NCBI RefSeq assembly: GCF_007830435.1
Contig: NZ_VLLC01000002.1
Span: forward strand, 1 to 64,000
Direction of reading: 5' to 3'
Origin: Desulfobotulus alkaliphilus
GTDB lineage: Bacteria; Desulfobacterota; Desulfobacteria; Desulfobacterales; ASO4-4
Length of the DNA: 64,000 nucleotides
Shown: positions 1-64,000 of the stretch, piece after piece
How the letters are laid out: every line of letters starts with the position of its first letter
Numbering within the stretch: the stretch's first letter is position 1
Notes under the pieces: generated by a model
Database searches by the model: none
What the model was told of the DNA's origin: nothing
Seen by the model: only the letters and a program-made list of their open reading frames with translations
Program-made: the position numbers and the translations under genes

Positions 1-182
1 TACCAATTGTAAGTAGACTCAACTACCACGCCGTCCAGACTATTTTTAAAGGGTTCAAGAGCTTTCAGAACATTTTCAATATTATTGGGTATTCGTTTTT
101 CAAAGAGCCGTTTGTCATCGTTATCAATGACTACAATAAAATTATTGCTTGAATGAAGGTCAATTCCAGCGTAAGTTTTCAT
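1..182 (-). mobile_element. IS110-family transposase, N-terminal part (runs off the left edge)
   Basis: The minus strand reads into the window edge as a protein beginning MKTYAGIDLHSSNNFIVVID. The pattern Y-x-GIDLH followed by alternating beta-strand residues is the start of the RuvC-like DEDD domain of IS110-family recombinases, with Asp8 as the first catalytic acid. About 60 residues are visible; the rest, including the serine-containing C-terminal domain, lies outside. An AGGAGGTGTC Shine-Dalgarno sits just before the ATG at 182. Whether the element is intact cannot be judged from here. Confidence 0.8.
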
Positions 183-397
183 AAGACACCTCCTAAATCC
201 TATTGAGATTTAAGTCTCTTGCCCTTGGTTTCATAGTCTTACTATGAATAGGGAGGTGTCAATTTTTTACAAGACTCGGTGAGGTAATCCTTTATATGAT
301 TATCAGACCCCTTTTGTGTTTTATGTTGACAAATCAGGGCTTTTTTTGTTATCAAACCCTTTGTTTTTTGGCTTCCCTCGTATTGCAAAATAAAAAA
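183..397 (-). other. Non-coding 5' end of the IS110 element
   Basis: No convincing gene is present. The 9-bp inverted repeat GACACCTCC (184-192) / GGAGGTGTC (252-260) brackets a 60-bp AT-rich segment, and a TTGACA-like -35 on the minus strand overlaps the outer arm, which suggests the transposase promoter. In IS110-type elements the non-coding end upstream of the recombinase carries the structured bridge RNA, so this stretch is the place to expect it. I cannot mark the element's outer boundary. Confidence 0.4.
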
Positions 398-613
398 ATG
401 AGAAAAGAGATGAATATACTGGCAACATATTATCGCTTGTTTTTCCCTCAGATCCCTGTTTTTGACGGGAAAAAATTTATTCGGGAACATATGCGTCATT
501 TCACCAAGAGAAGAGCGCGGGGAAACATAAATCTCCAGATGGGGAACTATGTCACTCAGGATGATATTGACGTAATCAAGAAAAAAAATCTGACACATGT
601 CTTCTCAAAATAA
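398..613 (+). CDS. Hypothetical small basic protein
   Basis: A 71-residue reading frame from the ATG at 398 (an ATG at 410 is equally possible; neither has a clear ribosome binding site). The protein is rich in Lys/Arg and contains FDGKKFIREHMRHF and a C-terminal DDIDVIKKK stretch. I do not recognise a family. It overlaps the next gene by 17 bp in another frame, which suggests either translational coupling or that one of the two starts is wrong. It lies directly beside the IS110 element, so it could be the remaining 3' part of a longer gene cut by the insertion. Confidence 0.35.
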   Translation: MRKEMNILATYYRLFFPQIPVFDGKKFIREHMRHFTKRRARGNINLQMGNYVTQDDIDVIKKKNLTHVFSK

Positions 614-1100
614 AGCTGTCTCCCAAAATGAGTCTGATGAAGACCTTCAGTCCATCGTCAGGCTTTTTGGTAAAACGGAAGCTGTTCTTAAAGAAATTGA
701 AAATACAACCAGCGATATGGTTGTTCCTGTTATCAATGAGCTTCGCTACGCAGGCTATCATCTGACCCAATACCTGCAATGCAAGAATGCAGAGGATCTG
801 TCTAAGGCAAAGAACCATTGCAAGCGTGCTCTCTTTGACGCATACGACTACAGAATTAATCTGGCCCTGATGACAATCAGGGAGTTCCAGCAGGATTACA
901 GGCTTGTCAACATTGGTGCCATTGTAAATGATTATCAGGCACTCATGAGAGATGTCGAAAATATAAAAAAAGAAGTGAATAGCAAAATTACCACCCATGA
1001 GATCCGCGAAGAAAGATATGCTGCACTTGAAAAACCCGTGGCCCGAATCAGCAGAAAATTACAATTGCCAAGGAATCCATTGCAGTTACATTGTAATTAA
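597..1100 (+). CDS. Hypothetical helical protein
   Basis: A 167-residue, strongly helical soluble protein with no signal peptide. It contains LSKAKNHCKRALFDAYDYR and an EFQQDYRLVNIGAIVNDY segment, a pattern I have seen in uncharacterised bacterial proteins of this size, but I cannot name a function. The last dozen residues (QLPRNPLQLHCN) look unlike the preceding helical sequence, and a +1 frame there reads on as a more Lys/Ala-rich tail, so a late frameshift is possible. The gene is followed by the mazE antitoxin 23 bp downstream, in the same direction. Confidence 0.55.
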   Translation: MSSQNKAVSQNESDEDLQSIVRLFGKTEAVLKEIENTTSDMVVPVINELRYAGYHLTQYLQCKNAEDLSKAKNHCKRALFDAYDYRINLALMTIREFQQDYRLVNIGAIVNDYQALMRDVENIKKEVNSKITTHEIREERYAALEKPVARISRKLQLPRNPLQLHCN

Positions 1101-1123
1101 ATTAACCGCATCTGGAGGCTGAA

Positions 1124-1399
1124 ATGGCAACTTTAATAAAAATAGGGAATTCACAAGGTATCCGCATTCCAAAGGCCCTCATTGAGCAGGCAGGATTGGA
1201 AGACAGGCAACTGGAGTTCAAAATCATAGACAACGGTCTTTTAATAAAACCTGTCAAGAAAAACAGAGAAGGCTGGAAAGAGGCTTTTGATAAAGCCCTT
1301 ACTGCAAATGAATTGATCGAAGCGGATCAAGTCTGGCTGGATGCTCCTTTGGCAGATGAAGGAGACCGGGGTGGTAAAAAAAGATGTTCACAGATTTGA
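1124..1399 (+). CDS. mazE: MazE/AbrB-type antitoxin
   Basis: A 91-residue protein whose first 45 residues form a SpoVT/AbrB swapped-hairpin domain: MATLIKIGNSQGIRIPKALI is the classic MazE start, followed by LEFKIIDNGLLIKPV. The C-terminal half (NREGWKEAFDKAL ... DQVWLDAPL) is the acidic toxin-binding tail. The tail usually ends soon after its last Trp/acidic cluster; here it runs about a dozen residues further (DEGDRGGKKRCSQI) into the toxin reading frame, which suggests that its normal stop was lost. The partner toxin overlapping the end is truncated. MazE proteins normally bind their own promoter and neutralise MazF endoribonuclease. Confidence 0.85.
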   Translation: MATLIKIGNSQGIRIPKALIEQAGLEDRQLEFKIIDNGLLIKPVKKNREGWKEAFDKALTANELIEADQVWLDAPLADEGDRGGKKRCSQI

Positions 1400-1436
1400 A
1401 ATCTGGTTAGTTCCGCTTGACCCGACATCAGTCTGA
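1371..1436 (+). pseudogene. mazF: MazF/PemK toxin, truncated after 21 residues
   Basis: A GTG at 1371, overlapping the antitoxin gene, opens a frame reading VVKKDVHRFEIWLVPLDPTSV and then stops at 1434-1436. RFEIWLVPLDPT is the highly typical N-terminus of MazF/PemK toxins, which normally continue with VGSEIKKTRP and run to about 110 residues. Nothing resembling the rest of the toxin follows in any frame, so most of the gene has been deleted or replaced. The remaining peptide lacks the residues needed for RNA cleavage. Confidence 0.8.
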
Positions 1437-1710
1437 ACAAAATACGCTAAATCATTATTTTTGAAACACAGTGCCGCACTAAAACACCACAATAACTTGA
1501 CAGCCATACCCGCCCCGTCCTACTCTTTTTTCGGCAGCCATAAGACCATTTTCTGAGATTGAAGAATTCTGAAATGAGTCCCCTCAACCCGGCCCCTGAC
1601 TTCGAGAACCTCAGCCACCGCCCATAGGGAGATGGCACCATAAGATACGCATAGTTTAAAAAAGATTATCCATTTCCTCCCTTATTACCCTAAACTTTTC
1701 TTTTTAGTTT
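1437..1710. other. Intergenic region between mazEF remnant and katA
   Basis: No gene is supported here. A 64-codon minus-strand frame at 1447-1641 has no recognisable family and no ribosome binding site. The sequence after 1437 does not continue the MazF frame, so the boundary near 1436 is probably a deletion junction. Confidence 0.4.
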
Positions 1711-1726
1711 TTGAATGAACATTCAA
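1711..1726. promoter_or_regulatory. Palindromic operator candidate upstream of katA
   Basis: TTGAATG-AA-CATTCAA is a perfect 7-2-7 palindrome 44 bp before the katA start. This is the expected position and size for a repressor site such as those of the Fur/PerR or TetR families. The match to a specific regulator is not decided: PerR boxes are usually 7-1-7. Confidence 0.5.
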
Positions 1727-1770
1727 TTTCATTCCAGCTCCAACCCTTAAAACCCCAAAGGAGATGCTGC

Positions 1771-3231
1771 ATGACAGAAGAAAAGAAAAAACTCACCACC
1801 AATGCAGGCGCACCCGTTCCGGACAACCAGAATGCCCTCACCGCAGGGCCCAGGGGACCGATGCTTCTTCAGGACGTGTGGTTTCTGGAAAAGCTGGCCC
1901 ACTTTGACAGGGAGGTGATTCCGGAACGAAGGATGCACGCCAAGGGTTCCGGAGCCTACGGCACCTTCACCGTCACCCACGACATCACGCCCTATACAAG
2001 GGCAAAAATCTTTTCTGAGATCGGCAAAAAAACAGACCTTTTTCTCCGTTTCAGCACCGTTGCCGGTGAGAGGGGCGCTGCGGATGCGGAAAGGGACATC
2101 CGGGGTTTTGCCGTTAAATTCTACACGGAAGAGGGCAACTGGGACATGGTGGGCAACAACACCCCCGTTTTCTTCCTGCGCGATCCCCTGAAGTTCCCCG
2201 ATTTAAACCATGCGGTGAAGCGGGACCCCCGCACCAACCTGCGCAGTGCCAGAAACAACTGGGATTTCTGGACCTCCCTGCCCGAGGCCCTGCATCAGGT
2301 CACCATTGTCATGAGCGACCGGGGTATCCCCGCCACCTACCGCCACATGCACGGTTTCGGCAGCCATACCTTCAGTTTCATCAATGGAAAAAATGAACGC
2401 TACTGGGTGAAGTTCCACTTCAAAAGCCAGCAGGGCATCAAAAACCTCAGCGATGCCGAAGCCGAAGCCCTCATCGGACAATGCCGTGAAAGCCATCAGC
2501 GGGATCTTTATGAGAGCATTGAAAAGGGCGATTTTCCCCGCTGGACCCTTTTTGTACAGATCATGCCGGAAAAGGAAGCTTCTTCCTGCCCCTACAATCC
2601 CTTTGACCTGACCAAGGTCTGGCCCCACAAGGATTATCCCCTGAAGGAAGTGGGGGTACTGGAGCTGAACCGTAACCCTGAAAATTATTTTGCGGAAGTG
2701 GAGCAGTCTGCCTTCAACCCGGCCAATGTGGTTCCGGGCATCGGATTCTCCCCGGACAAAATGCTGCAGGGAAGACTTTTCTCCTATGGGGATGCCCAGC
2801 GCTACCGCCTGGGCGTCAACCACCATCTCATTCCCGTGAACAAGGCCCGCTGCCCCTTCCACAGCTATCACAGGGACGGAGCCATGCGGGTGGACGGCAA
2901 CCACGGCAGCACCCTTGGCTATGAACCCAACAGTTACGGAGAATGGCAGGAACAGCCGGATTTTTCCGAGCCGCCCTTAAGCCTTGAAGGCGCTGCGGAT
3001 CACTGGAACCACAGGGAAGATACGGATTATTATTCCCAGCCCGCTGCCCTTTTCCGACTGATGAATGGTGAGCAGAAAGAAGCCCTTTTCGCTAACACGG
3101 CCCGTGCCATGGGGGATGCGCCCAGAGAAATCAAGATCCGGCACATAGGAAACTGCCTGAAGGCAGACCCGGCCTATGGCAAAGGGGTGGCCGAAGCCTT
3201 GGGTATTGGCTTGGAGGAAGTGCCCCAGTAA
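1771..3231 (+). CDS. katA: Catalase, small-subunit clade 3
   Basis: A 486-residue monofunctional heme catalase. Catalytic His56 lies in [12 protein letters not shown], Asn129 in VGNNTPVFF, and the proximal heme ligand Tyr339 in [14 protein letters not shown]. The NADPH/heme region and C-terminal helical domain are complete and the length is normal for clade 3. The start at 1771 is chosen because AAAGGAG lies 7 bp upstream; the frame is open 60 bp further but that part covers the leader and the operator. It converts H2O2 to water and oxygen in the cytoplasm and fits an anaerobe that meets oxygen. The gene is monocistronic, with a palindromic operator candidate upstream and a strong terminator downstream. 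Confidence 0.97.
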
Positions 3232-3347
3232 AAATACCAGAAAAAAGGCATTTTACTCAAAAGACTGGCTTTCAGCCGACGGCTATGGAAAATGAATTTC
3301 CACCATAAATACTTGACTGACAAGGCATAGGTGACCAAAACCATGGA

Positions 3348-3383
3348 AAAGCCGGAAGAGAAGAATTCTTCCGGCTTTTTTTG
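3348..3383 (+). terminator. Rho-independent terminator after katA
   Basis: AAAAGCCGGAAGA and TCTTCCGGCTTTT form a 13-bp stem with a short loop, followed by a run of T. It ends the katA transcript 120 bp after the stop codon. Confidence 0.9.
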
Positions 3384-3443
3384 AATGACAGCCGGAGTCC
3401 GATCCTTTTTCCCATGCAGTGATTCATGAATGGAAAGCCCGTG

Positions 3444-4766
3444 ATGAAAAAATTTGAGCTGCGTCAAAGCTGGTCCGACACCGGCTCCGGATCACCGGAA
3501 TTCAGTGCTACCACAGCCCGGCTTGAAATCTATGCAGACGGGCACAACCTTACAAAAAATGAGAATATCTGGTCCCGCTCCATACAGGATCATGTTCTTG
3601 TATCCACCTGGCCTTTAGCCATGTGGGCCTTGCAAAACTGGTGGCGGCTGCTTTATGAACCCCTGCCATCACCAGCCCGCAGGCCCGATATGGGCTGGAG
3701 AATGGCCCATGGGCTGGGTGCTGCCAATCATGGCTTTGTCTGGCCAGAAATTATGTTTGCCAGTGACGGTGAAAATGTTCAGATATGGTCAACCCCATCC
3801 AGTGATGATAATCAGCAATCTGTCAGATACATCAAACGCATAGACTCTCCCGTATCCATACCCATTGCCGTTTTCCGAAGTGTGCTTCTGGACTTTGTTT
3901 CCACCATTGAAAGCAGGCTGGATGCCGTGGGCTTGCACGCCTCTGATCTTTCCGTCTTCTTTAAAATCATAAGGGACGAGGAACAGAACAGAGATTCCAT
4001 GATTTACCGTAAACTGGAAGCCCTGATGGGTTTTGATCCCGATGAATGCCCACCCGAAACTATGGATAATGCACTGAAACTGTATGCTGCCTGTGGGGAA
4101 AAGACCCTCTCAGAACTGGCACCCGTTTACGGCAAAGGCGGAAAAACAGAGCCGCTGAAACCCATTGAAGCATTTCTACATGCCCCCGGAGTTATGGGGA
4201 TGCCTGAATTTTCAACAAAAAGCATGGGAAGGGAGACAAATTCCGATACTGCACCCTGGAGGGTGGCCGTAGAGGACGCCCGAAAATTAAGGGAGGAAAT
4301 CGGAAACAGGCACAAAGCCATTGAAACAGCAAGGCTCTTTGACCTTTTAGGAATTGCCGCATCGGACAGGGATAAATGGAGCCCACCATGCAGGTCCTTG
4401 GTTTCAGTAGGTATCCCAGCCTTTCACCAGCATATAAAATTTATCCCCCGAAAAAGACACCCTTTGAGCAAACGATTTGAACTGGCCCGTTACATTGGTG
4501 ATTATATCTGCACCGGTGACAGCCACTGGCTGACAAATACAGACCTTGGCACAGCCAGACAAAGATATCAGAGGGCTTTTGCCGCCGCATTTTTATGCCC
4601 CATGGATGGTCTGATGGCTTTTTTACAGGATGATTATTCCGAAGAGGCCATTGAAGACGCCGCAGATCATTTTGACGTGAGTGTACAGACCATTGCTTCT
4701 CTGCTGAACAGCCATTCTTCCGGAGAAAGGGAATTTTCCTTTTTTACATCGCCCCTTTCATTCTGA
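3444..4766 (+). CDS. Hypothetical protein with degenerate ImmA/IrrE-like C-terminus
   Basis: A 440-residue cytoplasmic protein starting at the ATG at 3444, preceded by GGAAAG. The N-terminal 150 residues are rich in Trp (SWSDTGSGSPEFSATTARL; WPLAMWALQNWWRLLYEPLP). The C-terminal part, from about residue 345, reads KRFELARYIGDYI ... RQRYQRAFAAAFLCPMDGL ... AIEDAADHFDVSVQTIASLL. This matches the layout of ImmA/IrrE metallopeptidases (R-F-x-LAHELGH, then AN-x-FAAELLMP, then a Ser-Val HTH-like motif), but the HEXXH motif is replaced by ARYIGD, so zinc peptidase activity is unlikely. I recall the full-length architecture as a widespread uncharacterised family. It stands alone between katA and a dispersed repeat. 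A role as a non-enzymatic sensor is only a guess. Confidence 0.7.
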   Translation: MKKFELRQSWSDTGSGSPEFSATTARLEIYADGHNLTKNENIWSRSIQDHVLVSTWPLAMWALQNWWRLLYEPLPSPARRPDMGWRMAHGLGAANHGFVWPEIMFASDGENVQIWSTPSSDDNQQSVRYIKRIDSPVSIPIAVFRSVLLDFVSTIESRLDAVGLHASDLSVFFKIIRDEEQNRDSMIYRKLEALMGFDPDECPPETMDNALKLYAACGEKTLSELAPVYGKGGKTEPLKPIEAFLHAPGVMGMPEFSTKSMGRETNSDTAPWRVAVEDARKLREEIGNRHKAIETARLFDLLGIAASDRDKWSPPCRSLVSVGIPAFHQHIKFIPRKRHPLSKRFELARYIGDYICTGDSHWLTNTDLGTARQRYQRAFAAAFLCPMDGLMAFLQDDYSEEAIEDAADHFDVSVQTIASLLNSHSSGEREFSFFTSPLSF

Positions 4767-4785
4767 AAAGGAGATGCTTCTTAAT

Positions 4786-5129
4786 GGTAATTATTCAGAA
4801 CAGTTTATTCCGAACTGTCAATGCTGTAATTGCAGCAGCTTCGTACTGTTGCAAGGCTCCGTGGCTATTTGCAAGTGACATTGCAATCGTTTCGGATCAG
4901 AGCTTTGCAGGCCTGTGCGAAAGAAGCGGCAAACTGTCTGAGCCGCCACAAAGGCAGCGTACCAAGGCCTGCTATGGTAATCAAAAAGCCTATCCTGCCT
5001 GTGGCGGGGAGTTTTTGCCGCTTCCGCACAGGGCAAAAAGCTCCCGAATAAGATTGCGTCACGGGCAAATAGCCTGGGGCCTGTGCATCTGCCTTGCAGG
5101 TATGGTACCTGGAAAACTGTGCTGAACAG
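4786..5129 (+). repeat. Dispersed MITE-like repeat, family A, copy 1
   Basis: About 344 bp that recur in inverted orientation at 34698-35109 with long runs of identity. No reading frame is conserved between the copies, so it is non-coding. The ends of this copy form imperfect inverted repeats (GTAATTATTCAG at the left; reverse complement of the right end GTAACTGTTCAG), as expected of a non-autonomous transposon. It begins 19 bp after the preceding gene. Confidence 0.75.
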
Positions 5130-5278
5130 TTACTCTTAATGAATGAGAACTAAAAAAAGCCCTTATCGATCACAAGGCCCGCACCATGGAGGATATGATC
5201 AAGAAAGGCAAAAATCAGCCCAGTCATGGCCTGATAAGAATCCGGACATGACTGAGCTTAAGCGATAATGAGAAATTC
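5130..5278. other. Intergenic remnant region
   Basis: The plus strand here carries a short open stretch reading LIDHKARTMEDMIKKGKNQP and stopping at about 5250. It has no start codon and no family that I can name and may be a gene fragment. Nothing else is visible. Confidence 0.25.
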
Positions 5279-5749
5279 TTATGCCACCCTCTTCAGAACC
5301 GAAGAAAGCATGCGGTCCGCAGCAAGGCCGGGAGCCAGCTGTTTCCGAACCATTTTCCCCAGAGCCATTTTTTCTTCCTCATGCATGGGCGTGCTGGCCG
5401 CAGCCTCGCTAAGGGCCTTTTCCATGGCTTCACGCACCCTTTCAAAGCCTGTGATCACTTCAGGATAGGCATTGTTCTCCCGCCATGGAAGAATCATGCG
5501 GCCTTCACTTCTTCCGGATTTATGGGCTGGTGTCAGCACTTCCCAGCTTCCGCCAAGGGGCTTTCCGCTCCTTTCATGCTGACCCGGATAGCAATGGCTC
5601 TCCCAGTAGGCAGGGGGCATGGGTATTTCCGTATCCACGGCAAGGGGGGCCATACCAAGCTCTTTTTCTGCCGGCTCCAGTGTAATGCTCCAGCTTAAAA
5701 CGGGGCGGAAATTACCTCTTTTTTTATCAATGCTCCATCGAATTTCCAA
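5279..5749 (-). CDS. Hypothetical protein, third gene of the MoxR/VWA operon
   Basis: A 156-residue soluble protein of unknown function. A TTG start at 5749 is chosen because AAAGGAGATC lies just upstream and no ATG is available. The sequence opens with MEIRWSIDKKRGNFRPVLSWSITLEPAEKELG, a beta-rich segment, and its second half (EVITGFERVREAMEKALSEAAAS, MALGKMVRKQLAPGLAADRMLSSVLKRVA) is helical. It lies 35 bp after the VWA gene on the same strand, so it is probably co-transcribed and may act with the ATPase/VWA pair. I do not recognise a domain. Confidence 0.7.
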   Translation of the reverse strand: MEIRWSIDKKRGNFRPVLSWSITLEPAEKELGMAPLAVDTEIPMPPAYWESHCYPGQHERSGKPLGGSWEVLTPAHKSGRSEGRMILPWRENNAYPEVITGFERVREAMEKALSEAAASTPMHEEEKMALGKMVRKQLAPGLAADRMLSSVLKRVA

Positions 5750-5784
5750 GGGGATCTCCTTTCTTCATACTGTTTTGTGTTCCA

Positions 5785-7125
5785 TCACACCCCACCCAGA
5801 GCCAGACATTCACCAAAGGGTGGCATCGCTTTGGCATCATTCCCGCAAACCGCCCATAAAACAGGAAAACCCGGATCTGCCGGATAATGCTCACAGGCAA
5901 GATCGGTCAGATAAATCAGGCAGCGGGGCGCAAGGCCTTCTTTTTCAAGCCATCTGAAGGGTGCCCTGAAGTCCGTACCTCCTCCGCCTGTGAAAAGGGG
6001 TTCCATGGGCAGATCCGAGCGGGTCAGCCTGAAAACCCCTCCAACGGCCATATCACAGCCCATCACAAGGATTTCACCGGAAAAGGCAGAAAGGATGGCG
6101 GACACTTCCGCACAGAACATATCCAGTTCCCCGGGGGATATGCTGCCGGAAGTGTCCACCACAATCACAATACGGTCTGCGTCTTCACTGCGGACCGATG
6201 GCAGATAAAGTCCCTGATGCAGATAACGTCGGTTGGGGGGTGACCAGGCATAATCGCTTCTCGCTGTCTGGTCCACAAAGCGGGAAAGGAGCATGCGCCA
6301 GTCCATGCCCGGTTCAAGGGTGTCACGGATACTGCGCTCTATGCTGGCAGGAAGATCGCCTGCATCCCTGCGGGTGAGGAGGACCTTGGCCAGCAGGGTT
6401 TCCATGGCCGATGCTTCCGCTTCTCCGTCGGAAGCATCCCCCGGATGCTGCCCGTCCCGCACTTCGCCCGTTCCTGCGGGATCACCGCCACCGGGGTCGG
6501 AAATATCCGAATCCCCTTTTTCTTCTTCGGCAGATCCTGCGCCCCCTTCATCTCCTGCGCCTTCACCGGATCCGGCAGAAGGCCCATGGGTGTGGCTGTC
6601 TCCGGCTACCTTTTCACCGTCGGCACCCGGACCTTCCATTTCCTCACCATCGCCATTTTCGCCGGAACCGGGATCGGAAAGTCCCTGTCCCTCCCTTTTA
6701 TCCATGCGGCTTAAAATACGCTCATACACGGTTTCCGCAGGAAGATGCCTGAAGGCAGGATCATCCAGCCAGCCTTCGGGCAGCCTGAACCCCGCCTCCA
6801 GAAGCATCCAGTTCATGGTGTGGTCGCAGGCCATGTTCCAGATGGAAGGGTCCCTGTCCTTTCTGCGGGTATGATGCCCAAGGGCCGTGTGCAGCACCAG
6901 ATGGGCCAGAAGCCCCTTCAGGCTTTCAAAGGGCAGGGCCCGGATGTATGCGGGCTGATACCCTATGGTTCTGCCGTCCGTCCATGCGGAGTTACAGCCG
7001 GGATCCGCCGCAATTTCAAGGCCCATGGCAAGGGTTCCGAAAAAGGGGTGATCCAGAAGCAGATGGGTTCTGGCCTTGCGCATGAGAAAGGCAGGAGACC
7101 CGGATAAAAGTTCTGAAGGAGGCAT
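5785..7125 (-). CDS. DUF2201-type protein: metallopeptidase-like domain plus VWA domain
   Basis: A 446-residue protein in three parts. The N-terminal domain contains LLAHLVLHTALGHHTRR and WNMACDHTMNWMLLEAGF, the DUF2201 'putative metallopeptidase' pattern; the usual HEVLH is HLVLH here, so the catalytic Glu is missing. Next comes a roughly 80-residue linker rich in Gly, Asp, Glu and Ser. The C-terminal VWA-like domain has a MIDAS motif in IVVDTSGSIS and ends in a Gly/Thr turn (FTGGGGTDF). Such proteins pair with MoxR-type AAA+ ATPases, and here the ATPase gene is directly upstream with TGATG overlap, indicating translational coupling. The pair probably acts as a chaperone or metal-insertion/assembly factor for an unknown target. 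Confidence 0.85.
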   Translation of the reverse strand: MPPSELLSGSPAFLMRKARTHLLLDHPFFGTLAMGLEIAADPGCNSAWTDGRTIGYQPAYIRALPFESLKGLLAHLVLHTALGHHTRRKDRDPSIWNMACDHTMNWMLLEAGFRLPEGWLDDPAFRHLPAETVYERILSRMDKREGQGLSDPGSGENGDGEEMEGPGADGEKVAGDSHTHGPSAGSGEGAGDEGGAGSAEEEKGDSDISDPGGGDPAGTGEVRDGQHPGDASDGEAEASAMETLLAKVLLTRRDAGDLPASIERSIRDTLEPGMDWRMLLSRFVDQTARSDYAWSPPNRRYLHQGLYLPSVRSEDADRIVIVVDTSGSISPGELDMFCAEVSAILSAFSGEILVMGCDMAVGGVFRLTRSDLPMEPLFTGGGGTDFRAPFRWLEKEGLAPRCLIYLTDLACEHYPADPGFPVLWAVCGNDAKAMPPFGECLALGGV

Positions 7126-8111
7126 CAGACAAAAATCTCCGCATGGTTTTCTGCCCAGAGGATAAATTCCTGAGTATCCACAAGACGGGTATCCTTTCTG
7201 ATGGCATCCCTTATCAGAAGTACGGCAAATTCCACGGGAAGCTTTGATGCAATGCGGGTGATGGCTGAAAAGGTTTTACTGGATGCATGGCTGGCCAGAA
7301 GTTCGCAGAGGGCATAGAGAAGGGCCGGGTCTTCCGCTGGCAGTTTCCAGGTATCCGGGTTGCTCAGCAGATTTTCAGCCGAAGGCAGCTCCCGGCATAC
7401 GGCAAGATAGCCCGTAAACTCTGCGGCAGCTCCGGCACCCACGGTTCCGGCCACAAGGGCGCTGAGGATTTCCTCGTCTTCCGTTGCATCCAGAATTCTG
7501 GAAACAAAGGCCCAGGATCTGGGGGTGGGAAAGGCCTTTTCATTGCGGGTGGGATCAAAATGATGCAGAAGGGCCGGTCTGAAACGCAGAAAAGCAATGA
7601 CTTCCGGTGCAATTCCCTCCTGAAGCGCCCAGTCCACCCAGTCTTCAATGCGGACCTCAAAATCAATGTGGGTAAAGCGGTTGGCCAGAGCCGAAGGCAT
7701 GCGGTGGGTGACGGAGCGGTCCGTCTCCCGGTTGCCCGCAGCCACCACAGACCAGCCATCGGGCAGTTTGTAGTCTCCGATGCGGCGGTCCAGAACCAAT
7801 TGATAGCAGGCGGCCTGTACTAAGGGCGGGGCGGCATTCAGCTCATCCAGAAAAAGAATACCCCTGCCCTTTACGGGAAGGAAATCCGGCGGAGACCAGG
7901 AGGTCCGGCCATCCTTTTCTATGCGGGGCAGCCCCCGAAGATCCACGGGATCCAGAAGCAGGGCGCGGATATCCACAAGTTCCCGGTCCATGGCTGCGGC
8001 TGCCTGCCGTACCACATCACTTTTTCCTATTCCCGGAGGCCCCCAGAGGTAAAGGGGCTGGCCTGCTTTTACAAGGGTTTCTACGGTGCTCTGTACCAGA
8101 CGGGCTCTCAT
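7125..8111 (-). CDS. MoxR-family AAA+ ATPase
   Basis: A 328-residue ATPase with Walker A GPPGIGKSD (residues 24-32), Walker B GILFLDELNAA, a sensor/arginine-finger region around PSALANRFTHIDFE, and a helical C-terminal lid. The start at 8111 (MRARLVQ) is chosen because AGGAGAAAG lies just upstream; the frame continues upstream without a better signal. It is the first gene of a three-gene minus-strand operon with the DUF2201/VWA protein and a 156-residue unknown. By analogy with MoxR/VWA pairs it likely remodels a protein or assists cofactor insertion. The client is not evident: neighbours are a catalase and a TonB receptor, neither an established partner. Confidence 0.9.
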   Translation of the reverse strand: MRARLVQSTVETLVKAGQPLYLWGPPGIGKSDVVRQAAAAMDRELVDIRALLLDPVDLRGLPRIEKDGRTSWSPPDFLPVKGRGILFLDELNAAPPLVQAACYQLVLDRRIGDYKLPDGWSVVAAGNRETDRSVTHRMPSALANRFTHIDFEVRIEDWVDWALQEGIAPEVIAFLRFRPALLHHFDPTRNEKAFPTPRSWAFVSRILDATEDEEILSALVAGTVGAGAAAEFTGYLAVCRELPSAENLLSNPDTWKLPAEDPALLYALCELLASHASSKTFSAITRIASKLPVEFAVLLIRDAIRKDTRLVDTQEFILWAENHAEIFV

Positions 8112-8452
8112 GACAGTCTTTCTCCTGATAAAATCTGTAATTTCCAGACTCTGAAAATGCCCGAAGATATTTTTATTGTCAAACCCTTTTTGGTCTACCA
8201 AAAATATATTGCTTCGCCTTTTTTTGGCAAGAGGGCCTGCATCCTTATAAAAAATTCATTTTATCTTTAAAAAGCAGGGGCTAATATCCGAGACTCCTTC
8301 TTTTTTTGAAATATGTATTTTTTTCGGCATACCTTATTTTTTTGAATTGACTTTGGCTTTCCGAAATCATATGGATGGCAAAAAAATCTAAGCTATGAAA
8401 AAAAATTTAATGTTCCCCGCACTTACCACCAGCCAAAGAGAAAGGATTATTC
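8112..8452. promoter_or_regulatory. Divergent AT-rich promoter region
   Basis: This 340-bp AT-rich stretch separates the minus-strand MoxR operon from the plus-strand TonB receptor, so both promoters must lie here. I see poly-A/T tracts but no clear Fur box or riboswitch. A short TTGACT-like -35 occurs near 8345. Confidence 0.35.
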
Positions 8453-10681
8453 ATGTTGTTACCATGCAGCCAAAGGCAAAAAAGTCTTTTAAAGACAAAA
8501 GACAAGGGGAAAAAATCACCTGTTCCATGGAAGATCGCCCGGGCACTGGGGCTGGGGCTCACCCTCACAGCCTTTGCCTTCAGTTCATCGGCGATGGAAA
8601 AGGAAAAAGAAGATACAGCCATTGCCATGTCCGAAGTAACGGTCATCGGTACCCGCATTGCAACGGATGTGCAGAAATATCCCGGATCGGTGACGGTTCT
8701 GGGGGAAGAGGATCTGAAAAGTTCCAGTACGGTCATTGAAGCCATGACTTCCATCCCCGGTGTCACCACAGGGGGGGATTCCGGCAGGGCCATGGGGCAG
8801 CAGTTCAACATCCGCGGCTTCGGTTATCAGTCCGAAGACAGGGTCATTATCCTTCAGGATGGCGTCAGGCGTTCCGCCTCCCTTTTTTCCAATCAGATCT
8901 CAACCTTCCGTTCGGATAATGATCTTTTAAAGAGGATAGAAGTGGTCAAAGGCGCATCCTCCGGGGTACACGGCAGTGGTGCCATCGGCGGTGTGGGGGA
9001 AATGGGCACCAAGGATGCCTATGATTTCATGGTTCCCGGTCAGAACTTTGGCATGGCCACAAAATTCCGCTATGAAGACAACAACTACAGGGAAGGTTAT
9101 GTGGCCTTTGCCGCGGCACCGGAAGACCAGAAATATGAGATGCTGATTTACGGTAAAAAAGGTCAGCATGGGGACAGAACCCTTGCCAAGGCATACAGTG
9201 CCGGAAATGATACAAGCTCAAAAAAAGTTGATAACGATGAGGATCTCAGAATTCTTTTTATCAAGGGGGGCTACAATTTTACCGATGCCTCAAAACTGAC
9301 CCTTTCCTATTATGATTTTTCAAAAGATTCCAAAGTCACCTGGCAGAGCCTTTGGCATACCTCATACAGCACCGTAACCGGACCCGTCATCGGTACCCTC
9401 ACCCAGAGGGATATGATCGCCAGCTTCACCCACAACCCTAACCATTCTCCATGGCTGGATTTCGGTGCAACGGTGTACAGGGCTGATTCCAGCTACGACA
9501 GGGGCTTTGACTCCTTTAATGCCAGAGGAGAAAAGGACAAGCTGGACTATGAAAACAAGGATGAGCGCTGGGGCCTGCGCCTTCGCAACCAAATGCACTT
9601 TTCTGCCCTGACAGCCAGCAACCGCCTCCTTGTGGGAGCGGATTTTGAAAAAAGGGAAGAAGATGCCATTTATGTGAGAAACGGCACCGTCAGTGATTTT
9701 GGCTCCATGCCCAATACCTATGAAGACATGGGGTATTATGCCCATCTGGAGTCCTCATTTTTTGATGACATTCTTGTACTGCAGGCCAGCGGCCGTTTTG
9801 ACAGCTTTGACCGCAAGGTAAAGGGAGGAGGCAAGGCCTACTCCGGTGATCACTTTTCTCCAAGGATAGGGTTCAGTGCCCGCCTTTTTGAGGGCTTCCA
9901 CCTTCTGGGTAACTACTCCGAATCCTTCCGTGCTCCCACACCCCATGAAACCTCCTCCGAAGGCCCCCTCAACCGCCATTACTGGTATCTGCCCAATGCG
10001 GATCTTAAACCGGAAATCGCCAAGGAATTTGAAGGCGGCTTTTCCTATACCCGCAGAAATATCCTGAGGGATGAAGACCGGTTCCGCTTTAAAGCCATGT
10101 ATTTTGACGGTAAAATTGAGGACATGATCAATCTTGCACCGGATCACGACGGACCCAGAGCAGAAGATCATCCCATGAATGAAAATGCAGTTTATGCCAC
10201 ATATAAAAACATCGACAGCGTTTCCCGCGAGGGGTACGAGCTTTCAGCGTCCTATGACGCCTTCCGGGCAGGCTTCAGTGCAAGCTTTTCCCATCTCAAC
10301 ATGACCGATGATGCCACGGGCAAAAAAGCCCCCCAGGCCTTTGCCGATAAAGTCACCTTCAGCGCCTATGCAAGGCCCCTTCACAGCCTTAAAATCAGCA
10401 CCACCGTTCATCACTGGCTCAAGCCGGACCAGAACCCAGAAACCCTCGTGAGCGGTGGAACAACCCACTGGTATGTCAGAGACAGCTACACACAGGCCAA
10501 CTTCCTTGCCGCATGGACTCCGGATATCCGCTCCATGAATCTTTTTGCAAAGGATCTGGAAATCCTTGTGGGTGTAAACAATGCCTTTGATCAGGCCTAT
10601 ATCAATGCCAGAGACGTGGAAACCACTTCCCGTGTGGCTAAAGGCCGGAATATTTTCGCCAGTCTGAGCGCAAAATTTTAA
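8453..10681 (+). CDS. TonB-dependent outer-membrane receptor, heme/hemoglobin-receptor type
   Basis: A 742-residue receptor. AAAGG 7 bp before the ATG supports the start; a long basic N-region precedes a hydrophobic segment and AFSSSAM, consistent with a signal peptide. The TonB box region (SEVTVIGTR) leads into the plug (YPGSVTVLGEEDL, FNIRGFGYQSEDRVIILQDGVRRSASLF, LLKRIEVVKGASSGVHGSGAIGG), followed by a 22-strand-type barrel. It ends in the aromatic residue typical of outer-membrane proteins (SLSAKF). The plug sequence resembles the hemoglobin/transferrin/lactoferrin receptor group, so heme or another iron source is the likely substrate. An FmdE-like secreted protein follows 97 bp downstream. 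Confidence 0.92.
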   Translation: MLLPCSQRQKSLLKTKDKGKKSPVPWKIARALGLGLTLTAFAFSSSAMEKEKEDTAIAMSEVTVIGTRIATDVQKYPGSVTVLGEEDLKSSSTVIEAMTSIPGVTTGGDSGRAMGQQFNIRGFGYQSEDRVIILQDGVRRSASLFSNQISTFRSDNDLLKRIEVVKGASSGVHGSGAIGGVGEMGTKDAYDFMVPGQNFGMATKFRYEDNNYREGYVAFAAAPEDQKYEMLIYGKKGQHGDRTLAKAYSAGNDTSSKKVDNDEDLRILFIKGGYNFTDASKLTLSYYDFSKDSKVTWQSLWHTSYSTVTGPVIGTLTQRDMIASFTHNPNHSPWLDFGATVYRADSSYDRGFDSFNARGEKDKLDYENKDERWGLRLRNQMHFSALTASNRLLVGADFEKREEDAIYVRNGTVSDFGSMPNTYEDMGYYAHLESSFFDDILVLQASGRFDSFDRKVKGGGKAYSGDHFSPRIGFSARLFEGFHLLGNYSESFRAPTPHETSSEGPLNRHYWYLPNADLKPEIAKEFEGGFSYTRRNILRDEDRFRFKAMYFDGKIEDMINLAPDHDGPRAEDHPMNENAVYATYKNIDSVSREGYELSASYDAFRAGFSASFSHLNMTDDATGKKAPQAFADKVTFSAYARPLHSLKISTTVHHWLKPDQNPETLVSGGTTHWYVRDSYTQANFLAAWTPDIRSMNLFAKDLEILVGVNNAFDQAYINARDVETTSRVAKGRNIFASLSAKF

Positions 10682-10688
10682 TAACCCT

Positions 10689-10758
10689 CCCCGGATCTGT
10701 CGGATGCTGCCTGAAAGGGCAGAGGGATGCAAAATGGCCATCCGCATCAGATCCGGGG
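10689..10758. other. Long inverted repeat between receptor and FmdE-like gene
   Basis: CCCCGGATCTG (10689-10699) and CAGATCCGGGG (10748-10758) are perfect 11-bp arms enclosing a second small hairpin (TGCC ... GGCA). There is no T-run after the right arm on the plus strand, so it looks like an RNA processing or stabilising structure between the two genes rather than a full terminator. Confidence 0.55.
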
Positions 10759-10778
10759 AAAAAAATGAAAGGATATAA

Positions 10779-11480
10779 ATGATGATGCACCGCTTATGCA
10801 GCTGTATTCTCGGCTTCACCCTGATATGCATGGCTGCGGCAACGCCCCTCATGGCTTCAGAAAAAAGAAGCTATCCGGAAGCCCTGAAAAACCTTCCTCC
10901 CCTGACAGCCACACAGAACGGAGAAATCCGCATCATCCATCTTACGGATGTGCTGGATTTCTTCAACAAGACATGTCCGGGCACCATTCTGAGCTTCGTT
11001 GCCATCCGTTATGGCATCGACACCCTCTTTGGAGAAGACACACCGGACCTTGACGATATCGTTGTCATGAGCCGCATCGGTGGGGGGCCTTTAGACACAC
11101 TGGATTTCATTCTGAAGGGCGGCAACCCCGCCAACCGCACCTGGCCTCCTCCGGGTATTGACCGCAGCATGGAAAACTATGTGCTTCAGTTTTACCGCAA
11201 ATCCACCCTGCAGGGCGTCACCGTAAGTCTGAAAAGGGATGTCTGGGCAGGGGCGGATTCCTATTGTTCCTCTGCAGCACCCACAGAGGAAACAACCCAG
11301 CAGAGGCGCACGGATCTGCGAAGCTACATTTTCCAGACCCTGCCCCTTGTGCATCCCTCCGAAGCCTTTGAAACCACTGCCGTTTATACCTTCATTCCCT
11401 GGGGCAGCATGACGGAGCCGGAGATGAGACGGAATATCCGGAACCAGAGGCGGCAGCACGCAGAAACGCAGGAAGGGTAG
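10779..11480 (+). CDS. Secreted FmdE-like protein, paired with a TonB receptor
   Basis: A 233-residue protein with a signal peptide (hydrophobic core ILGFTLICMAAATPLMA, cleavage near residue 27). AAAGGA precedes the ATG. The core DFFNKTCPGTILSFVAIRYG and IGGGPLDTLDFILKGG resembles FmdE domains (H-x2-H-x-CPG, then a Cys/Asp-containing loop), but the second Cys of the usual motif is Gly. It is closely related over its whole length to the protein at 43678-44367; shared blocks include LFGEDTPDLDD, NRTWPPPGI/DRTWPPPGI, RKSTL and YTFIPWGSMTE. Both copies neighbour a TonB receptor, so a role in periplasmic metal or heme handling is inferred. The fold assignment needs a profile search. Confidence 0.7.
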   Translation: MMMHRLCSCILGFTLICMAAATPLMASEKRSYPEALKNLPPLTATQNGEIRIIHLTDVLDFFNKTCPGTILSFVAIRYGIDTLFGEDTPDLDDIVVMSRIGGGPLDTLDFILKGGNPANRTWPPPGIDRSMENYVLQFYRKSTLQGVTVSLKRDVWAGADSYCSSAAPTEETTQQRRTDLRSYIFQTLPLVHPSEAFETTAVYTFIPWGSMTEPEMRRNIRNQRRQHAETQEG

Positions 11481-11798
11481 TTTTTTTCCTGAAAAATCAT
11501 AAAAAAGCACCATCCCGGACAGCAGGCACCGCAATGGGTGTCCACTGTCCGGGAATATCCCCCCCTGATTTCTGCATGTAATTCTTTTTTCAAATATAAG
11601 AATCCCTGTCATTATCCATTCAGATATGCTTTAATATTCTTCATGTTTGAAGTTTTTTTCTAAAAAAATCAAACCTGAACCTTCCATTGCTGAAGAGGGG
11701 TGCTTGACTGCGACTTTTTTCACAAGGCGAAAAATTCTGGCTGCTGACTTTGTAGGCCGTTCGACCTCAATGCACCATACCAAACCTTTAGAGAAGCC
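11481..11798. other. Intergenic region with a hairpin
   Basis: A hairpin with arms TCCCGGACAG and CTGTCCGGGA lies at about 11513-11554, just after the FmdE-like gene. No T-run follows on the plus strand. The remaining 240 bp are AT-rich and presumably carry the promoter of the next pair (TTGACT at about 11704). No gene is seen. Confidence 0.45.
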
Positions 11799-12293
11799 AT
11801 GAAAACAACCAGCTTAATTTATTCAGTAACCGCAATCCTGATTGCAGCCATTATGGCCTTTAAAATTTATGATGGGCTGAATCACCTGCAGCAGATGAAG
11901 CGTATGGAAAATCATGGAGAAAAAACCATTGGTTATGTTCAGGGTACAGCCAGTGAGACCATCAGCAGGCGGGGCAGCCGGGTACGCTATTTTGCTTACA
12001 TCGACTATGCCGGAACCGATGCAGGGGGTCAGGACCGGCGCCTGACCATTAAAGCGCCTGTTGAAAAGGAACAATATCAGATGCTCACCCACAGCCAGCA
12101 GGTTTCTGTCATGTATGAGTCTGGTGCACCGCATAATGCCATGATGATCGGTCAGAAAGAAACCTCTGCCAAAACCAAATGGGTAACAGGTTTTGCCTTT
12201 GCCCTTTTCCTTATGGCTGTAAATGCTGCCCTGTATTTTATCTTCAGGCCAGTCCCCCGGTTTTCACCAGGATCCCGTAAGGAGCCGTACTGA
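11799..12293 (+). CDS. DUF3592-like membrane protein
   Basis: A 164-residue inner-membrane protein with an N-terminal membrane segment (residues about 5-21), a periplasmic or cytosolic beta-rich domain (KTIGYVQGTASETISRRGSRVRYFAY; VSVMYESGAPHNAM) and a second membrane segment near residues 130-150. The two-TM arrangement around a small beta domain with VxVxYxPxxP-like ending (here VSVMYESGAP) is typical of DUF3592 proteins. It overlaps the next gene by one base (TGATG), so the two are translated together. Function unknown. Confidence 0.65.
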   Translation: MKTTSLIYSVTAILIAAIMAFKIYDGLNHLQQMKRMENHGEKTIGYVQGTASETISRRGSRVRYFAYIDYAGTDAGGQDRRLTIKAPVEKEQYQMLTHSQQVSVMYESGAPHNAMMIGQKETSAKTKWVTGFAFALFLMAVNAALYFIFRPVPRFSPGSRKEPY

Positions 12294-13057
12294 TGTCACC
12301 CATATTTGCATGGTTACTTTATCTTACATTTACAAGCCTGAGCCTTTTGCTGGTGATGGCAGGTCTGGCCACAACCCGCGCCAACTGGAGAACCCTTCAG
12401 CGCGTCAAGAGCCCTGTGCAGCAGGTGACTGCGCCTGAGGAACCCTTTTGCTCTCTGGTTCAGGTTCAGTCAGGCACCCCCGGCCTGTCCCTGCTCTTAC
12501 AGGAACCCTGTGTGTACTCCATAAGCCTTGTAAAAAAAGGATACTCCAAAAATAAAAGCCGGATCTATCTGGACGAAATCTCTCAGGCAGAAATAACAAT
12601 GATTTCGGGGGACTGGTCCTTTGAAATCCCTGAAAGGGACACAGGGTGTTTTTGGATACTGCCTGAATATCATTACCATAAATGGGTGGGCCGCGCCCTG
12701 CCTGAAACCATAAGAAAGAGACTGGAAACCCTTGATATTGATCCGGACTTCTGGAAGGGGCTGCGTTCCTGCACCGTAGACATCAAAGAAAAAATTATCC
12801 CTACCGATACGCCGGTATGGGTATGCGGGCGGCTTGTACCGCAAAAGTCCCCGGAACCAGAAGAAAAGAAATCCAGCAGGCAGCCCGCCCCTTACCGGTT
12901 GGCCGGACACTGCGATCTGACGTTTCCTTTAATTGCTGTTACCCACAAAGACATGAAACAACAGGCATTCTTTGACTGGATGATGTGGCTGACTGGCAGT
13001 CTGTCACTTACAGCCTTTACGGCTTTTGTCAGCTACCTGTTCTTCTTTACATTCTGA
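12293..13057 (+). CDS. GIDE-like two-TM membrane protein
   Basis: A 254-residue protein with membrane helices at about residues 5-26 and 230-252 and a long domain between them. The middle part (EEPFCSLVQVQ ... LLLQEPCVYSISLVKKGYSKN ... ISGDWSFEIPERDTG ... ETIRKRLETLDIDPD ... DTPVWVCGRLV) follows the order seen in prokaryotic GIDE domains, the fold shared with the mitochondrial E3 ligase MUL1, but the bacterial proteins have no RING. It is translationally coupled to the DUF3592-like gene. A membrane-associated stress or envelope role is only a guess; the family assignment is moderate. Confidence 0.5.
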   Translation: MSPIFAWLLYLTFTSLSLLLVMAGLATTRANWRTLQRVKSPVQQVTAPEEPFCSLVQVQSGTPGLSLLLQEPCVYSISLVKKGYSKNKSRIYLDEISQAEITMISGDWSFEIPERDTGCFWILPEYHYHKWVGRALPETIRKRLETLDIDPDFWKGLRSCTVDIKEKIIPTDTPVWVCGRLVPQKSPEPEEKKSSRQPAPYRLAGHCDLTFPLIAVTHKDMKQQAFFDWMMWLTGSLSLTAFTAFVSYLFFFTF

Positions 13058-13088
13058 CCCCTTTGATCACATCAGTACAGAAGCAGCA

Positions 13089-13291
13089 ATCCAAAACAGG
13101 GCAGGCCTTTTAAAGCTCCTGAGAAATCCGTCAGCTCGTTAAGGGATGTGATGAGCCAAAAACTTTAGCCTGCTGCTCAGCCCCCCCTCTCCCACCCGCC
13201 GCCCAGTACCTTATAAAGATCCAGTGCCGCATCCAGACTTGCCAGCCGGAGCTGTACCATCTGATCCCTGGCCTGAAAAAGACTGCGCTGG
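13089..13291 (-). pseudogene. Duplicated 3' tail of the tolC-like efflux gene
   Basis: About 200 bp nearly identical to 29712-29915, in the same orientation. On the minus strand it encodes the last 45 or so codons of the outer-membrane efflux lipoprotein ([15 protein letters not shown], then [17 protein letters not shown] and stop) plus 75 bp of downstream DNA. Similarity ends abruptly at 13291, so there is no gene body here. This is a displaced fragment, not a functional gene. Its homologous flank ends 60 bp before the pilus-cluster promoter. Confidence 0.85.
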
Positions 13292-13350
13292 CCGTCCCGT
13301 TGTCCGCATATTTTCTCATTTTGCAAAAACAGGACATCAAAATAAATTCC

Positions 13351-13380
13351 TTGACTTTTTTTAGGCATACAAAATAAGAT
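13351..13380 (+). promoter_or_regulatory. Sigma-70-type promoter of the pilus cluster
   Basis: TTGACT (13351-13356) and TAAGAT (13375-13380) are separated by 18 bp, 67 bp before the first gene of the pilus cluster. It is the best promoter candidate for that operon. Confidence 0.55.
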
Positions 13381-13447
13381 TTGTCACACACAAGAGCTGG
13401 ACACCCATATCTCCCGCGCGGCGGGAAGCCCCTTAACCGGAAAGATT

Positions 13448-13828
13448 ATGATTGATATCCTTCAAAGACTCGTTCTCGCCGCTGCGGTCAGCGGTGCCAT
13501 TGCCCTGAACATGGATGAGATTCAGGGTTTCTATGAAGAAACCATGACGGCATCCCAGAGGGTGACGGCGGCCGGTGACCTGCGAAGTATATCCATCATG
13601 CTGGATTATGAATTCATGCAGAGCGGCCGCTATCCTTCGGAAAGAAACTTTGAACGCTGGCTGCAGCAGCGCTTCCAGGAAAATGAACTCCGGGAGCTGA
13701 ACAGGGATCAGTGGGGAAACACTTACAGATACAGCACGGGACCGGACCGGAGAAGCTTTGTTCTTGCCAGTGCCGGGCCGGATGGAGAATTTGATACCGA
13801 AGACGACATGATCCGCACAGGTCCCTGA
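13448..13828 (+). CDS. GspG-like pseudopilin lacking a prepilin leader
   Basis: A 126-residue protein with an N-terminal hydrophobic helix (RLVLAAAVSGAIALNM) and a C-terminal domain whose pattern RDQWGNTYRYSTGP ... FVLASAGPDGEFDTEDD matches the major-pseudopilin (GspG) C-terminal fold, including the Asp-rich calcium loop. The N-terminus has no G-F-T-L-x-E prepilin peptidase site, so it would not be processed as a normal pilin. It opens the pilus cluster and may be an anchored minor component or assembly factor. Confidence 0.65.
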   Translation: MIDILQRLVLAAAVSGAIALNMDEIQGFYEETMTASQRVTAAGDLRSISIMLDYEFMQSGRYPSERNFERWLQQRFQENELRELNRDQWGNTYRYSTGPDRRSFVLASAGPDGEFDTEDDMIRTGP

Positions 13829-13899
13829 TTCAAAAAAAGCGGCCTTTAAAGCAGCAGATTTTCATGCAGACCGTACAACAAGACAAAGGAGGATAAAGG

Positions 13900-14484
13900 A
13901 TGTTACTTGAAAACCAGCGGGAGGACAGGTGGAAAATCCGGCATTCTTTGCCCCGTTTCATGAAGGGACTGCTGCGGCGACGCAGATTTTTTGTGTCTCC
14001 TGCCTTTCAGCTCAGCCTTACCTGGCGCATTCTCCTGCTCATGATGCTGGCCGTGGGCATTACAGCTACCATAGATGCCTGGTTCTATCTGGTCTTTCTG
14101 GATCAGAGGATGATGATCAATGTGAACATGGCTTATCTGAACAAATTTATTGCCATCCTGCTCCTTGTACTCATCGGAGGGGCCGTCTGGACTCTGCGTC
14201 TCACCCATCGCATTGCAGGGCCGGTTTACCGGATCATCCGGGTTCTGGAAAAGACAGGCGATCATGGAAAGACAAAGGTCTGTCTCCGAAAAAATGACCT
14301 GCTTCAGGAACTGGCGCAGCCTGTAAATGCCACGCTGGCCCTTCTGAACGAACAGCGCCTCCGCATTCATCTGGCCCGGAAGGATCTGAACAGCCTTCTG
14401 GAGCAGATGGCAGAGGGTGAGCGGAATGAGGAAGATGTGATACGGCAGATCCGGGAGGCTGTTCGCAGGCTGGACGGAGAATGA
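13900..14484 (+). CDS. HAMP-domain membrane protein
   Basis: A 194-residue inner-membrane protein with a basic N-terminus (FMKGLLRRRRFF), two membrane helices (about residues 40-66 and 82-99), a HAMP domain (LRLTHRIAGPVYRIIRVLEK), and a C-terminal coiled coil of about 45 residues. No kinase or methyl-accepting output domain follows, so it is a stand-alone HAMP protein, a kind often found in Desulfobacterota. GGAGG lies 8 bp before the ATG. It lies 71 bp after the pseudopilin-like gene, so it may report the state of the pilus machine, but this is inferred only from position. Confidence 0.75.
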   Translation: MLLENQREDRWKIRHSLPRFMKGLLRRRRFFVSPAFQLSLTWRILLLMMLAVGITATIDAWFYLVFLDQRMMINVNMAYLNKFIAILLLVLIGGAVWTLRLTHRIAGPVYRIIRVLEKTGDHGKTKVCLRKNDLLQELAQPVNATLALLNEQRLRIHLARKDLNSLLEQMAEGERNEEDVIRQIREAVRRLDGE

Positions 14485-14568
14485 TGCCTGTTTTTTTTAA
14501 AGAAAAAGATAAAAAACCCCTAAAAAACCATGGCTTTTAGATTTTTTTTAGACTATCCAAAAAAATGC

Positions 14569-14597
14569 TTGACATGGAAAAAGAAAGGGGTTAAGTT
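14569..14597 (+). promoter_or_regulatory. Sigma-70-type promoter of a leader RNA
   Basis: TTGACA (14569-14574) is followed after 16-17 bp by TTAAGTT. This promoter precedes a 120-nt untranslated region that ends in a strong intrinsic terminator. Confidence 0.6.
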
Positions 14598-14604
14598 CGG
14601 ACCC

Positions 14605-14729
14605 GTTCGATGAATGATAATTCAGGCACAGAGGAACACCTTACGGTCTTCGGCATTGCAAATGTGCGACAGAAAGTGAAGGCGTAACTGGAAAAGGCGA
14701 TTTTTTTTTCGCCCCGGTTACGCCTTTTT
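14605..14729 (+). ncRNA. Candidate leader RNA/attenuator or small RNA
   Basis: This is the segment between a good promoter (14569-14597) and an intrinsic terminator (14679-14729). It contains no plausible gene and has a GC-rich middle part with GGCACAGAGGAACACC and GCAAATGTGCGAC blocks that could pair. The next start codon is only 22 bp after the terminator, which is the layout of a riboswitch or attenuator controlling the 68-residue gene, or of a free small RNA. It does not match the c-di-GMP-I, cobalamin or other riboswitch consensus sequences that I know. Confidence 0.5.
14679..14729 (+). terminator. Intrinsic terminator of the leader RNA
   Basis: GGCGTAACTGG (14681-14691) pairs with CCGGTTACGCC (14714-14724) with one G-U pair. 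An inner GGCGA/TCGCC hairpin spans a run of T, and TTTTT follows the outer stem. It is a strong terminator. Confidence 0.85.
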
Positions 14730-14751
14730 CCTTTTACAGGGAGCAGACACC

Positions 14752-14958
14752 ATGGAAAACCATCTTTCCTTAGAACACAGCCCCATACGGGAAAAAATCA
14801 TGGAGCTTTACACGGATCTTTTTCTGCACGACGGATACGGAAAAATTTCCCTTGAGATGCGTTTTCTCAAGCGGGGGCAGAAGGAAATTATCGTCAGCAG
14901 CGGAAAGGATTTTCGTTTTGTGGTGGACTGGCCCGAAGTCCGGTCCGCTGGCAGCTAA
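14752..14958 (+). CDS. Hypothetical 68-residue protein behind the leader RNA
   Basis: A small soluble protein starting at the ATG at 14752, with GGGAG 8 bp upstream. It is amphipathic: IREKIMELYTDLFLHDGYGKISLEMRFLKRGQKEIIVSSGKDFRFVVDW looks like a short helix followed by a beta-sheet. I do not recognise the family. It sits inside the pilus cluster, between the HAMP protein and the major prepilin, and its expression is probably controlled by the terminator 22 bp upstream. Confidence 0.65.
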   Translation: MENHLSLEHSPIREKIMELYTDLFLHDGYGKISLEMRFLKRGQKEIIVSSGKDFRFVVDWPEVRSAGS

Positions 14959-15194
14959 AACAGGTATCATCCTTCCCCTTTCACGGGAAGGTTCATGATA
15001 ACGGATTTTCAATTCGGAGTGAAGGGAGGTGAGGCAAGGGAGGAAGTACATTCCCCAAAGGCCGGTGCAATGCCGGAAAAGGGAAAACAGGCTCTTTCTT
15101 CATGGGAACCCTGGGGCAGGGCAGGGAAGAAAGAAAGTCAGAAAAAGGGAAGTGTGGAAAAACTTGCACAGGCAGCGGCAGACTCTGGGGCTGA
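14959..15194 (+). other. Long purine-rich leader before the major prepilin gene
   Basis: About 235 bp, rich in G and A (GGGAGGTGAGG, AAAGGGAAAACAGG), between the small gene and the prepilin. Frames read through it but have no family and would be low-complexity Lys/Gly/Gln. The short inverted repeat GCCGGTGCAATGCCGG lies at about 15061-15076. It is best read as a long 5' untranslated region. Confidence 0.4.
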
Positions 15195-15240
15195 GTTGCT
15201 GCTCCATAGGAAAAACAACTTCAATTTTTTATGGAGCAAC
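15195..15240 (+). promoter_or_regulatory. Hairpin covering the ribosome binding site of the prepilin gene
   Basis: GTTGCTGCTCCAT (15195-15207) can pair with ATGGAGCAAC (15231-15240) with a 2-nt bulge. The GGAG within the right arm is the Shine-Dalgarno for the ATG at 15246. The paired form would block ribosome access, so a translation switch is plausible. Confidence 0.5.
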
Positions 15241-15245
15241 AAACA

Positions 15246-16301
15246 ATGTTAAAAATGTTTAAAAAACGAAACAGACAACTGAACCAGAAGGGTTTTACCC
15301 TGCTGGAAATCCTCGTGGTTGTGGCCATCATGGGCTTCCTCGTGGCCATGGTGGCTCCCCGTTTTGCGGGTATTGTGGGTAACACCGAAGAACTTGTCTG
15401 CGACACCAACCAGCAGCGCATGGTGGCAGCAGTGGCCACCTACTATGAAACCAAGGGCGGCCTTCCTTCGGGTCTGGTTAACCTGGTGGACCAGAATACA
15501 GAGGATGACTCTTACCAGATCCCTACCCACACAGGGCAGCTTGAGTTTTCCGATGAAGGGAAAGCCACCTTTGATGATGAATTTATTGACCGCAATCTCT
15601 TTGCGGTTCACCACCTGAGTGGAGCAGAAGCCAATCGAATCCGCAGGCTTGGTATCGGTTCCGTTTACAATCTCAATGCCTACAATTATGAGGGTATTGA
15701 TGAGGACGAATATGACTTTATAGATAGTGACGATAGGGCCGCCCCCCTGAACCGTGCAAGGGTCGCAGAAGGCCTTGGTGTACTCATGGTGGGTATGGGT
15801 GCTAGTGACCAAGATGCTTACCTGGCTTTCTCACCTAGCGTATCACGCAATACCACAACTGGCATCCTTGAATTTGGCGGCGAAGGATATGCTGAATGGG
15901 GAAATCCCGAGTGGCTGGGCCGCATCTTCTTTGGTGTGGGTGCTGACTCCGCACTGGTTAAAGAAGGGATGCTTTCCGCCGCTGGTCTCTGCCCCGAGGG
16001 TCTGAACGATGATCAGATCACCTGGAACCATTACGGCATCCTTCTTCCCCGTCTTAAAGAAACGGTGGATAGAATGACTGATGAATTCAGAGGTGATCTG
16101 GAGCAGGTCATTGCCAAGGCCAATGGCGGCGCCTACCGCACCTTCAACCTTGCCAAGGCACAGCAGGGCTTTGAGTTTGTCACCCAGTGCCCCGAAGGTC
16201 ACATGTATCCTGAGTCCGAAGACTTTGAAGAGTGGGCCATCGCTGTGGGTGTTACAGATGAGGAAGATGCCAAAACAGCACTTGATGCCGTAATGGATTA
16301 A
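15246..16301 (+). CDS. Large type IV prepilin/major pseudopilin
   Basis: A 351-residue prepilin. The class III leader is short and basic (MLKMFKKRNRQLNQKG) and is cut before FTLLEILVVVAIMGFLVAMVAPRF, with Glu5 of the mature protein present. The start at 15246 is chosen because GGAG lies 9 bp upstream. The globular part is much longer than in standard pilins and is acidic, with DEDEYDFIDSDD and a C-terminal DEEDAKTALDAVMD. It is first in the core of the cluster and very likely forms the fibre or pseudopilus. A perfect GC-rich hairpin follows it. Confidence 0.88.
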   Translation: MLKMFKKRNRQLNQKGFTLLEILVVVAIMGFLVAMVAPRFAGIVGNTEELVCDTNQQRMVAAVATYYETKGGLPSGLVNLVDQNTEDDSYQIPTHTGQLEFSDEGKATFDDEFIDRNLFAVHHLSGAEANRIRRLGIGSVYNLNAYNYEGIDEDEYDFIDSDDRAAPLNRARVAEGLGVLMVGMGASDQDAYLAFSPSVSRNTTTGILEFGGEGYAEWGNPEWLGRIFFGVGADSALVKEGMLSAAGLCPEGLNDDQITWNHYGILLPRLKETVDRMTDEFRGDLEQVIAKANGGAYRTFNLAKAQQGFEFVTQCPEGHMYPESEDFEEWAIAVGVTDEEDAKTALDAVMD

Positions 16302-16337
16302 TCCGGTCAGACAGAAATCTGTCTGAGCATTAACCCC

Positions 16338-16363
16338 GCGGGAAGGGCAAAAGCCCTTCCCGC
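16338..16363 (+). other. Perfect hairpin after the prepilin gene
   Basis: GCGGGAAGGGC-AAAA-GCCCTTCCCGC is an 11-bp perfect stem with an AAAA loop and no T-run. Located between prepilin and the next gene, it probably stabilises the prepilin transcript or dampens expression of downstream genes, giving more pilin than machinery. Confidence 0.75.
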
Positions 16364-16380
16364 ATCCATTGGAGTCGGGC

Positions 16381-18201
16381 ATGGGCGGCAACTGCAGGGG
16401 CTTCACCCTGATGGAAGTACTGATTGTGGTGGGAATCATGGGCTTTATGGCAGCCATGGTTCTGCCCTTTGGCGGCATGGTCCGGGAGGCGGAACGGGAA
16501 AGGGCCACTCTGGCAGCCATGGATGCCCTTGAAGAAGCCCTTTTGGGCCACAGCCAGCTTGTGGACCCTCTGGATAAGGGCCGCATCATCGGCGGCTATG
16601 TGGGAGACATGGGCGCATGGCCGGATCTCTTCCAGCCGGGAGCAGCAGATGGCAAACCCGGAGACACAAGGGGAGAATTTACAAAGAACCGTTTTCAGTG
16701 GAAGGATTTTACCAAGGTGACCGATCCAAAGGCTCCGTCTCTGGGACAACCCCGGGGGCTCTGGACCCGTCATCTTCCGGGCAGCGCAGATACCCGGTGG
16801 CAAGGTCCCTATCTCAGGGACCCCCGGGGAAAAACCAAATCACTGGCAAGGCATTATGCCAGCAGCCAGAAGGATTATGAAGGCATGGATACACTGGACA
16901 GGGAATACTTTCATCTGCTGCAGGCCGGTGAACAGCTTCGGGACGGCTGGGGGCAGGCCTTCCGGTTTTTTATTTCCCCCGACCCTGAAGAAAGTGGCTC
17001 CGATGCCAACGCCCTTTTCTGGATAATCTCCATGGGGCCGGACGGCATGGCCACCCTGCCCGACGATATAAAAGACTATAATCCGGATGCATCCCACAAT
17101 CAGGATAATATTGTACGAAAATTTCGAAAACACCAGTGGCAGGACATCATGGAAAAACAAAGCCGCATCAGCACCATTACCCAGCGGCTCATTTTTATTA
17201 CCGAAGACAGGCTGGACAGCGCTGTCAAAGCCATTGTGGGTGATGCCCCGGCCGGTGCCAACACGGGCTATACGGCCGATCTTCTGGACTGGCCGCAACT
17301 CTGGAACCGGGCGTGTAAAAATGATGAGGGCCATACGGTTTCCTGCACAGGCGACAATGCCGATAGTGAAGGCTGGCAAAACCTGTTCCATGGCGAATCG
17401 GAAAATAATCCTTTCACCTACGGCCAGCCCAGAGGTCTCTGGGACCAGACAGCTCTGGAAGGAATCATGCGGGGCAGCCATGAACTCAAGGAAAGCCGTT
17501 TCGGTGTTGGCTGGCGACACGGCTATGTCCCAGCACCCCACGGTTCTGCTGAAACACTGCAGGATGCCTGGGGCAGGCCCCTTCACTTCTTCAATATCAA
17601 GGAAAACGAAAAGGATCAGCTCATGGTTCTCTCCGGCGGTCCTTCGGGTTCCTTCTGCATCACAGGCAGCGATAACAAGTGCCTCCATATGACGGATCTG
17701 GAAAACTGGACAAAAACCTTTTCCCTGAAAAAGAATGGCACCTGTACCGATGACTCCCCCTGCTATGACCCGGAGCACGATCTCAACCGTGATAACCGCA
17801 TCCGCATCCTTCGTATGCAGGACTGGACACCGGGTTTTCTCAAGCTGACAATCCGCTTCCATAACATAGAGGCGGCCTGTCCCGGTTCAGGTGATGAAAA
17901 AATCCGCTGCCGCATTTATGGCATCACGGGGGATAAAAACCAAGACCCATGGGTTGAATCGGGAGAATGGACATGGACAGAAGGTGAAAATGGAACCCAG
18001 GACACCTGCACATCCGCCTTCTCCTTCAGCGACACGGACGATTCACGCCTTGCCTCAGGGGGAAGGTATCTGGTCTGCTGGAAGGGTGGTGATGATCCTC
18101 CGGAATCCTGCCCTTCAGAAAACTGCCTTATCCGTATTTTCAGCGTATATGCCAGCCCCGGCCGCATGGTGGACAGGGAGCTGGTCATCAATTTTAATTG
18201 A
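16381..18201 (+). CDS. Very large pseudopilin with two tandem GspG-like globular domains
   Basis: A 606-residue pseudopilin. The prepilin site is GFTLMEVLIVVGIMGFMAAMV, after a six-residue leader (start 16381, GGAG 6 bp upstream). The globular part contains two related units: about residues 40-245 (MGAWPDLFQ, GQPRGLWTR, LRDGWGQAFRFF, IISMGPDGMATLPDD) and about 255-475 (LLDWPQLWN, GQPRGLWDQ, LQDAWGRPLHFF, MVLSGGPSGSF, HDLNRDNRIR). Each carries a WG...F and a Gly-rich loop typical of GspG folds. A third C-terminal domain has six or more Cys (ACPGSGDEKIRCRIYG, CTSAF, CWKGG, CPSENC). It probably sits at the tip of the fibre. Pseudopilins of this size are unusual. Confidence 0.85.
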   Translation: MGGNCRGFTLMEVLIVVGIMGFMAAMVLPFGGMVREAERERATLAAMDALEEALLGHSQLVDPLDKGRIIGGYVGDMGAWPDLFQPGAADGKPGDTRGEFTKNRFQWKDFTKVTDPKAPSLGQPRGLWTRHLPGSADTRWQGPYLRDPRGKTKSLARHYASSQKDYEGMDTLDREYFHLLQAGEQLRDGWGQAFRFFISPDPEESGSDANALFWIISMGPDGMATLPDDIKDYNPDASHNQDNIVRKFRKHQWQDIMEKQSRISTITQRLIFITEDRLDSAVKAIVGDAPAGANTGYTADLLDWPQLWNRACKNDEGHTVSCTGDNADSEGWQNLFHGESENNPFTYGQPRGLWDQTALEGIMRGSHELKESRFGVGWRHGYVPAPHGSAETLQDAWGRPLHFFNIKENEKDQLMVLSGGPSGSFCITGSDNKCLHMTDLENWTKTFSLKKNGTCTDDSPCYDPEHDLNRDNRIRILRMQDWTPGFLKLTIRFHNIEAACPGSGDEKIRCRIYGITGDKNQDPWVESGEWTWTEGENGTQDTCTSAFSFSDTDDSRLASGGRYLVCWKGGDDPPESCPSENCLIRIFSVYASPGRMVDRELVINFN

Positions 18202-18223
18202 GCAGGAAGCAGGCTTTTTTTCA

Positions 18224-19882
18224 ATGAGTGAACAGGACCAGACAACAATAAAAGAAGGGGATGGGGCAGATCATCCCCAGCCTCCCAAAACTCCGGCCCA
18301 GCCCAAAGGGGGTTTTAGGGCAAGGCTTTCTTCTGTGGCAGCCGCCCTTTCTCCTTACCGCCTTGCAGCAGGAATGCAGGCCCTTCCCCTGCCGGAAAAA
18401 CGCTGCCTCGGCATAGAATGTTCCGGCGATGAAATAAGGGCCGCTCTGGTCCGCAGCCGTGCCGGAAAAATTGAGATTGTGGATTTTATGGCCCTGAAAC
18501 TCCACGATGCCAGGGAAGAGCTGCCCGGCATTGCCCAGCTTCAGGAAATCCGCAACCGTTTAGGGTGCAGGGCAAAAACCCCCACGGTATTCATCACCCC
18601 CAGAGCAAGGGTGGTGGTTCTGCCCATGAACCCGGACAGGGTAAAAAAAATCTCTGCCCATGCACTGGGAGAAGCGGCAAAGTGGGAAGCCGAAGCCTAT
18701 ACGGGCATTCCCGGCCACCAGTCCCTTGCCGGTGTGGAGGTGGAAAAAAAAAGGGAGGAGCCGGGCCAGATTCAGGAAGAAAGCGATGAGGTGCTGGTTC
18801 AGGTTTCCGTACTGGAACAGAATGTTTACAGGGCGGTAAAGGAGCGCTTCCGGCTGGCAGGGCTCAGAATGATGCGCATTTATCCGGCAGAAGTCTGCTT
18901 CCATGTGCCTCTGCTGGACATGCACAGGGATACGGACAGGGCGGTTCTGGAGGTGGGGGATGCCTTTTCCGGCTTTGCCCTGCTCCGGGGCGGAGACACC
19001 CTTTCCATCAATGCCATGGATATCAGCACCCCAAGAATACGGGAACACATACTGGGAGCCCGCATTCCGGATCTGGAAGACACCCTTTTTTATCATTTTC
19101 GTCAGGCTCCGCCCCCCCATTCCGTGGCCGTAACCGGCACAGGTGCCATGGATGACAGGGTGATGGATTTTCTGAAAAAGCTGTCACCTTCCGGAGCCGA
19201 GCCCCTGCTGATGCGCCGTGCGGGCAGTCTCAGCACCCTCGGTGCCACGGAAAGCCCCATCTTTGCCATGGCCGCAGGTGGGGCCATGCGGGAGCTTGGG
19301 AAAAAAACCATGCAGGGCATCGGCATTTCCGATGCCATCCCCCTTGGCATCCGCATCCGCCAGAGTATTTATCTCATGCCCCTTGCTGCGGCCTCCCTTC
19401 TTTTTGCCCTGCTCATGTCCCACTATCTTCTCCTGCGTTATCAGGAAAATCATTTCCGGGAACGGCGGCAGACCATGGAGGAGCAGATCAAGGAAAGGCG
19501 GGGTGAACTGAACACCAGCCGCAGCCTTCAGACTCAGATTGATGAGACGAGGAAGAAGAAGGAGGAGATGGAAAGACAGCTCCGCTTCATGGAGGGGGAT
19601 TCGGGCAGGGAGATCCGTGAGCTTGTGGCATTCAAAGAAAAGTTGATCCACCTTCTTCCGGAAAATATCATGTTTACGGAAATCCGCCAGCTTCCCGGCC
19701 GGAAAAAGGGCTTTGAAATTCAAGGCTCTGCCGTGAATGCCTCTTCCGTAATGGAATACGTGCTGCTTCTTCGTAAAAAAGACCTCGCCCGCACCGTTGA
19801 GGTAAAACGCCTTGAGTATCAGGGGGCAGGCAATAACAGCGGCCTTAGCCACGGCTTCACCCTGATGATGGAGATTGGCTGA
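18224..19882 (+). CDS. PilM-PilN fusion (MshI/GspL-like assembly platform protein)
   Basis: A 552-residue fusion protein. Residues about 58-365 form an actin-like PilM domain (CLGIECSGDEIRAALV, VFITPRARVVVLPM, VAVTGTGAMDDRVM). A single membrane helix follows at residues 382-404, then a coiled coil (about 410-460) and a periplasmic PilN/GspL ferredoxin-like domain (LPENIMFTEIRQLPGRKKGFEIQG, VMEYVLLLRKK). The ATG at 18224 is chosen because the frame upstream overlaps the preceding gene. In type IV pili, PilM recruits the ATPase and PilN links it to PilO; the fusion ties both functions together, as in GspL. The next gene starts 1 bp after the stop. Confidence 0.85.
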   Translation: MSEQDQTTIKEGDGADHPQPPKTPAQPKGGFRARLSSVAAALSPYRLAAGMQALPLPEKRCLGIECSGDEIRAALVRSRAGKIEIVDFMALKLHDAREELPGIAQLQEIRNRLGCRAKTPTVFITPRARVVVLPMNPDRVKKISAHALGEAAKWEAEAYTGIPGHQSLAGVEVEKKREEPGQIQEESDEVLVQVSVLEQNVYRAVKERFRLAGLRMMRIYPAEVCFHVPLLDMHRDTDRAVLEVGDAFSGFALLRGGDTLSINAMDISTPRIREHILGARIPDLEDTLFYHFRQAPPPHSVAVTGTGAMDDRVMDFLKKLSPSGAEPLLMRRAGSLSTLGATESPIFAMAAGGAMRELGKKTMQGIGISDAIPLGIRIRQSIYLMPLAAASLLFALLMSHYLLLRYQENHFRERRQTMEEQIKERRGELNTSRSLQTQIDETRKKKEEMERQLRFMEGDSGREIRELVAFKEKLIHLLPENIMFTEIRQLPGRKKGFEIQGSAVNASSVMEYVLLLRKKDLARTVEVKRLEYQGAGNNSGLSHGFTLMMEIG

Positions 19883-19883
19883 G

Positions 19884-20429
19884 ATGGCCCGCAGGTTAAC
19901 CAAGCTGGAAAAATTCGGTCTCATTGCCGCCGTGATAACGGGCATGATCTTTTTTTACCTGAACAAGGTCTATGATCCCCAGCAGCTTGCCATGCAACGG
20001 GCCAGAGACCAGTTGAATAAAACCATCAGAGACTACAACGATCTTCAGTCTGCCCCACCCCTGTTCCAGTTGCAGCAGAGGCTGAAAAGTTACAGGGAAG
20101 ATGTGGAAAAACTGGAAAAAAACCTGGCTGAAAGGGATATACACGCAGGAAAGGAAGAAAGCCGCATGGCTTCCCTGAGCTGGATCTACCAGCAGATGGA
20201 AGGCCGGGGAATGCCCGTACTGGAAGCCCGGCCCTCGGGAACCAGACAGGAACTCTTTACATGGCATGTGTACCGCTTTGGAACAAGGGGGAGTTTTTCA
20301 GATTTTACGGAGCTGCTGAAGCAACTGGAAAGATCCCCCCTGCCCCTGAAGGTGGAGGCCATAGAGATAAAAAGACCGGACAAGGGATGGCCCCTTGCCA
20401 TCTCCATGGATATCTGGATCATGGGCTGA
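19884..20429 (+). CDS. PilO-like inner-membrane alignment protein
   Basis: A 181-residue bitopic membrane protein. A short basic N-terminus (MARRLTKLEKFG) precedes one membrane helix (IAAVITGMIFFYLNKVY), then a coiled coil (LQQRLKSYREDVEKLEKNLAERD) and a periplasmic ferredoxin-like domain (FTWHVYRFGTRGSFSDFTELLKQLERSPLPLKVEAIEI). This is the PilO/GspM layout. The start at 19884 directly follows the stop of the PilM-PilN gene. It would dimerise with the PilN part and connect to PilP. Confidence 0.85.
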   Translation: MARRLTKLEKFGLIAAVITGMIFFYLNKVYDPQQLAMQRARDQLNKTIRDYNDLQSAPPLFQLQQRLKSYREDVEKLEKNLAERDIHAGKEESRMASLSWIYQQMEGRGMPVLEARPSGTRQELFTWHVYRFGTRGSFSDFTELLKQLERSPLPLKVEAIEIKRPDKGWPLAISMDIWIMG

Positions 20430-20519
20430 AAAACGACCGGACAGGGCAGGGGCAGAAAATAACTTTCTGCAAAATATTAGTCATGGCTATACTTTTTTAC
20501 TAAGTGAAAGGTTTTTCAT

Positions 20520-20903
20520 ATGTTTTTTTTCGGAGGAGAACCATTCCGGGCCTTTCTTCTCATACTGGCCCTTATCATTATTTTCCTGTCCAGTCCCCGG
20601 TGGGCTGCCGCAAGGGAACCCTTCATAAACCCGCCCCCGCCCATGGCGGTATTCAATTATCCGGCAGCCGCAGCCCAGATGCAGCTCAGGGGGCTGGTTG
20701 TCACGGAAGACAGTTTCAGGGCCGTGATTTATGTGAAATCCCAGCGCCGCTTCCATGTGGTGAGACCCCTGGACAGGGTGGAGGTGGAAATGGACGGCCT
20801 GCGCCATGAGTTCAGGGTTCAGGGGAGCGGAGGGCAGCGCCGGGTTCTGCTGCAGGGTAAAGACCGCCAGTGGTATGAGATCGGGGTGCATGAAAGTGAA
20901 TAA
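20520..20903 (+). CDS. PilP-like periplasmic protein
   Basis: A 127-residue protein with a signal peptide or membrane anchor (FRAFLLILALIIIFLSSPRWAAA) followed by a Pro-rich linker (INPPPPMAVFNYP) and a small beta domain (LRGLVVTEDSFRAVIYVKSQ ... HVVRPLDRVEVEMDGLRHEFRV ... QWYEIGV). The position between PilO and secretin and the beta-domain pattern fit PilP or GspC-HR domains, which link the inner platform to the secretin. Unlike typical PilP it has no lipobox. The last 14 bp overlap the secretin gene. Confidence 0.7.
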   Translation: MFFFGGEPFRAFLLILALIIIFLSSPRWAAAREPFINPPPPMAVFNYPAAAAQMQLRGLVVTEDSFRAVIYVKSQRRFHVVRPLDRVEVEMDGLRHEFRVQGSGGQRRVLLQGKDRQWYEIGVHESE

Positions 20904-22620
20904 AAATATTTTTAATTTTTTTGCCTTTTTTTTCCTGGCTGCTGCCTGCTTCCATGGGTGTACCCATGTGCGGCCAGCCCAAAAGGAGATTCATGCCATG
21001 CCCTCTTCTCTGCTGCAGGGGGAGACGACACCGGAAATACGACTCCCTGCCAGAGAGGATGTCCGCATCATCAGCAGGCATGAACCGGGAGAAGGGAGCC
21101 GCACCTTCAGACCGGGATTCCGCCATCCTGCAGGCCATACCCGCATCCTTGAACTTTTTTTTCAGGATCTTCCCCTTTCCATGGCAGCCGAACTTCTCAA
21201 TGAGCTTTCCGGCATTAACCTCATGCTTCAGGAAGATATCAGCGACAAAAGGGTTCGTCTTTATCTGCAGGATGTGGATGTGGCCGCAAGCGTGGATTCC
21301 CTTTTACGGAAAAATGGCCTCTGGTTTCGCACGGACGGCCTGACAACGGCTGTGATGAGTGAAGAAGCCTTTGCAGAAAACATGATCTTCCAGCAATCGG
21401 AAAAGATACTGGCCTTTTTCATGCGCTACACCAATGCCCAGGACATGGCCGCCCTGCTGGCTACCCTGCTGGAGCCGGATGTGGATTTCAGGGATATGAG
21501 CGGCCAGTCTGTTTACGGCCATCTGGAAGCAGGCAGCAGCGGTGCGTCCAGTGCTTCCGGCGACACCCGGGCCAATCTTACGGAAAACGAAAGGAAGCAG
21601 CTCATCCGTATGGGCGTTCCGGATACCAGCCTCAGCATGGAAGAAGCTGCTGGACTTCTGGGAAAACCCATACCAGCCATTGTCACCGTTTTTAAAAAGA
21701 ACAATGCCATTGTGGTGCGTTCATCGGACACAACCCTTTTGCAGCACATCAGCGGCCTGATCCGGGAGCTGGACACACCCATCCGGCAGGTACTGCTGGA
21801 AGTACGCATTCTGCGCCTTCAGCTGGGAGACAGTTTTGAATCCTTTTTTGACCTCAGTTACGGCGAAAACAGGAAAGACTACAGCGTAGGTGCAGCTACA
21901 CTGACCGGTGCCGGAGAGCTTGCCGCAATCACCCTCGCCTCGGTTTTTTCCAATGAACACATCGCCGCCAGAATGCAGGTTTTTGCCAGAGAAAATCGCA
22001 TGAAAACCCTTTCCTCTCCCTTTCTCATGACCGCAGATAATGCGTCCGTCCGCTTTTTTGTAGGGGAGGAAGTCCCCCTGCGCACAGGGGTGAGCAAGGA
22101 AACCATCCGGGGTTCGGACGTACAGGATCTGGTTGTATTTACCATGGACATACAAAGAAGGGAGCTGGGTACGGAACTGGATATCCGCAGTTTCATCAAT
22201 GCGGACAAAACCATCACCATGGAAATGGCCATCGCCATTGAATCTCCCAATTATGGCGTTTCCAACATCACCCTCATCAATGACAGAACAGGGCAGCCCG
22301 TGGTCTTTCCTCTGGACGGTGTGGATAAAAACGAGTTCCGGTCCATCCTTGCCGTTCCTGCAGGGAATACGGTGGTGCTGGGGGGGTTCATCCGTCAGGA
22401 AAATCAGGATTATGAACAGAAGGTTCCCTTTCTGGGAGACATTCCCCTTCTGGGTTACCTCTTTAAAAAGGTGGAGCGCAGGGCCGTGCGCAATGAAACC
22501 CTTATCCTTGTAACCCCCCATATCATGGCACATCCCGATGAGGGGGGAGGGCAGGTGCGGCGTTTTCTCGAAAGGAGCAGCCGCAGTCTGGATGCGGAAA
22601 CAGAGGGAGAAATTCCATGA
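20890..22620 (+). CDS. Secretin, lipoprotein type (PilQ/MshL/GspD family)
   Basis: A 576-residue secretin. The start at 20890 (MKVNKNIF) gives a signal peptide ending in LAAACFHGC; Cys20 or Cys24 would be lipidated, so the protein may reach the outer membrane with its own lipid. The N-terminal domain (LELFFQDLPLSMAAELLNELSG ... DKRVRLYLQDVDV) is an N0/STN fold, then an N1-like domain (YTNAQDMAALLATLLEPDV ... AIVVRSSDTTLLQHISGLI). The C-terminal secretin domain has VRFFVGEEVPLRTG, VGAATLTGAG, VVLGGFIRQENQ and VPFLGDIPLLGYLFK. It forms the outer-membrane gate. It overlaps the ATPase gene downstream by 4 bp (ATGA). Confidence 0.95.
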   Translation: MKVNKNIFNFFAFFFLAAACFHGCTHVRPAQKEIHAMPSSLLQGETTPEIRLPAREDVRIISRHEPGEGSRTFRPGFRHPAGHTRILELFFQDLPLSMAAELLNELSGINLMLQEDISDKRVRLYLQDVDVAASVDSLLRKNGLWFRTDGLTTAVMSEEAFAENMIFQQSEKILAFFMRYTNAQDMAALLATLLEPDVDFRDMSGQSVYGHLEAGSSGASSASGDTRANLTENERKQLIRMGVPDTSLSMEEAAGLLGKPIPAIVTVFKKNNAIVVRSSDTTLLQHISGLIRELDTPIRQVLLEVRILRLQLGDSFESFFDLSYGENRKDYSVGAATLTGAGELAAITLASVFSNEHIAARMQVFARENRMKTLSSPFLMTADNASVRFFVGEEVPLRTGVSKETIRGSDVQDLVVFTMDIQRRELGTELDIRSFINADKTITMEMAIAIESPNYGVSNITLINDRTGQPVVFPLDGVDKNEFRSILAVPAGNTVVLGGFIRQENQDYEQKVPFLGDIPLLGYLFKKVERRAVRNETLILVTPHIMAHPDEGGGQVRRFLERSSRSLDAETEGEIP

Positions 22621-23822
22621 GCCGCTTTACACGGAAACATCTGGGACCGGGTGCGCCTCCCGAATACATGGAAGATCTTTTGCGGCTGACTGTGGAAAAG
22701 GATGCATCGGACCTTCACCTCACCTATTCCGAACCGCCGGTTTTCCGCATACGGGGGGACCTTACTCCCATGGACTGCGGAGCTTACACCCATGACAAGA
22801 TCCATGAGCTTCTCATGCAGGTCATGCCCCCCCGCTACGCCAAGGTGCTGGAGGAACGGCGATCCGTGGATTTTGCCGTGAGCAGCCCGGAAGTCGGCCG
22901 CTTCCGTTTTGCCGCCTATTACCAGAGGGGAGCCCTTTCCCTTGCCATCCGTCTGCTGGCCAAGGGCATTCCGAACTTTGAAAGTCTGGGGCTGCCCCCC
23001 AGTGTGGCGAGACTGGCCACCTTCCGGGATGGACTGGTTCTGGTAACGGGGGTGACAGGCTCCGGTAAATCCACCACCCTTGCCGCCATCATAGATGCCA
23101 TCAACCGCAAGGACAGCAAAAATATCATCACCGTGGAAGACCCCATTGAGTATGTGCACCAGAACGGAAAGTGCATTGTGAATCAGCGGGAACTGCACAC
23201 GGACGTGCTGAGCTTTCCCGATGCCCTGCGGGACTCCCTGCGTGCGGACCCGGATGTGATTCTGGTGGGAGAAATCCGGGATCTCGATACCATGCGCACG
23301 GCTATCATGGCAGCGGAAACGGGACATCTGGTCTTTTCCACCCTGCACTCCAAGGATGCCATGTCCAGCGTAAACCGCATGGTGGGTTCCTTCCCCGCCG
23401 GAGAACAGGCCCAGATCCGTCAGCAGCTTTCCTCCACACTCAGGGCCGTCATCTCCCAGAGACTGCTTCCCAGGGCGGATATGACAGGCCGTGCTCCTGC
23501 CGTTGAAATCATGTTTACCACAACGGGCATTGCCAACCTGATCCGACTGGGAAAAGACGATATGATCTATTCCGCCATAGAAACGGGTCAGAGGGAGGGT
23601 ATGCAGACCATGGAGCAGTCCCTCCTGTCCCTTGTGAAGCAAAACATCATATCCATGGAAACGGCCCTGCCAGCGGCAAAAAACAAGGCCATCATGGAAA
23701 ACCGCATGGCGCTCTGCGGTGAAATGCCAGCAGGAGAAGAAAAAGATAAAGAGTGCGGTCCTCCGAGATCCTGGTTCTTTTCTACCTCCATAGAAAAGGA
23801 AGGGGTGGGCAGAAAACCATGA
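22617..23822 (+). CDS. pilT: PilT-like retraction ATPase
   Basis: A 401-residue secretion ATPase. An N-terminal PAS-like domain (KDASDLHLTYSEPPVFRIRGDL) is followed by Walker A GVTGSGKSTT, the Asp box ITVEDPIEYVH, Walker B VILVGEIRD and the His box GHLVFSTLHSKDA. The AIRNLIRE-like C-terminal loop (TTTGIANLIRLGK) is present. It lacks the N-terminal extension and the zinc tetracysteine of PilB, so it is of the PilT type. It overlaps both the secretin gene and the pilB gene by 4 bp, so the genes are tightly coupled. A retraction ATPase suggests a dynamic pilus rather than a plain type II secretion system. Confidence 0.92.
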   Translation: MSRFTRKHLGPGAPPEYMEDLLRLTVEKDASDLHLTYSEPPVFRIRGDLTPMDCGAYTHDKIHELLMQVMPPRYAKVLEERRSVDFAVSSPEVGRFRFAAYYQRGALSLAIRLLAKGIPNFESLGLPPSVARLATFRDGLVLVTGVTGSGKSTTLAAIIDAINRKDSKNIITVEDPIEYVHQNGKCIVNQRELHTDVLSFPDALRDSLRADPDVILVGEIRDLDTMRTAIMAAETGHLVFSTLHSKDAMSSVNRMVGSFPAGEQAQIRQQLSSTLRAVISQRLLPRADMTGRAPAVEIMFTTTGIANLIRLGKDDMIYSAIETGQREGMQTMEQSLLSLVKQNIISMETALPAAKNKAIMENRMALCGEMPAGEEKDKECGPPRSWFFSTSIEKEGVGRKP

Positions 23823-25495
23823 TACCCCTGTATAAGGACAGATTCGGCGGCTTTCTCGTACAGAAGGGCCTGATTTCCCAGGCCTGTCTGGAGCGGGTGC
23901 TTTCCATACAGAAGGTGGTTCCGGAAAAAATCGGCCAGCTTCTGGTACGGGAAGGGCTGCTCACGGAAGACAGGCTCATGCAGGCCCTTTCCGAATTTAC
24001 CCGCATTCCCCTCTATGACGGCAACGGTGCTTCCTCCGTCAGTCCTGAAATACTGCGTCTGGTTCCGGAAAAAATGGCCCGCAGGGCCGGGGTTATGCCC
24101 CTTTTCCGCAATACAAAAAACGAGCTGCTTCTGGCCTGCAACGGCCCCGTGCCCAGGGCCATGCTGCAGAACATATCCCGCCTTGCCAAAGGGGAGGTCC
24201 GGCTGGTGCTGGTTACAGAGCGCCAGCTAAGAAAACTCCAGCAACTGGCCTATGCAAAGGATGTGGACACCCGCATTGATTTTCGCAACCAGAGCATGGA
24301 TCTGGACGATCTCAACCTTGTGGTGGAGCTTCTGGAAAAAATACTGGTGCGGGCCGTGAGTCAGAACAATGTGTCGGATATTCACTTTGAACCGGAAATG
24401 GACGGCTTTGCCATACGGTTCAGGGAAGACGGCATGCTGCGGCGGGTGGAATCCCTGCCCCTTGCCATGGGCCAGAAACTTACATCAAGAATCAAGGTGC
24501 TGGCCAATCTGGACATTGCGGAACGAAGAGCCCCCCAGGACGGTTCTTTTGTCTTTCGCCCCAGTCTTCTCAAGGTGGAAATGGAGGCCGTAAATATGCG
24601 TGTATCCGTTCTGCCCGTTCATTATGGAGAAAAGGCCGTTATCCGTATTCTGCCTCCCCATGATGAAGAAATCCGGCTGAACGCCATGGGCATGGACAGC
24701 GAAAGCCTTGAAAAATTTAGCAAAGTCCTGAAATCACCCCACGGCCTGATTCTGGTAACCGGTCCCACGGGGTCGGGAAAATCCACCACCCTTTACGGAT
24801 CTTTGCAGATGCTGCGCTCGGAACGCACCAATATCACCACACTGGAAGATCCCGTGGAACTCACCCTGAGGGGTATCAACCAGACCCAGGTGGACGGGGG
24901 GCAGCGCATGGATTTCGCCTCCGGTCTCCGGGCCATTCTCCGTCAGGATCCCGATATCATCATGGTGGGAGAAATCCGGGATGCAGCAACCCTGCAGGTT
25001 TCCCTGCGCGCTGCCATCACAGGCCATCTGGTACTTTCCACCCTGCACACCAATGATGCACCCAGCTCCTTTTCCCGGCTCATGGACATGGGAGGAGAGT
25101 CCTTTCTTGTGGCGGTTTCCGTCAGGGCCATTCTGGCCCAGCGTCTGGTGCGTCTGGTGTGCGCCCACTGCAGTGAGCCAAGGCCGGTCACAAGGGCCGA
25201 GCTGGATATGCTGGGTCTTCGCCACCTCTCTCCCGGCAGCTTTGATGTGAAACGCTCCTCAAAGCCATGCGATCTCTGCGGAGGCAAAGGGTATGCCGGA
25301 AGAACAGGTCTTTATGAGCTTCTTCTTGTGGATGAAGCCCTGAGGGAAAAAACCATGCACGGTGCCACATCCCACGAAATTGCAAAGGTGGCAAGGGCAG
25401 GGGGCAACTACAGGAGCCTTCTGGAAGACGGCATAGAAAAAGTGAAAATGGGGCTGACCACACCGGAGGAAATTCTCCGGGTTACCATGGAGTAA
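23819..25495 (+). CDS. pilB: PilB/GspE-type assembly ATPase
   Basis: A 558-residue ATPase with an N-terminal GspE-N/MshEN-like domain (FGGFLVQKGLISQACLERVL, KIGQLLVREGLLTEDRLMQAL), then the catalytic core: Asp-rich SDIHFEP, Walker A GPTGSGKSTT, ITTLEDPVEL, Walker B IIMVGEIRD, GHLVLSTLHTND. Zinc-binding Cys pairs are CAHC and CDLC, in VRLVCAHCSEP and SKPCDLCGGKG. The ATG at 23819 overlaps the stop of pilT. It powers polymerisation of the prepilins. MshEN-type N-terminal repeats can bind c-di-GMP; whether these do is not clear from sequence alone. Confidence 0.93.
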   Translation: MIPLYKDRFGGFLVQKGLISQACLERVLSIQKVVPEKIGQLLVREGLLTEDRLMQALSEFTRIPLYDGNGASSVSPEILRLVPEKMARRAGVMPLFRNTKNELLLACNGPVPRAMLQNISRLAKGEVRLVLVTERQLRKLQQLAYAKDVDTRIDFRNQSMDLDDLNLVVELLEKILVRAVSQNNVSDIHFEPEMDGFAIRFREDGMLRRVESLPLAMGQKLTSRIKVLANLDIAERRAPQDGSFVFRPSLLKVEMEAVNMRVSVLPVHYGEKAVIRILPPHDEEIRLNAMGMDSESLEKFSKVLKSPHGLILVTGPTGSGKSTTLYGSLQMLRSERTNITTLEDPVELTLRGINQTQVDGGQRMDFASGLRAILRQDPDIIMVGEIRDAATLQVSLRAAITGHLVLSTLHTNDAPSSFSRLMDMGGESFLVAVSVRAILAQRLVRLVCAHCSEPRPVTRAELDMLGLRHLSPGSFDVKRSSKPCDLCGGKGYAGRTGLYELLLVDEALREKTMHGATSHEIAKVARAGGNYRSLLEDGIEKVKMGLTTPEEILRVTME

Positions 25496-25505
25496 AGGAG
25501 AGGGA

Positions 25506-26705
25506 ATGCTGCACTACGAATGCCGGGCCATGGATCCGGGAGGCCGCACGATCCGCATGATCATTGAGGCAAAAGACAAGGCCGCCGCCGCCGCAGAAGT
25601 GCGGGCAAGGGGCCTGTCTCCCATATCGGTTCAGGAAAATCAGGGAGGGGCGGCAACTTTTTCCATCAGTCAGTTCATGCCCGTTGGCACAGGAGACAAG
25701 GTGCTTCTCTTCCGCATGCTCAGTACCCTCATCAAATCCGAGGTAACCATCACCGAAGCCATCCGTATTCTCCATGACCAGACAGACAGAATGAACGTGA
25801 AGCGGGTACTGGGGGATGTCCTCATACGCATCGAGGGAGGTGCTCCCCTGAGTGATGCCCTTTCCCAACATGCAAGGGTTTTTCCCCCCATGATCATGAA
25901 CCTGATCCGGGCCGGTGAAATGGGAGGAATGCTGGATGTCGTCTTTGACCGCATTGCCGACTTTCTGGAGAAAAAGTCGGATCTTAAGAAAAAAATGCTC
26001 ATGTCCTTTTTCTATCCCGGCATGGTGCTGCTCATGGGCATTGGCGTGGTGCTGTTCATGGTGCTCTTTGTCATTCCCAGATTCATGGGCATGATTCAGG
26101 GCAAACTTCCTCCGGTCACCCAGTTTCTCATGGATTCCACAGCCTTTCTTCAGAATCACGGACTGAACATACTCATGGGGACAGGGGCTTTCATTGCCAT
26201 GCTTTTTTTATTCCATGCCCTGCCCCTCACCCGTTACTGGATGGACCGTTATAAAATAAAGATTCCCGTGGTGGGACCGGTGATGAAGCTTGGCATAGTG
26301 GTGGGCTTTGCAAGGACCTTCAGTCTCCTTCTGGAAAGCCGCATTCCCATGGTGGAGGCCCTTAAAGCCACCAGTGCCACCCTGCCCAATACGGCGGTGC
26401 ACCGTTTTCTGGATCAGGTGATTGAAAGGGTCATGGCCGGAGAGCCCCTTTCCTCCACCATGAAAAACAGCTGGTTTTTTACGCCCATCACCACATCCCT
26501 TGCCAGCATCGGCGAACATTCCGGCCTGATGAGTGAAACCATGGGAACCGTGGCCGAGGTGCATGAAAAACTTCTGGAAAGCAAAATCGCCCGCATGAGT
26601 GCCATGGTAGAACCCCTTCTCATCATCACCCTTGGGGGAGTGGTGGGTCTTGTGGTTTATGGGCTGATCTCAGGAATGCTGGCCATGTACTCCGGCTCCA
26701 TGTGA
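25506..26705 (+). CDS. pilC: PilC/GspF-type inner-membrane platform protein
   Basis: A 399-residue polytopic protein with two T2SF domains, each ending in membrane helices: the first around residues 60-190 (VLLFRMLSTLIKSEVTITEAI, LIRAGEMGGMLDVVF), the second around 265-385 (RTFSLLLESRIPMVEAL, SIGEHSGLMSETM, LLIITLGGVVGLVVYGLISGM). AAAGGAGAGGG precedes the start. It is the rotating or gating platform on which the ATPases act. A 7-bp GGACCGG/CCGGTCC hairpin follows at 26724-26742. Confidence 0.93.
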   Translation: MLHYECRAMDPGGRTIRMIIEAKDKAAAAAEVRARGLSPISVQENQGGAATFSISQFMPVGTGDKVLLFRMLSTLIKSEVTITEAIRILHDQTDRMNVKRVLGDVLIRIEGGAPLSDALSQHARVFPPMIMNLIRAGEMGGMLDVVFDRIADFLEKKSDLKKKMLMSFFYPGMVLLMGIGVVLFMVLFVIPRFMGMIQGKLPPVTQFLMDSTAFLQNHGLNILMGTGAFIAMLFLFHALPLTRYWMDRYKIKIPVVGPVMKLGIVVGFARTFSLLLESRIPMVEALKATSATLPNTAVHRFLDQVIERVMAGEPLSSTMKNSWFFTPITTSLASIGEHSGLMSETMGTVAEVHEKLLESKIARMSAMVEPLLIITLGGVVGLVVYGLISGMLAMYSGSM

Positions 26706-26723
26706 GGTGTCAAAGAGATTTAG

Positions 26724-26742
26724 GGACCGGTCTGTCCGGTCC
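26724..26742 (+). other. Hairpin between pilC and the lipoprotein gene
   Basis: GGACCGG-TCTGT-CCGGTCC, a perfect 7-bp stem without a T-run. It is a probable processing or partial termination site. Confidence 0.5.
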
Positions 26743-26781
26743 TGCATACAGATTCAAACCAGAAAAAAGGGAGGTTTACCC

Positions 26782-27621
26782 ATGTTTCGTTATCTCATCT
26801 GCGGCCTGCTGCTCCTCTGCCTGCTGGCAGGATGCGGGAGCCAGCAAGTCCCGGAAAACAAAAACCAGATCTCTCAACATATGGATCAGGCCTTTCTCGA
26901 TGCCTATGCCAGACGCATGCAGGAAGGAAGGGACGCTTCACTTTCGGCGGAACAGGTTCTTGAACATGTGCAGAACATGGAGGCCCTGATAGCCGAAGCA
27001 AGAATCAGAAAGCTGCACGACATTCCGGAATTTCGGCAGGCCCTGCATCAGTTTCAGGCAGAGCTGTTCATGCATACCCTGCAACCTGATCTTGTGAAGG
27101 AAATTCCAAGGGAAAGCATCAGTAATGAAGAAACCATGGCCTTTTTCGAAAAACACAAAGAACAGCATTACAGCCTTCCGGATCTCTATACCCTGCGCAT
27201 TGCCATGTCCGAAGATACTGAAGAGCTGTATAGACTTAGAGAACTCATGGACAGCCAGCAGCCAGCAGAAAACTCCAGCTCGCTTCGCCTGCTTTCTCCA
27301 AGGCCTCTGGAGCAGTTTCCCGCACCATGGCAGGAGGCACTGCAGGGGATGAAGGAAGGCGACACAAGCCCCGTACTGAAACATGGAAATGGTTTTGCCG
27401 TTCTGCGACTGGAATCCATTGAAACAGAACGCTTCCATGATTTGGAAGAAAGGATGGAGTACATCCGCAATGATGCCCTTTATGCCCGTTACCGCAATGC
27501 ATGGAAAAAAGCCTATGAAGATCTGAGGGAAATCCACGGTATTCGCATGGACTCAGCCCTTTCGGACGCCTTTGCAGCCGGCTTTGCCCATTCATCCGGC
27601 AAAGCCGGAGAGAATCTCTGA
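26782..27621 (+). CDS. PPIC-like peptidyl-prolyl isomerase lipoprotein
   Basis: A 279-residue protein. AAGGGAGG precedes the ATG at 26782. The signal peptide ends in LLAGC, a perfect lipobox, so it is lipidated at Cys18. The N-terminal half is helical (EQVLEHVQNMEALIAEARIRKLHDIPEFRQALHQF), followed by a parvulin-like domain (KEQHYSLPDLYTLRIAMSEDTEELYRLRELM ... LQGMKEGDTSPVLKHGNGFAVLRLESIE). This is the layout of SurA/PrsA-type foldases. It follows the pilus cluster on the same strand and may help fold secretin or pseudopilins, but its own promoter is not excluded. Confidence 0.75.
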   Translation: MFRYLICGLLLLCLLAGCGSQQVPENKNQISQHMDQAFLDAYARRMQEGRDASLSAEQVLEHVQNMEALIAEARIRKLHDIPEFRQALHQFQAELFMHTLQPDLVKEIPRESISNEETMAFFEKHKEQHYSLPDLYTLRIAMSEDTEELYRLRELMDSQQPAENSSSLRLLSPRPLEQFPAPWQEALQGMKEGDTSPVLKHGNGFAVLRLESIETERFHDLEERMEYIRNDALYARYRNAWKKAYEDLREIHGIRMDSALSDAFAAGFAHSSGKAGENL

Positions 27622-27740
27622 GCCTGATCTGGCCGGATCCCGATGCCCTGCACCGATCCGCCGATTCCAGATATTCTCATGTTCCTGATGCAAAAAAGGG
27701 AACAGAAGCCCTGATATGTTAATATGAAAGGATATACGGC

Positions 27741-28337
27741 ATGAACACATACATATATTTCAGACAGATGCTGCATCGGCCTCCTCCGGCCGCAATGGCC
27801 CTTTTTCTCTGCTTGTTTTTGGCAGCCCTCCTCCTCCCCTGCACGGCCCACAGTCACAGTACCGAAGGTAGGGTGAGAATCCCGCTGGACACCTCCCGGC
27901 CGGACTGCGATGCCTTTGCCTATTTCATTGAGCCCTATGTGAATCAGGAAAAATACAAAGGCATTCACCAACCCCACATGGGCCGGTTTTACGTGATGGA
28001 TTTTCATGGGGTGGAACGTAAAGGGAACCATGCCACTGTTTCCTTTGAGGTGCTGGATGTTCGGGTAAACCAGCGTTTTAACGATTCCATGGACTTTGTA
28101 CGGGGAAATGACGGCGTCTGGACTTTTATGGACGGGGACGGCAGGGCAAGGCCGGTTTTCACCTATATACCTTCCTGGCTTCATTTCATTCAGCTTTATG
28201 TGCAGCCCGCCGCCATGGCGGGTCTTCCCCTGCTCTGCATTCTGTTTTTCTTCCTGTACCGCAGAAGAAAACTGAACTCCGGCAGCAAGAAGGAAAAGGA
28301 TAAAGATGCCTCTGATGAGGAATCTGTTACCGCCTGA
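27741..28337 (+). CDS. Hypothetical secreted protein with C-terminal membrane anchor
   Basis: A 198-residue protein with a signal peptide (MALFLCLFLAALLLPCTAHS, start 27741 behind AAAGGA), a periplasmic domain of about 130 residues (DCDAFAYFIEPYVNQ, HMGRFYVMDFHGVERKGNHATVSFEVLDVRV), one membrane helix near residue 160-178 (MAGLPLLCILFFFLYRRRK) and a charged cytoplasmic tail. I do not recognise the domain. It is followed 39 bp later by a small gene in the same direction. Confidence 0.7.
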   Translation: MNTYIYFRQMLHRPPPAAMALFLCLFLAALLLPCTAHSHSTEGRVRIPLDTSRPDCDAFAYFIEPYVNQEKYKGIHQPHMGRFYVMDFHGVERKGNHATVSFEVLDVRVNQRFNDSMDFVRGNDGVWTFMDGDGRARPVFTYIPSWLHFIQLYVQPAAMAGLPLLCILFFFLYRRRKLNSGSKKEKDKDASDEESVTA

Positions 28338-28376
28338 TGTGCTTTTGCATCGGCAGAACAAGGAGTAAGCCCTTCC

Positions 28377-28673
28377 ATGCAGGTAGACAAAAAACATCTC
28401 ATCAAGGCCCTGAATGCCAGCGCCAGGGATCTGCAACAGGATATTACCATGCATTACGGACTCATGGCTTCCATACTGGAAGGAGAGGTGGACGAAAAAC
28501 ACCTTCAGCACTTTCTCAATGTCTGCCCCAGATGTACGCGGGAAAAACATCTGGAGGCAGCCATACGAGAAGCCATTGAGATTCTCGAGGAAAGTCGAAA
28601 ATCTTTTAAATCCAAACAGCTGGAACAGCTTCGCATCCGTCTAAGCCGGGTTCTTACGGAGAGGAGGCTCTGA
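28377..28673 (+). CDS. Hypothetical 98-residue helical protein
   Basis: A small, highly charged helical protein (HLIKALNASARDLQQDITMHYGL, then EAAIREAIEILEESRKSFKSKQ). A CxxC pair (NVCPRCTREK) near residue 50 may bind metal or form a disulfide. No signal peptide. It is probably co-transcribed with the preceding anchored protein. Family unknown. Confidence 0.65.
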   Translation: MQVDKKHLIKALNASARDLQQDITMHYGLMASILEGEVDEKHLQHFLNVCPRCTREKHLEAAIREAIEILEESRKSFKSKQLEQLRIRLSRVLTERRL

Positions 28674-28774
28674 CGGTATCTGTCCTTTATCCATTGCGGC
28701 CCTGTTTTCATCTCATATATTTTTTTATGCAAATCACTGTCAGAGTTGCTGCGGTTATAAAACTTCTTTTAATA

Positions 28775-28814
28775 AAAAAAGGGGGCCTTATGAATAATTT
28801 TTACGGCCCTTTTA
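28775..28814. terminator. Probable bidirectional terminator
   Basis: A-rich AAAAGGGGGCC and GGCCCTTTT arms flank a 17-nt AT-rich loop. The T-run on the plus side would end the 27741-28673 transcript. Confidence 0.45.
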
Positions 28815-28820
28815 TGCAGA

Positions 28821-28970
28821 GGGCATCCTTTTCAGGTGCCCCTACAAAACAGGGGGCGTAAAGATTATTCGTAGAGGCAGGCCTTGCGCCTGCCCGTATG
28901 AAAGCTCTCACTATGGTTTTGACAATAATCTGACCAGCAGACTCTGGCTGAGTCAGGGTAGTAAGCAGAA
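28821..28970 (+). repeat. Dispersed repeat family B, copy 1
   Basis: About 150 bp with the family's ordered blocks: a GGTGCCCCTAC segment, GGCAGGCCTTGCGCCTGCC (hairpin), TATGAAAGC, TCTGACCAGCAG and CTGAGTCAGGGTAGTAA. Other copies are at 39808, 40643 and 61273. It is non-coding and hairpin-rich. Confidence 0.75.
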
Positions 28971-28992
28971 AAAAAATTGTTTTTTTTATTTA

Positions 28993-29014
28993 TTTGTTTT
29001 ACATATAAAACAAA
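28993..29014. promoter_or_regulatory. Operator of the RHH/RelE toxin-antitoxin pair
   Basis: TTTGTTTTA-CATA-TAAAACAAA is a perfect palindrome with 9-bp arms, 22 bp before the antitoxin ATG and overlapping TATAAAA, a probable -10. RHH antitoxins normally bind such sites to repress their own operon. Confidence 0.6.
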
Positions 29015-29035
29015 TGATTTTAAAAGGAGGTTTTT

Positions 29036-29293
29036 ATGCCAAGAGTAAGAGAAATCAATAACCCGGTTATGCTTGGGGTAAGGATTCCAGCGGAGTTAAA
29101 TGCCAGACTGGACACGCTTTCAGAGGCAACAGGGCGCAACAAATCCTTTTATGTCCGGGAGGCCCTTTCTGAATACATAGCCGACATGGAAGACATCTAT
29201 CTTGCGGAAAAACGCCTTGAGGACTTGAGGGCTGGCCACAGTTCCACCATGACCCTGGAAGAAGTGGAGAAGGCCCTTGGTTTGGCAGATTGA
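29036..29293 (+). CDS. RHH-type antitoxin (RelB/CopG-like)
   Basis: An 85-residue antitoxin, with AAGGAGG 6 bp before the ATG. The N-terminal 50 residues form a ribbon-helix-helix domain: MLGVRIPAELNARLDTLSEATGRNKSFYVREAL. The C-terminal acidic tail (DMEDIYLAEKRLEDLRAGHSSTMTLEEVEKALGLAD) would bind and block the toxin. The stop overlaps the toxin start by 17 bp, the normal coupling for such pairs. A palindromic operator lies in front. Confidence 0.9.
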   Translation: MPRVREINNPVMLGVRIPAELNARLDTLSEATGRNKSFYVREALSEYIADMEDIYLAEKRLEDLRAGHSSTMTLEEVEKALGLAD

Positions 29294-29543
29294 ATTTGAC
29301 AAAAGGGCTATGAAAGAACTTTCCAAGGCTGAGCCACAGATTCAAAGGCGCATGATCGCTTTTCTCAGGGATAAGGTGGCGCAAGACCCGAAAGCCTTTG
29401 GTGCGCCACTTCAAAGCAATCTGTCTGGATTGTGGAAGTTCAGAATGGGAGATTACCGGATCATAGCAGAATTATGGGAAGAAAAAATAACCGTCATGGT
29501 GTTGCGTATAGGCCACCGGAAAAATATTTATGGGGGACACTGA
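29277..29543 (+). CDS. RelE/ParE-superfamily toxin
   Basis: An 88-residue toxin: WQIEFDKRAMKELSKAEPQIQRRMIAFLRDKV, then LSGLWKFRMGDYRIIAEL and VMVLRIGHRKNIY. These blocks (KELSKL, LWKFRxGDYRII, VLRVGHRKxVY) are typical of RelE mRNA interferases; basic and Tyr residues near the end are the likely active site. A TTG at 29277 is the only start compatible with full length. It is translationally coupled to the antitoxin. Intact and of normal length, in contrast to mazF at the left of the window. Confidence 0.9.
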   Translation: MVWQIEFDKRAMKELSKAEPQIQRRMIAFLRDKVAQDPKAFGAPLQSNLSGLWKFRMGDYRIIAELWEEKITVMVLRIGHRKNIYGGH

Positions 29544-29711
29544 TGATTGAAGAAATGCACATCTGGTCTTTGATCTATTCAGGGGAAGATTAATCCCTCT
29601 ATTTTTGATAAAATAGCTAAAAAATCTGTTGGTTCCGTTGATTTTTTGAAAATCCGGCCACGGTATCATTTTTGTCCTTGCTATCTTCCTGAAAAAGAGC
29701 CCCTTCTACCT

Positions 29712-29915
29712 CATCCAAGATCGGACAGGCCTTTTAAAGCTCCTGATAAATCCCTCAATGCCTTACGGGATGTGATGAGCCAAAAACTTTAGCCTGCCGT
29801 TCAGCCCCTCCTCTCCCACCCGCCGCCCAGTACCTTATAAAGATCCAGTGCCGCATCCAGACCTGCCAGCCGGAGCTGTACCATCTGATCCCTGGCCTGA
29901 AAAAGACTGCGCTGG
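29712..29915 (-). repeat. Source copy of the duplicated efflux-gene tail
   Basis: This segment, the last 115 bp of the tolC-like gene and about 90 bp beyond its stop, is repeated at 13089-13291 with only scattered differences. Confidence 0.85.
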
Positions 29916-31291
29916 GCATCCAGCAGGGTCAACAGGTCATCCGCACCTTCCCGGTAGCGCAGCTCCGCCAGCACGAGACTCCGGGCCGCTTTTTCCACAA
30001 TGGCTTCCTGCAGAGAAATCTGACGACCGGAAAAATCCGCCCGGTTCAGTCCGTCTTCCACTTCCTTTAAAACCGTAAGAATGCTTTTCCGGTAACTTTC
30101 CACCTGCTCCCGGAGGCGGGATTCCGCTGCGGCAACCTGATTTTCCCGGCGTCCGGCGTCAAAAAGCGTCTGGGCAATGGCCGCGGAAAGGCTCAGGCTG
30201 CCATCGGGGCTGGCAAGGGAGACAAGGGCGGTGCTGGCCAGTCCGGCGGAACCGGAAAGCTGAAAAGAAGGCAGAAAGGCCGTTTTGGCAACGGTGACAC
30301 TGGCCGCCGATGCCGCAAGCTGGGCCTCGGCCCTTGCGATATCCGGCCTGCGGAGAAGAAGCTCCGATGGCATGTAGGCCGTCACCTGCGGAATGATAAT
30401 TTCGCAGAAAGCTTCCGTCCCCGGATCAAAGGACTGGGGCGGATGCCCCACGAGAATGGCAAGGGCGGAACGCTGCTGGCGGTACTGCTCTTCCAGAGAC
30501 AAGAGGGTGGATTCCTGACTCAGCACCGCAGACTGCTGCCGCTTCAGGTCCAGTTCCGTCGCACTGCCGTGCCTGTACCGGGATTCCACAAAGGCCAGTA
30601 CCCTTCTGGCAATGGCCAGATTGCTGCGGCTGATCTGCAGGCGCTCCTCCAGAGCCAGCACCTGAAAATATCCGGAGGCAACCCCGGCCATGAGGCTTAA
30701 GCGAACCGCATCCCGGTCATATTCGGCCGCATGGAGAAGGGCACCGGAAGCACGCATGTCAGCGGCAAGCTTTCCCCATACATCCACCTCATAACTGGCT
30801 CCCATGGAAAGGGTCGTGGACTCTGTGGAAACCGTTTTACCTCCGGAAGCCCGGTTTCTGCGCCATGAACTTCCGCCGCTGAGATTCAGGGAAGGGAAGA
30901 GGGAAGCTCCGGTAATGCGCAGCTGACTTTCCGCCTGCATCACCCGCTCCACGGCCATGGTCAGATCCGGAGATGCGGAAAGGGCCTCTTCCAGAAGTTC
31001 TTCCAGTCCCCCTGACCGGAAACTGCGCCACCAGTCATTCTCCGGCAGCTCCCCATCCATGGCCATGTCCGCAGACCAGCTTTCCGGCAGGGCAGGGGGA
31101 TATTCCAGAGGCTCCGGGTCTTTGAGCGCACATCCTGCTCCCGCCATCCAGATACACAGCAGAGCCGCCATCTGCAAGAGAAGGGCAGGCCTCTTCCACA
31201 GGCGGAATCCCCCAAAGGGCAAAGTCCCTGTAACCCAGGAAACAGCTCCGGCACCGGACCCCATCAACACATTTTTTTTCATGCTATACAT
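29801..31291 (-). CDS. Outer-membrane efflux lipoprotein (TolC/NodT-like)
   Basis: A 496-residue outer-membrane factor. The N-terminus has a long signal sequence ending in AGAGC (lipidated Cys54 if the start at 31291 is right; later ATGs at 31282 or 31264 would shorten it). The body contains two OEP repeats of long helices: WWRSFRSGGLEELLEEALSAS, LRITGASLFPSLNLSGG, then AEAQLAASAASVTVAKTAFLPSFQLSGSAG and LVLAELRYREGADDLLTLLDAQRSLF. It is the exit duct for the MacA-MacB pump encoded just upstream. It starts 15 bp after macB. Its last 45 codons are duplicated elsewhere in the window. Confidence 0.92.
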   Translation of the reverse strand: MYSMKKNVLMGSGAGAVSWVTGTLPFGGFRLWKRPALLLQMAALLCIWMAGAGCALKDPEPLEYPPALPESWSADMAMDGELPENDWWRSFRSGGLEELLEEALSASPDLTMAVERVMQAESQLRITGASLFPSLNLSGGSSWRRNRASGGKTVSTESTTLSMGASYEVDVWGKLAADMRASGALLHAAEYDRDAVRLSLMAGVASGYFQVLALEERLQISRSNLAIARRVLAFVESRYRHGSATELDLKRQQSAVLSQESTLLSLEEQYRQQRSALAILVGHPPQSFDPGTEAFCEIIIPQVTAYMPSELLLRRPDIARAEAQLAASAASVTVAKTAFLPSFQLSGSAGLASTALVSLASPDGSLSLSAAIAQTLFDAGRRENQVAAAESRLREQVESYRKSILTVLKEVEDGLNRADFSGRQISLQEAIVEKAARSLVLAELRYREGADDLLTLLDAQRSLFQARDQMVQLRLAGLDAALDLYKVLGGGWERRG

Positions 31292-31306
31292 GGATATTTC
31301 CCCGTA

Positions 31307-33244
31307 TCATTCCGAAGCCAGCGCCACAACCGGATCCAGACCCGCTGCCTTGCGGGCAGGAAGATATCCGAACACAAGACCCGTTGCAAAGGCACAGCCA
31401 AAGGCCAGCAGCACCGGTGCGGAGGTATACTGAACGGGCGTGCCCAGAGCGGCAATGACCGCTGCCACGCCAAGACCCGCGCCCACACCAATGAGCCCCC
31501 CCATGGTGGAAACCACCAGTGCCTCAATAAGAAACTGCTGCATGATATTCCGCATTCTGGCCCCTGTGGCCATGCGGATACCGATTTCCCGGGTCCGCTC
31601 CGTCACACTGACCAGCATGATGTTCATCACACCGATGCCGCCCACCAGAAGGGAAATGGCGGCAATGGATGCCAGCAGTATGGTCAGGGTATTCTGGGTT
31701 TCGGAAACGGACTCAATGAGAGAAGCCATGTTCCGGATCTGGAAATCTTCCACACCATGGCGGGCCAGAAGAAGGGCATGAACCGCATTCTGGGTTTCAT
31801 CCATCCGTTTTACATCCTTTACGGCCACCGTGATGTTCCGCAGATGACGCTGACCCGTAATCCGCAGGCTGCCCGTGGTATACGGTACAAAAACCACATC
31901 GTCCTGATCCCTGCCACCAAAACCGGCCCCCATGGGCGCCATAACACCCATCACCTGAAAGGGAATGCTGTTGATGAGAATATACTCTCCCAAAGGATCG
32001 GCACCGGGGAAAAGGGCCTCCGCCACGGTCTGGCCCAGCACGGCAACGGTGGCATAGGCCGCCTCGTCTTCGGCCGTAAAAAAAGTACCACGGGATGGAT
32101 GCCAGGTTCTTGCCACCCCGTAGTTCCATGAGGTCCCGTTGATTTCCGCCCTGTGGTCCATGCGGCCGTACCGCAGGGTCACGGAGCCGGATTGCTCCGG
32201 CACGGCAGCCAGTACATTGTCCAGCTCGCCGATGGCGCGGACATCCTCCCAGACCAGGGTGGCGATGTCCCCCCGGCCCCGCATGTTGGGAGCCCCCGGC
32301 CGTACGGTGAGCAGATTGCTGCCCATGGAACTGATCCGCTCCACCACCGCCTGCCGCGCCCCGTCACCGATACCCATGAGGGCAATGACGGAAGCAACAC
32401 CGATGACAATACCGAGAAGGGTGAGGATGGTCCGGAACACATTGCTTTTCAGGGAACGCAGCGCCGTGAGGGTTGCTTCCGCAAGTTCTGCCGGAAAAGA
32501 GCTTTCCGCACCCTTTACCACCCTCTCCGGCATGGCTGAGGCTCCGGGCATGGGGCCGGGATCCGAAAGGATATGACCGTCGCGGATTTCGATGATGCGG
32601 TGGGCATGGGCGGCCACTTCCTTTTCATGGGTAATGAGAATCAGGGTATGCCCCCGCTCCGAAAGCTCACCCAGCAGACGCATGACCTCTGCTCCGTTGC
32701 GGCTGTCCAGTGCTCCTGTGGGTTCATCCGCCAGAAGAATGCGGCCCCCGTTCATCAGGGCACGGGCAATGGATACCCGCTGCTGCTGCCCGCCGGAAAG
32801 CTGGGTCGGCCTGTGAAACAGGCGGTCTCCCATTCCCAGATCCTCCAGAAGACGGGCGGCCCTTTCCTTTCTGTCCCGTGACTTCATGCCCGCATACACG
32901 GCCGGTACCGCCACATTGTCTCTGGCACTGGCCGTGGCAATGAGGTTGTAGCTCTGAAAAACAAAGCCGAATTCCTCCCGCCGCATCCGGGCCAGTTCCC
33001 CGTTGTCCATGCGGGACACATCCTGCCCCATGAAGAGGTATTCTCCCTGCGTGGGCCGGTCCAGACAGCCGAGGATATTCATCAGGGTGGACTTACCGGA
33101 TCCGGAACTGCCCATGATGGCCACAAATTCGCCGGGATAGATCGTCAGGTCAATGCCATGGAGCACTTCCACATCCATGTCACCACTGCGGTATACCCTT
33201 GTAATACCTGTAAGCTCCAGAAGGGGTTCGGCGGCTGTGTTCAT
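31307..33244 (-). CDS. macB: MacB-type ABC transporter
   Basis: A 645-residue fusion of an N-terminal ABC ATPase (Walker [10 protein letters not shown], residues 45-53; signature LSGGQQQR; Walker [13 protein letters not shown]) and a C-terminal permease with one membrane helix, a large periplasmic domain, and three helices ending in the FtsX-like fold ([43 protein letters not shown]). This is the MacB architecture. It uses ATP to drive a periplasmic pump that expels macrolides, peptides or siderophore-like molecules through a TolC-like channel. It overlaps macA by 4 bp and is followed by the outer-membrane component, making a complete tripartite operon. Confidence 0.95.
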
Positions 33245-34521
33245 CGCATCCTCGGCATTCCGGGCATCCCCCCATCCGTGCGGGCAGGGGATCTCTGACC
33301 CGCGGCAAGCGGCCCTGTTATTACCCTTTCCCCCTCATCCAGACCGGAAAGAATCTGCACCTGCACCCGGTTGCTGACTCCCGTCCGCACTTCCCGGATT
33401 TCTGCCACTCCGCTGCTTCCCAGCACCCGGACACGGGCCGATTTTCCCTCCGGTCTTGCCCCCCTCTCCGGCCTTTCACCCTGAACCACAGGTTTTCGTC
33501 CCCTTTCTCCTCTCTGGGGCATGCCTTCCTGTCCGGCTTCCCCTGCCATCAGGGCAGACTGAGGAATGACAAGGGTATTGGCCGCCGCCGCCACCACAAA
33601 AAAGACCTGAGCCGTCATCTGGGTAAAAAGTTCTCCACCACTGTTATCCACATCAAAGAGGGCATTATAGAGCACCACATTGTTTTCCACGGCTGGCGTA
33701 GGCTCAATGCGCTTCAGTTTTCCCCTCCAGCGGCGGTTCTGGCTGCCAAGGGTGGTAAAATACACATCCATTCCCATAAACAGCCTGCCGATATCCGCTT
33801 CGGACACCCGTGTCTCCACGGTCATGGTGGAAAGATCGGCAATGCGCAGAATGGTGGGTGCCTGCTGGCTGGCGTTAAGGGTCTGGCCCTGACGGGCAGA
33901 AATGGAAACCACCGTTCCATCCATGGGCGCATAAATCCGGGCATACCCAAGGCTGGCTTCATCGGCCCGCAGGGTGGATTCGGTCTGTTCAATCTGGGCA
34001 AGGAGCATGGCAACCTGAGCCTCTGCGGAAAGAAGGGATGTTTCCGCATTCTGGGCCGTTTCAAGGGTGGTGGCTCCTTCGGCCAGAAGGTTTTGCTGCC
34101 GCTCATGATGGTTGGCTGCCTGTTGACGCTGGGCTTTTCTGTCCTGTAACTGAGCCTTCTGATACCGAAGCTGGGCACGGCTGGCATCCACCTTTGCCAC
34201 AAAGAGGGTGGGATCAATCTCCGCCAGCAGTTCTCCTTCTTTGACAAAATCCCCCACCTCAACCCCTATGCGCTGCAGCTGTCCGGAAACCTGCGCTCCC
34301 ACATCCACATAGTTTCTGGGCTGCAGCACACCCGTTGCCGCAACCAGATCTTCGATGCTTCCCCGCTGAACGGGAGCCGTTGTCCAGGAAATTCCTTCGC
34401 CCCCGTTTCTTAAAAAAAAATGCCAGACCACACTGCCGGCAACAAGGGCAAGCACAGAGCCAAACAGCATCCATCCCACCAGCCCCCTTTTTCTTTTCCC
34501 CTTTTTCTCCGCCTGTTTCAT
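33241..34521 (-). CDS. macA: MacA-type periplasmic adaptor
   Basis: A 426-residue membrane fusion protein. One membrane anchor ([24 protein letters not shown]) precedes a lipoyl/beta-barrel domain ([32 protein letters not shown]), a long coiled-coil hairpin (about residues 100-190; [25 protein letters not shown]), the second half of the lipoyl fold ([26 protein letters not shown]) and a C-terminal membrane-proximal domain ([26 protein letters not shown]). It bridges MacB and the TolC-like channel. The last residues are Gly/Met/Pro/Arg-rich and overlap the macB start. Confidence 0.95.
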
Positions 34522-34697
34522 GCTCTGTCCCGTTATGATTGTTCTTAAAAAAACCTGATGTAACTTCTGAGTAACTTAAATTTAGTTCTTTTAATTCAAA
34601 AGCTTAAAAAATGACCAATTATCCATCACTGATCGAAATTAGTTTGAATCCTGCACAAGTTACTCTATGACAAGACGCCCTAGCAGGGAGTGAGCTG
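34522..34697. promoter_or_regulatory. Promoter region of the mac operon
   Basis: AT-rich DNA before macA, with no recognisable binding site. The family A repeat begins at 34698. Confidence 0.3.
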
Positions 34698-35109
34698 CTG
34701 TTCAGCACAGTTTTCCAAAACTATACCTGCCAGACAGATGCACAGGCCCCAGGCTATTTGCCCGTGACGCAATCCGGCACTCAAGCTAAAAAACGCAAGC
34801 CCCTTTACGGGAGTAGAAATGCCTATGGATCTTGAGTGCCGGATTCGGGAGCTTCTTGCCCTGTGCGGAAGCGGAAAAAACCCCCCGCCACAGGCAGGAT
34901 AAGCTTTTTGATTACCATGGCAGGCTTTAAGCACGCTGCCTTTGTGGCGGCTCAGACAGTTTGCCGCTTCTTTCGCACAGGCCTTCAAAGCTCTGATCCG
35001 AAACGATTGCAATGTCACTTGCAAATAGCCACGGAGCCTTGCATAAAGTACGAAGCTGCTGCAATTTCAGCATTGGCAGTTCGGAATAAACTATGCTGAA
35101 TAATTACAA
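34698..35109 (-). repeat. Dispersed MITE-like repeat, family A, copy 2, with nested insertion
   Basis: An inverted copy of 4786-5129. It is about 66 bp longer because a 69-bp segment with 15-bp inverted-repeat ends (34771-34845) interrupts it where copy 1 has only AAG. It fills nearly all the gap between macA and the PepSY gene and contains no credible gene. Confidence 0.75.
34771..34845. mobile_element. Nested palindromic insertion inside repeat A copy 2
   Basis: AATCCGGCACTCAAG and CTTGAGTGCCGGATT are perfect 15-bp arms separated by 45 bp. Copy 1 of the repeat has the flanking sequence joined by only 3 bp. This identifies the 69-bp core (34774-34842) as an insertion or, less likely, as DNA lost from copy 1. 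Confidence 0.6.
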
Positions 35110-35114
35110 TATGA

Positions 35115-36410
35115 TCAGCCGTGATGGGTTTCCGGTGTCTGAATACCGAAGGCTTCTGCCGGTTCTTCCTTTCTTTTTCGTCTCTTCCGCCGGTCCAGAT
35201 AGAGCATCCATCCCGTTATACTGAAAAATGGCATTCCCACGCTGGCAAGGAACATGAGAACTTTACCGAAAAGCCCGAAATAACTGCCCGAATGCAGGGG
35301 CAGCATGCTGCTCATCAGCCGCACATTCAAAGGACGGTCCCGGTAACGGTCATGATTCACGACAGCTCCGGTCACAGGGTGTATCTCAAGGCGGTTGAAG
35401 GCCCTTTCATGGGCGGGTTTGGCATCCTGATACATGACCATAAGGGCCTGCCCCGGATTCTGGGGGAACCGGAACATGGCCAGACTGTAGTCGCCGCCGC
35501 TCTCTTGCAGAAAAAGGGCCCATAGTTCATTGAGTCCTTTCTCTGGCATGACTTCCTGCATCTCCCTTGCCCCTCCGGAGCCTTCTCCCGGACTTCCGCT
35601 GCGCTCTCCTCTTCCTTCTCCCCTGCGCCTCTCCGCTCCGGCCATGGCCTGGGTATTTTCAGCAGGAGCAGGGGCTGGCGCCATCCTCACGGGCATGGGA
35701 ACGCCACTCACACGGTGAAGCATTCCCCTGTACCAGTCATAGGACCAGTAAAGGCCGGTAAACGAAGCAAGAAGAAAAAAGAGAAGCGCCCAGGTACCCA
35801 GAACCGCATGGGAGTTCCAAAGAAATTTCCTGCCTTTCTGCTTCACGCGGAAGGTCAGCCAGCGCTTCAGACTGAACACCTTCCTTGGCCAGCGCAGATA
35901 AAGGCCGCTGAGGCAGAGAACAATCAGCAGTACCGTACTGGCGCCCACAATCTGCTTTCCGATATTCCTGTCCCCGAACAGCTCATTGGTCAGAAGCCAG
36001 CGGTGGAGATGCTTGACCGTACGGAAAAAACCCTCTCCCCGGACCTCGCCTGGAAAGGCCCCCGTATAAGGATCCACAAAAAGGGTTTCTCCCCTGCGCA
36101 TGGCAGGATCCGCGCTGCTAAGAGTCACCTGATGGGTACTCCCCGGGTCCGCATGGAAGGTCAGGGCATTGATCCTTCTGTCCGGCAGCCTTTGCTGAAT
36201 CTTTTCAAACTGGGCTTCGGGCGAGAGTTTTTCCATCCCTGCCACCGGAGATACCCGCATCACACCGGGATTGATGAGCCTGAGAATCTCCCTTTCAAAG
36301 GAAAGGAGGCCACCCGTGACCCCGATGATCATAAGAATCACACCCGCAGTAATACCGAAAAACCAGTGCAATTGAAAAGTAAACTTGCGTAAAGTTTTTT
36401 TAAGACCCAT
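35115..36410 (-). CDS. PepSY-domain inner-membrane protein (PiuB-like)
   Basis: A 431-residue polytopic protein; start at 36410 (MGLKKTLRKF) behind GGAG. It has an N-terminal helix (FTFQLHWFFGITAGVILMIIGVTGGLLSFERE), a PepSY-type periplasmic domain (HLHRWLL follows), helices around residues 160-230, a second periplasmic part with a low-complexity Pro/Ala/Gly/Glu-rich insertion, and a C-terminal helix pair (GKVLMFLASVGMPFFSITGWMLYL). Such PepSY_TM proteins are commonly found beside TonB receptors and are proposed to reduce ferric siderophores or pass electrons across the membrane. The receptor gene ends 110 bp upstream on the same strand. Confidence 0.85.
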   Translation of the reverse strand: MGLKKTLRKFTFQLHWFFGITAGVILMIIGVTGGLLSFEREILRLINPGVMRVSPVAGMEKLSPEAQFEKIQQRLPDRRINALTFHADPGSTHQVTLSSADPAMRRGETLFVDPYTGAFPGEVRGEGFFRTVKHLHRWLLTNELFGDRNIGKQIVGASTVLLIVLCLSGLYLRWPRKVFSLKRWLTFRVKQKGRKFLWNSHAVLGTWALLFFLLASFTGLYWSYDWYRGMLHRVSGVPMPVRMAPAPAPAENTQAMAGAERRRGEGRGERSGSPGEGSGGAREMQEVMPEKGLNELWALFLQESGGDYSLAMFRFPQNPGQALMVMYQDAKPAHERAFNRLEIHPVTGAVVNHDRYRDRPLNVRLMSSMLPLHSGSYFGLFGKVLMFLASVGMPFFSITGWMLYLDRRKRRKRKEEPAEAFGIQTPETHHG

Positions 36411-36520
36411 GGCAGTTCTCCATGTCTCACAAATCATATGTGTTGGCAAAGATGTTTTTGTGCAAACAAAAAGTCCGGTGCCTCCTCTGGTGGGAGCACC
36501 GGACTTCCTTTCCTTCCTTC

Positions 36521-38911
36521 CTAGAAAATCACGTTAAGGCTTACCCAGAGATTCCGGGCCTTTGCTTTGATATTATAATCATCCGTATAGGATGCCGTAT
36601 AGCTGCCATCCGGATTCTGGGTAAAATCCGTTCCGTAGGAGGTGAAATCACGGTCAAAGAGGTTGTTGACCCTTGCCGTGAGGGTGGCATATTCGTTGAG
36701 TTTGTAAACGCCACCCACATGATAGATTTCATAATCCTTCCAGTACCGGGCCTTATCCGCCTCCGTATCCCAGCCACGGTAGCGCTTCGAACGCATCTCC
36801 ATGCCAAAAAACACGTTGAGATCTGCCAGCAGGCGCCAGTCAAAGCCTGCATTGACCATATGCTCTGCCGTTCCCGTGAGGGGGCGGCCTTTTTCGGCAC
36901 CGCTTTTCTGCTCCGAATCCGTATAGGTGTAGTTTGCCTTCAAAAGCATGTCTTCGGTGATCTGATAACGGCCGGCCAGCTCCAGGCCCTGAATATCGGC
37001 CCTGTCAATGTTAAGGGTCTGGGTAAAGCTGGTATAGCCAAGATCTGCCCAGCCTTCCCCCACATTCACACAGTGCTCACCCGGAGCAGCCACCTCACAG
37101 TTGGGTACCGAATCCCCCCTTGCAATTTTATCCTTGAAACGATTATAGAAGGCCGTCACATTAAAACTGTGCCCCAACGGGCTGGTATAATATACGGCCA
37201 CCTCGCTGTTTACACTTTTTTCCGGCTCCAGATCGGGATTGCCCACGGTGGGATTGACCCCCTGCGCTGTAAAGCCTGTGATACCGGAAAAAAGCTGATC
37301 CGTAGTGGGAGTTTTATACCCCGTACTCACGCCGCCCTTCAGGGTCCAGCTCGAAGCAAGGTCCATGATTCCATAGAGGCGGGGGCTCAGCTGACCACCG
37401 TACATGTTGTGGTCATCGTAACGGATACCGCCCACCAGCGTGAACATACGCCCTATGCGCCAGCTGTCTTCCAGAAAAAGGGCCCACTGACGATGATCCT
37501 GGGTCTGGCCGGAACGGTAGCCATCCCCGTACATGCCAAAAACACCATCTTCCATTTCCGCATCCACATACTGACCGCCAAAGACAAGCATGTGATTACC
37601 CATCATCATGTCCATTTTGGCATCAAGGGTGCGCTGCCGGGTTTCCATGGTACGCCGGTCTCTGGGCAGAAAGGATTTCAGCCTTGCCATCTCATCGGCA
37701 GTGAGAAGCCCTTCCATCACCTTAAGCTTCTGCTCTTCATTCCAGTTGTTATTCAGCCCCATGCTGGCGGGAGAACACCCGCCACTGCCGCCGGAAGCCA
37801 CACAGGCCGCATCCCACAGTTCCTGAAGCTCAGCCCTTTCGGAAACGGTAAAGGGAAGGGAGCGACCCAGATTGCTGGTGTTCACCGATGAGACGGATAC
37901 CTCACTGCGAACTGTACCCCACCGGCCTACGTGGGTAAGGGCCCACTGATCCCGTTCAAAACGCTGATCCGCTGCATAACCAACCCGGGGCTGGACAATG
38001 CCGTTGTTGGCCGCCCTCAGAATGGTTCCGTAATCATCCAGCGTACCCAGCTGCCCTTCGCTGTTGGCATACTTCTGGCGGGAGGAGTCAATGTCCGCAA
38101 TGATGTCATGCTGCTCATTGGGGGTATAGGTGAGCCTCAGACCCGCATTCCAGTTGGTATTGTCCACGGTCCGGCCCCCACCGCCGAAACCGAGGGTTCG
38201 ATCGTGTACAACTCCGGACGGATCCGTTGCCGGATCATAGGAAGGACTGGAGGCATCCCGTTCATAAAGACTGCCCCGCAGGCTCAGCCCCAGCCTGTCC
38301 TTCACAAGGGGACCCATCATCATAAAATCCGTGGTGCTGTCATTCCCGAAATCCGAATCCTGCTCAAAGGTTCTTGTGTGGGTATAGGAGCCGGTCCACC
38401 GGTCTGACACCCTGCGGGTGATAATATTGATGACCCCTCCCAGGGCATCGGCTCCGTAGAGGGTGGACATGGGCCCCCGGATTACCTCGATCCTTTCAAT
38501 CATGTCCAGGGGAGGAATATGGTTGAACTGGTTTCCTCCAAAGTTGTTCGGGTAAAGATCCCCCACATTGTTCTGACGCCTTCCGTCAATGAGAACAAGG
38601 GTATAAGCCGCTCCCATACCACGGATACTGATGGTTCCCTGACCGGTCTTGTCCGTTGTTTCGCCCACGTCAACGCCTTCAATGTCCCGCACCGCATCCA
38701 GCAGGGAAATATAAGGCCGCATGGACAGCTCTTCCCTTGTAATCACGGAAATGCTGGCTGGCGCATCCGTAATTTTCTGCTCAAAACCCGATGCCGTCAC
38801 AACCATCTGCCCCATATGGTGATCGTCTTCGGCGGCCTTTGCGCCCTGAAAGGCAAACAATAAAGCGGACATCAGCGCAGCACTGCGCAGATGTTTCTTT
38901 CCTTTTCCCAT
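36521..38911 (-). CDS. TonB-dependent siderophore-type receptor (FepA/CirA-like)
   Basis: A 796-residue outer-membrane receptor. The start at 38911 is supported by AAGGAG and AAAGGA upstream; the signal peptide is MGKGKKHLRSAALMSALLFA followed by FQGAKA. The TonB box (QMVVTASG) and plug motifs (SISVITREELSMRPY, IEGVDVGETTDKTGQGTISIRGMG, TLVLIDGRRQN, IERIEVIRGPMSTLYGADALGGVINIITRR) are complete, and the barrel ends in NVIF. A small disulfide loop (CVASGGSGGC) is present. Barrel features resemble FepA/CirA-type ferric-siderophore receptors. It is transcribed before the PepSY membrane protein, so the two probably form one uptake unit. Confidence 0.93.
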   Translation of the reverse strand: MGKGKKHLRSAALMSALLFAFQGAKAAEDDHHMGQMVVTASGFEQKITDAPASISVITREELSMRPYISLLDAVRDIEGVDVGETTDKTGQGTISIRGMGAAYTLVLIDGRRQNNVGDLYPNNFGGNQFNHIPPLDMIERIEVIRGPMSTLYGADALGGVINIITRRVSDRWTGSYTHTRTFEQDSDFGNDSTTDFMMMGPLVKDRLGLSLRGSLYERDASSPSYDPATDPSGVVHDRTLGFGGGGRTVDNTNWNAGLRLTYTPNEQHDIIADIDSSRQKYANSEGQLGTLDDYGTILRAANNGIVQPRVGYAADQRFERDQWALTHVGRWGTVRSEVSVSSVNTSNLGRSLPFTVSERAELQELWDAACVASGGSGGCSPASMGLNNNWNEEQKLKVMEGLLTADEMARLKSFLPRDRRTMETRQRTLDAKMDMMMGNHMLVFGGQYVDAEMEDGVFGMYGDGYRSGQTQDHRQWALFLEDSWRIGRMFTLVGGIRYDDHNMYGGQLSPRLYGIMDLASSWTLKGGVSTGYKTPTTDQLFSGITGFTAQGVNPTVGNPDLEPEKSVNSEVAVYYTSPLGHSFNVTAFYNRFKDKIARGDSVPNCEVAAPGEHCVNVGEGWADLGYTSFTQTLNIDRADIQGLELAGRYQITEDMLLKANYTYTDSEQKSGAEKGRPLTGTAEHMVNAGFDWRLLADLNVFFGMEMRSKRYRGWDTEADKARYWKDYEIYHVGGVYKLNEYATLTARVNNLFDRDFTSYGTDFTQNPDGSYTASYTDDYNIKAKARNLWVSLNVIF

Positions 38912-39124
38912 GATGATTCCTTTCTCCTTCAGCCTGACCCTAAACGCTGTCATGCATGCAGCCATGGGCTTCAGAATGGGCAGAAAGGGAAAGGAAAAGG
39001 GGAGAGGAGGACTGAAGGAACTTTCCCGAAGACCTTACCACATATCTGCGGGCATTCTGCCGCCTCAGGGAGTGCAGACAGATAACCGCCGGGTCTTACG
39101 GGATTTGAAATCCTCTTCATTGAT

Positions 39125-39146
39125 AAAAAAGGCGTTCGAAACGCTC
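39125..39146 (-). terminator. Terminator after the Com-like gene
   Basis: On the minus strand GCGTT-TCG-AACGC is followed by TTTTTT. It separates the Com-like gene from the receptor gene. Confidence 0.6.
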
Positions 39147-39255
39147 TGGGAAACGCATGCTCACTGAGCATTCCGTTCAGAGTAACAGCAGGGCTTCAGC
39201 CTCTGCATCTCTCAGGAGGCCGGTCTTCTGAGGGAAAACCGGAAAAAAAGGAAGC

Positions 39256-39432
39256 TTATTCGCCCATACCACATTCCGGCCGACCGCCAAAAAGCTGCAG
39301 GGAGCCGCATTTCGGACACTTCACTTCCACCTTAACAACCAGCCCCTTCATCAGCAGTCTGCGGCAACGGCGGCAGCGGATATCCTCCCCACAGCGTTCC
39401 TGTATGGACGTGGTGTCTTGCGATGTTTTCAC
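39256..39432 (-). CDS. Com-like zinc-finger protein
   Basis: A 58-residue protein with GTG start at 39432, GGGAG 11 bp upstream. Cys20-x2-Cys23 (IRCRRCRRLLMKG) and Cys39-x2-Cys42 (VEVKCPKCGSLQLF) follow the pattern of the Com family, a small zinc-finger protein first described as the translational activator of mom in phage Mu (IRCxxCxKLLxKG ... LEIKCPRCGxLN). There are no Mu genes nearby. A terminator follows, then the siderophore-receptor gene in the same direction. An RNA-binding regulatory role is possible, but not shown by the sequence. Confidence 0.75.
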   Translation of the reverse strand: MKTSQDTTSIQERCGEDIRCRRCRRLLMKGLVVKVEVKCPKCGSLQLFGGRPECGMGE

Positions 39433-40016
39433 AACCTGAACTACTCCCGAAAATTAAAATACAGCAAATTAAACAGCTTTTGCTTCCCATACTTTTAAAA
39501 AAAGCAGGAATTTTTCATACTATCGGGAATATTGCCTGTCAATATTTTTTTGTTGTTCCAAAAAAAATTTAAAAATCTGCTAAAAATAAAAGATGCTTAT
39601 ATTTTTTGCTTTAAGCGTTTTCTTTCAGCCATGATAATTACATGGTCAGATTTTTACCTTTGCCTGCTTACCCGTCACCCAAATTCGGCATTTTTTTCTG
39701 AAAACCCAATGAAATCAAGCAAGGTGGTTTTTTATGGGTACTACATATCCATTTCTCAGCCGTTTAAACTAAGCCTTCAGGCGTGTGGTCACTACTTTGG
39801 CGAACTTGGGGTAAAGGGTGTCCTTCAAAACAGAAGCCGTAAAACCGTTCACAGGGCAGGCATTCAAGCCTGCCCGTATGAAAGCACTCTCCATGGGTTT
39901 GACAACAATCTGACCAGCAGGCTCTGGCTGAGTCAGGGTAGTAACCAGAATCTTTTTTATGGTTTCACAGGCGGCGGACGGATACATGATTTTTCAGAAG
40001 GGGAGTAAAACAGCCC
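39433..40016. other. Intergenic region with family B repeat
   Basis: This 584-bp gap is AT-rich from 39440 to 39650, and holds copy 2 of the family B repeat at 39808-39950. A 158-codon plus-strand frame across it runs into the repeat and has no family, so I do not call it a gene. Confidence 0.5.
39808..39950 (+). repeat. Dispersed repeat family B, copy 2
   Basis: Contains the shared blocks GGCAGGCATTCAAGCCTGCC (hairpin), CGTATGAAAGC, TCTGACCAGCAG and CTGAGTCAGGGTAGTAA in the same order and orientation as copy 1. The GTGTCC block at its left is reduced. It lies 66 bp beyond the stop of the DUF4405 gene. Confidence 0.75.
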
Positions 40017-40622
40017 CTAATCCTGCCGGATCACAAGGTACACATCCCTTGCACTGAGTCCGTTGGCTCTGGCAATGGAACCAAGGGTCTGCTCCGGTCT
40101 CCTGAATTCCAAACCCTTTGCCCGGATTTTTTCCACGGCCTGCTCAAGGGAAAGCCCTTCCATTCTGCATACATCCGCAAGGCTCATGCTGTCTGCCCTT
40201 GGAAAGGGCGGTTTATTATCTTCCGTTACCCAGGCCTCCTTCACATGGTCCACACCGTTCATCAGCCAGGAAACGGGCGGGGTAAAGGTCACTGAAGAGA
40301 CGAGAAAAATCAGCGTAACAAGGCTGGCCCCGTAAAATTCCCTTGAAAGCCCCCATTTCTTCTCCCTGTTTTTAAAATAACTGACAAAAAGCTTCCAGTT
40401 GTAGGCCAGCAGATGAAGCACACCGGCCAGAAGAATGAGCAAAGAAAAGGCCACATGCAAGGCCTGCCAGCCCTCCCTTTCCACTCCCATAAGCTGCCAG
40501 CCCATCCAGTGGATCTGTCTGCCATGGGGCATGATGGCCAGAATAATGCCGCTGAAGGCGGCAATGGCAAAGGTGAAACAAAGGGTAAGGCTGGTCCATT
40601 TTTTTATACTGAACTGCTTCAT
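40017..40622 (-). CDS. DUF4405-like membrane protein, paralogue 1
   Basis: A 201-residue inner-membrane protein with four hydrophobic segments: FTFAIAAFSGIILAIMPHG, HVAFSLLILLAGVLHLLAYNW, ASLVTLIFLVSSVTFTPPV and the linker between them. His residues in the second helix (ALHVAFSL, LHLLAYNW) are positioned like the heme ligands of small membrane cytochromes, typical of DUF4405. The C-terminal soluble 70 residues (SLADVCRMEGLSLEQAVEKIRAKGLEF ... SIARANGLSARDVYLVI) form two short helix-turn-helix-like repeats. It is a tandem paralogue of the gene at 40784. Its position between two TonB receptor genes suggests a part in metal reduction or uptake. Confidence 0.75.
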   Translation of the reverse strand: MKQFSIKKWTSLTLCFTFAIAAFSGIILAIMPHGRQIHWMGWQLMGVEREGWQALHVAFSLLILLAGVLHLLAYNWKLFVSYFKNREKKWGLSREFYGASLVTLIFLVSSVTFTPPVSWLMNGVDHVKEAWVTEDNKPPFPRADSMSLADVCRMEGLSLEQAVEKIRAKGLEFRRPEQTLGSIARANGLSARDVYLVIRQD

Positions 40623-40642
40623 ATTCTTTTCTCCCCAAAAGA

Positions 40643-40799
40643 AAATCTGATTACTACCCTGACTCAGCCACAGTTTGCTGGTCAGGTTGCTGTCAGGCCT
40701 ATGGTGCGGGCTTTAACACGGGCAGGCGCAAGGCCTGCCCTTAACGCTTGGTTTTACGACCCTGTTTTGTGTAGGGGCACCCTTTACGGGTGCTCGCTA
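40643..40799 (-). repeat. Dispersed repeat family B, copy 3
   Basis: A full-length copy in the opposite orientation, filling the space between the two DUF4405 genes. It overlaps the 3' end of the upstream gene: the last codons and stop of that gene (SEHP-stop) come from the GAGCACCCGTAAA block of the repeat. Confidence 0.8.
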
Positions 40800-41398
40800 A
40801 CATCGGTAATCATCAGATAAATTTCCCTGGCACTGACCCGGTTGTCCCTTGCGATAAAAGCGATGGACTGCTCCGCTCTTCTTACTTCCATGCCCCTTTC
40901 ACGGATCTTTTGGATGGCTCTCTCCTCGGGTATCCCCGTACGCAGACTGATATCCCGGATACTGAGAATTTCAGCCATGGGGAATGGGGGTCTGGTTTCT
41001 TCGGAAACCCAGGAATCCTTGGCCCTGTCCACACCGGACATAATCCAGGATGAAGGAGGCATGTCCGTGAGTGCTGAAGCAAAAATCAATACAAAAAAAA
41101 TCAGTGCAGCATAAAATTCTGTGGAAATTCTTTTATCAGACTTGCTCCTGAAGTAAGAAATAAAAATTTTCCAGTTATAGGCAAGAAGGTGAAGGGTTCC
41201 CACCGCAAGAATAATGATGGCAAAGGGAAGGTAAAGGCTTTCCCATCCTTCCTTGCCAAGACCCAGAAACTTCCAGTTCAGCCAGTAGGCAATCCTGCCC
41301 GGCGGCATGATACAGAGAACAATTCCGCTGAAACTTGCCGTGATAAAGGCAAAAAAGAGGGTAAGGCTGGTCCATTTTTTCCAGTTGAAACGTTTCAT
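40784..41398 (-). CDS. DUF4405-like membrane protein, paralogue 2
   Basis: A 204-residue membrane protein related to the neighbouring gene over its entire length: both have KKWTSLTL, FSGI, HLLAYNWK, SGVD/NGVD, ARD..SAREIYLMI/LSARDVYLVI. The same four hydrophobic segments and the two C-terminal helix repeats (ISLRTGIPEERAIQKIRERGMEV; FIARDNRVSAREIYL) are present. The final residues VSEHP are encoded by a family B repeat that has inserted at the gene's end. It is transcribed just after the TonB receptor at 41508-43421, 109 bp away, and is probably part of the same operon. Confidence 0.75.
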   Translation of the reverse strand: MKRFNWKKWTSLTLFFAFITASFSGIVLCIMPPGRIAYWLNWKFLGLGKEGWESLYLPFAIIILAVGTLHLLAYNWKIFISYFRSKSDKRISTEFYAALIFFVLIFASALTDMPPSSWIMSGVDRAKDSWVSEETRPPFPMAEILSIRDISLRTGIPEERAIQKIRERGMEVRRAEQSIAFIARDNRVSAREIYLMITDVSEHP

Positions 41399-41507
41399 TT
41401 CTGACTCCGGTAAAGTCTGAGGGATAAAAACCCGAAGGCAGTTTTAATCTGCCTTCAGGTTTCATGATGAGATATCAGACAGCTTTTCTGGTCTGCCTGC
41501 GTTTTTT

Positions 41508-43421
41508 TCAAAAATAAAATTTCATCCCTGCCATCCATTCCGTACCGTCCAGCCGCCACTCATCCTCTATGTTTTTTTCATTGGTAAGGTTTTCAATGCG
41601 GGTGAATATTTCCATCTGGGGAGCAGCCTTCCAGGTGACGGCAAGATCAAAGGTTTCATAGGAGGAAAGGCTCTTTCTTTGATTCTGGGAGACCGTATCC
41701 CTTTCCCCGATCCATGAACCGGTAAGACGGAAACGGATATCCGGATGACGGAGATGATAGTCCAGATCCAGACCCGCCCTGTGTTCCGGCCTGTCAGTCA
41801 GCTTTTTCCCGGTACTCTTATCTTCCGTATCCGTATAGCTGTGGTTCAGGGTTGCCCTGAGTCCCTCCATAATCCGCCACGATGCACTCCATTCCACCCC
41901 CTGGGTAACAGCCTCGCCAATATTGGCATAGGTTTCCAGCTTGGGAGTCTGGGAATGGTCCACTGGCACCGTTACGATGAGATCATCAATCTCATTTCTG
42001 AAAAAGGATGCGCGGATCAGCAGGGCAGGGGTCGCTTCCCAGTCAAAACCCGCCTGCCATGACAGGGATTTTTCCGGTTTGAGATCCGGATTGGGCTGAA
42101 CGATGAACTGCCGTCTCTGGCGGGGCATTTCCGCATAGCGTTTCAGCAGGGAAGGACCGGCAAAGGCGGTTCCCACGGATGCCCTGAGGTGCAGGGTGTC
42201 CATGGCACGGAAAACAAGACCTGCCTGGGGGTTGAACTCCGTATCCCAGTCGTCGTGGTGGCTGACCCGTCCCCCAAGACTGACAAGGGTGCGGCCAAAA
42301 TCCATTTCATTCTGGATATAGAGGCTGTGGGTATCCTGATCCGCCGAATCTCCCGGAATACTGTGGGTTTTTCTGTTTTGCGGAATATGGGTGGCCTTGT
42401 CTTCTATCTTTTCTCCAAGGTAGGCATAACCTGCGCTCAGGGTATGAATACCGAACATGCCCGTAGCTCCGGCCTCAAATTCCCATGACTGGGCCAACTG
42501 CTCCAGAGATCCGTCTTCCCTGCGGTGATCGTGGGCAATGTAGCTGGCACGGGTATGGATTCTTGTGAAGGCGTCGGGCTTAAACTCTGCAATGGCATTG
42601 ATGCCGCTTCTTTCCTGAATTCTGTCCTGAATGATAACCTGCCCGCTTTGACCACTGCCCTGACCGCCACCCTGTGTTTGGGAATCATCCGTTGTTACCT
42701 GACGGGTGAAAAGGGGCGTAAAGGTCAGATTGACGGACTCGCTGGGTGTATAATGGATGGTTGTGGAAATGGCTTCCCAGCGGCTTTTATCCTTGGGCTG
42801 GGTAATACCGTCATCCCTGCGGTAGGAATAATCCATGCGGACACCATAATTGTCGCCACCAACATCCGCGCCGGCATGGCCCCGGAATCGATTACGGCTG
42901 CCTGCGGCCATACCTCCCCGCAGAGCAGAACCCTCTTTGGCTTTTTTGGTGAAAATCTGAACAACACCGCCCAGAGCATCGCTGCCATAGAGCGAGGATG
43001 CCGGTCCTTTCACCACTTCAATGCGTTCAATGGCTTCTACGGGTATGCTGGCTATATCCACCACATCATTGCCACCGATAAAACGCTGACCATCCACCAG
43101 CACCAGCGTATGGTGGGCATCCAGCCCCATGAGCCGGACACTGCCACCGCCACCCCAGGAGCCTGTGCGTTCCACCACCTGAAGGCCGGGAATTTCCCTT
43201 AAAAGAACCTGTATGTTCTGGGGCTGACGCGCTTCAATTTCATCTGCCGTTATCACATAGGTGGGTCTGGGGGTGTCTGCCAGCCGCTGTTCCGTGCGGC
43301 TGGCACTGACCACCACCTGCCCCATTTCCGTGTTTTTAAACATCTCTCCGGCATGGGCTCCTCCGGCTGCCATGCACAGGGCAAGACAGAAGATGCCGGA
43401 TCTTAAACAGGATCTTTTCAT
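41508..43421 (-). CDS. TonB-dependent receptor, BtuB/CirA-like
   Basis: A 637-residue receptor with signal peptide (MKRSCLRSGIFCLALCMAAGGAHA), TonB box (GQVVVSASR), plug (PTYVITADEIEARQPQNIQVLLREIPGLQV ends near the Gly-rich stretch SWGGGGSVRLMGLDAHHTLVLVDGQRF; IERIEVVKGPASSLYGSDALGGVVQIFTKK) and a barrel ending in KFYF. Its length is close to BtuB. An unusual loop is Gly/Gln/Ser-rich (GGGQGSGQSGQ). Divergent from an FmdE-like secreted protein gene, with an 11-bp inverted repeat between them; upstream of the two DUF4405 genes. The substrate could be a corrinoid, siderophore or metal complex. Confidence 0.92.
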   Translation of the reverse strand: MKRSCLRSGIFCLALCMAAGGAHAGEMFKNTEMGQVVVSASRTEQRLADTPRPTYVITADEIEARQPQNIQVLLREIPGLQVVERTGSWGGGGSVRLMGLDAHHTLVLVDGQRFIGGNDVVDIASIPVEAIERIEVVKGPASSLYGSDALGGVVQIFTKKAKEGSALRGGMAAGSRNRFRGHAGADVGGDNYGVRMDYSYRRDDGITQPKDKSRWEAISTTIHYTPSESVNLTFTPLFTRQVTTDDSQTQGGGQGSGQSGQVIIQDRIQERSGINAIAEFKPDAFTRIHTRASYIAHDHRREDGSLEQLAQSWEFEAGATGMFGIHTLSAGYAYLGEKIEDKATHIPQNRKTHSIPGDSADQDTHSLYIQNEMDFGRTLVSLGGRVSHHDDWDTEFNPQAGLVFRAMDTLHLRASVGTAFAGPSLLKRYAEMPRQRRQFIVQPNPDLKPEKSLSWQAGFDWEATPALLIRASFFRNEIDDLIVTVPVDHSQTPKLETYANIGEAVTQGVEWSASWRIMEGLRATLNHSYTDTEDKSTGKKLTDRPEHRAGLDLDYHLRHPDIRFRLTGSWIGERDTVSQNQRKSLSSYETFDLAVTWKAAPQMEIFTRIENLTNEKNIEDEWRLDGTEWMAGMKFYF

Positions 43422-43468
43422 TGTTTTCCTTTCCAGATAACGCCTTTAATTTCTAAGATAATATCAGA

Positions 43469-43503
43469 GGCAAATGCAGGGTGCATCACAGTCTGCATTT
43501 GCC
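43469..43503. promoter_or_regulatory. Inverted repeat between receptor and FmdE-like gene
   Basis: GGCAAATGCAG and CTGCATTTGCC are perfect 11-bp arms, 13 bp apart, in the divergent promoter region, about 50 bp from the receptor start. It could be an operator shared by both genes or a hairpin in the receptor's leader. Confidence 0.5.
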
Positions 43504-43599
43504 CCATACAGGATATGGCTCATTATGGGCCATGTGATATTCCGAAAAACTTACGGTGTCAAGAAAAAATACGGAAAGGCTAAAAGGTTTAAAGAAAAG

Positions 43600-43628
43600 G
43601 CTTGATTTAGGAGTTTATTAAATATAAT
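43600..43628 (+). promoter_or_regulatory. Promoter of the second FmdE-like gene
   Basis: A TATAAT -10 (43623-43628) lies 49 bp before the ATG, with a CTTGAT-like -35 about 16 bp upstream of it. Confidence 0.5.
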
Positions 43629-43677
43629 GAGACTGCAAAGTTTTAAAGAAGTACTAAACATATAAAGGGGAGAAAAA

Positions 43678-44367
43678 ATGAAATCAGGTTTTAAAAAGGC
43701 TATGGTACTTTCCTGTATGATCTGTATGTTCCTGACTCCGGGACTTGGGGCAAGTGAGCAGAAACATCCGGAAAGCATAAGAAAACTGCCTCCCATCACT
43801 GCCATGCAGAAGGGTGAGGCGCGCATTATTCACCTGACGGACATCTATGGACACTACAATACTTCCTGTGCCGGTACCCTCATGAGTTTCATCGGTATCC
43901 GCTATGGCATGGAAAGCCTTTTCGGTGAGGACACACCGGATCTGGATGATATGCTCATCCTTACCCTTGCAGGGGGTGGCCCTCTGGATACCCTGGACTA
44001 CATCCTGAAGGGGGGAGATCCCGCAGACCGCACTTGGCCACCCCCCGGAATCGCCGGTGACTTTGACCACTATATTTTCCATTTTTTCCGTAAATCCACC
44101 CTCGAAGGCATTACAATAAGCTTGAGACAGGATGCCTGGCCCGCAGACTGGTTTGAGCTGCGGGAAAAATATAAGAATGAAACCATAACGGAAGCAGAAG
44201 AGAAAAAAAGAAGGGAAAACCGGCGCAGCGTGGTGCAGGCCTTTTCAACGAAAAACCCTGCGGATCTCTACGACAGCTCTGGGGTTTATACCTTTATTCC
44301 GTGGGGGAGCATGACGGAAGGGGAAATGAAAAGAAACATAAGGAATCAGCGGCGGCAGAACATGTAG
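43678..44367 (+). CDS. Secreted FmdE-like protein, second copy
   Basis: A 229-residue paralogue of the protein at 10779-11480. Signal peptide MKSGFKKAMVLSCMICMFLTP ends before GLGAS. The core DIYGHYNTSCAGTLMSFIGIRYGMESLFGEDTPDLDD keeps the H and C of the FmdE H-x-H-x-CPG-like motif, although Pro is Ala here; AGGGPLDTLDYILKGGDPADRTWPPPG follows. GGGGAG lies 8 bp before the ATG. It is divergent from a TonB receptor, as the other copy follows one, so the link to TonB-dependent uptake occurs twice in this window. Its stop lies inside the reading frame of a truncated Rpn gene. Confidence 0.7.
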   Translation: MKSGFKKAMVLSCMICMFLTPGLGASEQKHPESIRKLPPITAMQKGEARIIHLTDIYGHYNTSCAGTLMSFIGIRYGMESLFGEDTPDLDDMLILTLAGGGPLDTLDYILKGGDPADRTWPPPGIAGDFDHYIFHFFRKSTLEGITISLRQDAWPADWFELREKYKNETITEAEEKKRRENRRSVVQAFSTKNPADLYDSSGVYTFIPWGSMTEGEMKRNIRNQRRQNM

Positions 44368-45278
44368 AGGAATTGATACGGTCATCCCTGCCGCCCGCTA
44401 TACTTGAGCAACTGGATCTGAGTACCCTGGAGGAGGAAAAGGGTTCCTTTTTGGGGGAAGAGTTGTCAGAGTATTTTTCTGATCTGCTTTATACCTGCCA
44501 GTTCAAAGGTGCGCTGATCCGTATCGCCCTTTTGTTTGAGCATAAAAGCTATGTGGACCATGATCTTCCTTTTCAGATTCATTTATACACGGGTGGTTTC
44601 TGGGAGCGTTGCCGTAAGCAGAAGATAGAACGAACCCCCATTATTCCCATAGTGATCTATCATGGAGAAAGAGAGTGGCAGCCCGGTCTCCTCAGTGACT
44701 GTTTTAAAGACCTGCCCTCTATGATCAAGCCCTTCATCCCGGATTCAGAGTACATTTTTGTGGATCTTTCAAGCTGGAAAGACGAAGAGATCAAAGACAG
44801 CCTATTTGTCATGGTTTCCATGAAGTTCTGTATGCTTATTTTTAAAAATGTTTTTCATCCAGATACGTTCAGAGAAAACATAAAGGAATACTTTGAGCTG
44901 GCATCCTCATTGTTTGAAGATGAAGATGGTCTGAAGATCATCAAAAATGCCATTGAGTACATTTTCAAAACCACAGATCTTCAGCCTGAGTATGTGGCTG
45001 AGACCATAGGTAGTGTAAGCCAGAAAGGAAAGGAGCTTGCCATGACTACAGCGGAAAGACTGATAAGCGAAGGTATAATGATGGGCCGTAATGAGGGTGT
45101 GGAGCTTGGCATGTACAACGAGAAGTTTCAGACGATTATGAATCTTCAAAAATACAACATGAAGCCCGAAGAGATAGCGGACATTACAAACCTTACCCCT
45201 GAAAAGGTCAAAGAAATCCTTGCTGCCGGGGATAAAGGCTTGGATCTGCTCATAGGCGATAATGCCACCAAACATTAG
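44301..45278 (+). pseudogene. Rpn/YhgA-family nuclease, 5'-truncated
   Basis: The frame from about 44355 on reads EHVEELIRSSLPPAILEQLD, then KGSFLGEELSEYFSDLLY, ALLFEHKSYVDHDLPFQIHLY and IIPIVIYHGEREW: the PD-(D/E)XK core of Rpn (Transposase_31) proteins, including the F-x-E-H-K motif. The C-terminal helix-turn-helix-like tail (MKPEEIADITNLTPEKVKEIL) is complete. The first 25-30 residues of the family, with the conserved HDxFFK start, are missing; similarity begins exactly where the FmdE-like gene ends. The apparent start at 44301 lies inside that gene in another frame. It is probably a chimeric or inactive remnant, although expression from the overlapping ATG cannot be ruled out. Confidence 0.75.
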
Positions 45279-45928
45279 TCCTGTGTCTGACGGCTTCATA
45301 TCCATTCTCTCTGCTGTGGTTGCTGTATTGGTAGCCATGGCAGGGTAAGGGAGTCTTTTGCTCAGTTCGAGTTCTCCGGATTCATTCCATCCTGTCATGT
45401 CCCGGATACCCCTCTATTTTCCCCGTACAGATGCCCATTTTCACCCCTCGGTACCCATGCAGCCCCTCCCAAAGTGGTTGTCAGCAAAATTCACATATAT
45501 ATTACACTTGTGAAATATAGATTCTTTAGGTCTTTGTGATTATCCAAAACCAGCCTCCCTTCTGCCTTTTTACGGGCAGAGGGGGAGGCTTTATATTGTT
45601 TTTAAATTATCCCGATTTTTAATCTGGCACAACGGATACCCAGATACCACAACCATCCCTTCAATTCTTAAAAAGCACTCCTAAGGCAGATTTCCAGCAT
45701 CCCCCCCCCAAAAAAAACACCTCCCACCATCGAAAAAAAACTCCCCATCCCTACCTAAAACTACTGGAATTACTCATCCATTCCCCCTTGGTTCTTGCCC
45801 CCATGCTTGTGCATAAGGTGAAAAAATGTTTTCCTGCAAAAAAAGCCCTGAGCTTCATCCATTACTATATATGGGCTGCACCCATGGCAGCAGGCCTGAT
45901 CAACAGGGGACAAAAGAAGTTTCTTATC
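45279..45928. other. Long intergenic region after the Rpn remnant
   Basis: About 650 bp with homopolymer runs (C8A8 near 45703) and a terminator at 45552-45593. No gene is supported before 45929. The composition is unlike the flanking genes and suggests accumulated deletions. Confidence 0.5.
45552..45593 (+). terminator. Strong hairpin terminator
   Basis: AGCCTCCCTTCTGCC and GGGCAGAGGGGGAGGCT form a near-perfect 15-bp stem around a short T-rich loop; TTTATATTGTTTTT follows. Confidence 0.7.
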
Positions 45929-46024
45929 ATGCTAAAACTTAAAAAAATCAAAACCAGCACCATGATCCGTGGCATAAAGGGTAGTGAAATTGTAAAGGTC
46001 GTTCAGAAGCAAGCGGATTTATGA
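45929..46024 (+). pseudogene. Possible N-terminal remnant of an SNF2-type helicase
   Basis: A 31-codon frame, MLKLKKIKTSTMIRGIKGSE, then IVKVVQKQADL and stop. The order L-K-x-I-x-x-G/S-x-x-x-RGI-x-x-x-E-x-V-x-V-V matches how I recall the opening of some SNF2-like helicases starting, in loci that also carry ATPases or methylases. The rest of such a gene is absent. The match is short, so this is a tentative call. Confidence 0.25.
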
Positions 46025-46073
46025 ATACGGAAAGTAACGAAACAAGGCAAAACCCTTGCAAAGGAAAAAACAT

Positions 46074-47126
46074 ATGCTGAGAACCTTTTCCATTAAAAAT
46101 CTGAGTGTTTTTTCAGAAGCAAAACTGCACTTTTCTCCGGGCCTGAATGTCCTTATCGGAGAAAACGGCTGCGGCAAATCCCACCTTCTTAAAACCGCCT
46201 ATGCGGTCATGGCGGCCAGTGCGGAAGAAGGCAGAAAACCGGGTGGAGAAAGCCCTTCCAAGACCACCCTGCAAAAAATCCTTGCCGATAAACTCATCCA
46301 TGTGCTGCGTCCGGAGTCCCTTGGCCGTATCGCCCGAAGAAAACAGGGAAAAGAACGCTGTGAACTTTCCTTCTCCTTTGCGGACAAGGCCCTGGACTGC
46401 GCCTTCCATTTCTCCACATCCAGCCGTTCTGAGGTGCAGCTCACAAAGCTTCCGAAAATCTGGCAGGACAAGGCCCCGGTCTTTCTTCCCACCCGTGAAC
46501 TCATGACCCTTTACCCCAATTTTGTTTCCGTCTATGAGAACCATTATCTGGAGCTGGAGGAAAGCTGGCGGGATACCTGTATTCTCCTTGGAGCCCTTGC
46601 CTTAAAAGGGCCAAGGGAAAAAAAGGTGGCAGAACTCCTTGCCCCCCTTGAAAAAGCCATGGACGGCAAAGTGCTGCTGGATCAGAACGGACGTTTTTAT
46701 CTTCAGCGCACAGGTCAGGGCCGCATCGAAATGAGCCTTGTGGCCGAAGGCCTGCGAAAGCTTGCCATGGTCTCCCGCCTCATCGCCACGGGAACCCTGC
46801 TGGATAAGGGCTGCCTTTTCTGGGACGAACCCGAAGCCAGCCTGAACCCCAGACTGATACGCCTTGTGGCGGAAGTGATGATAAGCCTTGCGGAAAACGG
46901 AATCCAGATTTTTGTGGCCACCCATTCCCTCTTCCTCTTAAAGGAGTTGGAAGTTCTCAGCAGACAGCAAAAGACCCTTTTTCCGCCCCACCGTTACTTT
47001 GCCCTCTCCTTGAAGGATAATGAGGTGACCGTGGAGCAGGGAGAAAGCCTGGATGCCCTCCAGACCCTTGTGCTGCTGGATGAGGAACTGGCCCAGTCCG
47101 ACCGTTTCATGGAAGTGGAGGCATAG
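46074..47126 (+). CDS. AAA ATPase of an ATPase/nuclease-like gene pair
   Basis: A 350-residue SMC/OLD-like ATPase. Walker A is GENGCGKSH (residues 29-37) after the typical FSIKNLSVFSEAKLHFSPGLNVLI start; LVAEGLRKLAMVSRLI is the signature-like region; Walker B is GCLFWDEPEASLNP; the D/H-loop is IFVATHSLFLLKELEVL. The middle part (LIHVLRPESLGRIARR, APVFLPTRELMTLYPNFVSVYE) is distinctive. The start at 46074 follows AAGGA. The next gene starts 1 bp after its stop and encodes a PD-(D/E)XK-like protein, an arrangement resembling phage-defence modules that pair an OLD-like ATPase with a nuclease. No such function is proved for this pair. Confidence 0.88.
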   Translation: MLRTFSIKNLSVFSEAKLHFSPGLNVLIGENGCGKSHLLKTAYAVMAASAEEGRKPGGESPSKTTLQKILADKLIHVLRPESLGRIARRKQGKERCELSFSFADKALDCAFHFSTSSRSEVQLTKLPKIWQDKAPVFLPTRELMTLYPNFVSVYENHYLELEESWRDTCILLGALALKGPREKKVAELLAPLEKAMDGKVLLDQNGRFYLQRTGQGRIEMSLVAEGLRKLAMVSRLIATGTLLDKGCLFWDEPEASLNPRLIRLVAEVMISLAENGIQIFVATHSLFLLKELEVLSRQQKTLFPPHRYFALSLKDNEVTVEQGESLDALQTLVLLDEELAQSDRFMEVEA

Positions 47127-47127
47127 C

Positions 47128-47637
47128 ATGAGAGACTTTAAAGAAGGCAGCCTCACATTCCGTTTCCCTGAGGGCATGAGGGTTTTCAAATACGACGACA
47201 GCACCTTTTACCGCAAACAGTTCCACGCAGCCTTTGGCGGCAACAAGGCCCTTGATTTTATCCTGATGGAAAAAGGCCAGACATGGCTGATGGAGGTCAA
47301 GGATTACCGGGGAAGAACCCGAACCAAAGCCCTGGACCTTGCGGATGAGCTGGCCTTCAAGGTGCGGGATACCCTGGCCGGGCTGACCGTGGCCCAAAAT
47401 ACTGCCAGCAATGGGGAAGAAAAAGAACTTGCCGCCCTTGCCCTTGCTAAAAAAGGTTTCCGCATTGTGCTGCATCTGGAGCAGGCAAAAAATCACTCAA
47501 AGCTTTTTCCCCAGGCCGTTGATCCTGCCAATCTGCTGATAAAAATGAAACAGAAACTAAAAACCATAGATCCCCATCCCCGCATTGTGAATCAAGCCCG
47601 CCTGAAAACAGAGCTACCCTGGGATGCTTTGGACTGA
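47128..47637 (+). CDS. PD-(D/E)XK-like protein, partner of the AAA ATPase
   Basis: A 169-residue soluble protein. Asp43 (KALDFILME) and Glu56-x-Lys58 (WLMEVKDYRGRTRTK) form a D-x12-E-x-K arrangement typical of restriction-endonuclease-fold active sites; Lys/Arg-rich residues follow. The C-terminal half includes FRIVLHLEQAKNHSKLFPQAVDPANLLIKMKQKLKTIDPHPRIV. I recall homologues as uncharacterised proteins that occur next to the same ATPase. The start follows the ATPase stop by one base, so the two are made together. The nuclease role is an inference from motif and context. Confidence 0.75.
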   Translation: MRDFKEGSLTFRFPEGMRVFKYDDSTFYRKQFHAAFGGNKALDFILMEKGQTWLMEVKDYRGRTRTKALDLADELAFKVRDTLAGLTVAQNTASNGEEKELAALALAKKGFRIVLHLEQAKNHSKLFPQAVDPANLLIKMKQKLKTIDPHPRIVNQARLKTELPWDALD

Positions 47638-47729
47638 AAAAATATCCCTTGATCACACGCATCTCTAAAAAAATGGTCGGAACGAAGGCTGTCTTATCAC
47701 TCTCCCAATACAGAAAGGGCTCGGGGGGA

Positions 47730-48356
47730 TCAGGGCAAAAAAACATCCTTCCCCAGCTCTACATCCACTTGCAGCCTGCGAAGAAAAACGATTTCCCCCT
47801 CTCCGCCATCGGAAAACCGTTCTACTTTAACGGGCAGGCCCAGCTCCGGATGCACCCACAAAAACCAGACCGTACCCTCAGCTTCAACCAGAACACCCTC
47901 ACAAAGCAGGCCATCCACAGATTCCGGCGAAAGCAGGGTCACAATGCCCTCATCGGCATATTTTTTTACAGTCTTAAGCAACGAACCTATATCCGAACGA
48001 TCCACAGTATGCCCCTTTGGATCTCTAATCAACCTGTTCTCAGGAGAAAGCCGCAGCTGGATCAGGCTGCCTGAAAATGGCTGAAGATGAACCCTTTTAC
48101 TCTCCGGATTGTAAATCAACCTGGCCCCCTTATGGGGTTCAATAAAATCCATCCGCATAAAACCAGGTTTCTGATAGGTATAGTAAATGCGATTACGCCC
48201 GCCTTCTCCTTCCGAATCCAGCAAAGCAGTGTAATTTGTCAGAGAATCAAAACGATCCAGCATTCTGTCAACAGAATCTGCTGACGCCACTTCAAAAAAA
48301 TCAGTCGAAAAAAAAGAGAACAAAAGCAAACACAGGCCCACCCAAAAAAACTTCAA
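47730..48356 (-). CDS. LolA-like outer-membrane lipoprotein carrier
   Basis: A 208-residue periplasmic protein with signal peptide MKFFWVGLCLLLFSFFSTDFF ... ASA. The pattern DSVDRMLDRFDSLTNYTALLDSE followed by KPGFMRMDFIEPHKGARLIYNPESKRVHLQP and LVEAEGTVWFLWVHPELGLPVKVERF matches LolA-superfamily half-barrels that bind acyl chains. It overlaps the SRPBCC gene by 4 bp (ATGA), so they are coupled. It is not the main LolA by context: no FtsK/SpoIIIE partner is seen. It may carry a specific lipid or hydrophobic ligand. The gene is convergent with the ATPase/nuclease pair. Confidence 0.75.
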   Translation of the reverse strand: MKFFWVGLCLLLFSFFSTDFFEVASADSVDRMLDRFDSLTNYTALLDSEGEGGRNRIYYTYQKPGFMRMDFIEPHKGARLIYNPESKRVHLQPFSGSLIQLRLSPENRLIRDPKGHTVDRSDIGSLLKTVKKYADEGIVTLLSPESVDGLLCEGVLVEAEGTVWFLWVHPELGLPVKVERFSDGGEGEIVFLRRLQVDVELGKDVFLP

Positions 48357-48952
48357 ATTTTGTCCCCTTCAGCGAGGTGACGTCTAAAACCCTGTATTCC
48401 TTTAACCATAATACGTTTGTGGTTTTCACTGAAATAACTTTTTAAAAAAGGGGACAGAAGAGTCATCCATGGGTGCATCGTACGTACATGCAAATCAAAA
48501 AAACCACGGGTACCCTGCATCTCTTCTTCAACGCAGCACAGGCATTCCCCCTGGATATCCCCATAGATATCTGCACGGATCAAAGCTTCCGGCTTGATTT
48601 CCCGGATCACAGCTCCCACATCCAGACGGTAAGACAAGGCCCCCCTCCACCGGGTATTGTAACTCTTGCCCTGAATACCAGCAGGTAATGCATCGGGAGA
48701 AGAAGAAGTTATCAAGCCCTCCCACCAGATGGGCCAGTCTTCCACATGCACCACGCCATCCCATACTTTTTTCAATGGTGCCTCGATAAACCATGATTCC
48801 TCAAAATGATAACGCGACCACCGATCCGGAAATAAAATGACAACACCTGCCTGTCCAATGTAAAAAGGCCACGGCACCTGCTGCACCATGGGAAATTTTA
48901 AACTTAGTACGCAATAGATCAGGACAAAACAGGGCTTTGTAAATCCCGCCAT
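48353..48952 (-). CDS. SRPBCC (START-like) ligand-binding protein
   Basis: A 199-residue protein with an N-terminal hydrophobic segment (PCFVLIYCVLSLKF) that may be a membrane anchor, then RYHFEESWFIEAPLKKVWDGVVHVEDWPIWWEG, the classic opening of SRPBCC folds. A later ATG at 48887 lacks a ribosome binding site, so the start is uncertain. Residues IQGECLCCVEEEMQGTRGFFDLHVRTM make the central sheet. SRPBCC proteins bind lipids or polyketides in a deep cavity; the coupled LolA-like gene supports a lipid-related role. Two hairpins lie upstream. Confidence 0.65.
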   Translation of the reverse strand: MAGFTKPCFVLIYCVLSLKFPMVQQVPWPFYIGQAGVVILFPDRWSRYHFEESWFIEAPLKKVWDGVVHVEDWPIWWEGLITSSSPDALPAGIQGKSYNTRWRGALSYRLDVGAVIREIKPEALIRADIYGDIQGECLCCVEEEMQGTRGFFDLHVRTMHPWMTLLSPFLKSYFSENHKRIMVKGIQGFRRHLAEGDKI

Positions 48953-48982
48953 GAAAAACCAGAAACAAAACTTACCGGGAAT

Positions 48983-49016
48983 GCAGTATCAGATGGCATT
49001 TTCCATCTGACACTGC
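48983..49016. other. Hairpin upstream of the SRPBCC gene
   Basis: GCAGT-A-TCAGATGG and CCATCTGA-C-ACTGC form 14-bp arms with one mismatch and a 6-nt loop, about 31 bp from the SRPBCC start. Confidence 0.5.
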
Positions 49017-49061
49017 CGTCCCGTTCCATAAGAATACCTTTGAAATGCTTCGTTTCTTTTC

Positions 49062-49101
49062 GATGTTCTGATAAAAAAAGCTTCTTTTGGTTCAGAACAT
49101 C
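49062..49101. other. Quasi-palindrome between propeptide and SRPBCC genes
   Basis: GATGTTCTGA and TCAGAACATC are perfect 10-bp arms enclosing a second, inner A/T palindrome centred on AAGCTT. It may terminate the protease transcript or act as an operator. Confidence 0.5.
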
Positions 49102-49153
49102 CATAAAGGCTGCCTTGTGACAAAAAAAGATTCTCAGCCTGACAGAACCCAAC

Positions 49154-49732
49154 CTATCGCCTGGCCCTCGGCCGCCACCAGTTTGGCTGTGCCCAGACAA
49201 CATCTTTATGCCCATGCATCTCATTGGCTAAATTCAGTGCGGCCAGCCCCGGACCGGAAGCAACAAGGTAGGTATTATCGCCTACGGGAATTGTGCGGAC
49301 AAGGGTCAGTCCCTCGGTGGCAAACCAGTCCTCAGCCTCTATCTGCGGTTTCAGCCGGATGATTACCCCGCCGGGAAGGGCACGAACAGGCCCTCCTTCC
49401 CCGCCATCCCGGAATACGGGGGATAACTTGCGTCCTGTATCAGCACTTTGGACCTGACGCTTTACTGAGCTGTCCTCCCGGACACGCAGAATCTGCACAC
49501 CTCTATATGTAGCCACCACATCGGAACTGTCGCTGGCCAGTGCTGTACGCGCACTGCTGTGCTCATAATTCTCTCCAAAAACAGCCACAATAGCGGGGTC
49601 CAGATATGTAACGCGCTGGCGATTACCATCATGCCAGGTGTAACGGTTTTCATCGGAAGCAATGGCTCCTGTACCGGAAAGGAGGCCAAGGAGACATACG
49701 ATAACACTAAGGCGTCCTGTATATTTGATCAT
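49154..49732 (-). CDS. Stand-alone subtilase propeptide-like secreted protein
   Basis: A 192-residue protein with signal peptide (MIKYTGRLSVIVCLLGLLSG, cut near ASDEN). Its second half, ALPGGVIIRLKPQIEAEDWFATEGLTLVRTIPVGDNTYLVAS and LAALNLANEMHGHKDVVWAQPNWW, is what normally sits directly in front of the catalytic domain of kexin-type bacterial subtilases: the propeptide that chaperones and then inhibits the enzyme. No protease domain follows in this gene; it ends in PRARR. The matching protease, lacking this domain, is encoded 31 bp upstream on the same strand. It likely works in trans as a folding helper and inhibitor. Confidence 0.75.
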   Translation of the reverse strand: MIKYTGRLSVIVCLLGLLSGTGAIASDENRYTWHDGNRQRVTYLDPAIVAVFGENYEHSSARTALASDSSDVVATYRGVQILRVREDSSVKRQVQSADTGRKLSPVFRDGGEGGPVRALPGGVIIRLKPQIEAEDWFATEGLTLVRTIPVGDNTYLVASGPGLAALNLANEMHGHKDVVWAQPNWWRPRARR

Positions 49733-49763
49733 CTCAGATTCCTTTTAAAAATATAGTTGTGGC

Positions 49764-51449
49764 CTAGTAGCCATAGACTTCCAGCCCCCACGGTCCAAGC
49801 ACAACAGGTGTCCCGCCTAGCGAGTTGTCAATACTCAGCGTCCACTCTCCATTGGGATTTTCTCCAAAATGTCGCACGGAACCAAAACGGAATCCCTCCA
49901 GATCTTCATCACCGCAGGGAATTTGATCTCCCTCTTCCGTATCCCAGCAGAAACGCGGCTTTGCCAATGTATTAACTGTACCGAACGGGCCTGTAAGACT
50001 AAGTCCTATATCTCCGATATCTGCACCTTCCTCCACATTGAGTGTCAGATAGATGGCAATAAACTCTGCTTTATTGATGCCGCTTGCATCTACTCTTAAG
50101 TTGCTGACCGCGGATTCACCAGCCGGAATGTTCTTACCTGTCTCCTGAAGATGTTCGCTAATGATCTGGGCAGGAAGCAGCTGCTGGGTTGCCACCGCAG
50201 CACGCACGGCTTTGTCTGCATCCACCGCTCCAAAGCCATAGTTTTCATTAATCCTGTATCCTGCACCGTTTTGTGACCAGTCCGGGCAGGTCGAATCATT
50301 TTGACGGGCAGTCGTAATCAGTATTTTGCGCACATCCCGCCAGGTCAGGCTGGGATTGGCCTCCAGCATCAAAGCAACCACACCGGCCACCGTGGGTGTG
50401 GCCGCACTGGTACCATTGAAGCATCGTGTGTAGCTGCGATTGGCTAACTCATAGCTGGCATTCTCCCCTGCATCGGTATTGTACCCCCGACCCGGGCCGG
50501 TAAGATCCGTTGTGGTGATGGTGAGGCCATCACTCTCCTCATTACAGTACTCCCCTGCAAAACCACTGACCAGCACATTGGATCCCGGCTCTGAGTAGCT
50601 GGCCCGTTTGCCCTGGGCGTTCAATGCGCCAATGGCCATCACCCCGTGAAAGGTAGCCATTTCGTCATAATCGGATCGATCCTCTTCTTCAGCACCATTA
50701 CCAGCCGCCCAGAGATAAATAATCCCCTTGCCGTCCCGGCCATCACGCAGCCCCTCTTCGATCGCCTCTTCCCAAAGACCGGATGCCACATGGAAGTGCC
50801 CGCTATCAGGTGGCCCCCAGCTGTTGTTGGAGATCCAGACAGCTTCTTTGTTCAGGGTCATGGCCAGGGCCTCATCAGAGCCTTCCGCATCAATGGCAAG
50901 AACATTGTATCCCGCCAGCGAAGCATCACCCGCTATACCAGTCACACCAATATGATTGTTATGTCTGGCAGCAATAATACCGGCAACTGCCGTGCCGTGG
51001 GCATCGTCATCTTCGACAGGGGCGGGATCTACCCCAGGTGTATGGGTTACAAAATCGTAGTTGAGGTCCGTGAGGATATTATCTTTGAGATCCTCATGGT
51101 TGATATCCAGACCGTCATCAACGATGGCCACCACCACACCTTTGCCACGACAACCGCCATTGTGCGGACAGTTTTCCCACAGGGGCAGAATATTGAGATC
51201 CTCACCACGCTTGGCCTCATGGCCAGGTCGTCCGCTTTGTCCGGTGTTTTGGAGGTGCCACTGATGGGCAAAGAGGGGATCATTGGGTATGGGGTTTGTG
51301 GGGATGGTAATATCACCACCGTTATCCGGTGGTGTTACCGGATGCGTGCTGGCACTGTCTGAGCTGCTTCCGCTACAGGCGGCCAGAAAAAGCAGCAGGG
51401 CAAAAATCAGTCCATAAAATAAACAAGGGAAACTCCGGAAAATTTTCAC
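49764..51449 (-). CDS. Kexin-like S8 serine protease, lipoprotein, without its own propeptide
   Basis: A 561-residue protease. GTG start at 51449 follows AAGGAGG; the lipobox LAAC gives lipidated Cys25. The catalytic triad is Asp111 (IVDDGLD), His151 (DAHGTAVAG) and Ser348 (NGTSAATPTVAG), with Asn251 as oxyanion residue. Residues 57-70 (NDPLFAHQWHLQN) are the normal first strand of the mature enzyme, directly after a short linker, so no propeptide fits. A C-terminal P/homoB domain (about residues 430-561; SVRHFGENPNGEWTLSIDNSLGG) is complete. The gene immediately downstream encodes the missing propeptide. It probably acts on the cell surface or in the periplasm. Confidence 0.93.
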   Translation of the reverse strand: MKIFRSFPCLFYGLIFALLLFLAACSGSSSDSASTHPVTPPDNGGDITIPTNPIPNDPLFAHQWHLQNTGQSGRPGHEAKRGEDLNILPLWENCPHNGGCRGKGVVVAIVDDGLDINHEDLKDNILTDLNYDFVTHTPGVDPAPVEDDDAHGTAVAGIIAARHNNHIGVTGIAGDASLAGYNVLAIDAEGSDEALAMTLNKEAVWISNNSWGPPDSGHFHVASGLWEEAIEEGLRDGRDGKGIIYLWAAGNGAEEEDRSDYDEMATFHGVMAIGALNAQGKRASYSEPGSNVLVSGFAGEYCNEESDGLTITTTDLTGPGRGYNTDAGENASYELANRSYTRCFNGTSAATPTVAGVVALMLEANPSLTWRDVRKILITTARQNDSTCPDWSQNGAGYRINENYGFGAVDADKAVRAAVATQQLLPAQIISEHLQETGKNIPAGESAVSNLRVDASGINKAEFIAIYLTLNVEEGADIGDIGLSLTGPFGTVNTLAKPRFCWDTEEGDQIPCGDEDLEGFRFGSVRHFGENPNGEWTLSIDNSLGGTPVVLGPWGLEVYGY

Positions 51450-51793
51450 ATAGGCCTCCTTATATTGCAACAATCATTTATTGTTCCAAATGAGCGGGGC
51501 AGAATCAGCATTTCCCTTCCATTTGGCTGATAAACCGGCTGTCGGCTCCATAGGTCAGCCCCGTCAATGGGGGGGCTTTTGCAGCCTGAATGCCCATGGG
51601 CTTGCCTGACTGGTATGGGTATGCCCTTTACCAAACGAAGATGAGAGAAAAAAATACTGTAGAATTTCCTTATTTTTAATTTTGATATTCCAGAAAGTCA
51701 AGCCTTTTAAAACATTTGATATAACAGAAGGAAAACGGCAACAAAAAGGCACTGGTTTTAATGCCCCGAAAAATGAAGAAGCGCATCAGTCCG
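51450..51793. other. Intergenic region between protease and acyl-CoA dehydrogenase
   Basis: Contains the ribosome binding site and presumably the promoter of the protease. A 62-codon minus-strand frame is present but has no family. No terminator is obvious for the flanking genes. Confidence 0.35.
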
Positions 51794-53614
51794 TCAAAAA
51801 CAATCCTCTCCCATCTCCATGACAGCATCGGTTACTTTTTTAACGGCATCCATCTTTCCAAGGGCCTCCGGAAGATGGATACCATAATAATATTTAGCTG
51901 TTACAATCTGGCCCTGATAAAAAAGTCTGTCTTTTCCCGATGCAGATCCAAGCTTTGAGCAAGCCAGAGCAGCCCTCCAGGCAAGACCCCAGGCCATCAT
52001 CAAATCTCCCAGTATATCCAGAAAAGGTTTTGCCACAGCAAAGGCATCCAGAACCCTGCTGCCCATGGCGGCACCGCCAACGGACACCGCCGCTTCCCCC
52101 GCCTTTTTTAGGGCATTCTCAAGTCCGTCAGCCATTTCATCAAGCCCGTTTTCCCTGACAAAAACTATGGTTGCATTGATTTCACCCATAAGGTCCATGA
52201 AAGCCCTGCCCTTTTTCATTCCAAGCTTTCTGCCAAGAAGATCCATGGCCTGAATTCCGTTGGTTCCTTCATAAAGGGAGCTGATCCTCACATCCCTGTA
52301 ATATTGTGCCTGGGGATACTCTTCGATAAAACCATACCCGCCATATACCTGAATACCTGCGGAAGTAATCTCTATGCCCTTATCTGTGGTATAGGCCTTG
52401 GAAATCGGCGTCAGCAGTTCTATCAGCCCCTGATATTTCTCCCTTTCCCCTGCACTATCCACAAATATGCACCTGTCGTGGCACCATTTCAGATAGTATG
52501 ACAGAAAGCGGTTACCTTCGATAAAGGCCTTCATGAAAAGAAGCTGCCTTCTCACATCGGGGTGCTGGATGATGGGAACAGGCCTGGCATCGGAGCTGAA
52601 TGCCTCCTTCAGGTCTGGCCCCTGCACCCTTTCCCTTGCGTAACGGACGGCATTGGCATAGGAAGCCGAAGAAATACCAAGGGCCTGAAGGGCAGCACCC
52701 TGCCTTGCCTCATTCATCATGAGAAACATATATTTCATGCCCTTGTTTTCTTCACCCACCAGCTCTCCCCGGCAAGCTCCCTTTGCGCCAAAGGCCACGG
52801 TGCAGGTGACATTGCCATGCATTCCCATTTTTTCTTCTATGCCGGTTATCTCCACATCGTTTCTTATATCCGTCGTCCTGCCGTCTTCACTCAGCCTGTA
52901 TTTTGGAACAAGAAAAAGGGAAATGCCCTTGGTACCTGAAGGAGCCCCTTCCACCCTTGCAAGCACGGGATGGATTACATTCTCCACAAGGTCGGAATCT
53001 GCACCGGATATAAAGATTTTGTTTCCCTCGATGGAATAGCTGCCATCATCATTTTTTATGGCCTTTGTTGTCAGTGCTCCCACATCCGACCCGGCCTGGG
53101 CTTCCGTAAGACACATGGTGCCAGCCCATTTTCCCGAAAAAAGATTCGCAAGGTATCTTTTTTGAAGCCTTTCATTGCCAAATTCCCGGACAATGGCTCC
53201 GGCTCCATGGGTAAGACCCGGATAGTTCAGAAAGGATGGGTTTGCCCCCATAAACAGCTCAAGACAAGCGGCGGCCAGCAGGTGAGGCATGCCCTGTCCT
53301 CCCCATTCCTCCTCATCACACATGGCAAGCCAGCCGCCTTCGCAATAGGATCTGTATGGCCGGTGATAAGACCTTGGAACCCGTATTTCACCCTTATGAA
53401 AAAGAACCCCTTCCGGATGCCCGTTCTCCACATCCGCAAGCTTGTTTGTGGGAAGAATCTCATTGACCGCAAGCTTTCTTGCTTCCTTCAGAAGCATTCT
53501 GCAGGCCTGCTCATTGAAGCCTGAAAATTTTACATTTTCAGAGTAAAATCCAAGGTTGAACATTTCAAAAAGCATAAACTCCTGATCTCTGCGATCCGCA
53601 AGTTCAGATACCAT
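51794..53614 (-). CDS. Acyl-CoA dehydrogenase, DmdC/AcdA-like with C-terminal extension
   Basis: A 606-residue flavoprotein. Start at 53614 is preceded by AAAGGA. It has an N-terminal extension, the FAD-binding core (AGTMCLTEAQAGSDVGALTTKAI, YSIEGNKIFISGADSD), the middle-domain EITGIEEKMGMHGNVTCTVAFG and the C-terminal helix bundle with VYGGYGFIEEYPQAQYYRDVRISSLYEGTNGIQAMDLLGRKL. The catalytic base is expected to be the Glu in LYEGTNG. The extra C-terminal domain of about 130 residues is typical of large ACADs (DmdC type) in Desulfobacterota. It oxidises an acyl-CoA, probably aromatic-, branched- or medium-chain. Divergent from a sigma-54 activator. Confidence 0.92.
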   Translation of the reverse strand: MVSELADRRDQEFMLFEMFNLGFYSENVKFSGFNEQACRMLLKEARKLAVNEILPTNKLADVENGHPEGVLFHKGEIRVPRSYHRPYRSYCEGGWLAMCDEEEWGGQGMPHLLAAACLELFMGANPSFLNYPGLTHGAGAIVREFGNERLQKRYLANLFSGKWAGTMCLTEAQAGSDVGALTTKAIKNDDGSYSIEGNKIFISGADSDLVENVIHPVLARVEGAPSGTKGISLFLVPKYRLSEDGRTTDIRNDVEITGIEEKMGMHGNVTCTVAFGAKGACRGELVGEENKGMKYMFLMMNEARQGAALQALGISSASYANAVRYARERVQGPDLKEAFSSDARPVPIIQHPDVRRQLLFMKAFIEGNRFLSYYLKWCHDRCIFVDSAGEREKYQGLIELLTPISKAYTTDKGIEITSAGIQVYGGYGFIEEYPQAQYYRDVRISSLYEGTNGIQAMDLLGRKLGMKKGRAFMDLMGEINATIVFVRENGLDEMADGLENALKKAGEAAVSVGGAAMGSRVLDAFAVAKPFLDILGDLMMAWGLAWRAALACSKLGSASGKDRLFYQGQIVTAKYYYGIHLPEALGKMDAVKKVTDAVMEMGEDCF

Positions 53615-53962
53615 GATGTTTCCTTTCATCCCTTTTATTTGCCTTCATGTACAAACGGACCACCCTTTTTTAAGGGAAGTTGCTGCACAAAAAAAAGTAC
53701 CGGGACAAGCCCTTTGTCCGGAAAAAGACCGGAAAAGCCTGAACAGGGGAAGAAGTTTCAAAGAATGTTCCAGAGAGAAACATCCTGCCATCTGAAAAGC
53801 CAAGGGATTCAATTATAAGGATATAAAGCCAGAACAAGGAGAGGACAACAAAGTACAGGCTTAAATAAACCGTTTCTTTTAGTGGGCGCTTCCGTCATAT
53901 GTAGCAGACCGCCATATCTGACGGCACGCGATCAACCCAATAAAGAACCAGAGGCAAAAAAC
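53615..53962. promoter_or_regulatory. Divergent regulatory region between acyl-CoA dehydrogenase and activator
   Basis: A 348-bp gap. CCGTCATATG (53892-53901) and CATATCTGACGG (53913-53924) form an imperfect inverted repeat about 40-70 bp before the activator start, a candidate activator site. CCGGGACAAG/CTTTGTCCGG makes a hairpin at about 53700-53720. I could not find a convincing -24/-12 promoter. Confidence 0.4.
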
Positions 53963-55528
53963 ATGAACTCTTCAAAAAACACCAGGCAGGACACCGCTTT
54001 TATCCATGAAGTTACCCAGCGCCTTTATTCAACCCTTCAGATTGAAAAAGCACTGCATTCAACCCTGCTCTTTTTGAGGGAGCACATGCCCGCAGACAGT
54101 CTCAATGCAGGAATTTTTGATCCAACCACTGGCATGCTTCAGTATCTGGCATCCGCCACCTGTCTGGGGGGCATGCTCATTGACGAGCGTCTTCAGCTTT
54201 CAGAAAAGGGCATACGGGATACAGAACACTACGCCATAGGAAAAGCCCATATCGACAAGCACCCCTGGGGCACCCAGGTATCCGGTGAAATTGCAGAGCA
54301 TTTCAGGCTCTTCCATGAAGATTTTCCGGGTTTTGATGTTGCAGGAGATTTTTCCACCCTGACCCTCACGGTGGGAATCGGGGTTCCTCGATTCGGGTAT
54401 TTCAATATCCTTGCCCACGGGCTTAATCAGTTCTCGGAAAAACACCGCCGCATGATGAACCTGCTGGAGCGCCCCCTCACCGGAGCCGCACTGAATCTCT
54501 GGCATTACCGTAAGGTTGTGACCCTCAACGAACACCTCGTCCGGACCAACGATCTGCTTTTGAACCGCCTCGGTCATATTGCCGCCACCGAGGTGATCGG
54601 TACGGAAACGGGACTCCATGGGGTAATCACCCTTGCAAAACAGGTAGCGGACACAAATGCGCCCGTACTCATCACAGGAGAAACCGGCACTGGAAAAGAG
54701 GTTGTGGCCCATGCCATTCATCGCTTGTCCCGAAGGAAGAATCACCCCATGATTTGTATCAACTGCGGTGCCATTCCGGAAACCCTTATGGATTCTGAAC
54801 TGTTCGGCCACGAGAGGGGTGCTTTCACCGGCGCTTCCAGCAGAAAACGGGGGTATTTTGAGCAGGCGGACGGTGGCACCATTTTCCTTGACGAGGTGGG
54901 GGAGCTGTCAGCTGCGGCCCAGGTGAAACTGCTGAGGGTTCTGCAGGAACATGCCATCCGCCGGGTGGGTGGTAACAGATCCATTCCGCTGGATGTACGG
55001 GTGATTGCAGCCACACACCGTAATCTGCCAGCCCTTGCGGAGGAAGGAAGGTTCAGAAGGGATCTCTGGTTCAGGCTCAATGTTTTTCCCATCCATATCC
55101 CCCCCCTCAGGGAAAGAACCGCCGATATCCCGGCCCTTGCCGAATTCTTTGCCGCACGTAAAGCCCGAGAGATGAATGTATCGGAAAAACCGGTCTTTGC
55201 TGCAGGTGCCTTTGATCTTTTAAAAAGCTACCACTGGCCCGGAAATATCCGGGAGCTGGAAAATCTCATTGAACGCAGCCTGATCATATGCCAGGGCAGC
55301 CCCCTTCATTTCGACAATCTTTCCCCTTCGACACCATCCCTGTCAGAAAAAAGAGAAGGAGAGGAAGAAGCTTTTCCAAGCCTTGAATCCATAACCATCC
55401 GGCATATTCTTAAGGCCCTCAGAAAAAGCGGTGGCCGCATTGAAGGGCCGGGAGGAGCTGCCTGCCTGCTGGATCTCAACCCCTCAACCCTCAGGGGAAA
55501 AATAAAAAAATACGGAATTTCAAAATGA
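53963..55528 (+). CDS. Sigma-54-dependent transcriptional activator with GAF-like sensor
   Basis: A 521-residue bacterial enhancer-binding protein. The start at 53963 is behind AGAGG; the frame is open upstream without a signal. The N-terminal 190 residues form a GAF-like sensor (FLREHMPADSLNAGIFDPTTGMLQYLAS). The AAA+ domain has Walker A GETGTGKE, the sigma-54 contact loop GAFTGA, Walker B GGTIFLDEVGE, and the R-finger region FRRDLWFRLNVFPIHIPPLRER. A Fis-type HTH (HILKALRKSGGRIEGPGGAACLLDLNPSTLRGKIKKYGI) ends the protein. It probably controls the divergent acyl-CoA dehydrogenase, responding to a small acyl or aromatic ligand. Confidence 0.93.
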   Translation: MNSSKNTRQDTAFIHEVTQRLYSTLQIEKALHSTLLFLREHMPADSLNAGIFDPTTGMLQYLASATCLGGMLIDERLQLSEKGIRDTEHYAIGKAHIDKHPWGTQVSGEIAEHFRLFHEDFPGFDVAGDFSTLTLTVGIGVPRFGYFNILAHGLNQFSEKHRRMMNLLERPLTGAALNLWHYRKVVTLNEHLVRTNDLLLNRLGHIAATEVIGTETGLHGVITLAKQVADTNAPVLITGETGTGKEVVAHAIHRLSRRKNHPMICINCGAIPETLMDSELFGHERGAFTGASSRKRGYFEQADGGTIFLDEVGELSAAAQVKLLRVLQEHAIRRVGGNRSIPLDVRVIAATHRNLPALAEEGRFRRDLWFRLNVFPIHIPPLRERTADIPALAEFFAARKAREMNVSEKPVFAAGAFDLLKSYHWPGNIRELENLIERSLIICQGSPLHFDNLSPSTPSLSEKREGEEEAFPSLESITIRHILKALRKSGGRIEGPGGAACLLDLNPSTLRGKIKKYGISK

Positions 55529-55606
55529 TTTCATATTTTTTTCTCTCACCCTCAATCCGGACTCCCTGATGAAGCTGAAAAGCCCTAAGGCCTGAGGCAG
55601 AAAAAT

Positions 55607-56536
55607 TCAGTGCTTTTCATAAGTGGCAGAAAGACGGGAAGCCATCTCCCGGATATATGCTCTGGCATGGCGAGGCTCAAGGACTTCTACCAGTGGACCG
55701 AAACCCATGATCCAGCTGTAAACCCATTCATCTTCCGGAAAGGGGAAAAAACCCATGATGCTGCCGTCTGGCATAAAATGCAGACTGTCCGGATGGTAGT
55801 AGTCCGTGATCCTGCCCCGGGCCGAAGGAGCAAAGCGCAGGACAAAAAGGGTGGTTGCACGGGCATTTTCCCCCCTTTCCAGTGTTTCCTCCCAAGGGGG
55901 ATGGGCTTCCGGGCAGAAGGATTCCCCAATACATTCAGCCTCAATGAACCGGGTGATCTTAAAAAAACGCAAGGCCTTGCGAAGACGGCAGAAGGCATAG
56001 AGATACCAGCCCGACCCTTTCAGGATCATGCTCAAGGGCTCGATCATCCGCTCCGTTACCATCCCGTCCGGGGCAGCATAGCGGAGACGGATTAAGCGAC
56101 TGGCTTCCACAGCCTCATAAACATCCTGAAAAAGCTGTTTTTTCGCCGCATCCAGACCCCATGGCGTGAAATCCATAATCAGAGGCCTGTGTGTTTTCAG
56201 CGGATCCCCGGGCCGTGTAAGGTTACGCAGCTTTTCTTCGGTATGCCTGAGGTGGCCGGGCTGCAGAAGGGCATTGAGGCGCCCCACAAGGGACAGGAGG
56301 GATGCGAGTTCCTGTGGGGCGAAATAATGCCTGTCTACGGTGCAGGTATCAAGAATCCGGTATCCGCCTTCGCTGCCCCTGTCCGCATATATGGGAATCC
56401 CTGCAAGGGCGAGGGAGTCCATGTCCCGCTGTATGGTACGGTGGGAAACCTCAAAATGCCGGGCCAGTTCCCTGGCCGTGGCCTTTTTCCGGTTGATCAG
56501 GTAAAGGACAATGGCAAGGAGGCGGTCGGTCTTCAT
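55607..56536 (-). CDS. WYL-domain transcriptional regulator (YafY-like)
   Basis: A 309-residue regulator. The N-terminal winged HTH (RLLAIVLYLINRKKATARELARHFEVSHRTIQRDMDSLALAGIPIYA) is followed by a linker and a WYL domain (RLIRLRYAAPDGMVTERMIEPLSMILKGSGWYLYAFCRLRKALRFFKITRF), then the C-terminal extension. Many YafY proteins act as ligand-responsive repressors. It starts immediately after the stop of the zinc-ribbon gene, so the two form an operon and may be functionally linked. Confidence 0.92.
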   Translation of the reverse strand: MKTDRLLAIVLYLINRKKATARELARHFEVSHRTIQRDMDSLALAGIPIYADRGSEGGYRILDTCTVDRHYFAPQELASLLSLVGRLNALLQPGHLRHTEEKLRNLTRPGDPLKTHRPLIMDFTPWGLDAAKKQLFQDVYEAVEASRLIRLRYAAPDGMVTERMIEPLSMILKGSGWYLYAFCRLRKALRFFKITRFIEAECIGESFCPEAHPPWEETLERGENARATTLFVLRFAPSARGRITDYYHPDSLHFMPDGSIMGFFPFPEDEWVYSWIMGFGPLVEVLEPRHARAYIREMASRLSATYEKH

Positions 56537-56803
56537 CTATTTTCCATGCCAGCGGCCAAGGTTGGGGAGGGTTTTTTCCAGAAGCGCCCGTGCCGCCTTT
56601 TCCTCCATGCCGGATGCCACCATGTGAGGTACACAGACCTCTATCATCTTCTCCATGGTCACATCCTGGGTAAAAGATCCCTCCTGATAGCAATAGGTAC
56701 AAAACTCTGAAGTCATGGCACCATTTTTTTCCGTTCCTTTCAAAGGATCTTCCGTGATGGGCATACCGCAGCTTTGGCAAAAGGTCTGGTCTGTCATGGT
56801 CAT
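56537..56803 (-). CDS. Putative zinc-ribbon protein
   Basis: An 88-residue protein with FCQSCGMPI and EFCTYCYQEGSFTQDVTMEKMIE, two CxxC zinc knuckles of the 'putative zinc ribbon' family (PF12674). The C-terminal part is helical (PHMVASGMEEKAARALLEKTLPNL). The alternative ATG at 56797 is equally likely as the start. Proteins of this family are often encoded next to YafY-type regulators, as here. The function is unknown. Confidence 0.85.
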   Translation of the reverse strand: MTMTDQTFCQSCGMPITEDPLKGTEKNGAMTSEFCTYCYQEGSFTQDVTMEKMIEVCVPHMVASGMEEKAARALLEKTLPNLGRWHGK

Positions 56804-57059
56804 TTCCTCCTCATTGATTTTTCGGTTTATGGAATGGAAAAAGCCATGGAAGGCTTTTCTGTCACCTTACAGAAGGAAATACGACAGCATCATGTCGTAA
56901 TTATCTCTCCCTTGAAAAAATAAACATCCCCATGACACGACCCCTTATCACCACATGCTTTCAGCAATAGGATAGGGGCAGAAAGTATGGTTTTCAATAT
57001 TGTAAACGGGCACAGGCCTTCCCTTAAGATTCCGGTGCTGCCCTGCCAGATCGCTATCT
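56804..57059. other. Intergenic region
   Basis: About 250 bp without a credible gene. The minus-strand promoter of the zinc-ribbon/WYL pair should be here. The GCCCTGCC...GGCAGGGC inverted repeat near 57039-57084 overlaps the end of the RNA ligase gene and may help terminate it. Confidence 0.35.
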
Positions 57060-57629
57060 TCAAATCTCATCAGGCAGGGCAGAAAAACCCCGACCTTCCT
57101 TAAAAGCAGACCGGAACAAAAGGGTATATACAGGCCCCTCTGGCCTGAGCTCGGAGCTGTAAAGACTGAACCCAAGGGGATTCATGGTAAAATTTTTCCC
57201 AAGATCGGGCATAGGGGGCAGAAAAGCACCTTTGCCCTTTCTCCGGATTCTTGCCAGTGTCATGTGGGGATAAAAACTGTCATGGCTCCAGTCCATATGG
57301 CTGCACAGTCTGCGCTGAAGGGCACATAGCCACGGCCCTCCGTCAAGAACGGGCAGAAAAACAGGTACAGGCCCCCGGCTGCGGTAAAAATACTCCGGCC
57401 GGGAAGAAAGAAGCAGTCTGCAAGCAGAGACCGAAGGCATCTGCCCCAGTCGTTGCATGATTTCCTCTACCCTGTCCGTATCCCCTAAAAATTTTAGCGT
57501 AATGTGCAGATTGTCATGCCGGACCCGCTTCAGGACAAAAGCACCCGCCACCCGGATTCTCTCCGCTGCCTCATACACCCTGAGCCTTTCTTCCCCGGAA
57601 AAATCCAGAGCCACAAAAAGCCGCTGCAT
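57060..57629 (-). CDS. thpR: RNA 2',3'-cyclic phosphodiesterase (LigT/ThpR)
   Basis: A 189-residue 2H phosphoesterase with the two HxTx motifs at His42 (LHITLKFLG) and His122 (PHMTLARI). MQRLFVALDF is a typical start; AAAGG lies 8 bp upstream of 57629. Length and layout match LigT/ThpR, which hydrolyses 2',3'-cyclic phosphates and can join tRNA halves. The upstream gene, a small zinc-ribbon membrane protein, ends 30 bp before it on the same strand. Confidence 0.9.
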   Translation of the reverse strand: MQRLFVALDFSGEERLRVYEAAERIRVAGAFVLKRVRHDNLHITLKFLGDTDRVEEIMQRLGQMPSVSACRLLLSSRPEYFYRSRGPVPVFLPVLDGGPWLCALQRRLCSHMDWSHDSFYPHMTLARIRRKGKGAFLPPMPDLGKNFTMNPLGFSLYSSELRPEGPVYTLLFRSAFKEGRGFSALPDEI

Positions 57630-57659
57630 CCCGTGGGCCTTTCCTTCCATGGCATCCGC

Positions 57660-57908
57660 CTACCCCAGAAGCCAGAAAAAAAGGATGAAAAAAACCGCCA
57701 GTGCGGCAAAAACAAAAAGCATATGCAGCACATTGCCCCTTATCATGGCTTTTTTTCTCTGGATCAATTCTTCAAGCTCCCTTTCCGAAAGACCTGAACA
57801 GTGGGGGCAGTTCATTTTTGAATCTTCATAGGAAAGCCCGCACCTGCTGCACTGCTTCGGCTGTTTTGACCGGAGCTGCTGGCCGAGCATAATGAGTCTG
57901 TCTATCAT
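57660..57908 (-). CDS. Small zinc-ribbon membrane protein
   Basis: An 82-residue protein with CSRCGLSYEDSKMNCPHC, a four-Cys zinc ribbon near residue 20-36, a helical linker (SERELEELIQRKKAMIRGN) and a C-terminal membrane helix (LFVFAALAVFFILFFWLLG). The start at 57908 is chosen because GGGGAAAGG lies upstream; 57914 and longer forms are possible. It is probably a tail-anchored protein on the cytoplasmic face. It precedes thpR. Function unknown. Confidence 0.75.
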   Translation of the reverse strand: MIDRLIMLGQQLRSKQPKQCSRCGLSYEDSKMNCPHCSGLSERELEELIQRKKAMIRGNVLHMLFVFAALAVFFILFFWLLG

Positions 57909-58165
57909 AAACATCCATCCTTTCCCCTGCCTACAGGGCAGACCACAGCTGAAAAAATCCCAACAAGGGTTCATTCCCCATCGGATTCTTTATGTTTTTT
58001 TACCATAACACAACTTGGCTGATGGAAAAATGCCGTCAGCAGAGACTTGTGACCGGATGCGGGATGGGATAAGACAACGGGTACATCATGGATGGTAAAA
58101 AAAGACACCCTGTCTTGGATGACAGGCAGCAGATCTTCACCCGCAAAGAACTGAAAGGAGCACCC

Positions 58166-58429
58166 ATGAATCCGGAAAAAATCGTTAACGGCTTGGGCAA
58201 AGAACTGACCGATGCATTGCAGGCCATGGCAAAGACCAAGGATCTCCAGAAAAAAGAAGCCTACAGCCGCATCATCAAAAACCTGAGTAAATCCTTAGCT
58301 TCCCTTTTTGAAATGGCAAGTGATGCGGAATTTTATGGCTATAGTTATGAAGGCAATAATCTTGACGATGATGACCTTTGTGCCGAAGACTATAAAGAGG
58401 ATGATCCGGATAGGGACTGTCCCTTTTAA
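58166..58429 (+). CDS. Hypothetical acidic 87-residue protein
   Basis: A small protein starting at 58166 because AAAGGAG lies 5 bp upstream; an earlier in-frame ATG at 58088 has no such signal. It has a helical part (IVNGLGKELTDALQAMAKTKDLQKKEAYSRIIKNLSKSLASLFEMASDAEF) and a strongly acidic tail (NNLDDDDLCAEDYKEDDPDRDCPF) with two Cys. Family not recognised. Confidence 0.65.
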   Translation: MNPEKIVNGLGKELTDALQAMAKTKDLQKKEAYSRIIKNLSKSLASLFEMASDAEFYGYSYEGNNLDDDDLCAEDYKEDDPDRDCPF

Positions 58430-58507
58430 ACTTTATTTTTTCAAACAGACCTTCCGGCGGATAAAGCAGAGCGGACTGAAGACATGAAAATAATGGAGCA
58501 ATAGTCC

Positions 58508-59356
58508 ATGGCTGATATTGCACACATGCTGGAAACCATCGCTGAATCCTGCGAGCTGCAATCTCATTCAGGATAAAGATGTTCAGGTACTGGATGTGGA
58601 ACTGATGCCAACGGGGATAATAGAACAACTGCAGGTCTTATATGGAGAACGATTCCGATCTCAGCCCCGGCTGGAGCGCCTGATACTTGCAACAGCAGCA
58701 ACGGAACAGGTCATTTCCCACAAACGTATCAGCGATATCAGCATTGATCACAGCAGGGATATTACCATAGCATTACAGGCTCTGGTCAAACAGGGGCTGC
58801 AGATGATAAACAGCACCACGGCCATGGCCGTGGTGCTGTTTATCATCTGCAGGGGCAGGATTTACCAACCCCGGATCAGGTCTTCGGTGTGATGGTACAG
58901 GACAATCCGGAATTCCACATTCACTCCAAAGATTTAAAGCCTTCCTCCGAAGATTTGGAATACCGCTCCGAAGATTTACCCGCTCCCTCTGAAAAACGAG
59001 ATACGCACGGACGCCTTTTGACCCCATCCCTTTCAGCACCAGTAATCCATAATCTGGATCTCCTGTCTCCAGCACTGCTGGCAAAGCTGAAAACAAAGGC
59101 AAGCCTGACAGCAAAAAAGAAAAAACTGCCAAAATCCATCATGAGGGATGTGATTCTATCCCTGTGTGAGGAACATTTTATTACCCGAAACTGTCTTGCA
59201 CAGCTGATGAACAGAGATCCGGACTCACTGCGGCAGCAGCATCTGAAAGAACTGCTGGAAGAGGGCCTGCTCAGACAAGCCTTCCCCCAGAACCCCACAG
59301 ACAGCCGTCAGGCATATATTGCAAACAGAGACAGAATAATAAAGACCAGCAGATAA
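58508..59356 (+). pseudogene. Decayed ATP-binding protein gene (AlbA_2/RecG-like regulator family)
   Basis: The pieces read in three frames. 58508-58575 (MADIAHMLETIAESCELQ) may be a start region and stops early. About 58560-58796 reads LIQDKDVQVLDVELMPTGIIEQLQVLYGERFRSQPRLERLILATAATEQVISHKRISDI ... ALVKQGLQ. After a 56-bp palindrome, 58853-59356 reads GQDLPTPDQVFGVMV ... HGRLLTPSLSAPVIHNLDLLSPAL ... LTRNCLAQLMNRDPDSLRQQHLKELLEEGLLRQAFPQNP. Together this is the C-terminal third of proteins with an AlbA_2/HATPase-like N-terminal part and a winged-helix end. The N-terminal two thirds are missing. It is certainly non-functional. Confidence 0.8.
58797..58852. repeat. Perfect 56-bp palindrome interrupting a pseudogene
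   Basis: Two perfect 27-bp arms flank a 2-bp centre (AT). Each end is CTGCAG. Removing one CTGCAG with the palindrome (50 bp) restores the reading frame of the surrounding gene, so it is an insertion with a 6-bp duplication. Confidence 0.9.
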
Positions 59357-59368
59357 ATCATCAGTGCC

Positions 59369-60703
59369 TCATCCTTCCCTTTCCCCCTTTCTTTTCAGCT
59401 TTTTCATTTCACGGAAAAAGAAAACAGAAACGATGGAGGCCAGGACCACATTGGACAGGGGAAGTGCTATCCATACGCCCTGAAGCCCAATGATCTTCGG
59501 AAGAATAAACAGAAAAGGCAGCTGTATGAACATATTGCCAAGGGTGATCATGGTGGCTTTTCTTGCCATGCCCATGGACTGCAAAAAACTGGCGGTAAGA
59601 ACAATAAAACCATCCAGAAAAAGGGCAAAAAGGTGTAGCCGCATCCCAAGGGAGGCTGCGGCGGAAAGCTCTGGATCACCGGAGACAAAAAACCATACAG
59701 CCAGCCCCGGTACCAGCATCACCGTAGAGGTCATGAGAACACCGGTACCCAGAACCACAGCCATGGCAAGGCCTGTCACCTGACGGATATTCCGCGGGTT
59801 TTCTTCGCCCTTGTAATAGCTGACCAGAGGCTGCATACCACCGGAAACACCTTCGGCAAACATGTAGTAAAGTGTGAGTACATAGCCCACAACGGTGAAA
59901 GCCGCCACCTGCAGGGTACCTCCGTATGCCATGAAAAGCAGGTTATGCAAAAGCACCACAAAACTGATGTAAATATACATCAGCATACTGGAAAAACCCG
60001 TTGCCAGAACCCTTCCCAGCAAAAAGGGCCTTAGTTTTAGAAACCCCTGATTCAGCGGCACACGGTTTCTGGTACTGAAAATGAAAAAAAGCCCCATGGC
60101 AATACTGAAACTTTCCGCCAGCACCGTAGCCACGGCTGCCCCCTTCAGTTCCCACCCAAGGTGCATGATGAAAAGATAATCCAGTATGATATTGGCCACA
60201 GCGCCGGTTGCCATGCAAAGGGTGGCAAAGCCCGGTGCCCCCAGATTCCGGACCCAGAATGGAATGGCAATGCTGGCCAGAACAAGGGGAGCCGCAAAAC
60301 CCATTACCCGCAGATAATCCCGACCCAGAGACCCAACACCCTCTTCTGCCCCCTGCAGGACCAGAAAAAAGGTTGAAAAATTCACCAGCAGAAGACCGGA
60401 AACCAGCCCCAGCAGCATCAGTGCCCAGAATCCCTGCCCCATGATGCGGGAAGCCCTGAGAAGATCTCCCTCACCCTGGGCAATGCCGCACTGCACACCC
60501 GTACCAATACCAATCATCATCCCAATGGCCAGCAGCACCCCGATCCAGGGCCAGGACATATTGATGGCCGCCAGTCCTTCGCCACCCATGGCATGACCAA
60601 TAAAAATACCATCCACGATCTGGTATGCGGCACTGACCAGCATAGCCGTAACCGAAGGGATGGTGTAGCGCCAGAACATTCTGGAAACACTGCCTGATTT
60701 CAT
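59369..60703 (-). CDS. MATE-family multidrug/sodium antiporter
   Basis: A 444-residue protein with 12 membrane helices arranged as two MatE domains: SVSRMFWRYTIPSVTAMLVSAAYQIVDGIFIGHAMGGEGLAAINMSWPW is the typical start, with the first-repeat motif AINMSWPW; the second half begins near VLLHNLLFMAYGGTLQVAAFTVVGY. It probably exports cationic compounds using Na+ or H+ gradient. It overlaps the preceding MarR gene by 4 bp (ATGA). Confidence 0.92.
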   Translation of the reverse strand: MKSGSVSRMFWRYTIPSVTAMLVSAAYQIVDGIFIGHAMGGEGLAAINMSWPWIGVLLAIGMMIGIGTGVQCGIAQGEGDLLRASRIMGQGFWALMLLGLVSGLLLVNFSTFFLVLQGAEEGVGSLGRDYLRVMGFAAPLVLASIAIPFWVRNLGAPGFATLCMATGAVANIILDYLFIMHLGWELKGAAVATVLAESFSIAMGLFFIFSTRNRVPLNQGFLKLRPFLLGRVLATGFSSMLMYIYISFVVLLHNLLFMAYGGTLQVAAFTVVGYVLTLYYMFAEGVSGGMQPLVSYYKGEENPRNIRQVTGLAMAVVLGTGVLMTSTVMLVPGLAVWFFVSGDPELSAAASLGMRLHLFALFLDGFIVLTASFLQSMGMARKATMITLGNMFIQLPFLFILPKIIGLQGVWIALPLSNVVLASIVSVFFFREMKKLKRKGEREG

Positions 60704-61140
60704 TTACCTTCAACCTTTTTTTCTGCAATAACAGAACAGACCCTGCCCAGGATATCGCTCAGTTCCGCAAGGGCTTTCGGGTCCAGAATCTGAGCTATAT
60801 CCTTGGCGGTTTTCCTGTAAATTCTGTCCTCTTCCACGGCCAGCGCCATGGTTCTGTCCGTTGCCTGCAACAAAGAGGCCCGGCCATCTTCCGGGCAGGG
60901 TATTTTATGGATATACCCTTTTTTTTCAAGCTTGACCGCCATGGTACTGGCAGAAGCTTTGCTTACCTTCATTACCCCTGCCAGCTCCGTCAGGCGCATG
61001 CCCTTTTTTGAGCTTATCAGCGCATAAAGATAGTCCAGTTCGCTGCTGCTGAGTTCACCGCTTCCGCTCTGGCGGCTTGCCTCACGCCAGAGATCCCACA
61101 TATGCCATTGTAAAATTTTCAAGCTGTCGGAAAGCTCCAT
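60700..61140 (-). CDS. MarR-family transcriptional regulator
   Basis: A 146-residue regulator: LSSSELDYLYALISSKKGMRLTELAGVMKVSKASASTMAVKLEKKGYIHKIPCPEDGRASLLQATDRT is a MarR winged HTH with the wing DGRAS. The start at 61140 (MELSDSLK) is chosen because AAAGAG lies upstream; a further-upstream ATG at 61191 has none. It is the first gene of a two-gene operon with the MATE pump and likely represses it until a drug or metabolite binds. Its operator would be the AT-rich tract around 61180-61215, where TTAGTTAGT repeats occur. Confidence 0.9.
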   Translation of the reverse strand: MELSDSLKILQWHMWDLWREASRQSGSGELSSSELDYLYALISSKKGMRLTELAGVMKVSKASASTMAVKLEKKGYIHKIPCPEDGRASLLQATDRTMALAVEEDRIYRKTAKDIAQILDPKALAELSDILGRVCSVIAEKKVEGK

Positions 61141-61744
61141 AAAGATCTCTTTATTTCTAAAGGTTGAAAAAGAATCAAAAAAACTTAGCAAGACTAACTA
61201 ACCAAACAGAAGCTGTCAACCCAGCTTGCCAATACCTTTAAATCGCTAAGAAAAGATCTGGCATTTTAAAATAAAATCTGATTACTCCCCTGACTCAGCC
61301 ACAGCTTGCTGGCCATCTAGTTGTCAGGCCTATGGTGCGGACTTTAATACGGGCAGGCGCAAGGCCTGCCCCAACGAATGGTTTTTACGACCCTGTTTTG
61401 TGTAGGGGCACCCCTGTACGGGTGTCCGCTGACAAGCGTAAAATCTGGTCATATAATTTCCATGGTTAAGGTTTGTATGGCTGAAAGACAGTGGTAATCA
61501 GAAAATAAAATGTTCTGGATGCTTATCTTCCCTCTTGAATGCCTGTATGCCTTATGCCATAATTTTAGGTTGTTGAAGAAAAAAAGACGGCCGCTGGTGT
61601 TTTAGAATACGACATTGATTTTGTGATACAAAAAAAGCTATGCACCAGCTGGCTTGCATGAAACGAACAATCCGGCTGACAAAAAATGCAAAAATAACGA
61701 TCTGACTGTCTTCCCCTTAGCGACCCATAAAAAAGGAAAAAATC
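61141..61744. other. Intergenic region with family B repeat
   Basis: About 600 bp: the promoter of the MarR/MATE operon near 61180-61220, copy 4 of repeat B at 61273-61435, and 300 bp of AT-rich DNA with no gene that should contain the promoter of the oxidoreductase gene. No clear -35/-10 pair is seen. Confidence 0.45.
61273..61435 (-). repeat. Dispersed repeat family B, copy 4
   Basis: Reverse-orientation copy, closely related to copy 3 (40643-40799): TGATTACT.CCCTGACTCAGCCACAG, TGTCAGGCCTATGGTGCGG, GGGCAGGCGCAAGGCCTGCCC and GTAGGGGCACCC are shared blocks. Confidence 0.8.
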
Positions 61745-63691
61745 ATGAAAGGCTGGTGTGGCCGTATACTGAATGTGGATTTAAGCCGTGGAAGTCTTGA
61801 ACCGGCGGCACTGGACCCTCTGGATGCCCAACTCTTTATCGGTGGCCGGGGCTTGAACGACAAAGTCCTTTTTGACCGCATTCCTCCGGGCACCGATCCC
61901 CTTGGCCCGGACAACGTCATCTGCTTTGCTCCCGGCCCCCTTTCCGGCACGGTGCTCGGACTCACCAGCCGTGTTGAAGTCAGCACCCTGTCTCCCTACA
62001 GCGGCATTCTGGGAGATGGCAATGCGGGCGAAAGGCTGGCCCATGTCATGAAACTTGCCGGATGGGATCAGATCAATATCACAGGCCGGTGTGAAAGCCC
62101 CTCCTATCTGTATATCCATGAAGATGAGGTTTCCCTGATTCCCTGCCCGGAATACTGGGGGACGGACACCTGGGAATTCACCGATGCCATGCGCAATACC
62201 CACGACAGGGATATCAGTGTTGCCTGCATTGGTCAGGCAGGAGAATGCCTTGTGCGTTTTGCCTCTGTGATTGTGGATAAATACGCATCCGCCGCCAGAG
62301 GTGCCGGGGCTGTCATGGGCTCCAAAAATCTCAAGGGCATCGTGGTCCGGGGAAACAGGAAGGTGAAGCTTGCCGATCCTGAAACCTTTAAAGCCCTTGC
62401 CAAGGAAGACAGAAATTTCTTTAAAACAGATCCCTTCCAAAAGGGCGTTGCCTCCTGCATCGGCTCCCACCACGGTATCCTCAACTGGTTTCCGGGCTAC
62501 CGCAATTACGAGGACTTCTGGGACAGAAGCAAGATCCCTGCGGCCATCCAGCCCGAAGCCTTCAAGGAATATGAGGTCCGCCGCACGGGCTGCAGAAACT
62601 GTACGGTACAGTGCAAGAACCGCTTTGAAATTCCCAAAGGCCCCAGAGCCGGAGAGCAGGGCGAGGCCATGGAGTATGAATGCGTTTTCTGCCTCGGCAC
62701 CAACTGCGGCATCACAGACCCCGTGGTGATCATGGAAATGGAAAACCTCTGCGACCGTTACGGCATGGATGTCATTGCCGCAGGCAACACCATGGCCATG
62801 GTCAAGGATCTTTTCAATATGGGCGACATCACCCCTGAAGATACGGGGGGGCTGGATCTCTCATGGGAAAACGCCGAAGATCAGGTGGAACTGCTGCACA
62901 GAACCGCCCTGCGGCAGGGTTTTGGCAACATTGTGGCAGAAGGCCTTTACCTTGGGGCAAAGATTCTCGGAAAAAGGGCCATGGATGTCTGCTACCACGT
63001 CAAAGGCCTTTCCAGAGGCCCTTATAAAGCGGGGATGTTTGCCCTTGCCCACGCCACCAGCACCCGGGGTGCCGACCATCTCAGGGGACGGAGCTGGGCC
63101 TATGGAGAAAATGACGGCGATCTTTTTTCTAAACTGAAAAGCGAAGGCCGTCTTCCCAGAGATATGGACACAAACCCCGTATCCGCCCTCATCGTCTCCG
63201 AAAGGGCCTGTACCCTTGCGGACTGCATCGGCCGCTGCAAGGGGGCTGTCAATTCCTGGAGCTGTGCTGTCCCCCTTGTGAATCAGTATCCCCTCATGGA
63301 AGGGCTGGCCCGGCTCATGACCGCAGCCACGGGCCTTCCCTACACGGAAGAACGCCTGAGCGCAGCGGCAGACCGGGTCTATCTTCTGGAAAAGGCCTTT
63401 AACATACGGTGCGGAACCCGCAGGCAGGATGACAGGCTGGTATTGCACAAGGATCTTCTGGGAACAGAGGAGGCTGCAAAGGAGCAGGAAAAGCACGAAG
63501 CCATGCTCACGGCCTATTATGAAGCCTCCGGTCAGGACAGGGAGACGGGAATTCCCACCCGCAGAAAACTGGAAGAGCTGGAGCTGGCCTTTGTGGCCGA
63601 TACCCTTGAAAAAGAGCTGCCCCTTAACCCATGGGACGGCCCGAAACCCTGGCCCCTGGATGCCTATCCCTCAGGCGTAAAAAGGGTATAG
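61745..63691 (+). CDS. aor: Aldehyde:ferredoxin oxidoreductase, tungsten-type
   Basis: A 648-residue oxidoreductase. The [4Fe-4S] ligands are Cys283, Cys286 and Cys290 (TGCRNCTVQC) plus Cys498 in LADCIGRCKG; pterin-binding motifs include GGRGLNDKVLF and ASAARGAGAVMGSKNLKGIVVRG. Length and layout are those of the AOR family (AOR/FOR/BOR). It oxidises aldehydes to carboxylic acids with ferredoxin, or the reverse, in the cytoplasm; benzoyl-CoA-pathway variants (BamB) are related but longer-range context for that is absent. A thioredoxin-like ferredoxin gene follows 53 bp downstream and could be its electron partner. Confidence 0.95.
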   Translation: MKGWCGRILNVDLSRGSLEPAALDPLDAQLFIGGRGLNDKVLFDRIPPGTDPLGPDNVICFAPGPLSGTVLGLTSRVEVSTLSPYSGILGDGNAGERLAHVMKLAGWDQINITGRCESPSYLYIHEDEVSLIPCPEYWGTDTWEFTDAMRNTHDRDISVACIGQAGECLVRFASVIVDKYASAARGAGAVMGSKNLKGIVVRGNRKVKLADPETFKALAKEDRNFFKTDPFQKGVASCIGSHHGILNWFPGYRNYEDFWDRSKIPAAIQPEAFKEYEVRRTGCRNCTVQCKNRFEIPKGPRAGEQGEAMEYECVFCLGTNCGITDPVVIMEMENLCDRYGMDVIAAGNTMAMVKDLFNMGDITPEDTGGLDLSWENAEDQVELLHRTALRQGFGNIVAEGLYLGAKILGKRAMDVCYHVKGLSRGPYKAGMFALAHATSTRGADHLRGRSWAYGENDGDLFSKLKSEGRLPRDMDTNPVSALIVSERACTLADCIGRCKGAVNSWSCAVPLVNQYPLMEGLARLMTAATGLPYTEERLSAAADRVYLLEKAFNIRCGTRRQDDRLVLHKDLLGTEEAAKEQEKHEAMLTAYYEASGQDRETGIPTRRKLEELELAFVADTLEKELPLNPWDGPKPWPLDAYPSGVKRV

Positions 63692-63744
63692 TTTTTCAGG
63701 CAGGGGTCTTGTGTCCCTGCACCCCGAAAGGACATGCATTTTCC

Positions 63745-64000
63745 ATGGACCATCCTGTGAAACCTGTACAAACCCTCACCCTCTGCATGGGAAGTTCCTG
63801 CTTTTCCAAGGGAAACAATCTGAATGCGGCAGCCATTGAAAACTTTATCCGGGAAAACGAACTCACAGAAACCATCAGCATACAGGGCTGTCTCTGTGAG
63901 CAGCAGTGCAAAAACGGCCCGAATATCAGAATTGGTGACGAGCTGATTCAGGGCGTTCAGCCGGGAATGCTCCATGATCTTCTGGCCCATAAAATCAGGC
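63745..64000 (+). CDS. Thioredoxin-like [2Fe-2S] ferredoxin (NuoE-like), cut by the right edge
   Basis: The first 85 codons are visible: VQTLTLCMGSSCFSKGNNLN followed by ISIQGCLCEQQCKNGPNIRIGDELIQGVQPGML. The C-x4-C and C-x3-C pairs are the iron-sulfur ligands of the thioredoxin-like [2Fe-2S] fold found in NuoE, HydC and stand-alone ferredoxins. AAAGGA lies 12 bp before the ATG. It follows the aldehyde oxidoreductase gene on the same strand, suggesting an electron-transfer role with it, and may continue into a hydrogenase- or NuoF-like complex outside the window. Confidence 0.85.
   Translation, partial: MDHPVKPVQTLTLCMGSSCFSKGNNLNAAAIENFIRENELTETISIQGCLCEQQCKNGPNIRIGDELIQGVQPGMLHDLLAHKIR

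Follow-up and report, generated by a model that had tools for sequence, protein, structure and literature searches.

A kexin-like lipoprotein protease without an in-chain propeptide and an adjoining gene for a probable external propeptide in Desulfobotulus alkaliphilus

In the proteases kexin and furin, enzyme and propeptide are made as a single chain, the propeptide lying at the N-terminus and being cut off. The closest described system in which it is instead supplied by a second gene is that of Aeromonas sobria, where the kexin-like protease ASP has an external chaperone, ORF2, encoded just downstream (PMC5638518; 3wqb, 2mk4). According to that source, ASP requires ORF2 to mature, ORF2 places its C-terminal Lys at the catalytic Ser of ASP, and it acts on the enzyme as an inhibitor with an IC50 of 84 nM, an inhibition described as temporary; asp-orf2 operons are named in Aeromonas, Vibrio, Shewanella, Chromobacterium and Pseudoalteromonas. 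A stand-alone propeptide-like protein is also known from Plasmodium, SUB1-ProM, whose gene lies near subtilase genes and which is a potent inhibitor, being reported as an inhibitor and not as a folding helper (PMC6993865). An earlier note on the DNA considered here had taken known kexin-type subtilases to be of one chain, a generalization that does not hold, ASP–ORF2 being an experimentally proven precedent with the same protease-first order (PMC5638518).

Here, we describe a pair of genes in a 64,000-nucleotide stretch of the Desulfobotulus alkaliphilus genome, the whole of which is referred to as the window. That protease and propeptide are encoded separately, with the protease first, had been proposed from the sequence, and both open reading frames are intact. 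The protease starts with a GTG codon at 51449 and has the following features, where the furin numbering of the pocket acids (D258, D306) is what we take to be the correspondence.

49764..51449, (-): kexin/furin-like S8 protease, 561 aa, predicted lipoprotein without in-chain propeptide (intact ORF, domain matches)
51455..51461, (-): Shine-Dalgarno AAGGAGG of the protease gene, 5 nt upstream of GTG 51449
51375..51449, (-): lipoprotein signal peptide, lipobox LAAC, Cys25, Ser at +2 (sequence reading)
50229..51146, (-): Peptidase_S8 catalytic domain (Pfam match, PF00082, E 6e-53)
51117-51119, (-): catalytic Asp, in the catalytic domain
50997-50999, (-): catalytic His, in the catalytic domain
50406-50408, (-): catalytic Ser, in the catalytic domain
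50805-50807, (-): S1-pocket acid, furin D258 equivalent (alignment)
50664-50666, (-): S1-pocket acid, residue 262, furin D306 equivalent (alignment)
49779..50021, (-): proprotein-convertase P domain (PF01483, E 2e-7)

All of the catalytic residues (D/H/N/S) are present in the S8 domain, and together with the P domain they place the enzyme among the kexin/furin-like S8 proteases, kexin and furin being its nearest solved relatives. The likeness extends to the furin-type S1 and S2 acids, to the mature start at N56-DPLFAHQWHLQN (pattern NDPLF.QWHL) and to the R-X-R-R with which the putative propeptide ends, even though that propeptide is here separate. What the protease does not have is the in-chain N-terminal propeptide of the kexin/furin type, since the linker of about 31 residues from the lipid cysteine to the mature start NDPLFAHQWHLQN is too short to hold one; the earlier note's statement that no room is left after the lipid anchor thus stands. 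A hidden propeptide in this N-terminus was looked for and none was found: no propeptide model matched, and the best hit, to the 18-residue tail of PF16361, was sub-threshold (E 0.057).

The small gene lies 31 nt downstream of the protease gene, with an ATG start and an AAGGA of its own.

49154..49732, (-): probable external propeptide, 192 aa, secreted (intact ORF, predicted prodomain fold)
49740..49744, (-): Shine-Dalgarno AAGGA preceding the small gene
49658..49732, (-): Sec signal peptide, cleavage probably after AIA25 (sequence reading)
49481..49651, (-): N-terminal beta-rich domain, residues 28-84 (AlphaFold model)
49457..49462, (-): Lys91-Arg92 in a lower-confidence loop, candidate secondary cleavage site (model pLDDT, inferred)
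49178..49381, (-): predicted beta-alpha-beta-beta-alpha-beta propeptide domain, residues 118-185 (model)
49157..49174, (-): C-terminal tail RPRARR, proposed as a product-like inhibitor tail, P6-P1 (alignment end column)

The Lys-Arg pair at 91-92 is present in the same-genus copy (L003) and absent from the spirochaetal homologues, with no conservation beyond the genus. Promoter and terminator scans of the locus gave results near chance level, and a plasmid search returned no match. Elsewhere in the window, at 46056-47637 (+), the gene of a P-loop ATPase (GENGCGKS) and a small gene, part of whose product resembles a nuclease (WLMEVKDYRG), overlap, a pair that could be a defence module.

Family searches with the small protein returned no match in Pfam (up to E 1) or NCBIfam, and sequence searches of the PDB (phmmer, profile A2) found no prodomain. 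Its nature is best seen from single-chain relatives. In one from the same order (G055, L004/L093), a stretch homologous to residues 80-192 of the small protein precedes the catalytic domain; the propeptide part of this chain ends NYAYPNWYRRRTKR and is followed by ALPDDPLFNSQWHL, and a second single chain (G123, L088) reads RGRVKR, then AIPDDTLF. The small protein of the window ends VVWAQPNWWRPRARR, then stop, and when PNWWRPRARR* is aligned with PNWYRRRTKR-ALPDDPLF of L004, the stop falls at the multibasic site. In an unrooted tree, the single-chain relatives group together in one clade, next to the clade of split pairs to which the window belongs.

Two AlphaFold models of the small protein (pLDDT 76 and 82, the latter with a pTM of 0.75) both show a C-terminal beta-alpha-beta-beta-alpha-beta domain. 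The top structural match is the furin-bound PC1/3 prodomain (Z 8.9 and 6.9 for the two models, 71 residues, rmsd 2.1-2.2), with ORF2 (3wqb_B) ranked fourth or second (Z 7.1 and 6.5, 92-93 residues, rmsd 2.7), several subtilisin prosegments below both, and the fungal inhibitor POIA1 (1v5i_B) also among the matches. All of these Z-scores are below 9, which is middling, a Z below 8 being, per the tool, possibly just a common arrangement; RRM-type folds score nearly as high, and for these reasons the fold alone would not settle identity. Foldseek on its own reached a best E of 0.01. Five of 19 aligned family members, the window protein not being one of them, match the Fervidolysin_NPro-like family (PF22148; best 8e-7), which takes its name from a prodomain that is part of a single-chain protease, whereas the window protein is free-standing. 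Taken together, the single-chain homologue, the prodomain fold and the Pfam matches of the five members lead us to identify the small protein as a propeptide homologue, a well-supported reading of sequence and model that agrees with what the earlier note had suggested, including, probably and by analogy, action in trans.

Homology to the N-terminal part of the single-chain protease in L004 is also what would be expected of a remnant of some other broken or frame-shifted protease, an origin raised in the earlier note. We regard this as close to negligible, as the small gene starts independently, with a ribosome site and a signal peptide of its own, there is no second protease fragment beside it, and it occurs as a separate, conserved gene in many genomes of other phyla as well as in a genome of the same genus (G002). 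The latter has both genes, at 86% identity for the protease and 80% for the small protein, and both are under purifying selection in the genus (dN/dS against same-genus copies of 0.16 for the protease and 0.23 for the small gene); in a third genome of the genus, neither was recovered.

How the pair relates to ASP–ORF2 can be judged at several levels. Common to both are a kexin-like S8 protease without a propeptide, a small secreted protein encoded in the adjoining downstream gene, a basic C-terminal residue and, from predicted models that place the PC1/3 prodomain and 3wqb_B in the top four rows, what appears to be the same fold. Profile searches that start from the window family lead to ORF2 homologues: a profile made without sequences from the order of Succinimonas found ORF2 at E 4e-4 and, at 3e-9, further small proteins from that order, and hhalign of the window family against ORF2 gave E 1e-4 with a probability of 53%. 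Common descent with ORF2 is therefore likely, although its support from sequence is weak. The Pfam family ORF_2_N (PF18492) does not match the window protein, while it matches the Aeromonas homologue at 4e-33, and an Aeromonas-type ORF2 in our set (L106) matches 3wqb_B at 7e-77. The small protein is also larger (192 aa, against about 152 aa for ORF2) and ends in RARR where ORF2 ends in KQPK, and the protease is a predicted lipoprotein, whereas ASP is extracellular (PMC5638518). Given the unmatched Pfam family, the predicted lipid anchor and the larger small protein, we treat the window pair as a variant within the ASP–ORF2 type, one that by analogy would work like ASP–ORF2 but stands outside the Pfam ORF2 family.

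The search of other genomes for the same split, which the earlier note had suggested, covered 188 loci, over whose 1,382 ORFs a profile was grown from the small protein alone, blind to position. Nearly every partner that it recovered adjoins a kexin-like protease. The resulting 57 distinct pairs (one false pair, L115, removed; three added by position or weak score) have the small gene downstream in 48 cases and upstream in nine, with a median gap of 9 nt, and span about six phyla: that of the window, Spirochaetota, Campylobacterota, Myxococcota (Anaeromyxobacter), Chloroflexota (Dehalococcoidia) and Gammaproteobacteria, the gammaproteobacterial pairs coming from the order of Succinimonas, also the home of the Aeromonas-type ORF2 in this survey. 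Since the pairing recurs in this way it is not due to chance, and the arrangement of a protease with a separately encoded propeptide is confirmed as real. The abstract of the ASP–ORF2 paper reportedly already calls such operons widely distributed in Gram-negative bacteria, and the breadth seen here therefore extends rather than founds the idea.

The same survey bears on whether the small gene is simply co-expressed with the protease and functionally unrelated to it. Adjacency alone says little, as the next gene upstream on the same strand encodes an unrelated acyl-CoA dehydrogenase; the recurrence of the pairing (57 cases, about six phyla, both orders), the prodomain fold and the frequency of K/R at the C-terminus nevertheless make such a chance neighbour highly improbable.

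Not every related protease has a partner beside it. Seven Spirochaetota proteases with short N-termini (L167, L173, L175, L176, L177, L180 and L183) have no adjacent propeptide-like gene in the flanks covered, a protein of about 255 aa lying upstream instead in L167 and L177, from which it follows that an external propeptide is either not always adjacent or not always needed. Some neighbouring observations concern other architectures. In L098 and L100, from the order of the window but another family, we see a split pair of another, distant type, with a protease of 685-699 aa and a small protein of 216 aa ending HLR. In a spirochaete split pair (L166), the protease is immediately preceded by an ORF of 160 aa whose cysteines follow a Kunitz-type (BPTI-like) pattern, and a Dehalococcoidia genome (G577, contig C1, 1233745-1238223 and 1615303-1619784) encodes several kexin-like proteases in frames of 3202 and 3578 aa, some apparently with two catalytic domains.

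Of particular relevance to mechanism is where the small proteins end. Eighteen of 19 aligned members share a common end column, the sole exception (L164) having HR at the usual column and then 19 residues more, such that it would need trimming to act like the others. Lys or Arg is the last residue in 42 of the 57 small proteins, against 21% of other ORFs from the same loci (p 5e-17, uncorrected for ancestry). A basic C-terminus is found in 33 of 37 pairs with an acidic residue at the furin D306 position and in nine of 20 with a neutral one (p about 0.001, and 0.0003-0.001 over the Fisher tests of this coupling, uncorrected for ancestry and with an S1 alignment that is uncertain in divergent pairs); the tree-corrected independent-pairs test was not significant, having too few contrasts (five pairs, one or two in the same direction and almost none opposed). 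The proposed matching, with K/R opposite an acidic S1 pocket and Y/L/Q opposite a neutral one, is accordingly put forward as a hypothesis. In the window itself, the protease has furin-type S1 and S2 acids and would therefore suit a tail ending R-A-R-R.

Our preferred reading, which we hold with considerable confidence, is that the locus is an operon of a propeptide-less lipoprotein convertase and an external propeptide that would act as both folding helper and C-terminal inhibitor. Folding and inhibition are proposed by analogy with ASP–ORF2; the need for a chaperone, the insertion into S1 and the release are likewise proposals. Both proteins would be exported by the Sec system, and in the periplasm the small protein would bind the nascent catalytic domain and template its folding in trans. 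Its C-terminal R-A-R-R, of furin-type P4-P1 form, would then occupy the S4-S1 sites like a cleavage product that is already cut and hold the protease inactive. Where the earlier note thought of a perhaps lasting inhibitor, the inhibition in ASP is described as temporary. The stop codon of the small gene would in this way stand in for the autoprocessing cut of the single-chain relatives, a cut that becomes unnecessary because the tail is already free, and active protease would be released on displacement or digestion of the small protein, a possible cut being that at Lys91-Arg92 in the loop joining its two domains.

The small protein might instead serve solely as a guard inhibitor, like SUB1-ProM or POIA1, with the protease folding without it. 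Stand-alone propeptide-like inhibitors do exist (PMC6993865), the POIA1 structure is one of the fold matches, and no partner adjoins some of the homologous proteases. SUB1, however, keeps its own propeptide besides SUB1-ProM (PMC6993865), unlike the window protease, which has none, and ORF2 is needed for the maturation of ASP (PMC5638518); we consider a pure guard role unlikely.

A broader proposal can be made, more tentatively and at somewhat less than even expectation: that maturation with an external propeptide is a widespread alternative for kexin-like proteases across several bacterial phyla, with a stop codon replacing the cut and the C-terminal residue matched to the S1 pocket of the partner. 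The pairs offer natural material on how a propeptide may fold a protease without a joining peptide bond. They would extend the logic of the split propeptide to further phyla, to both gene orders and to lipid-anchored proteases, and they offer a simple prediction, that the C-terminal residue of the propeptide should fit the S1 pocket of its protease.
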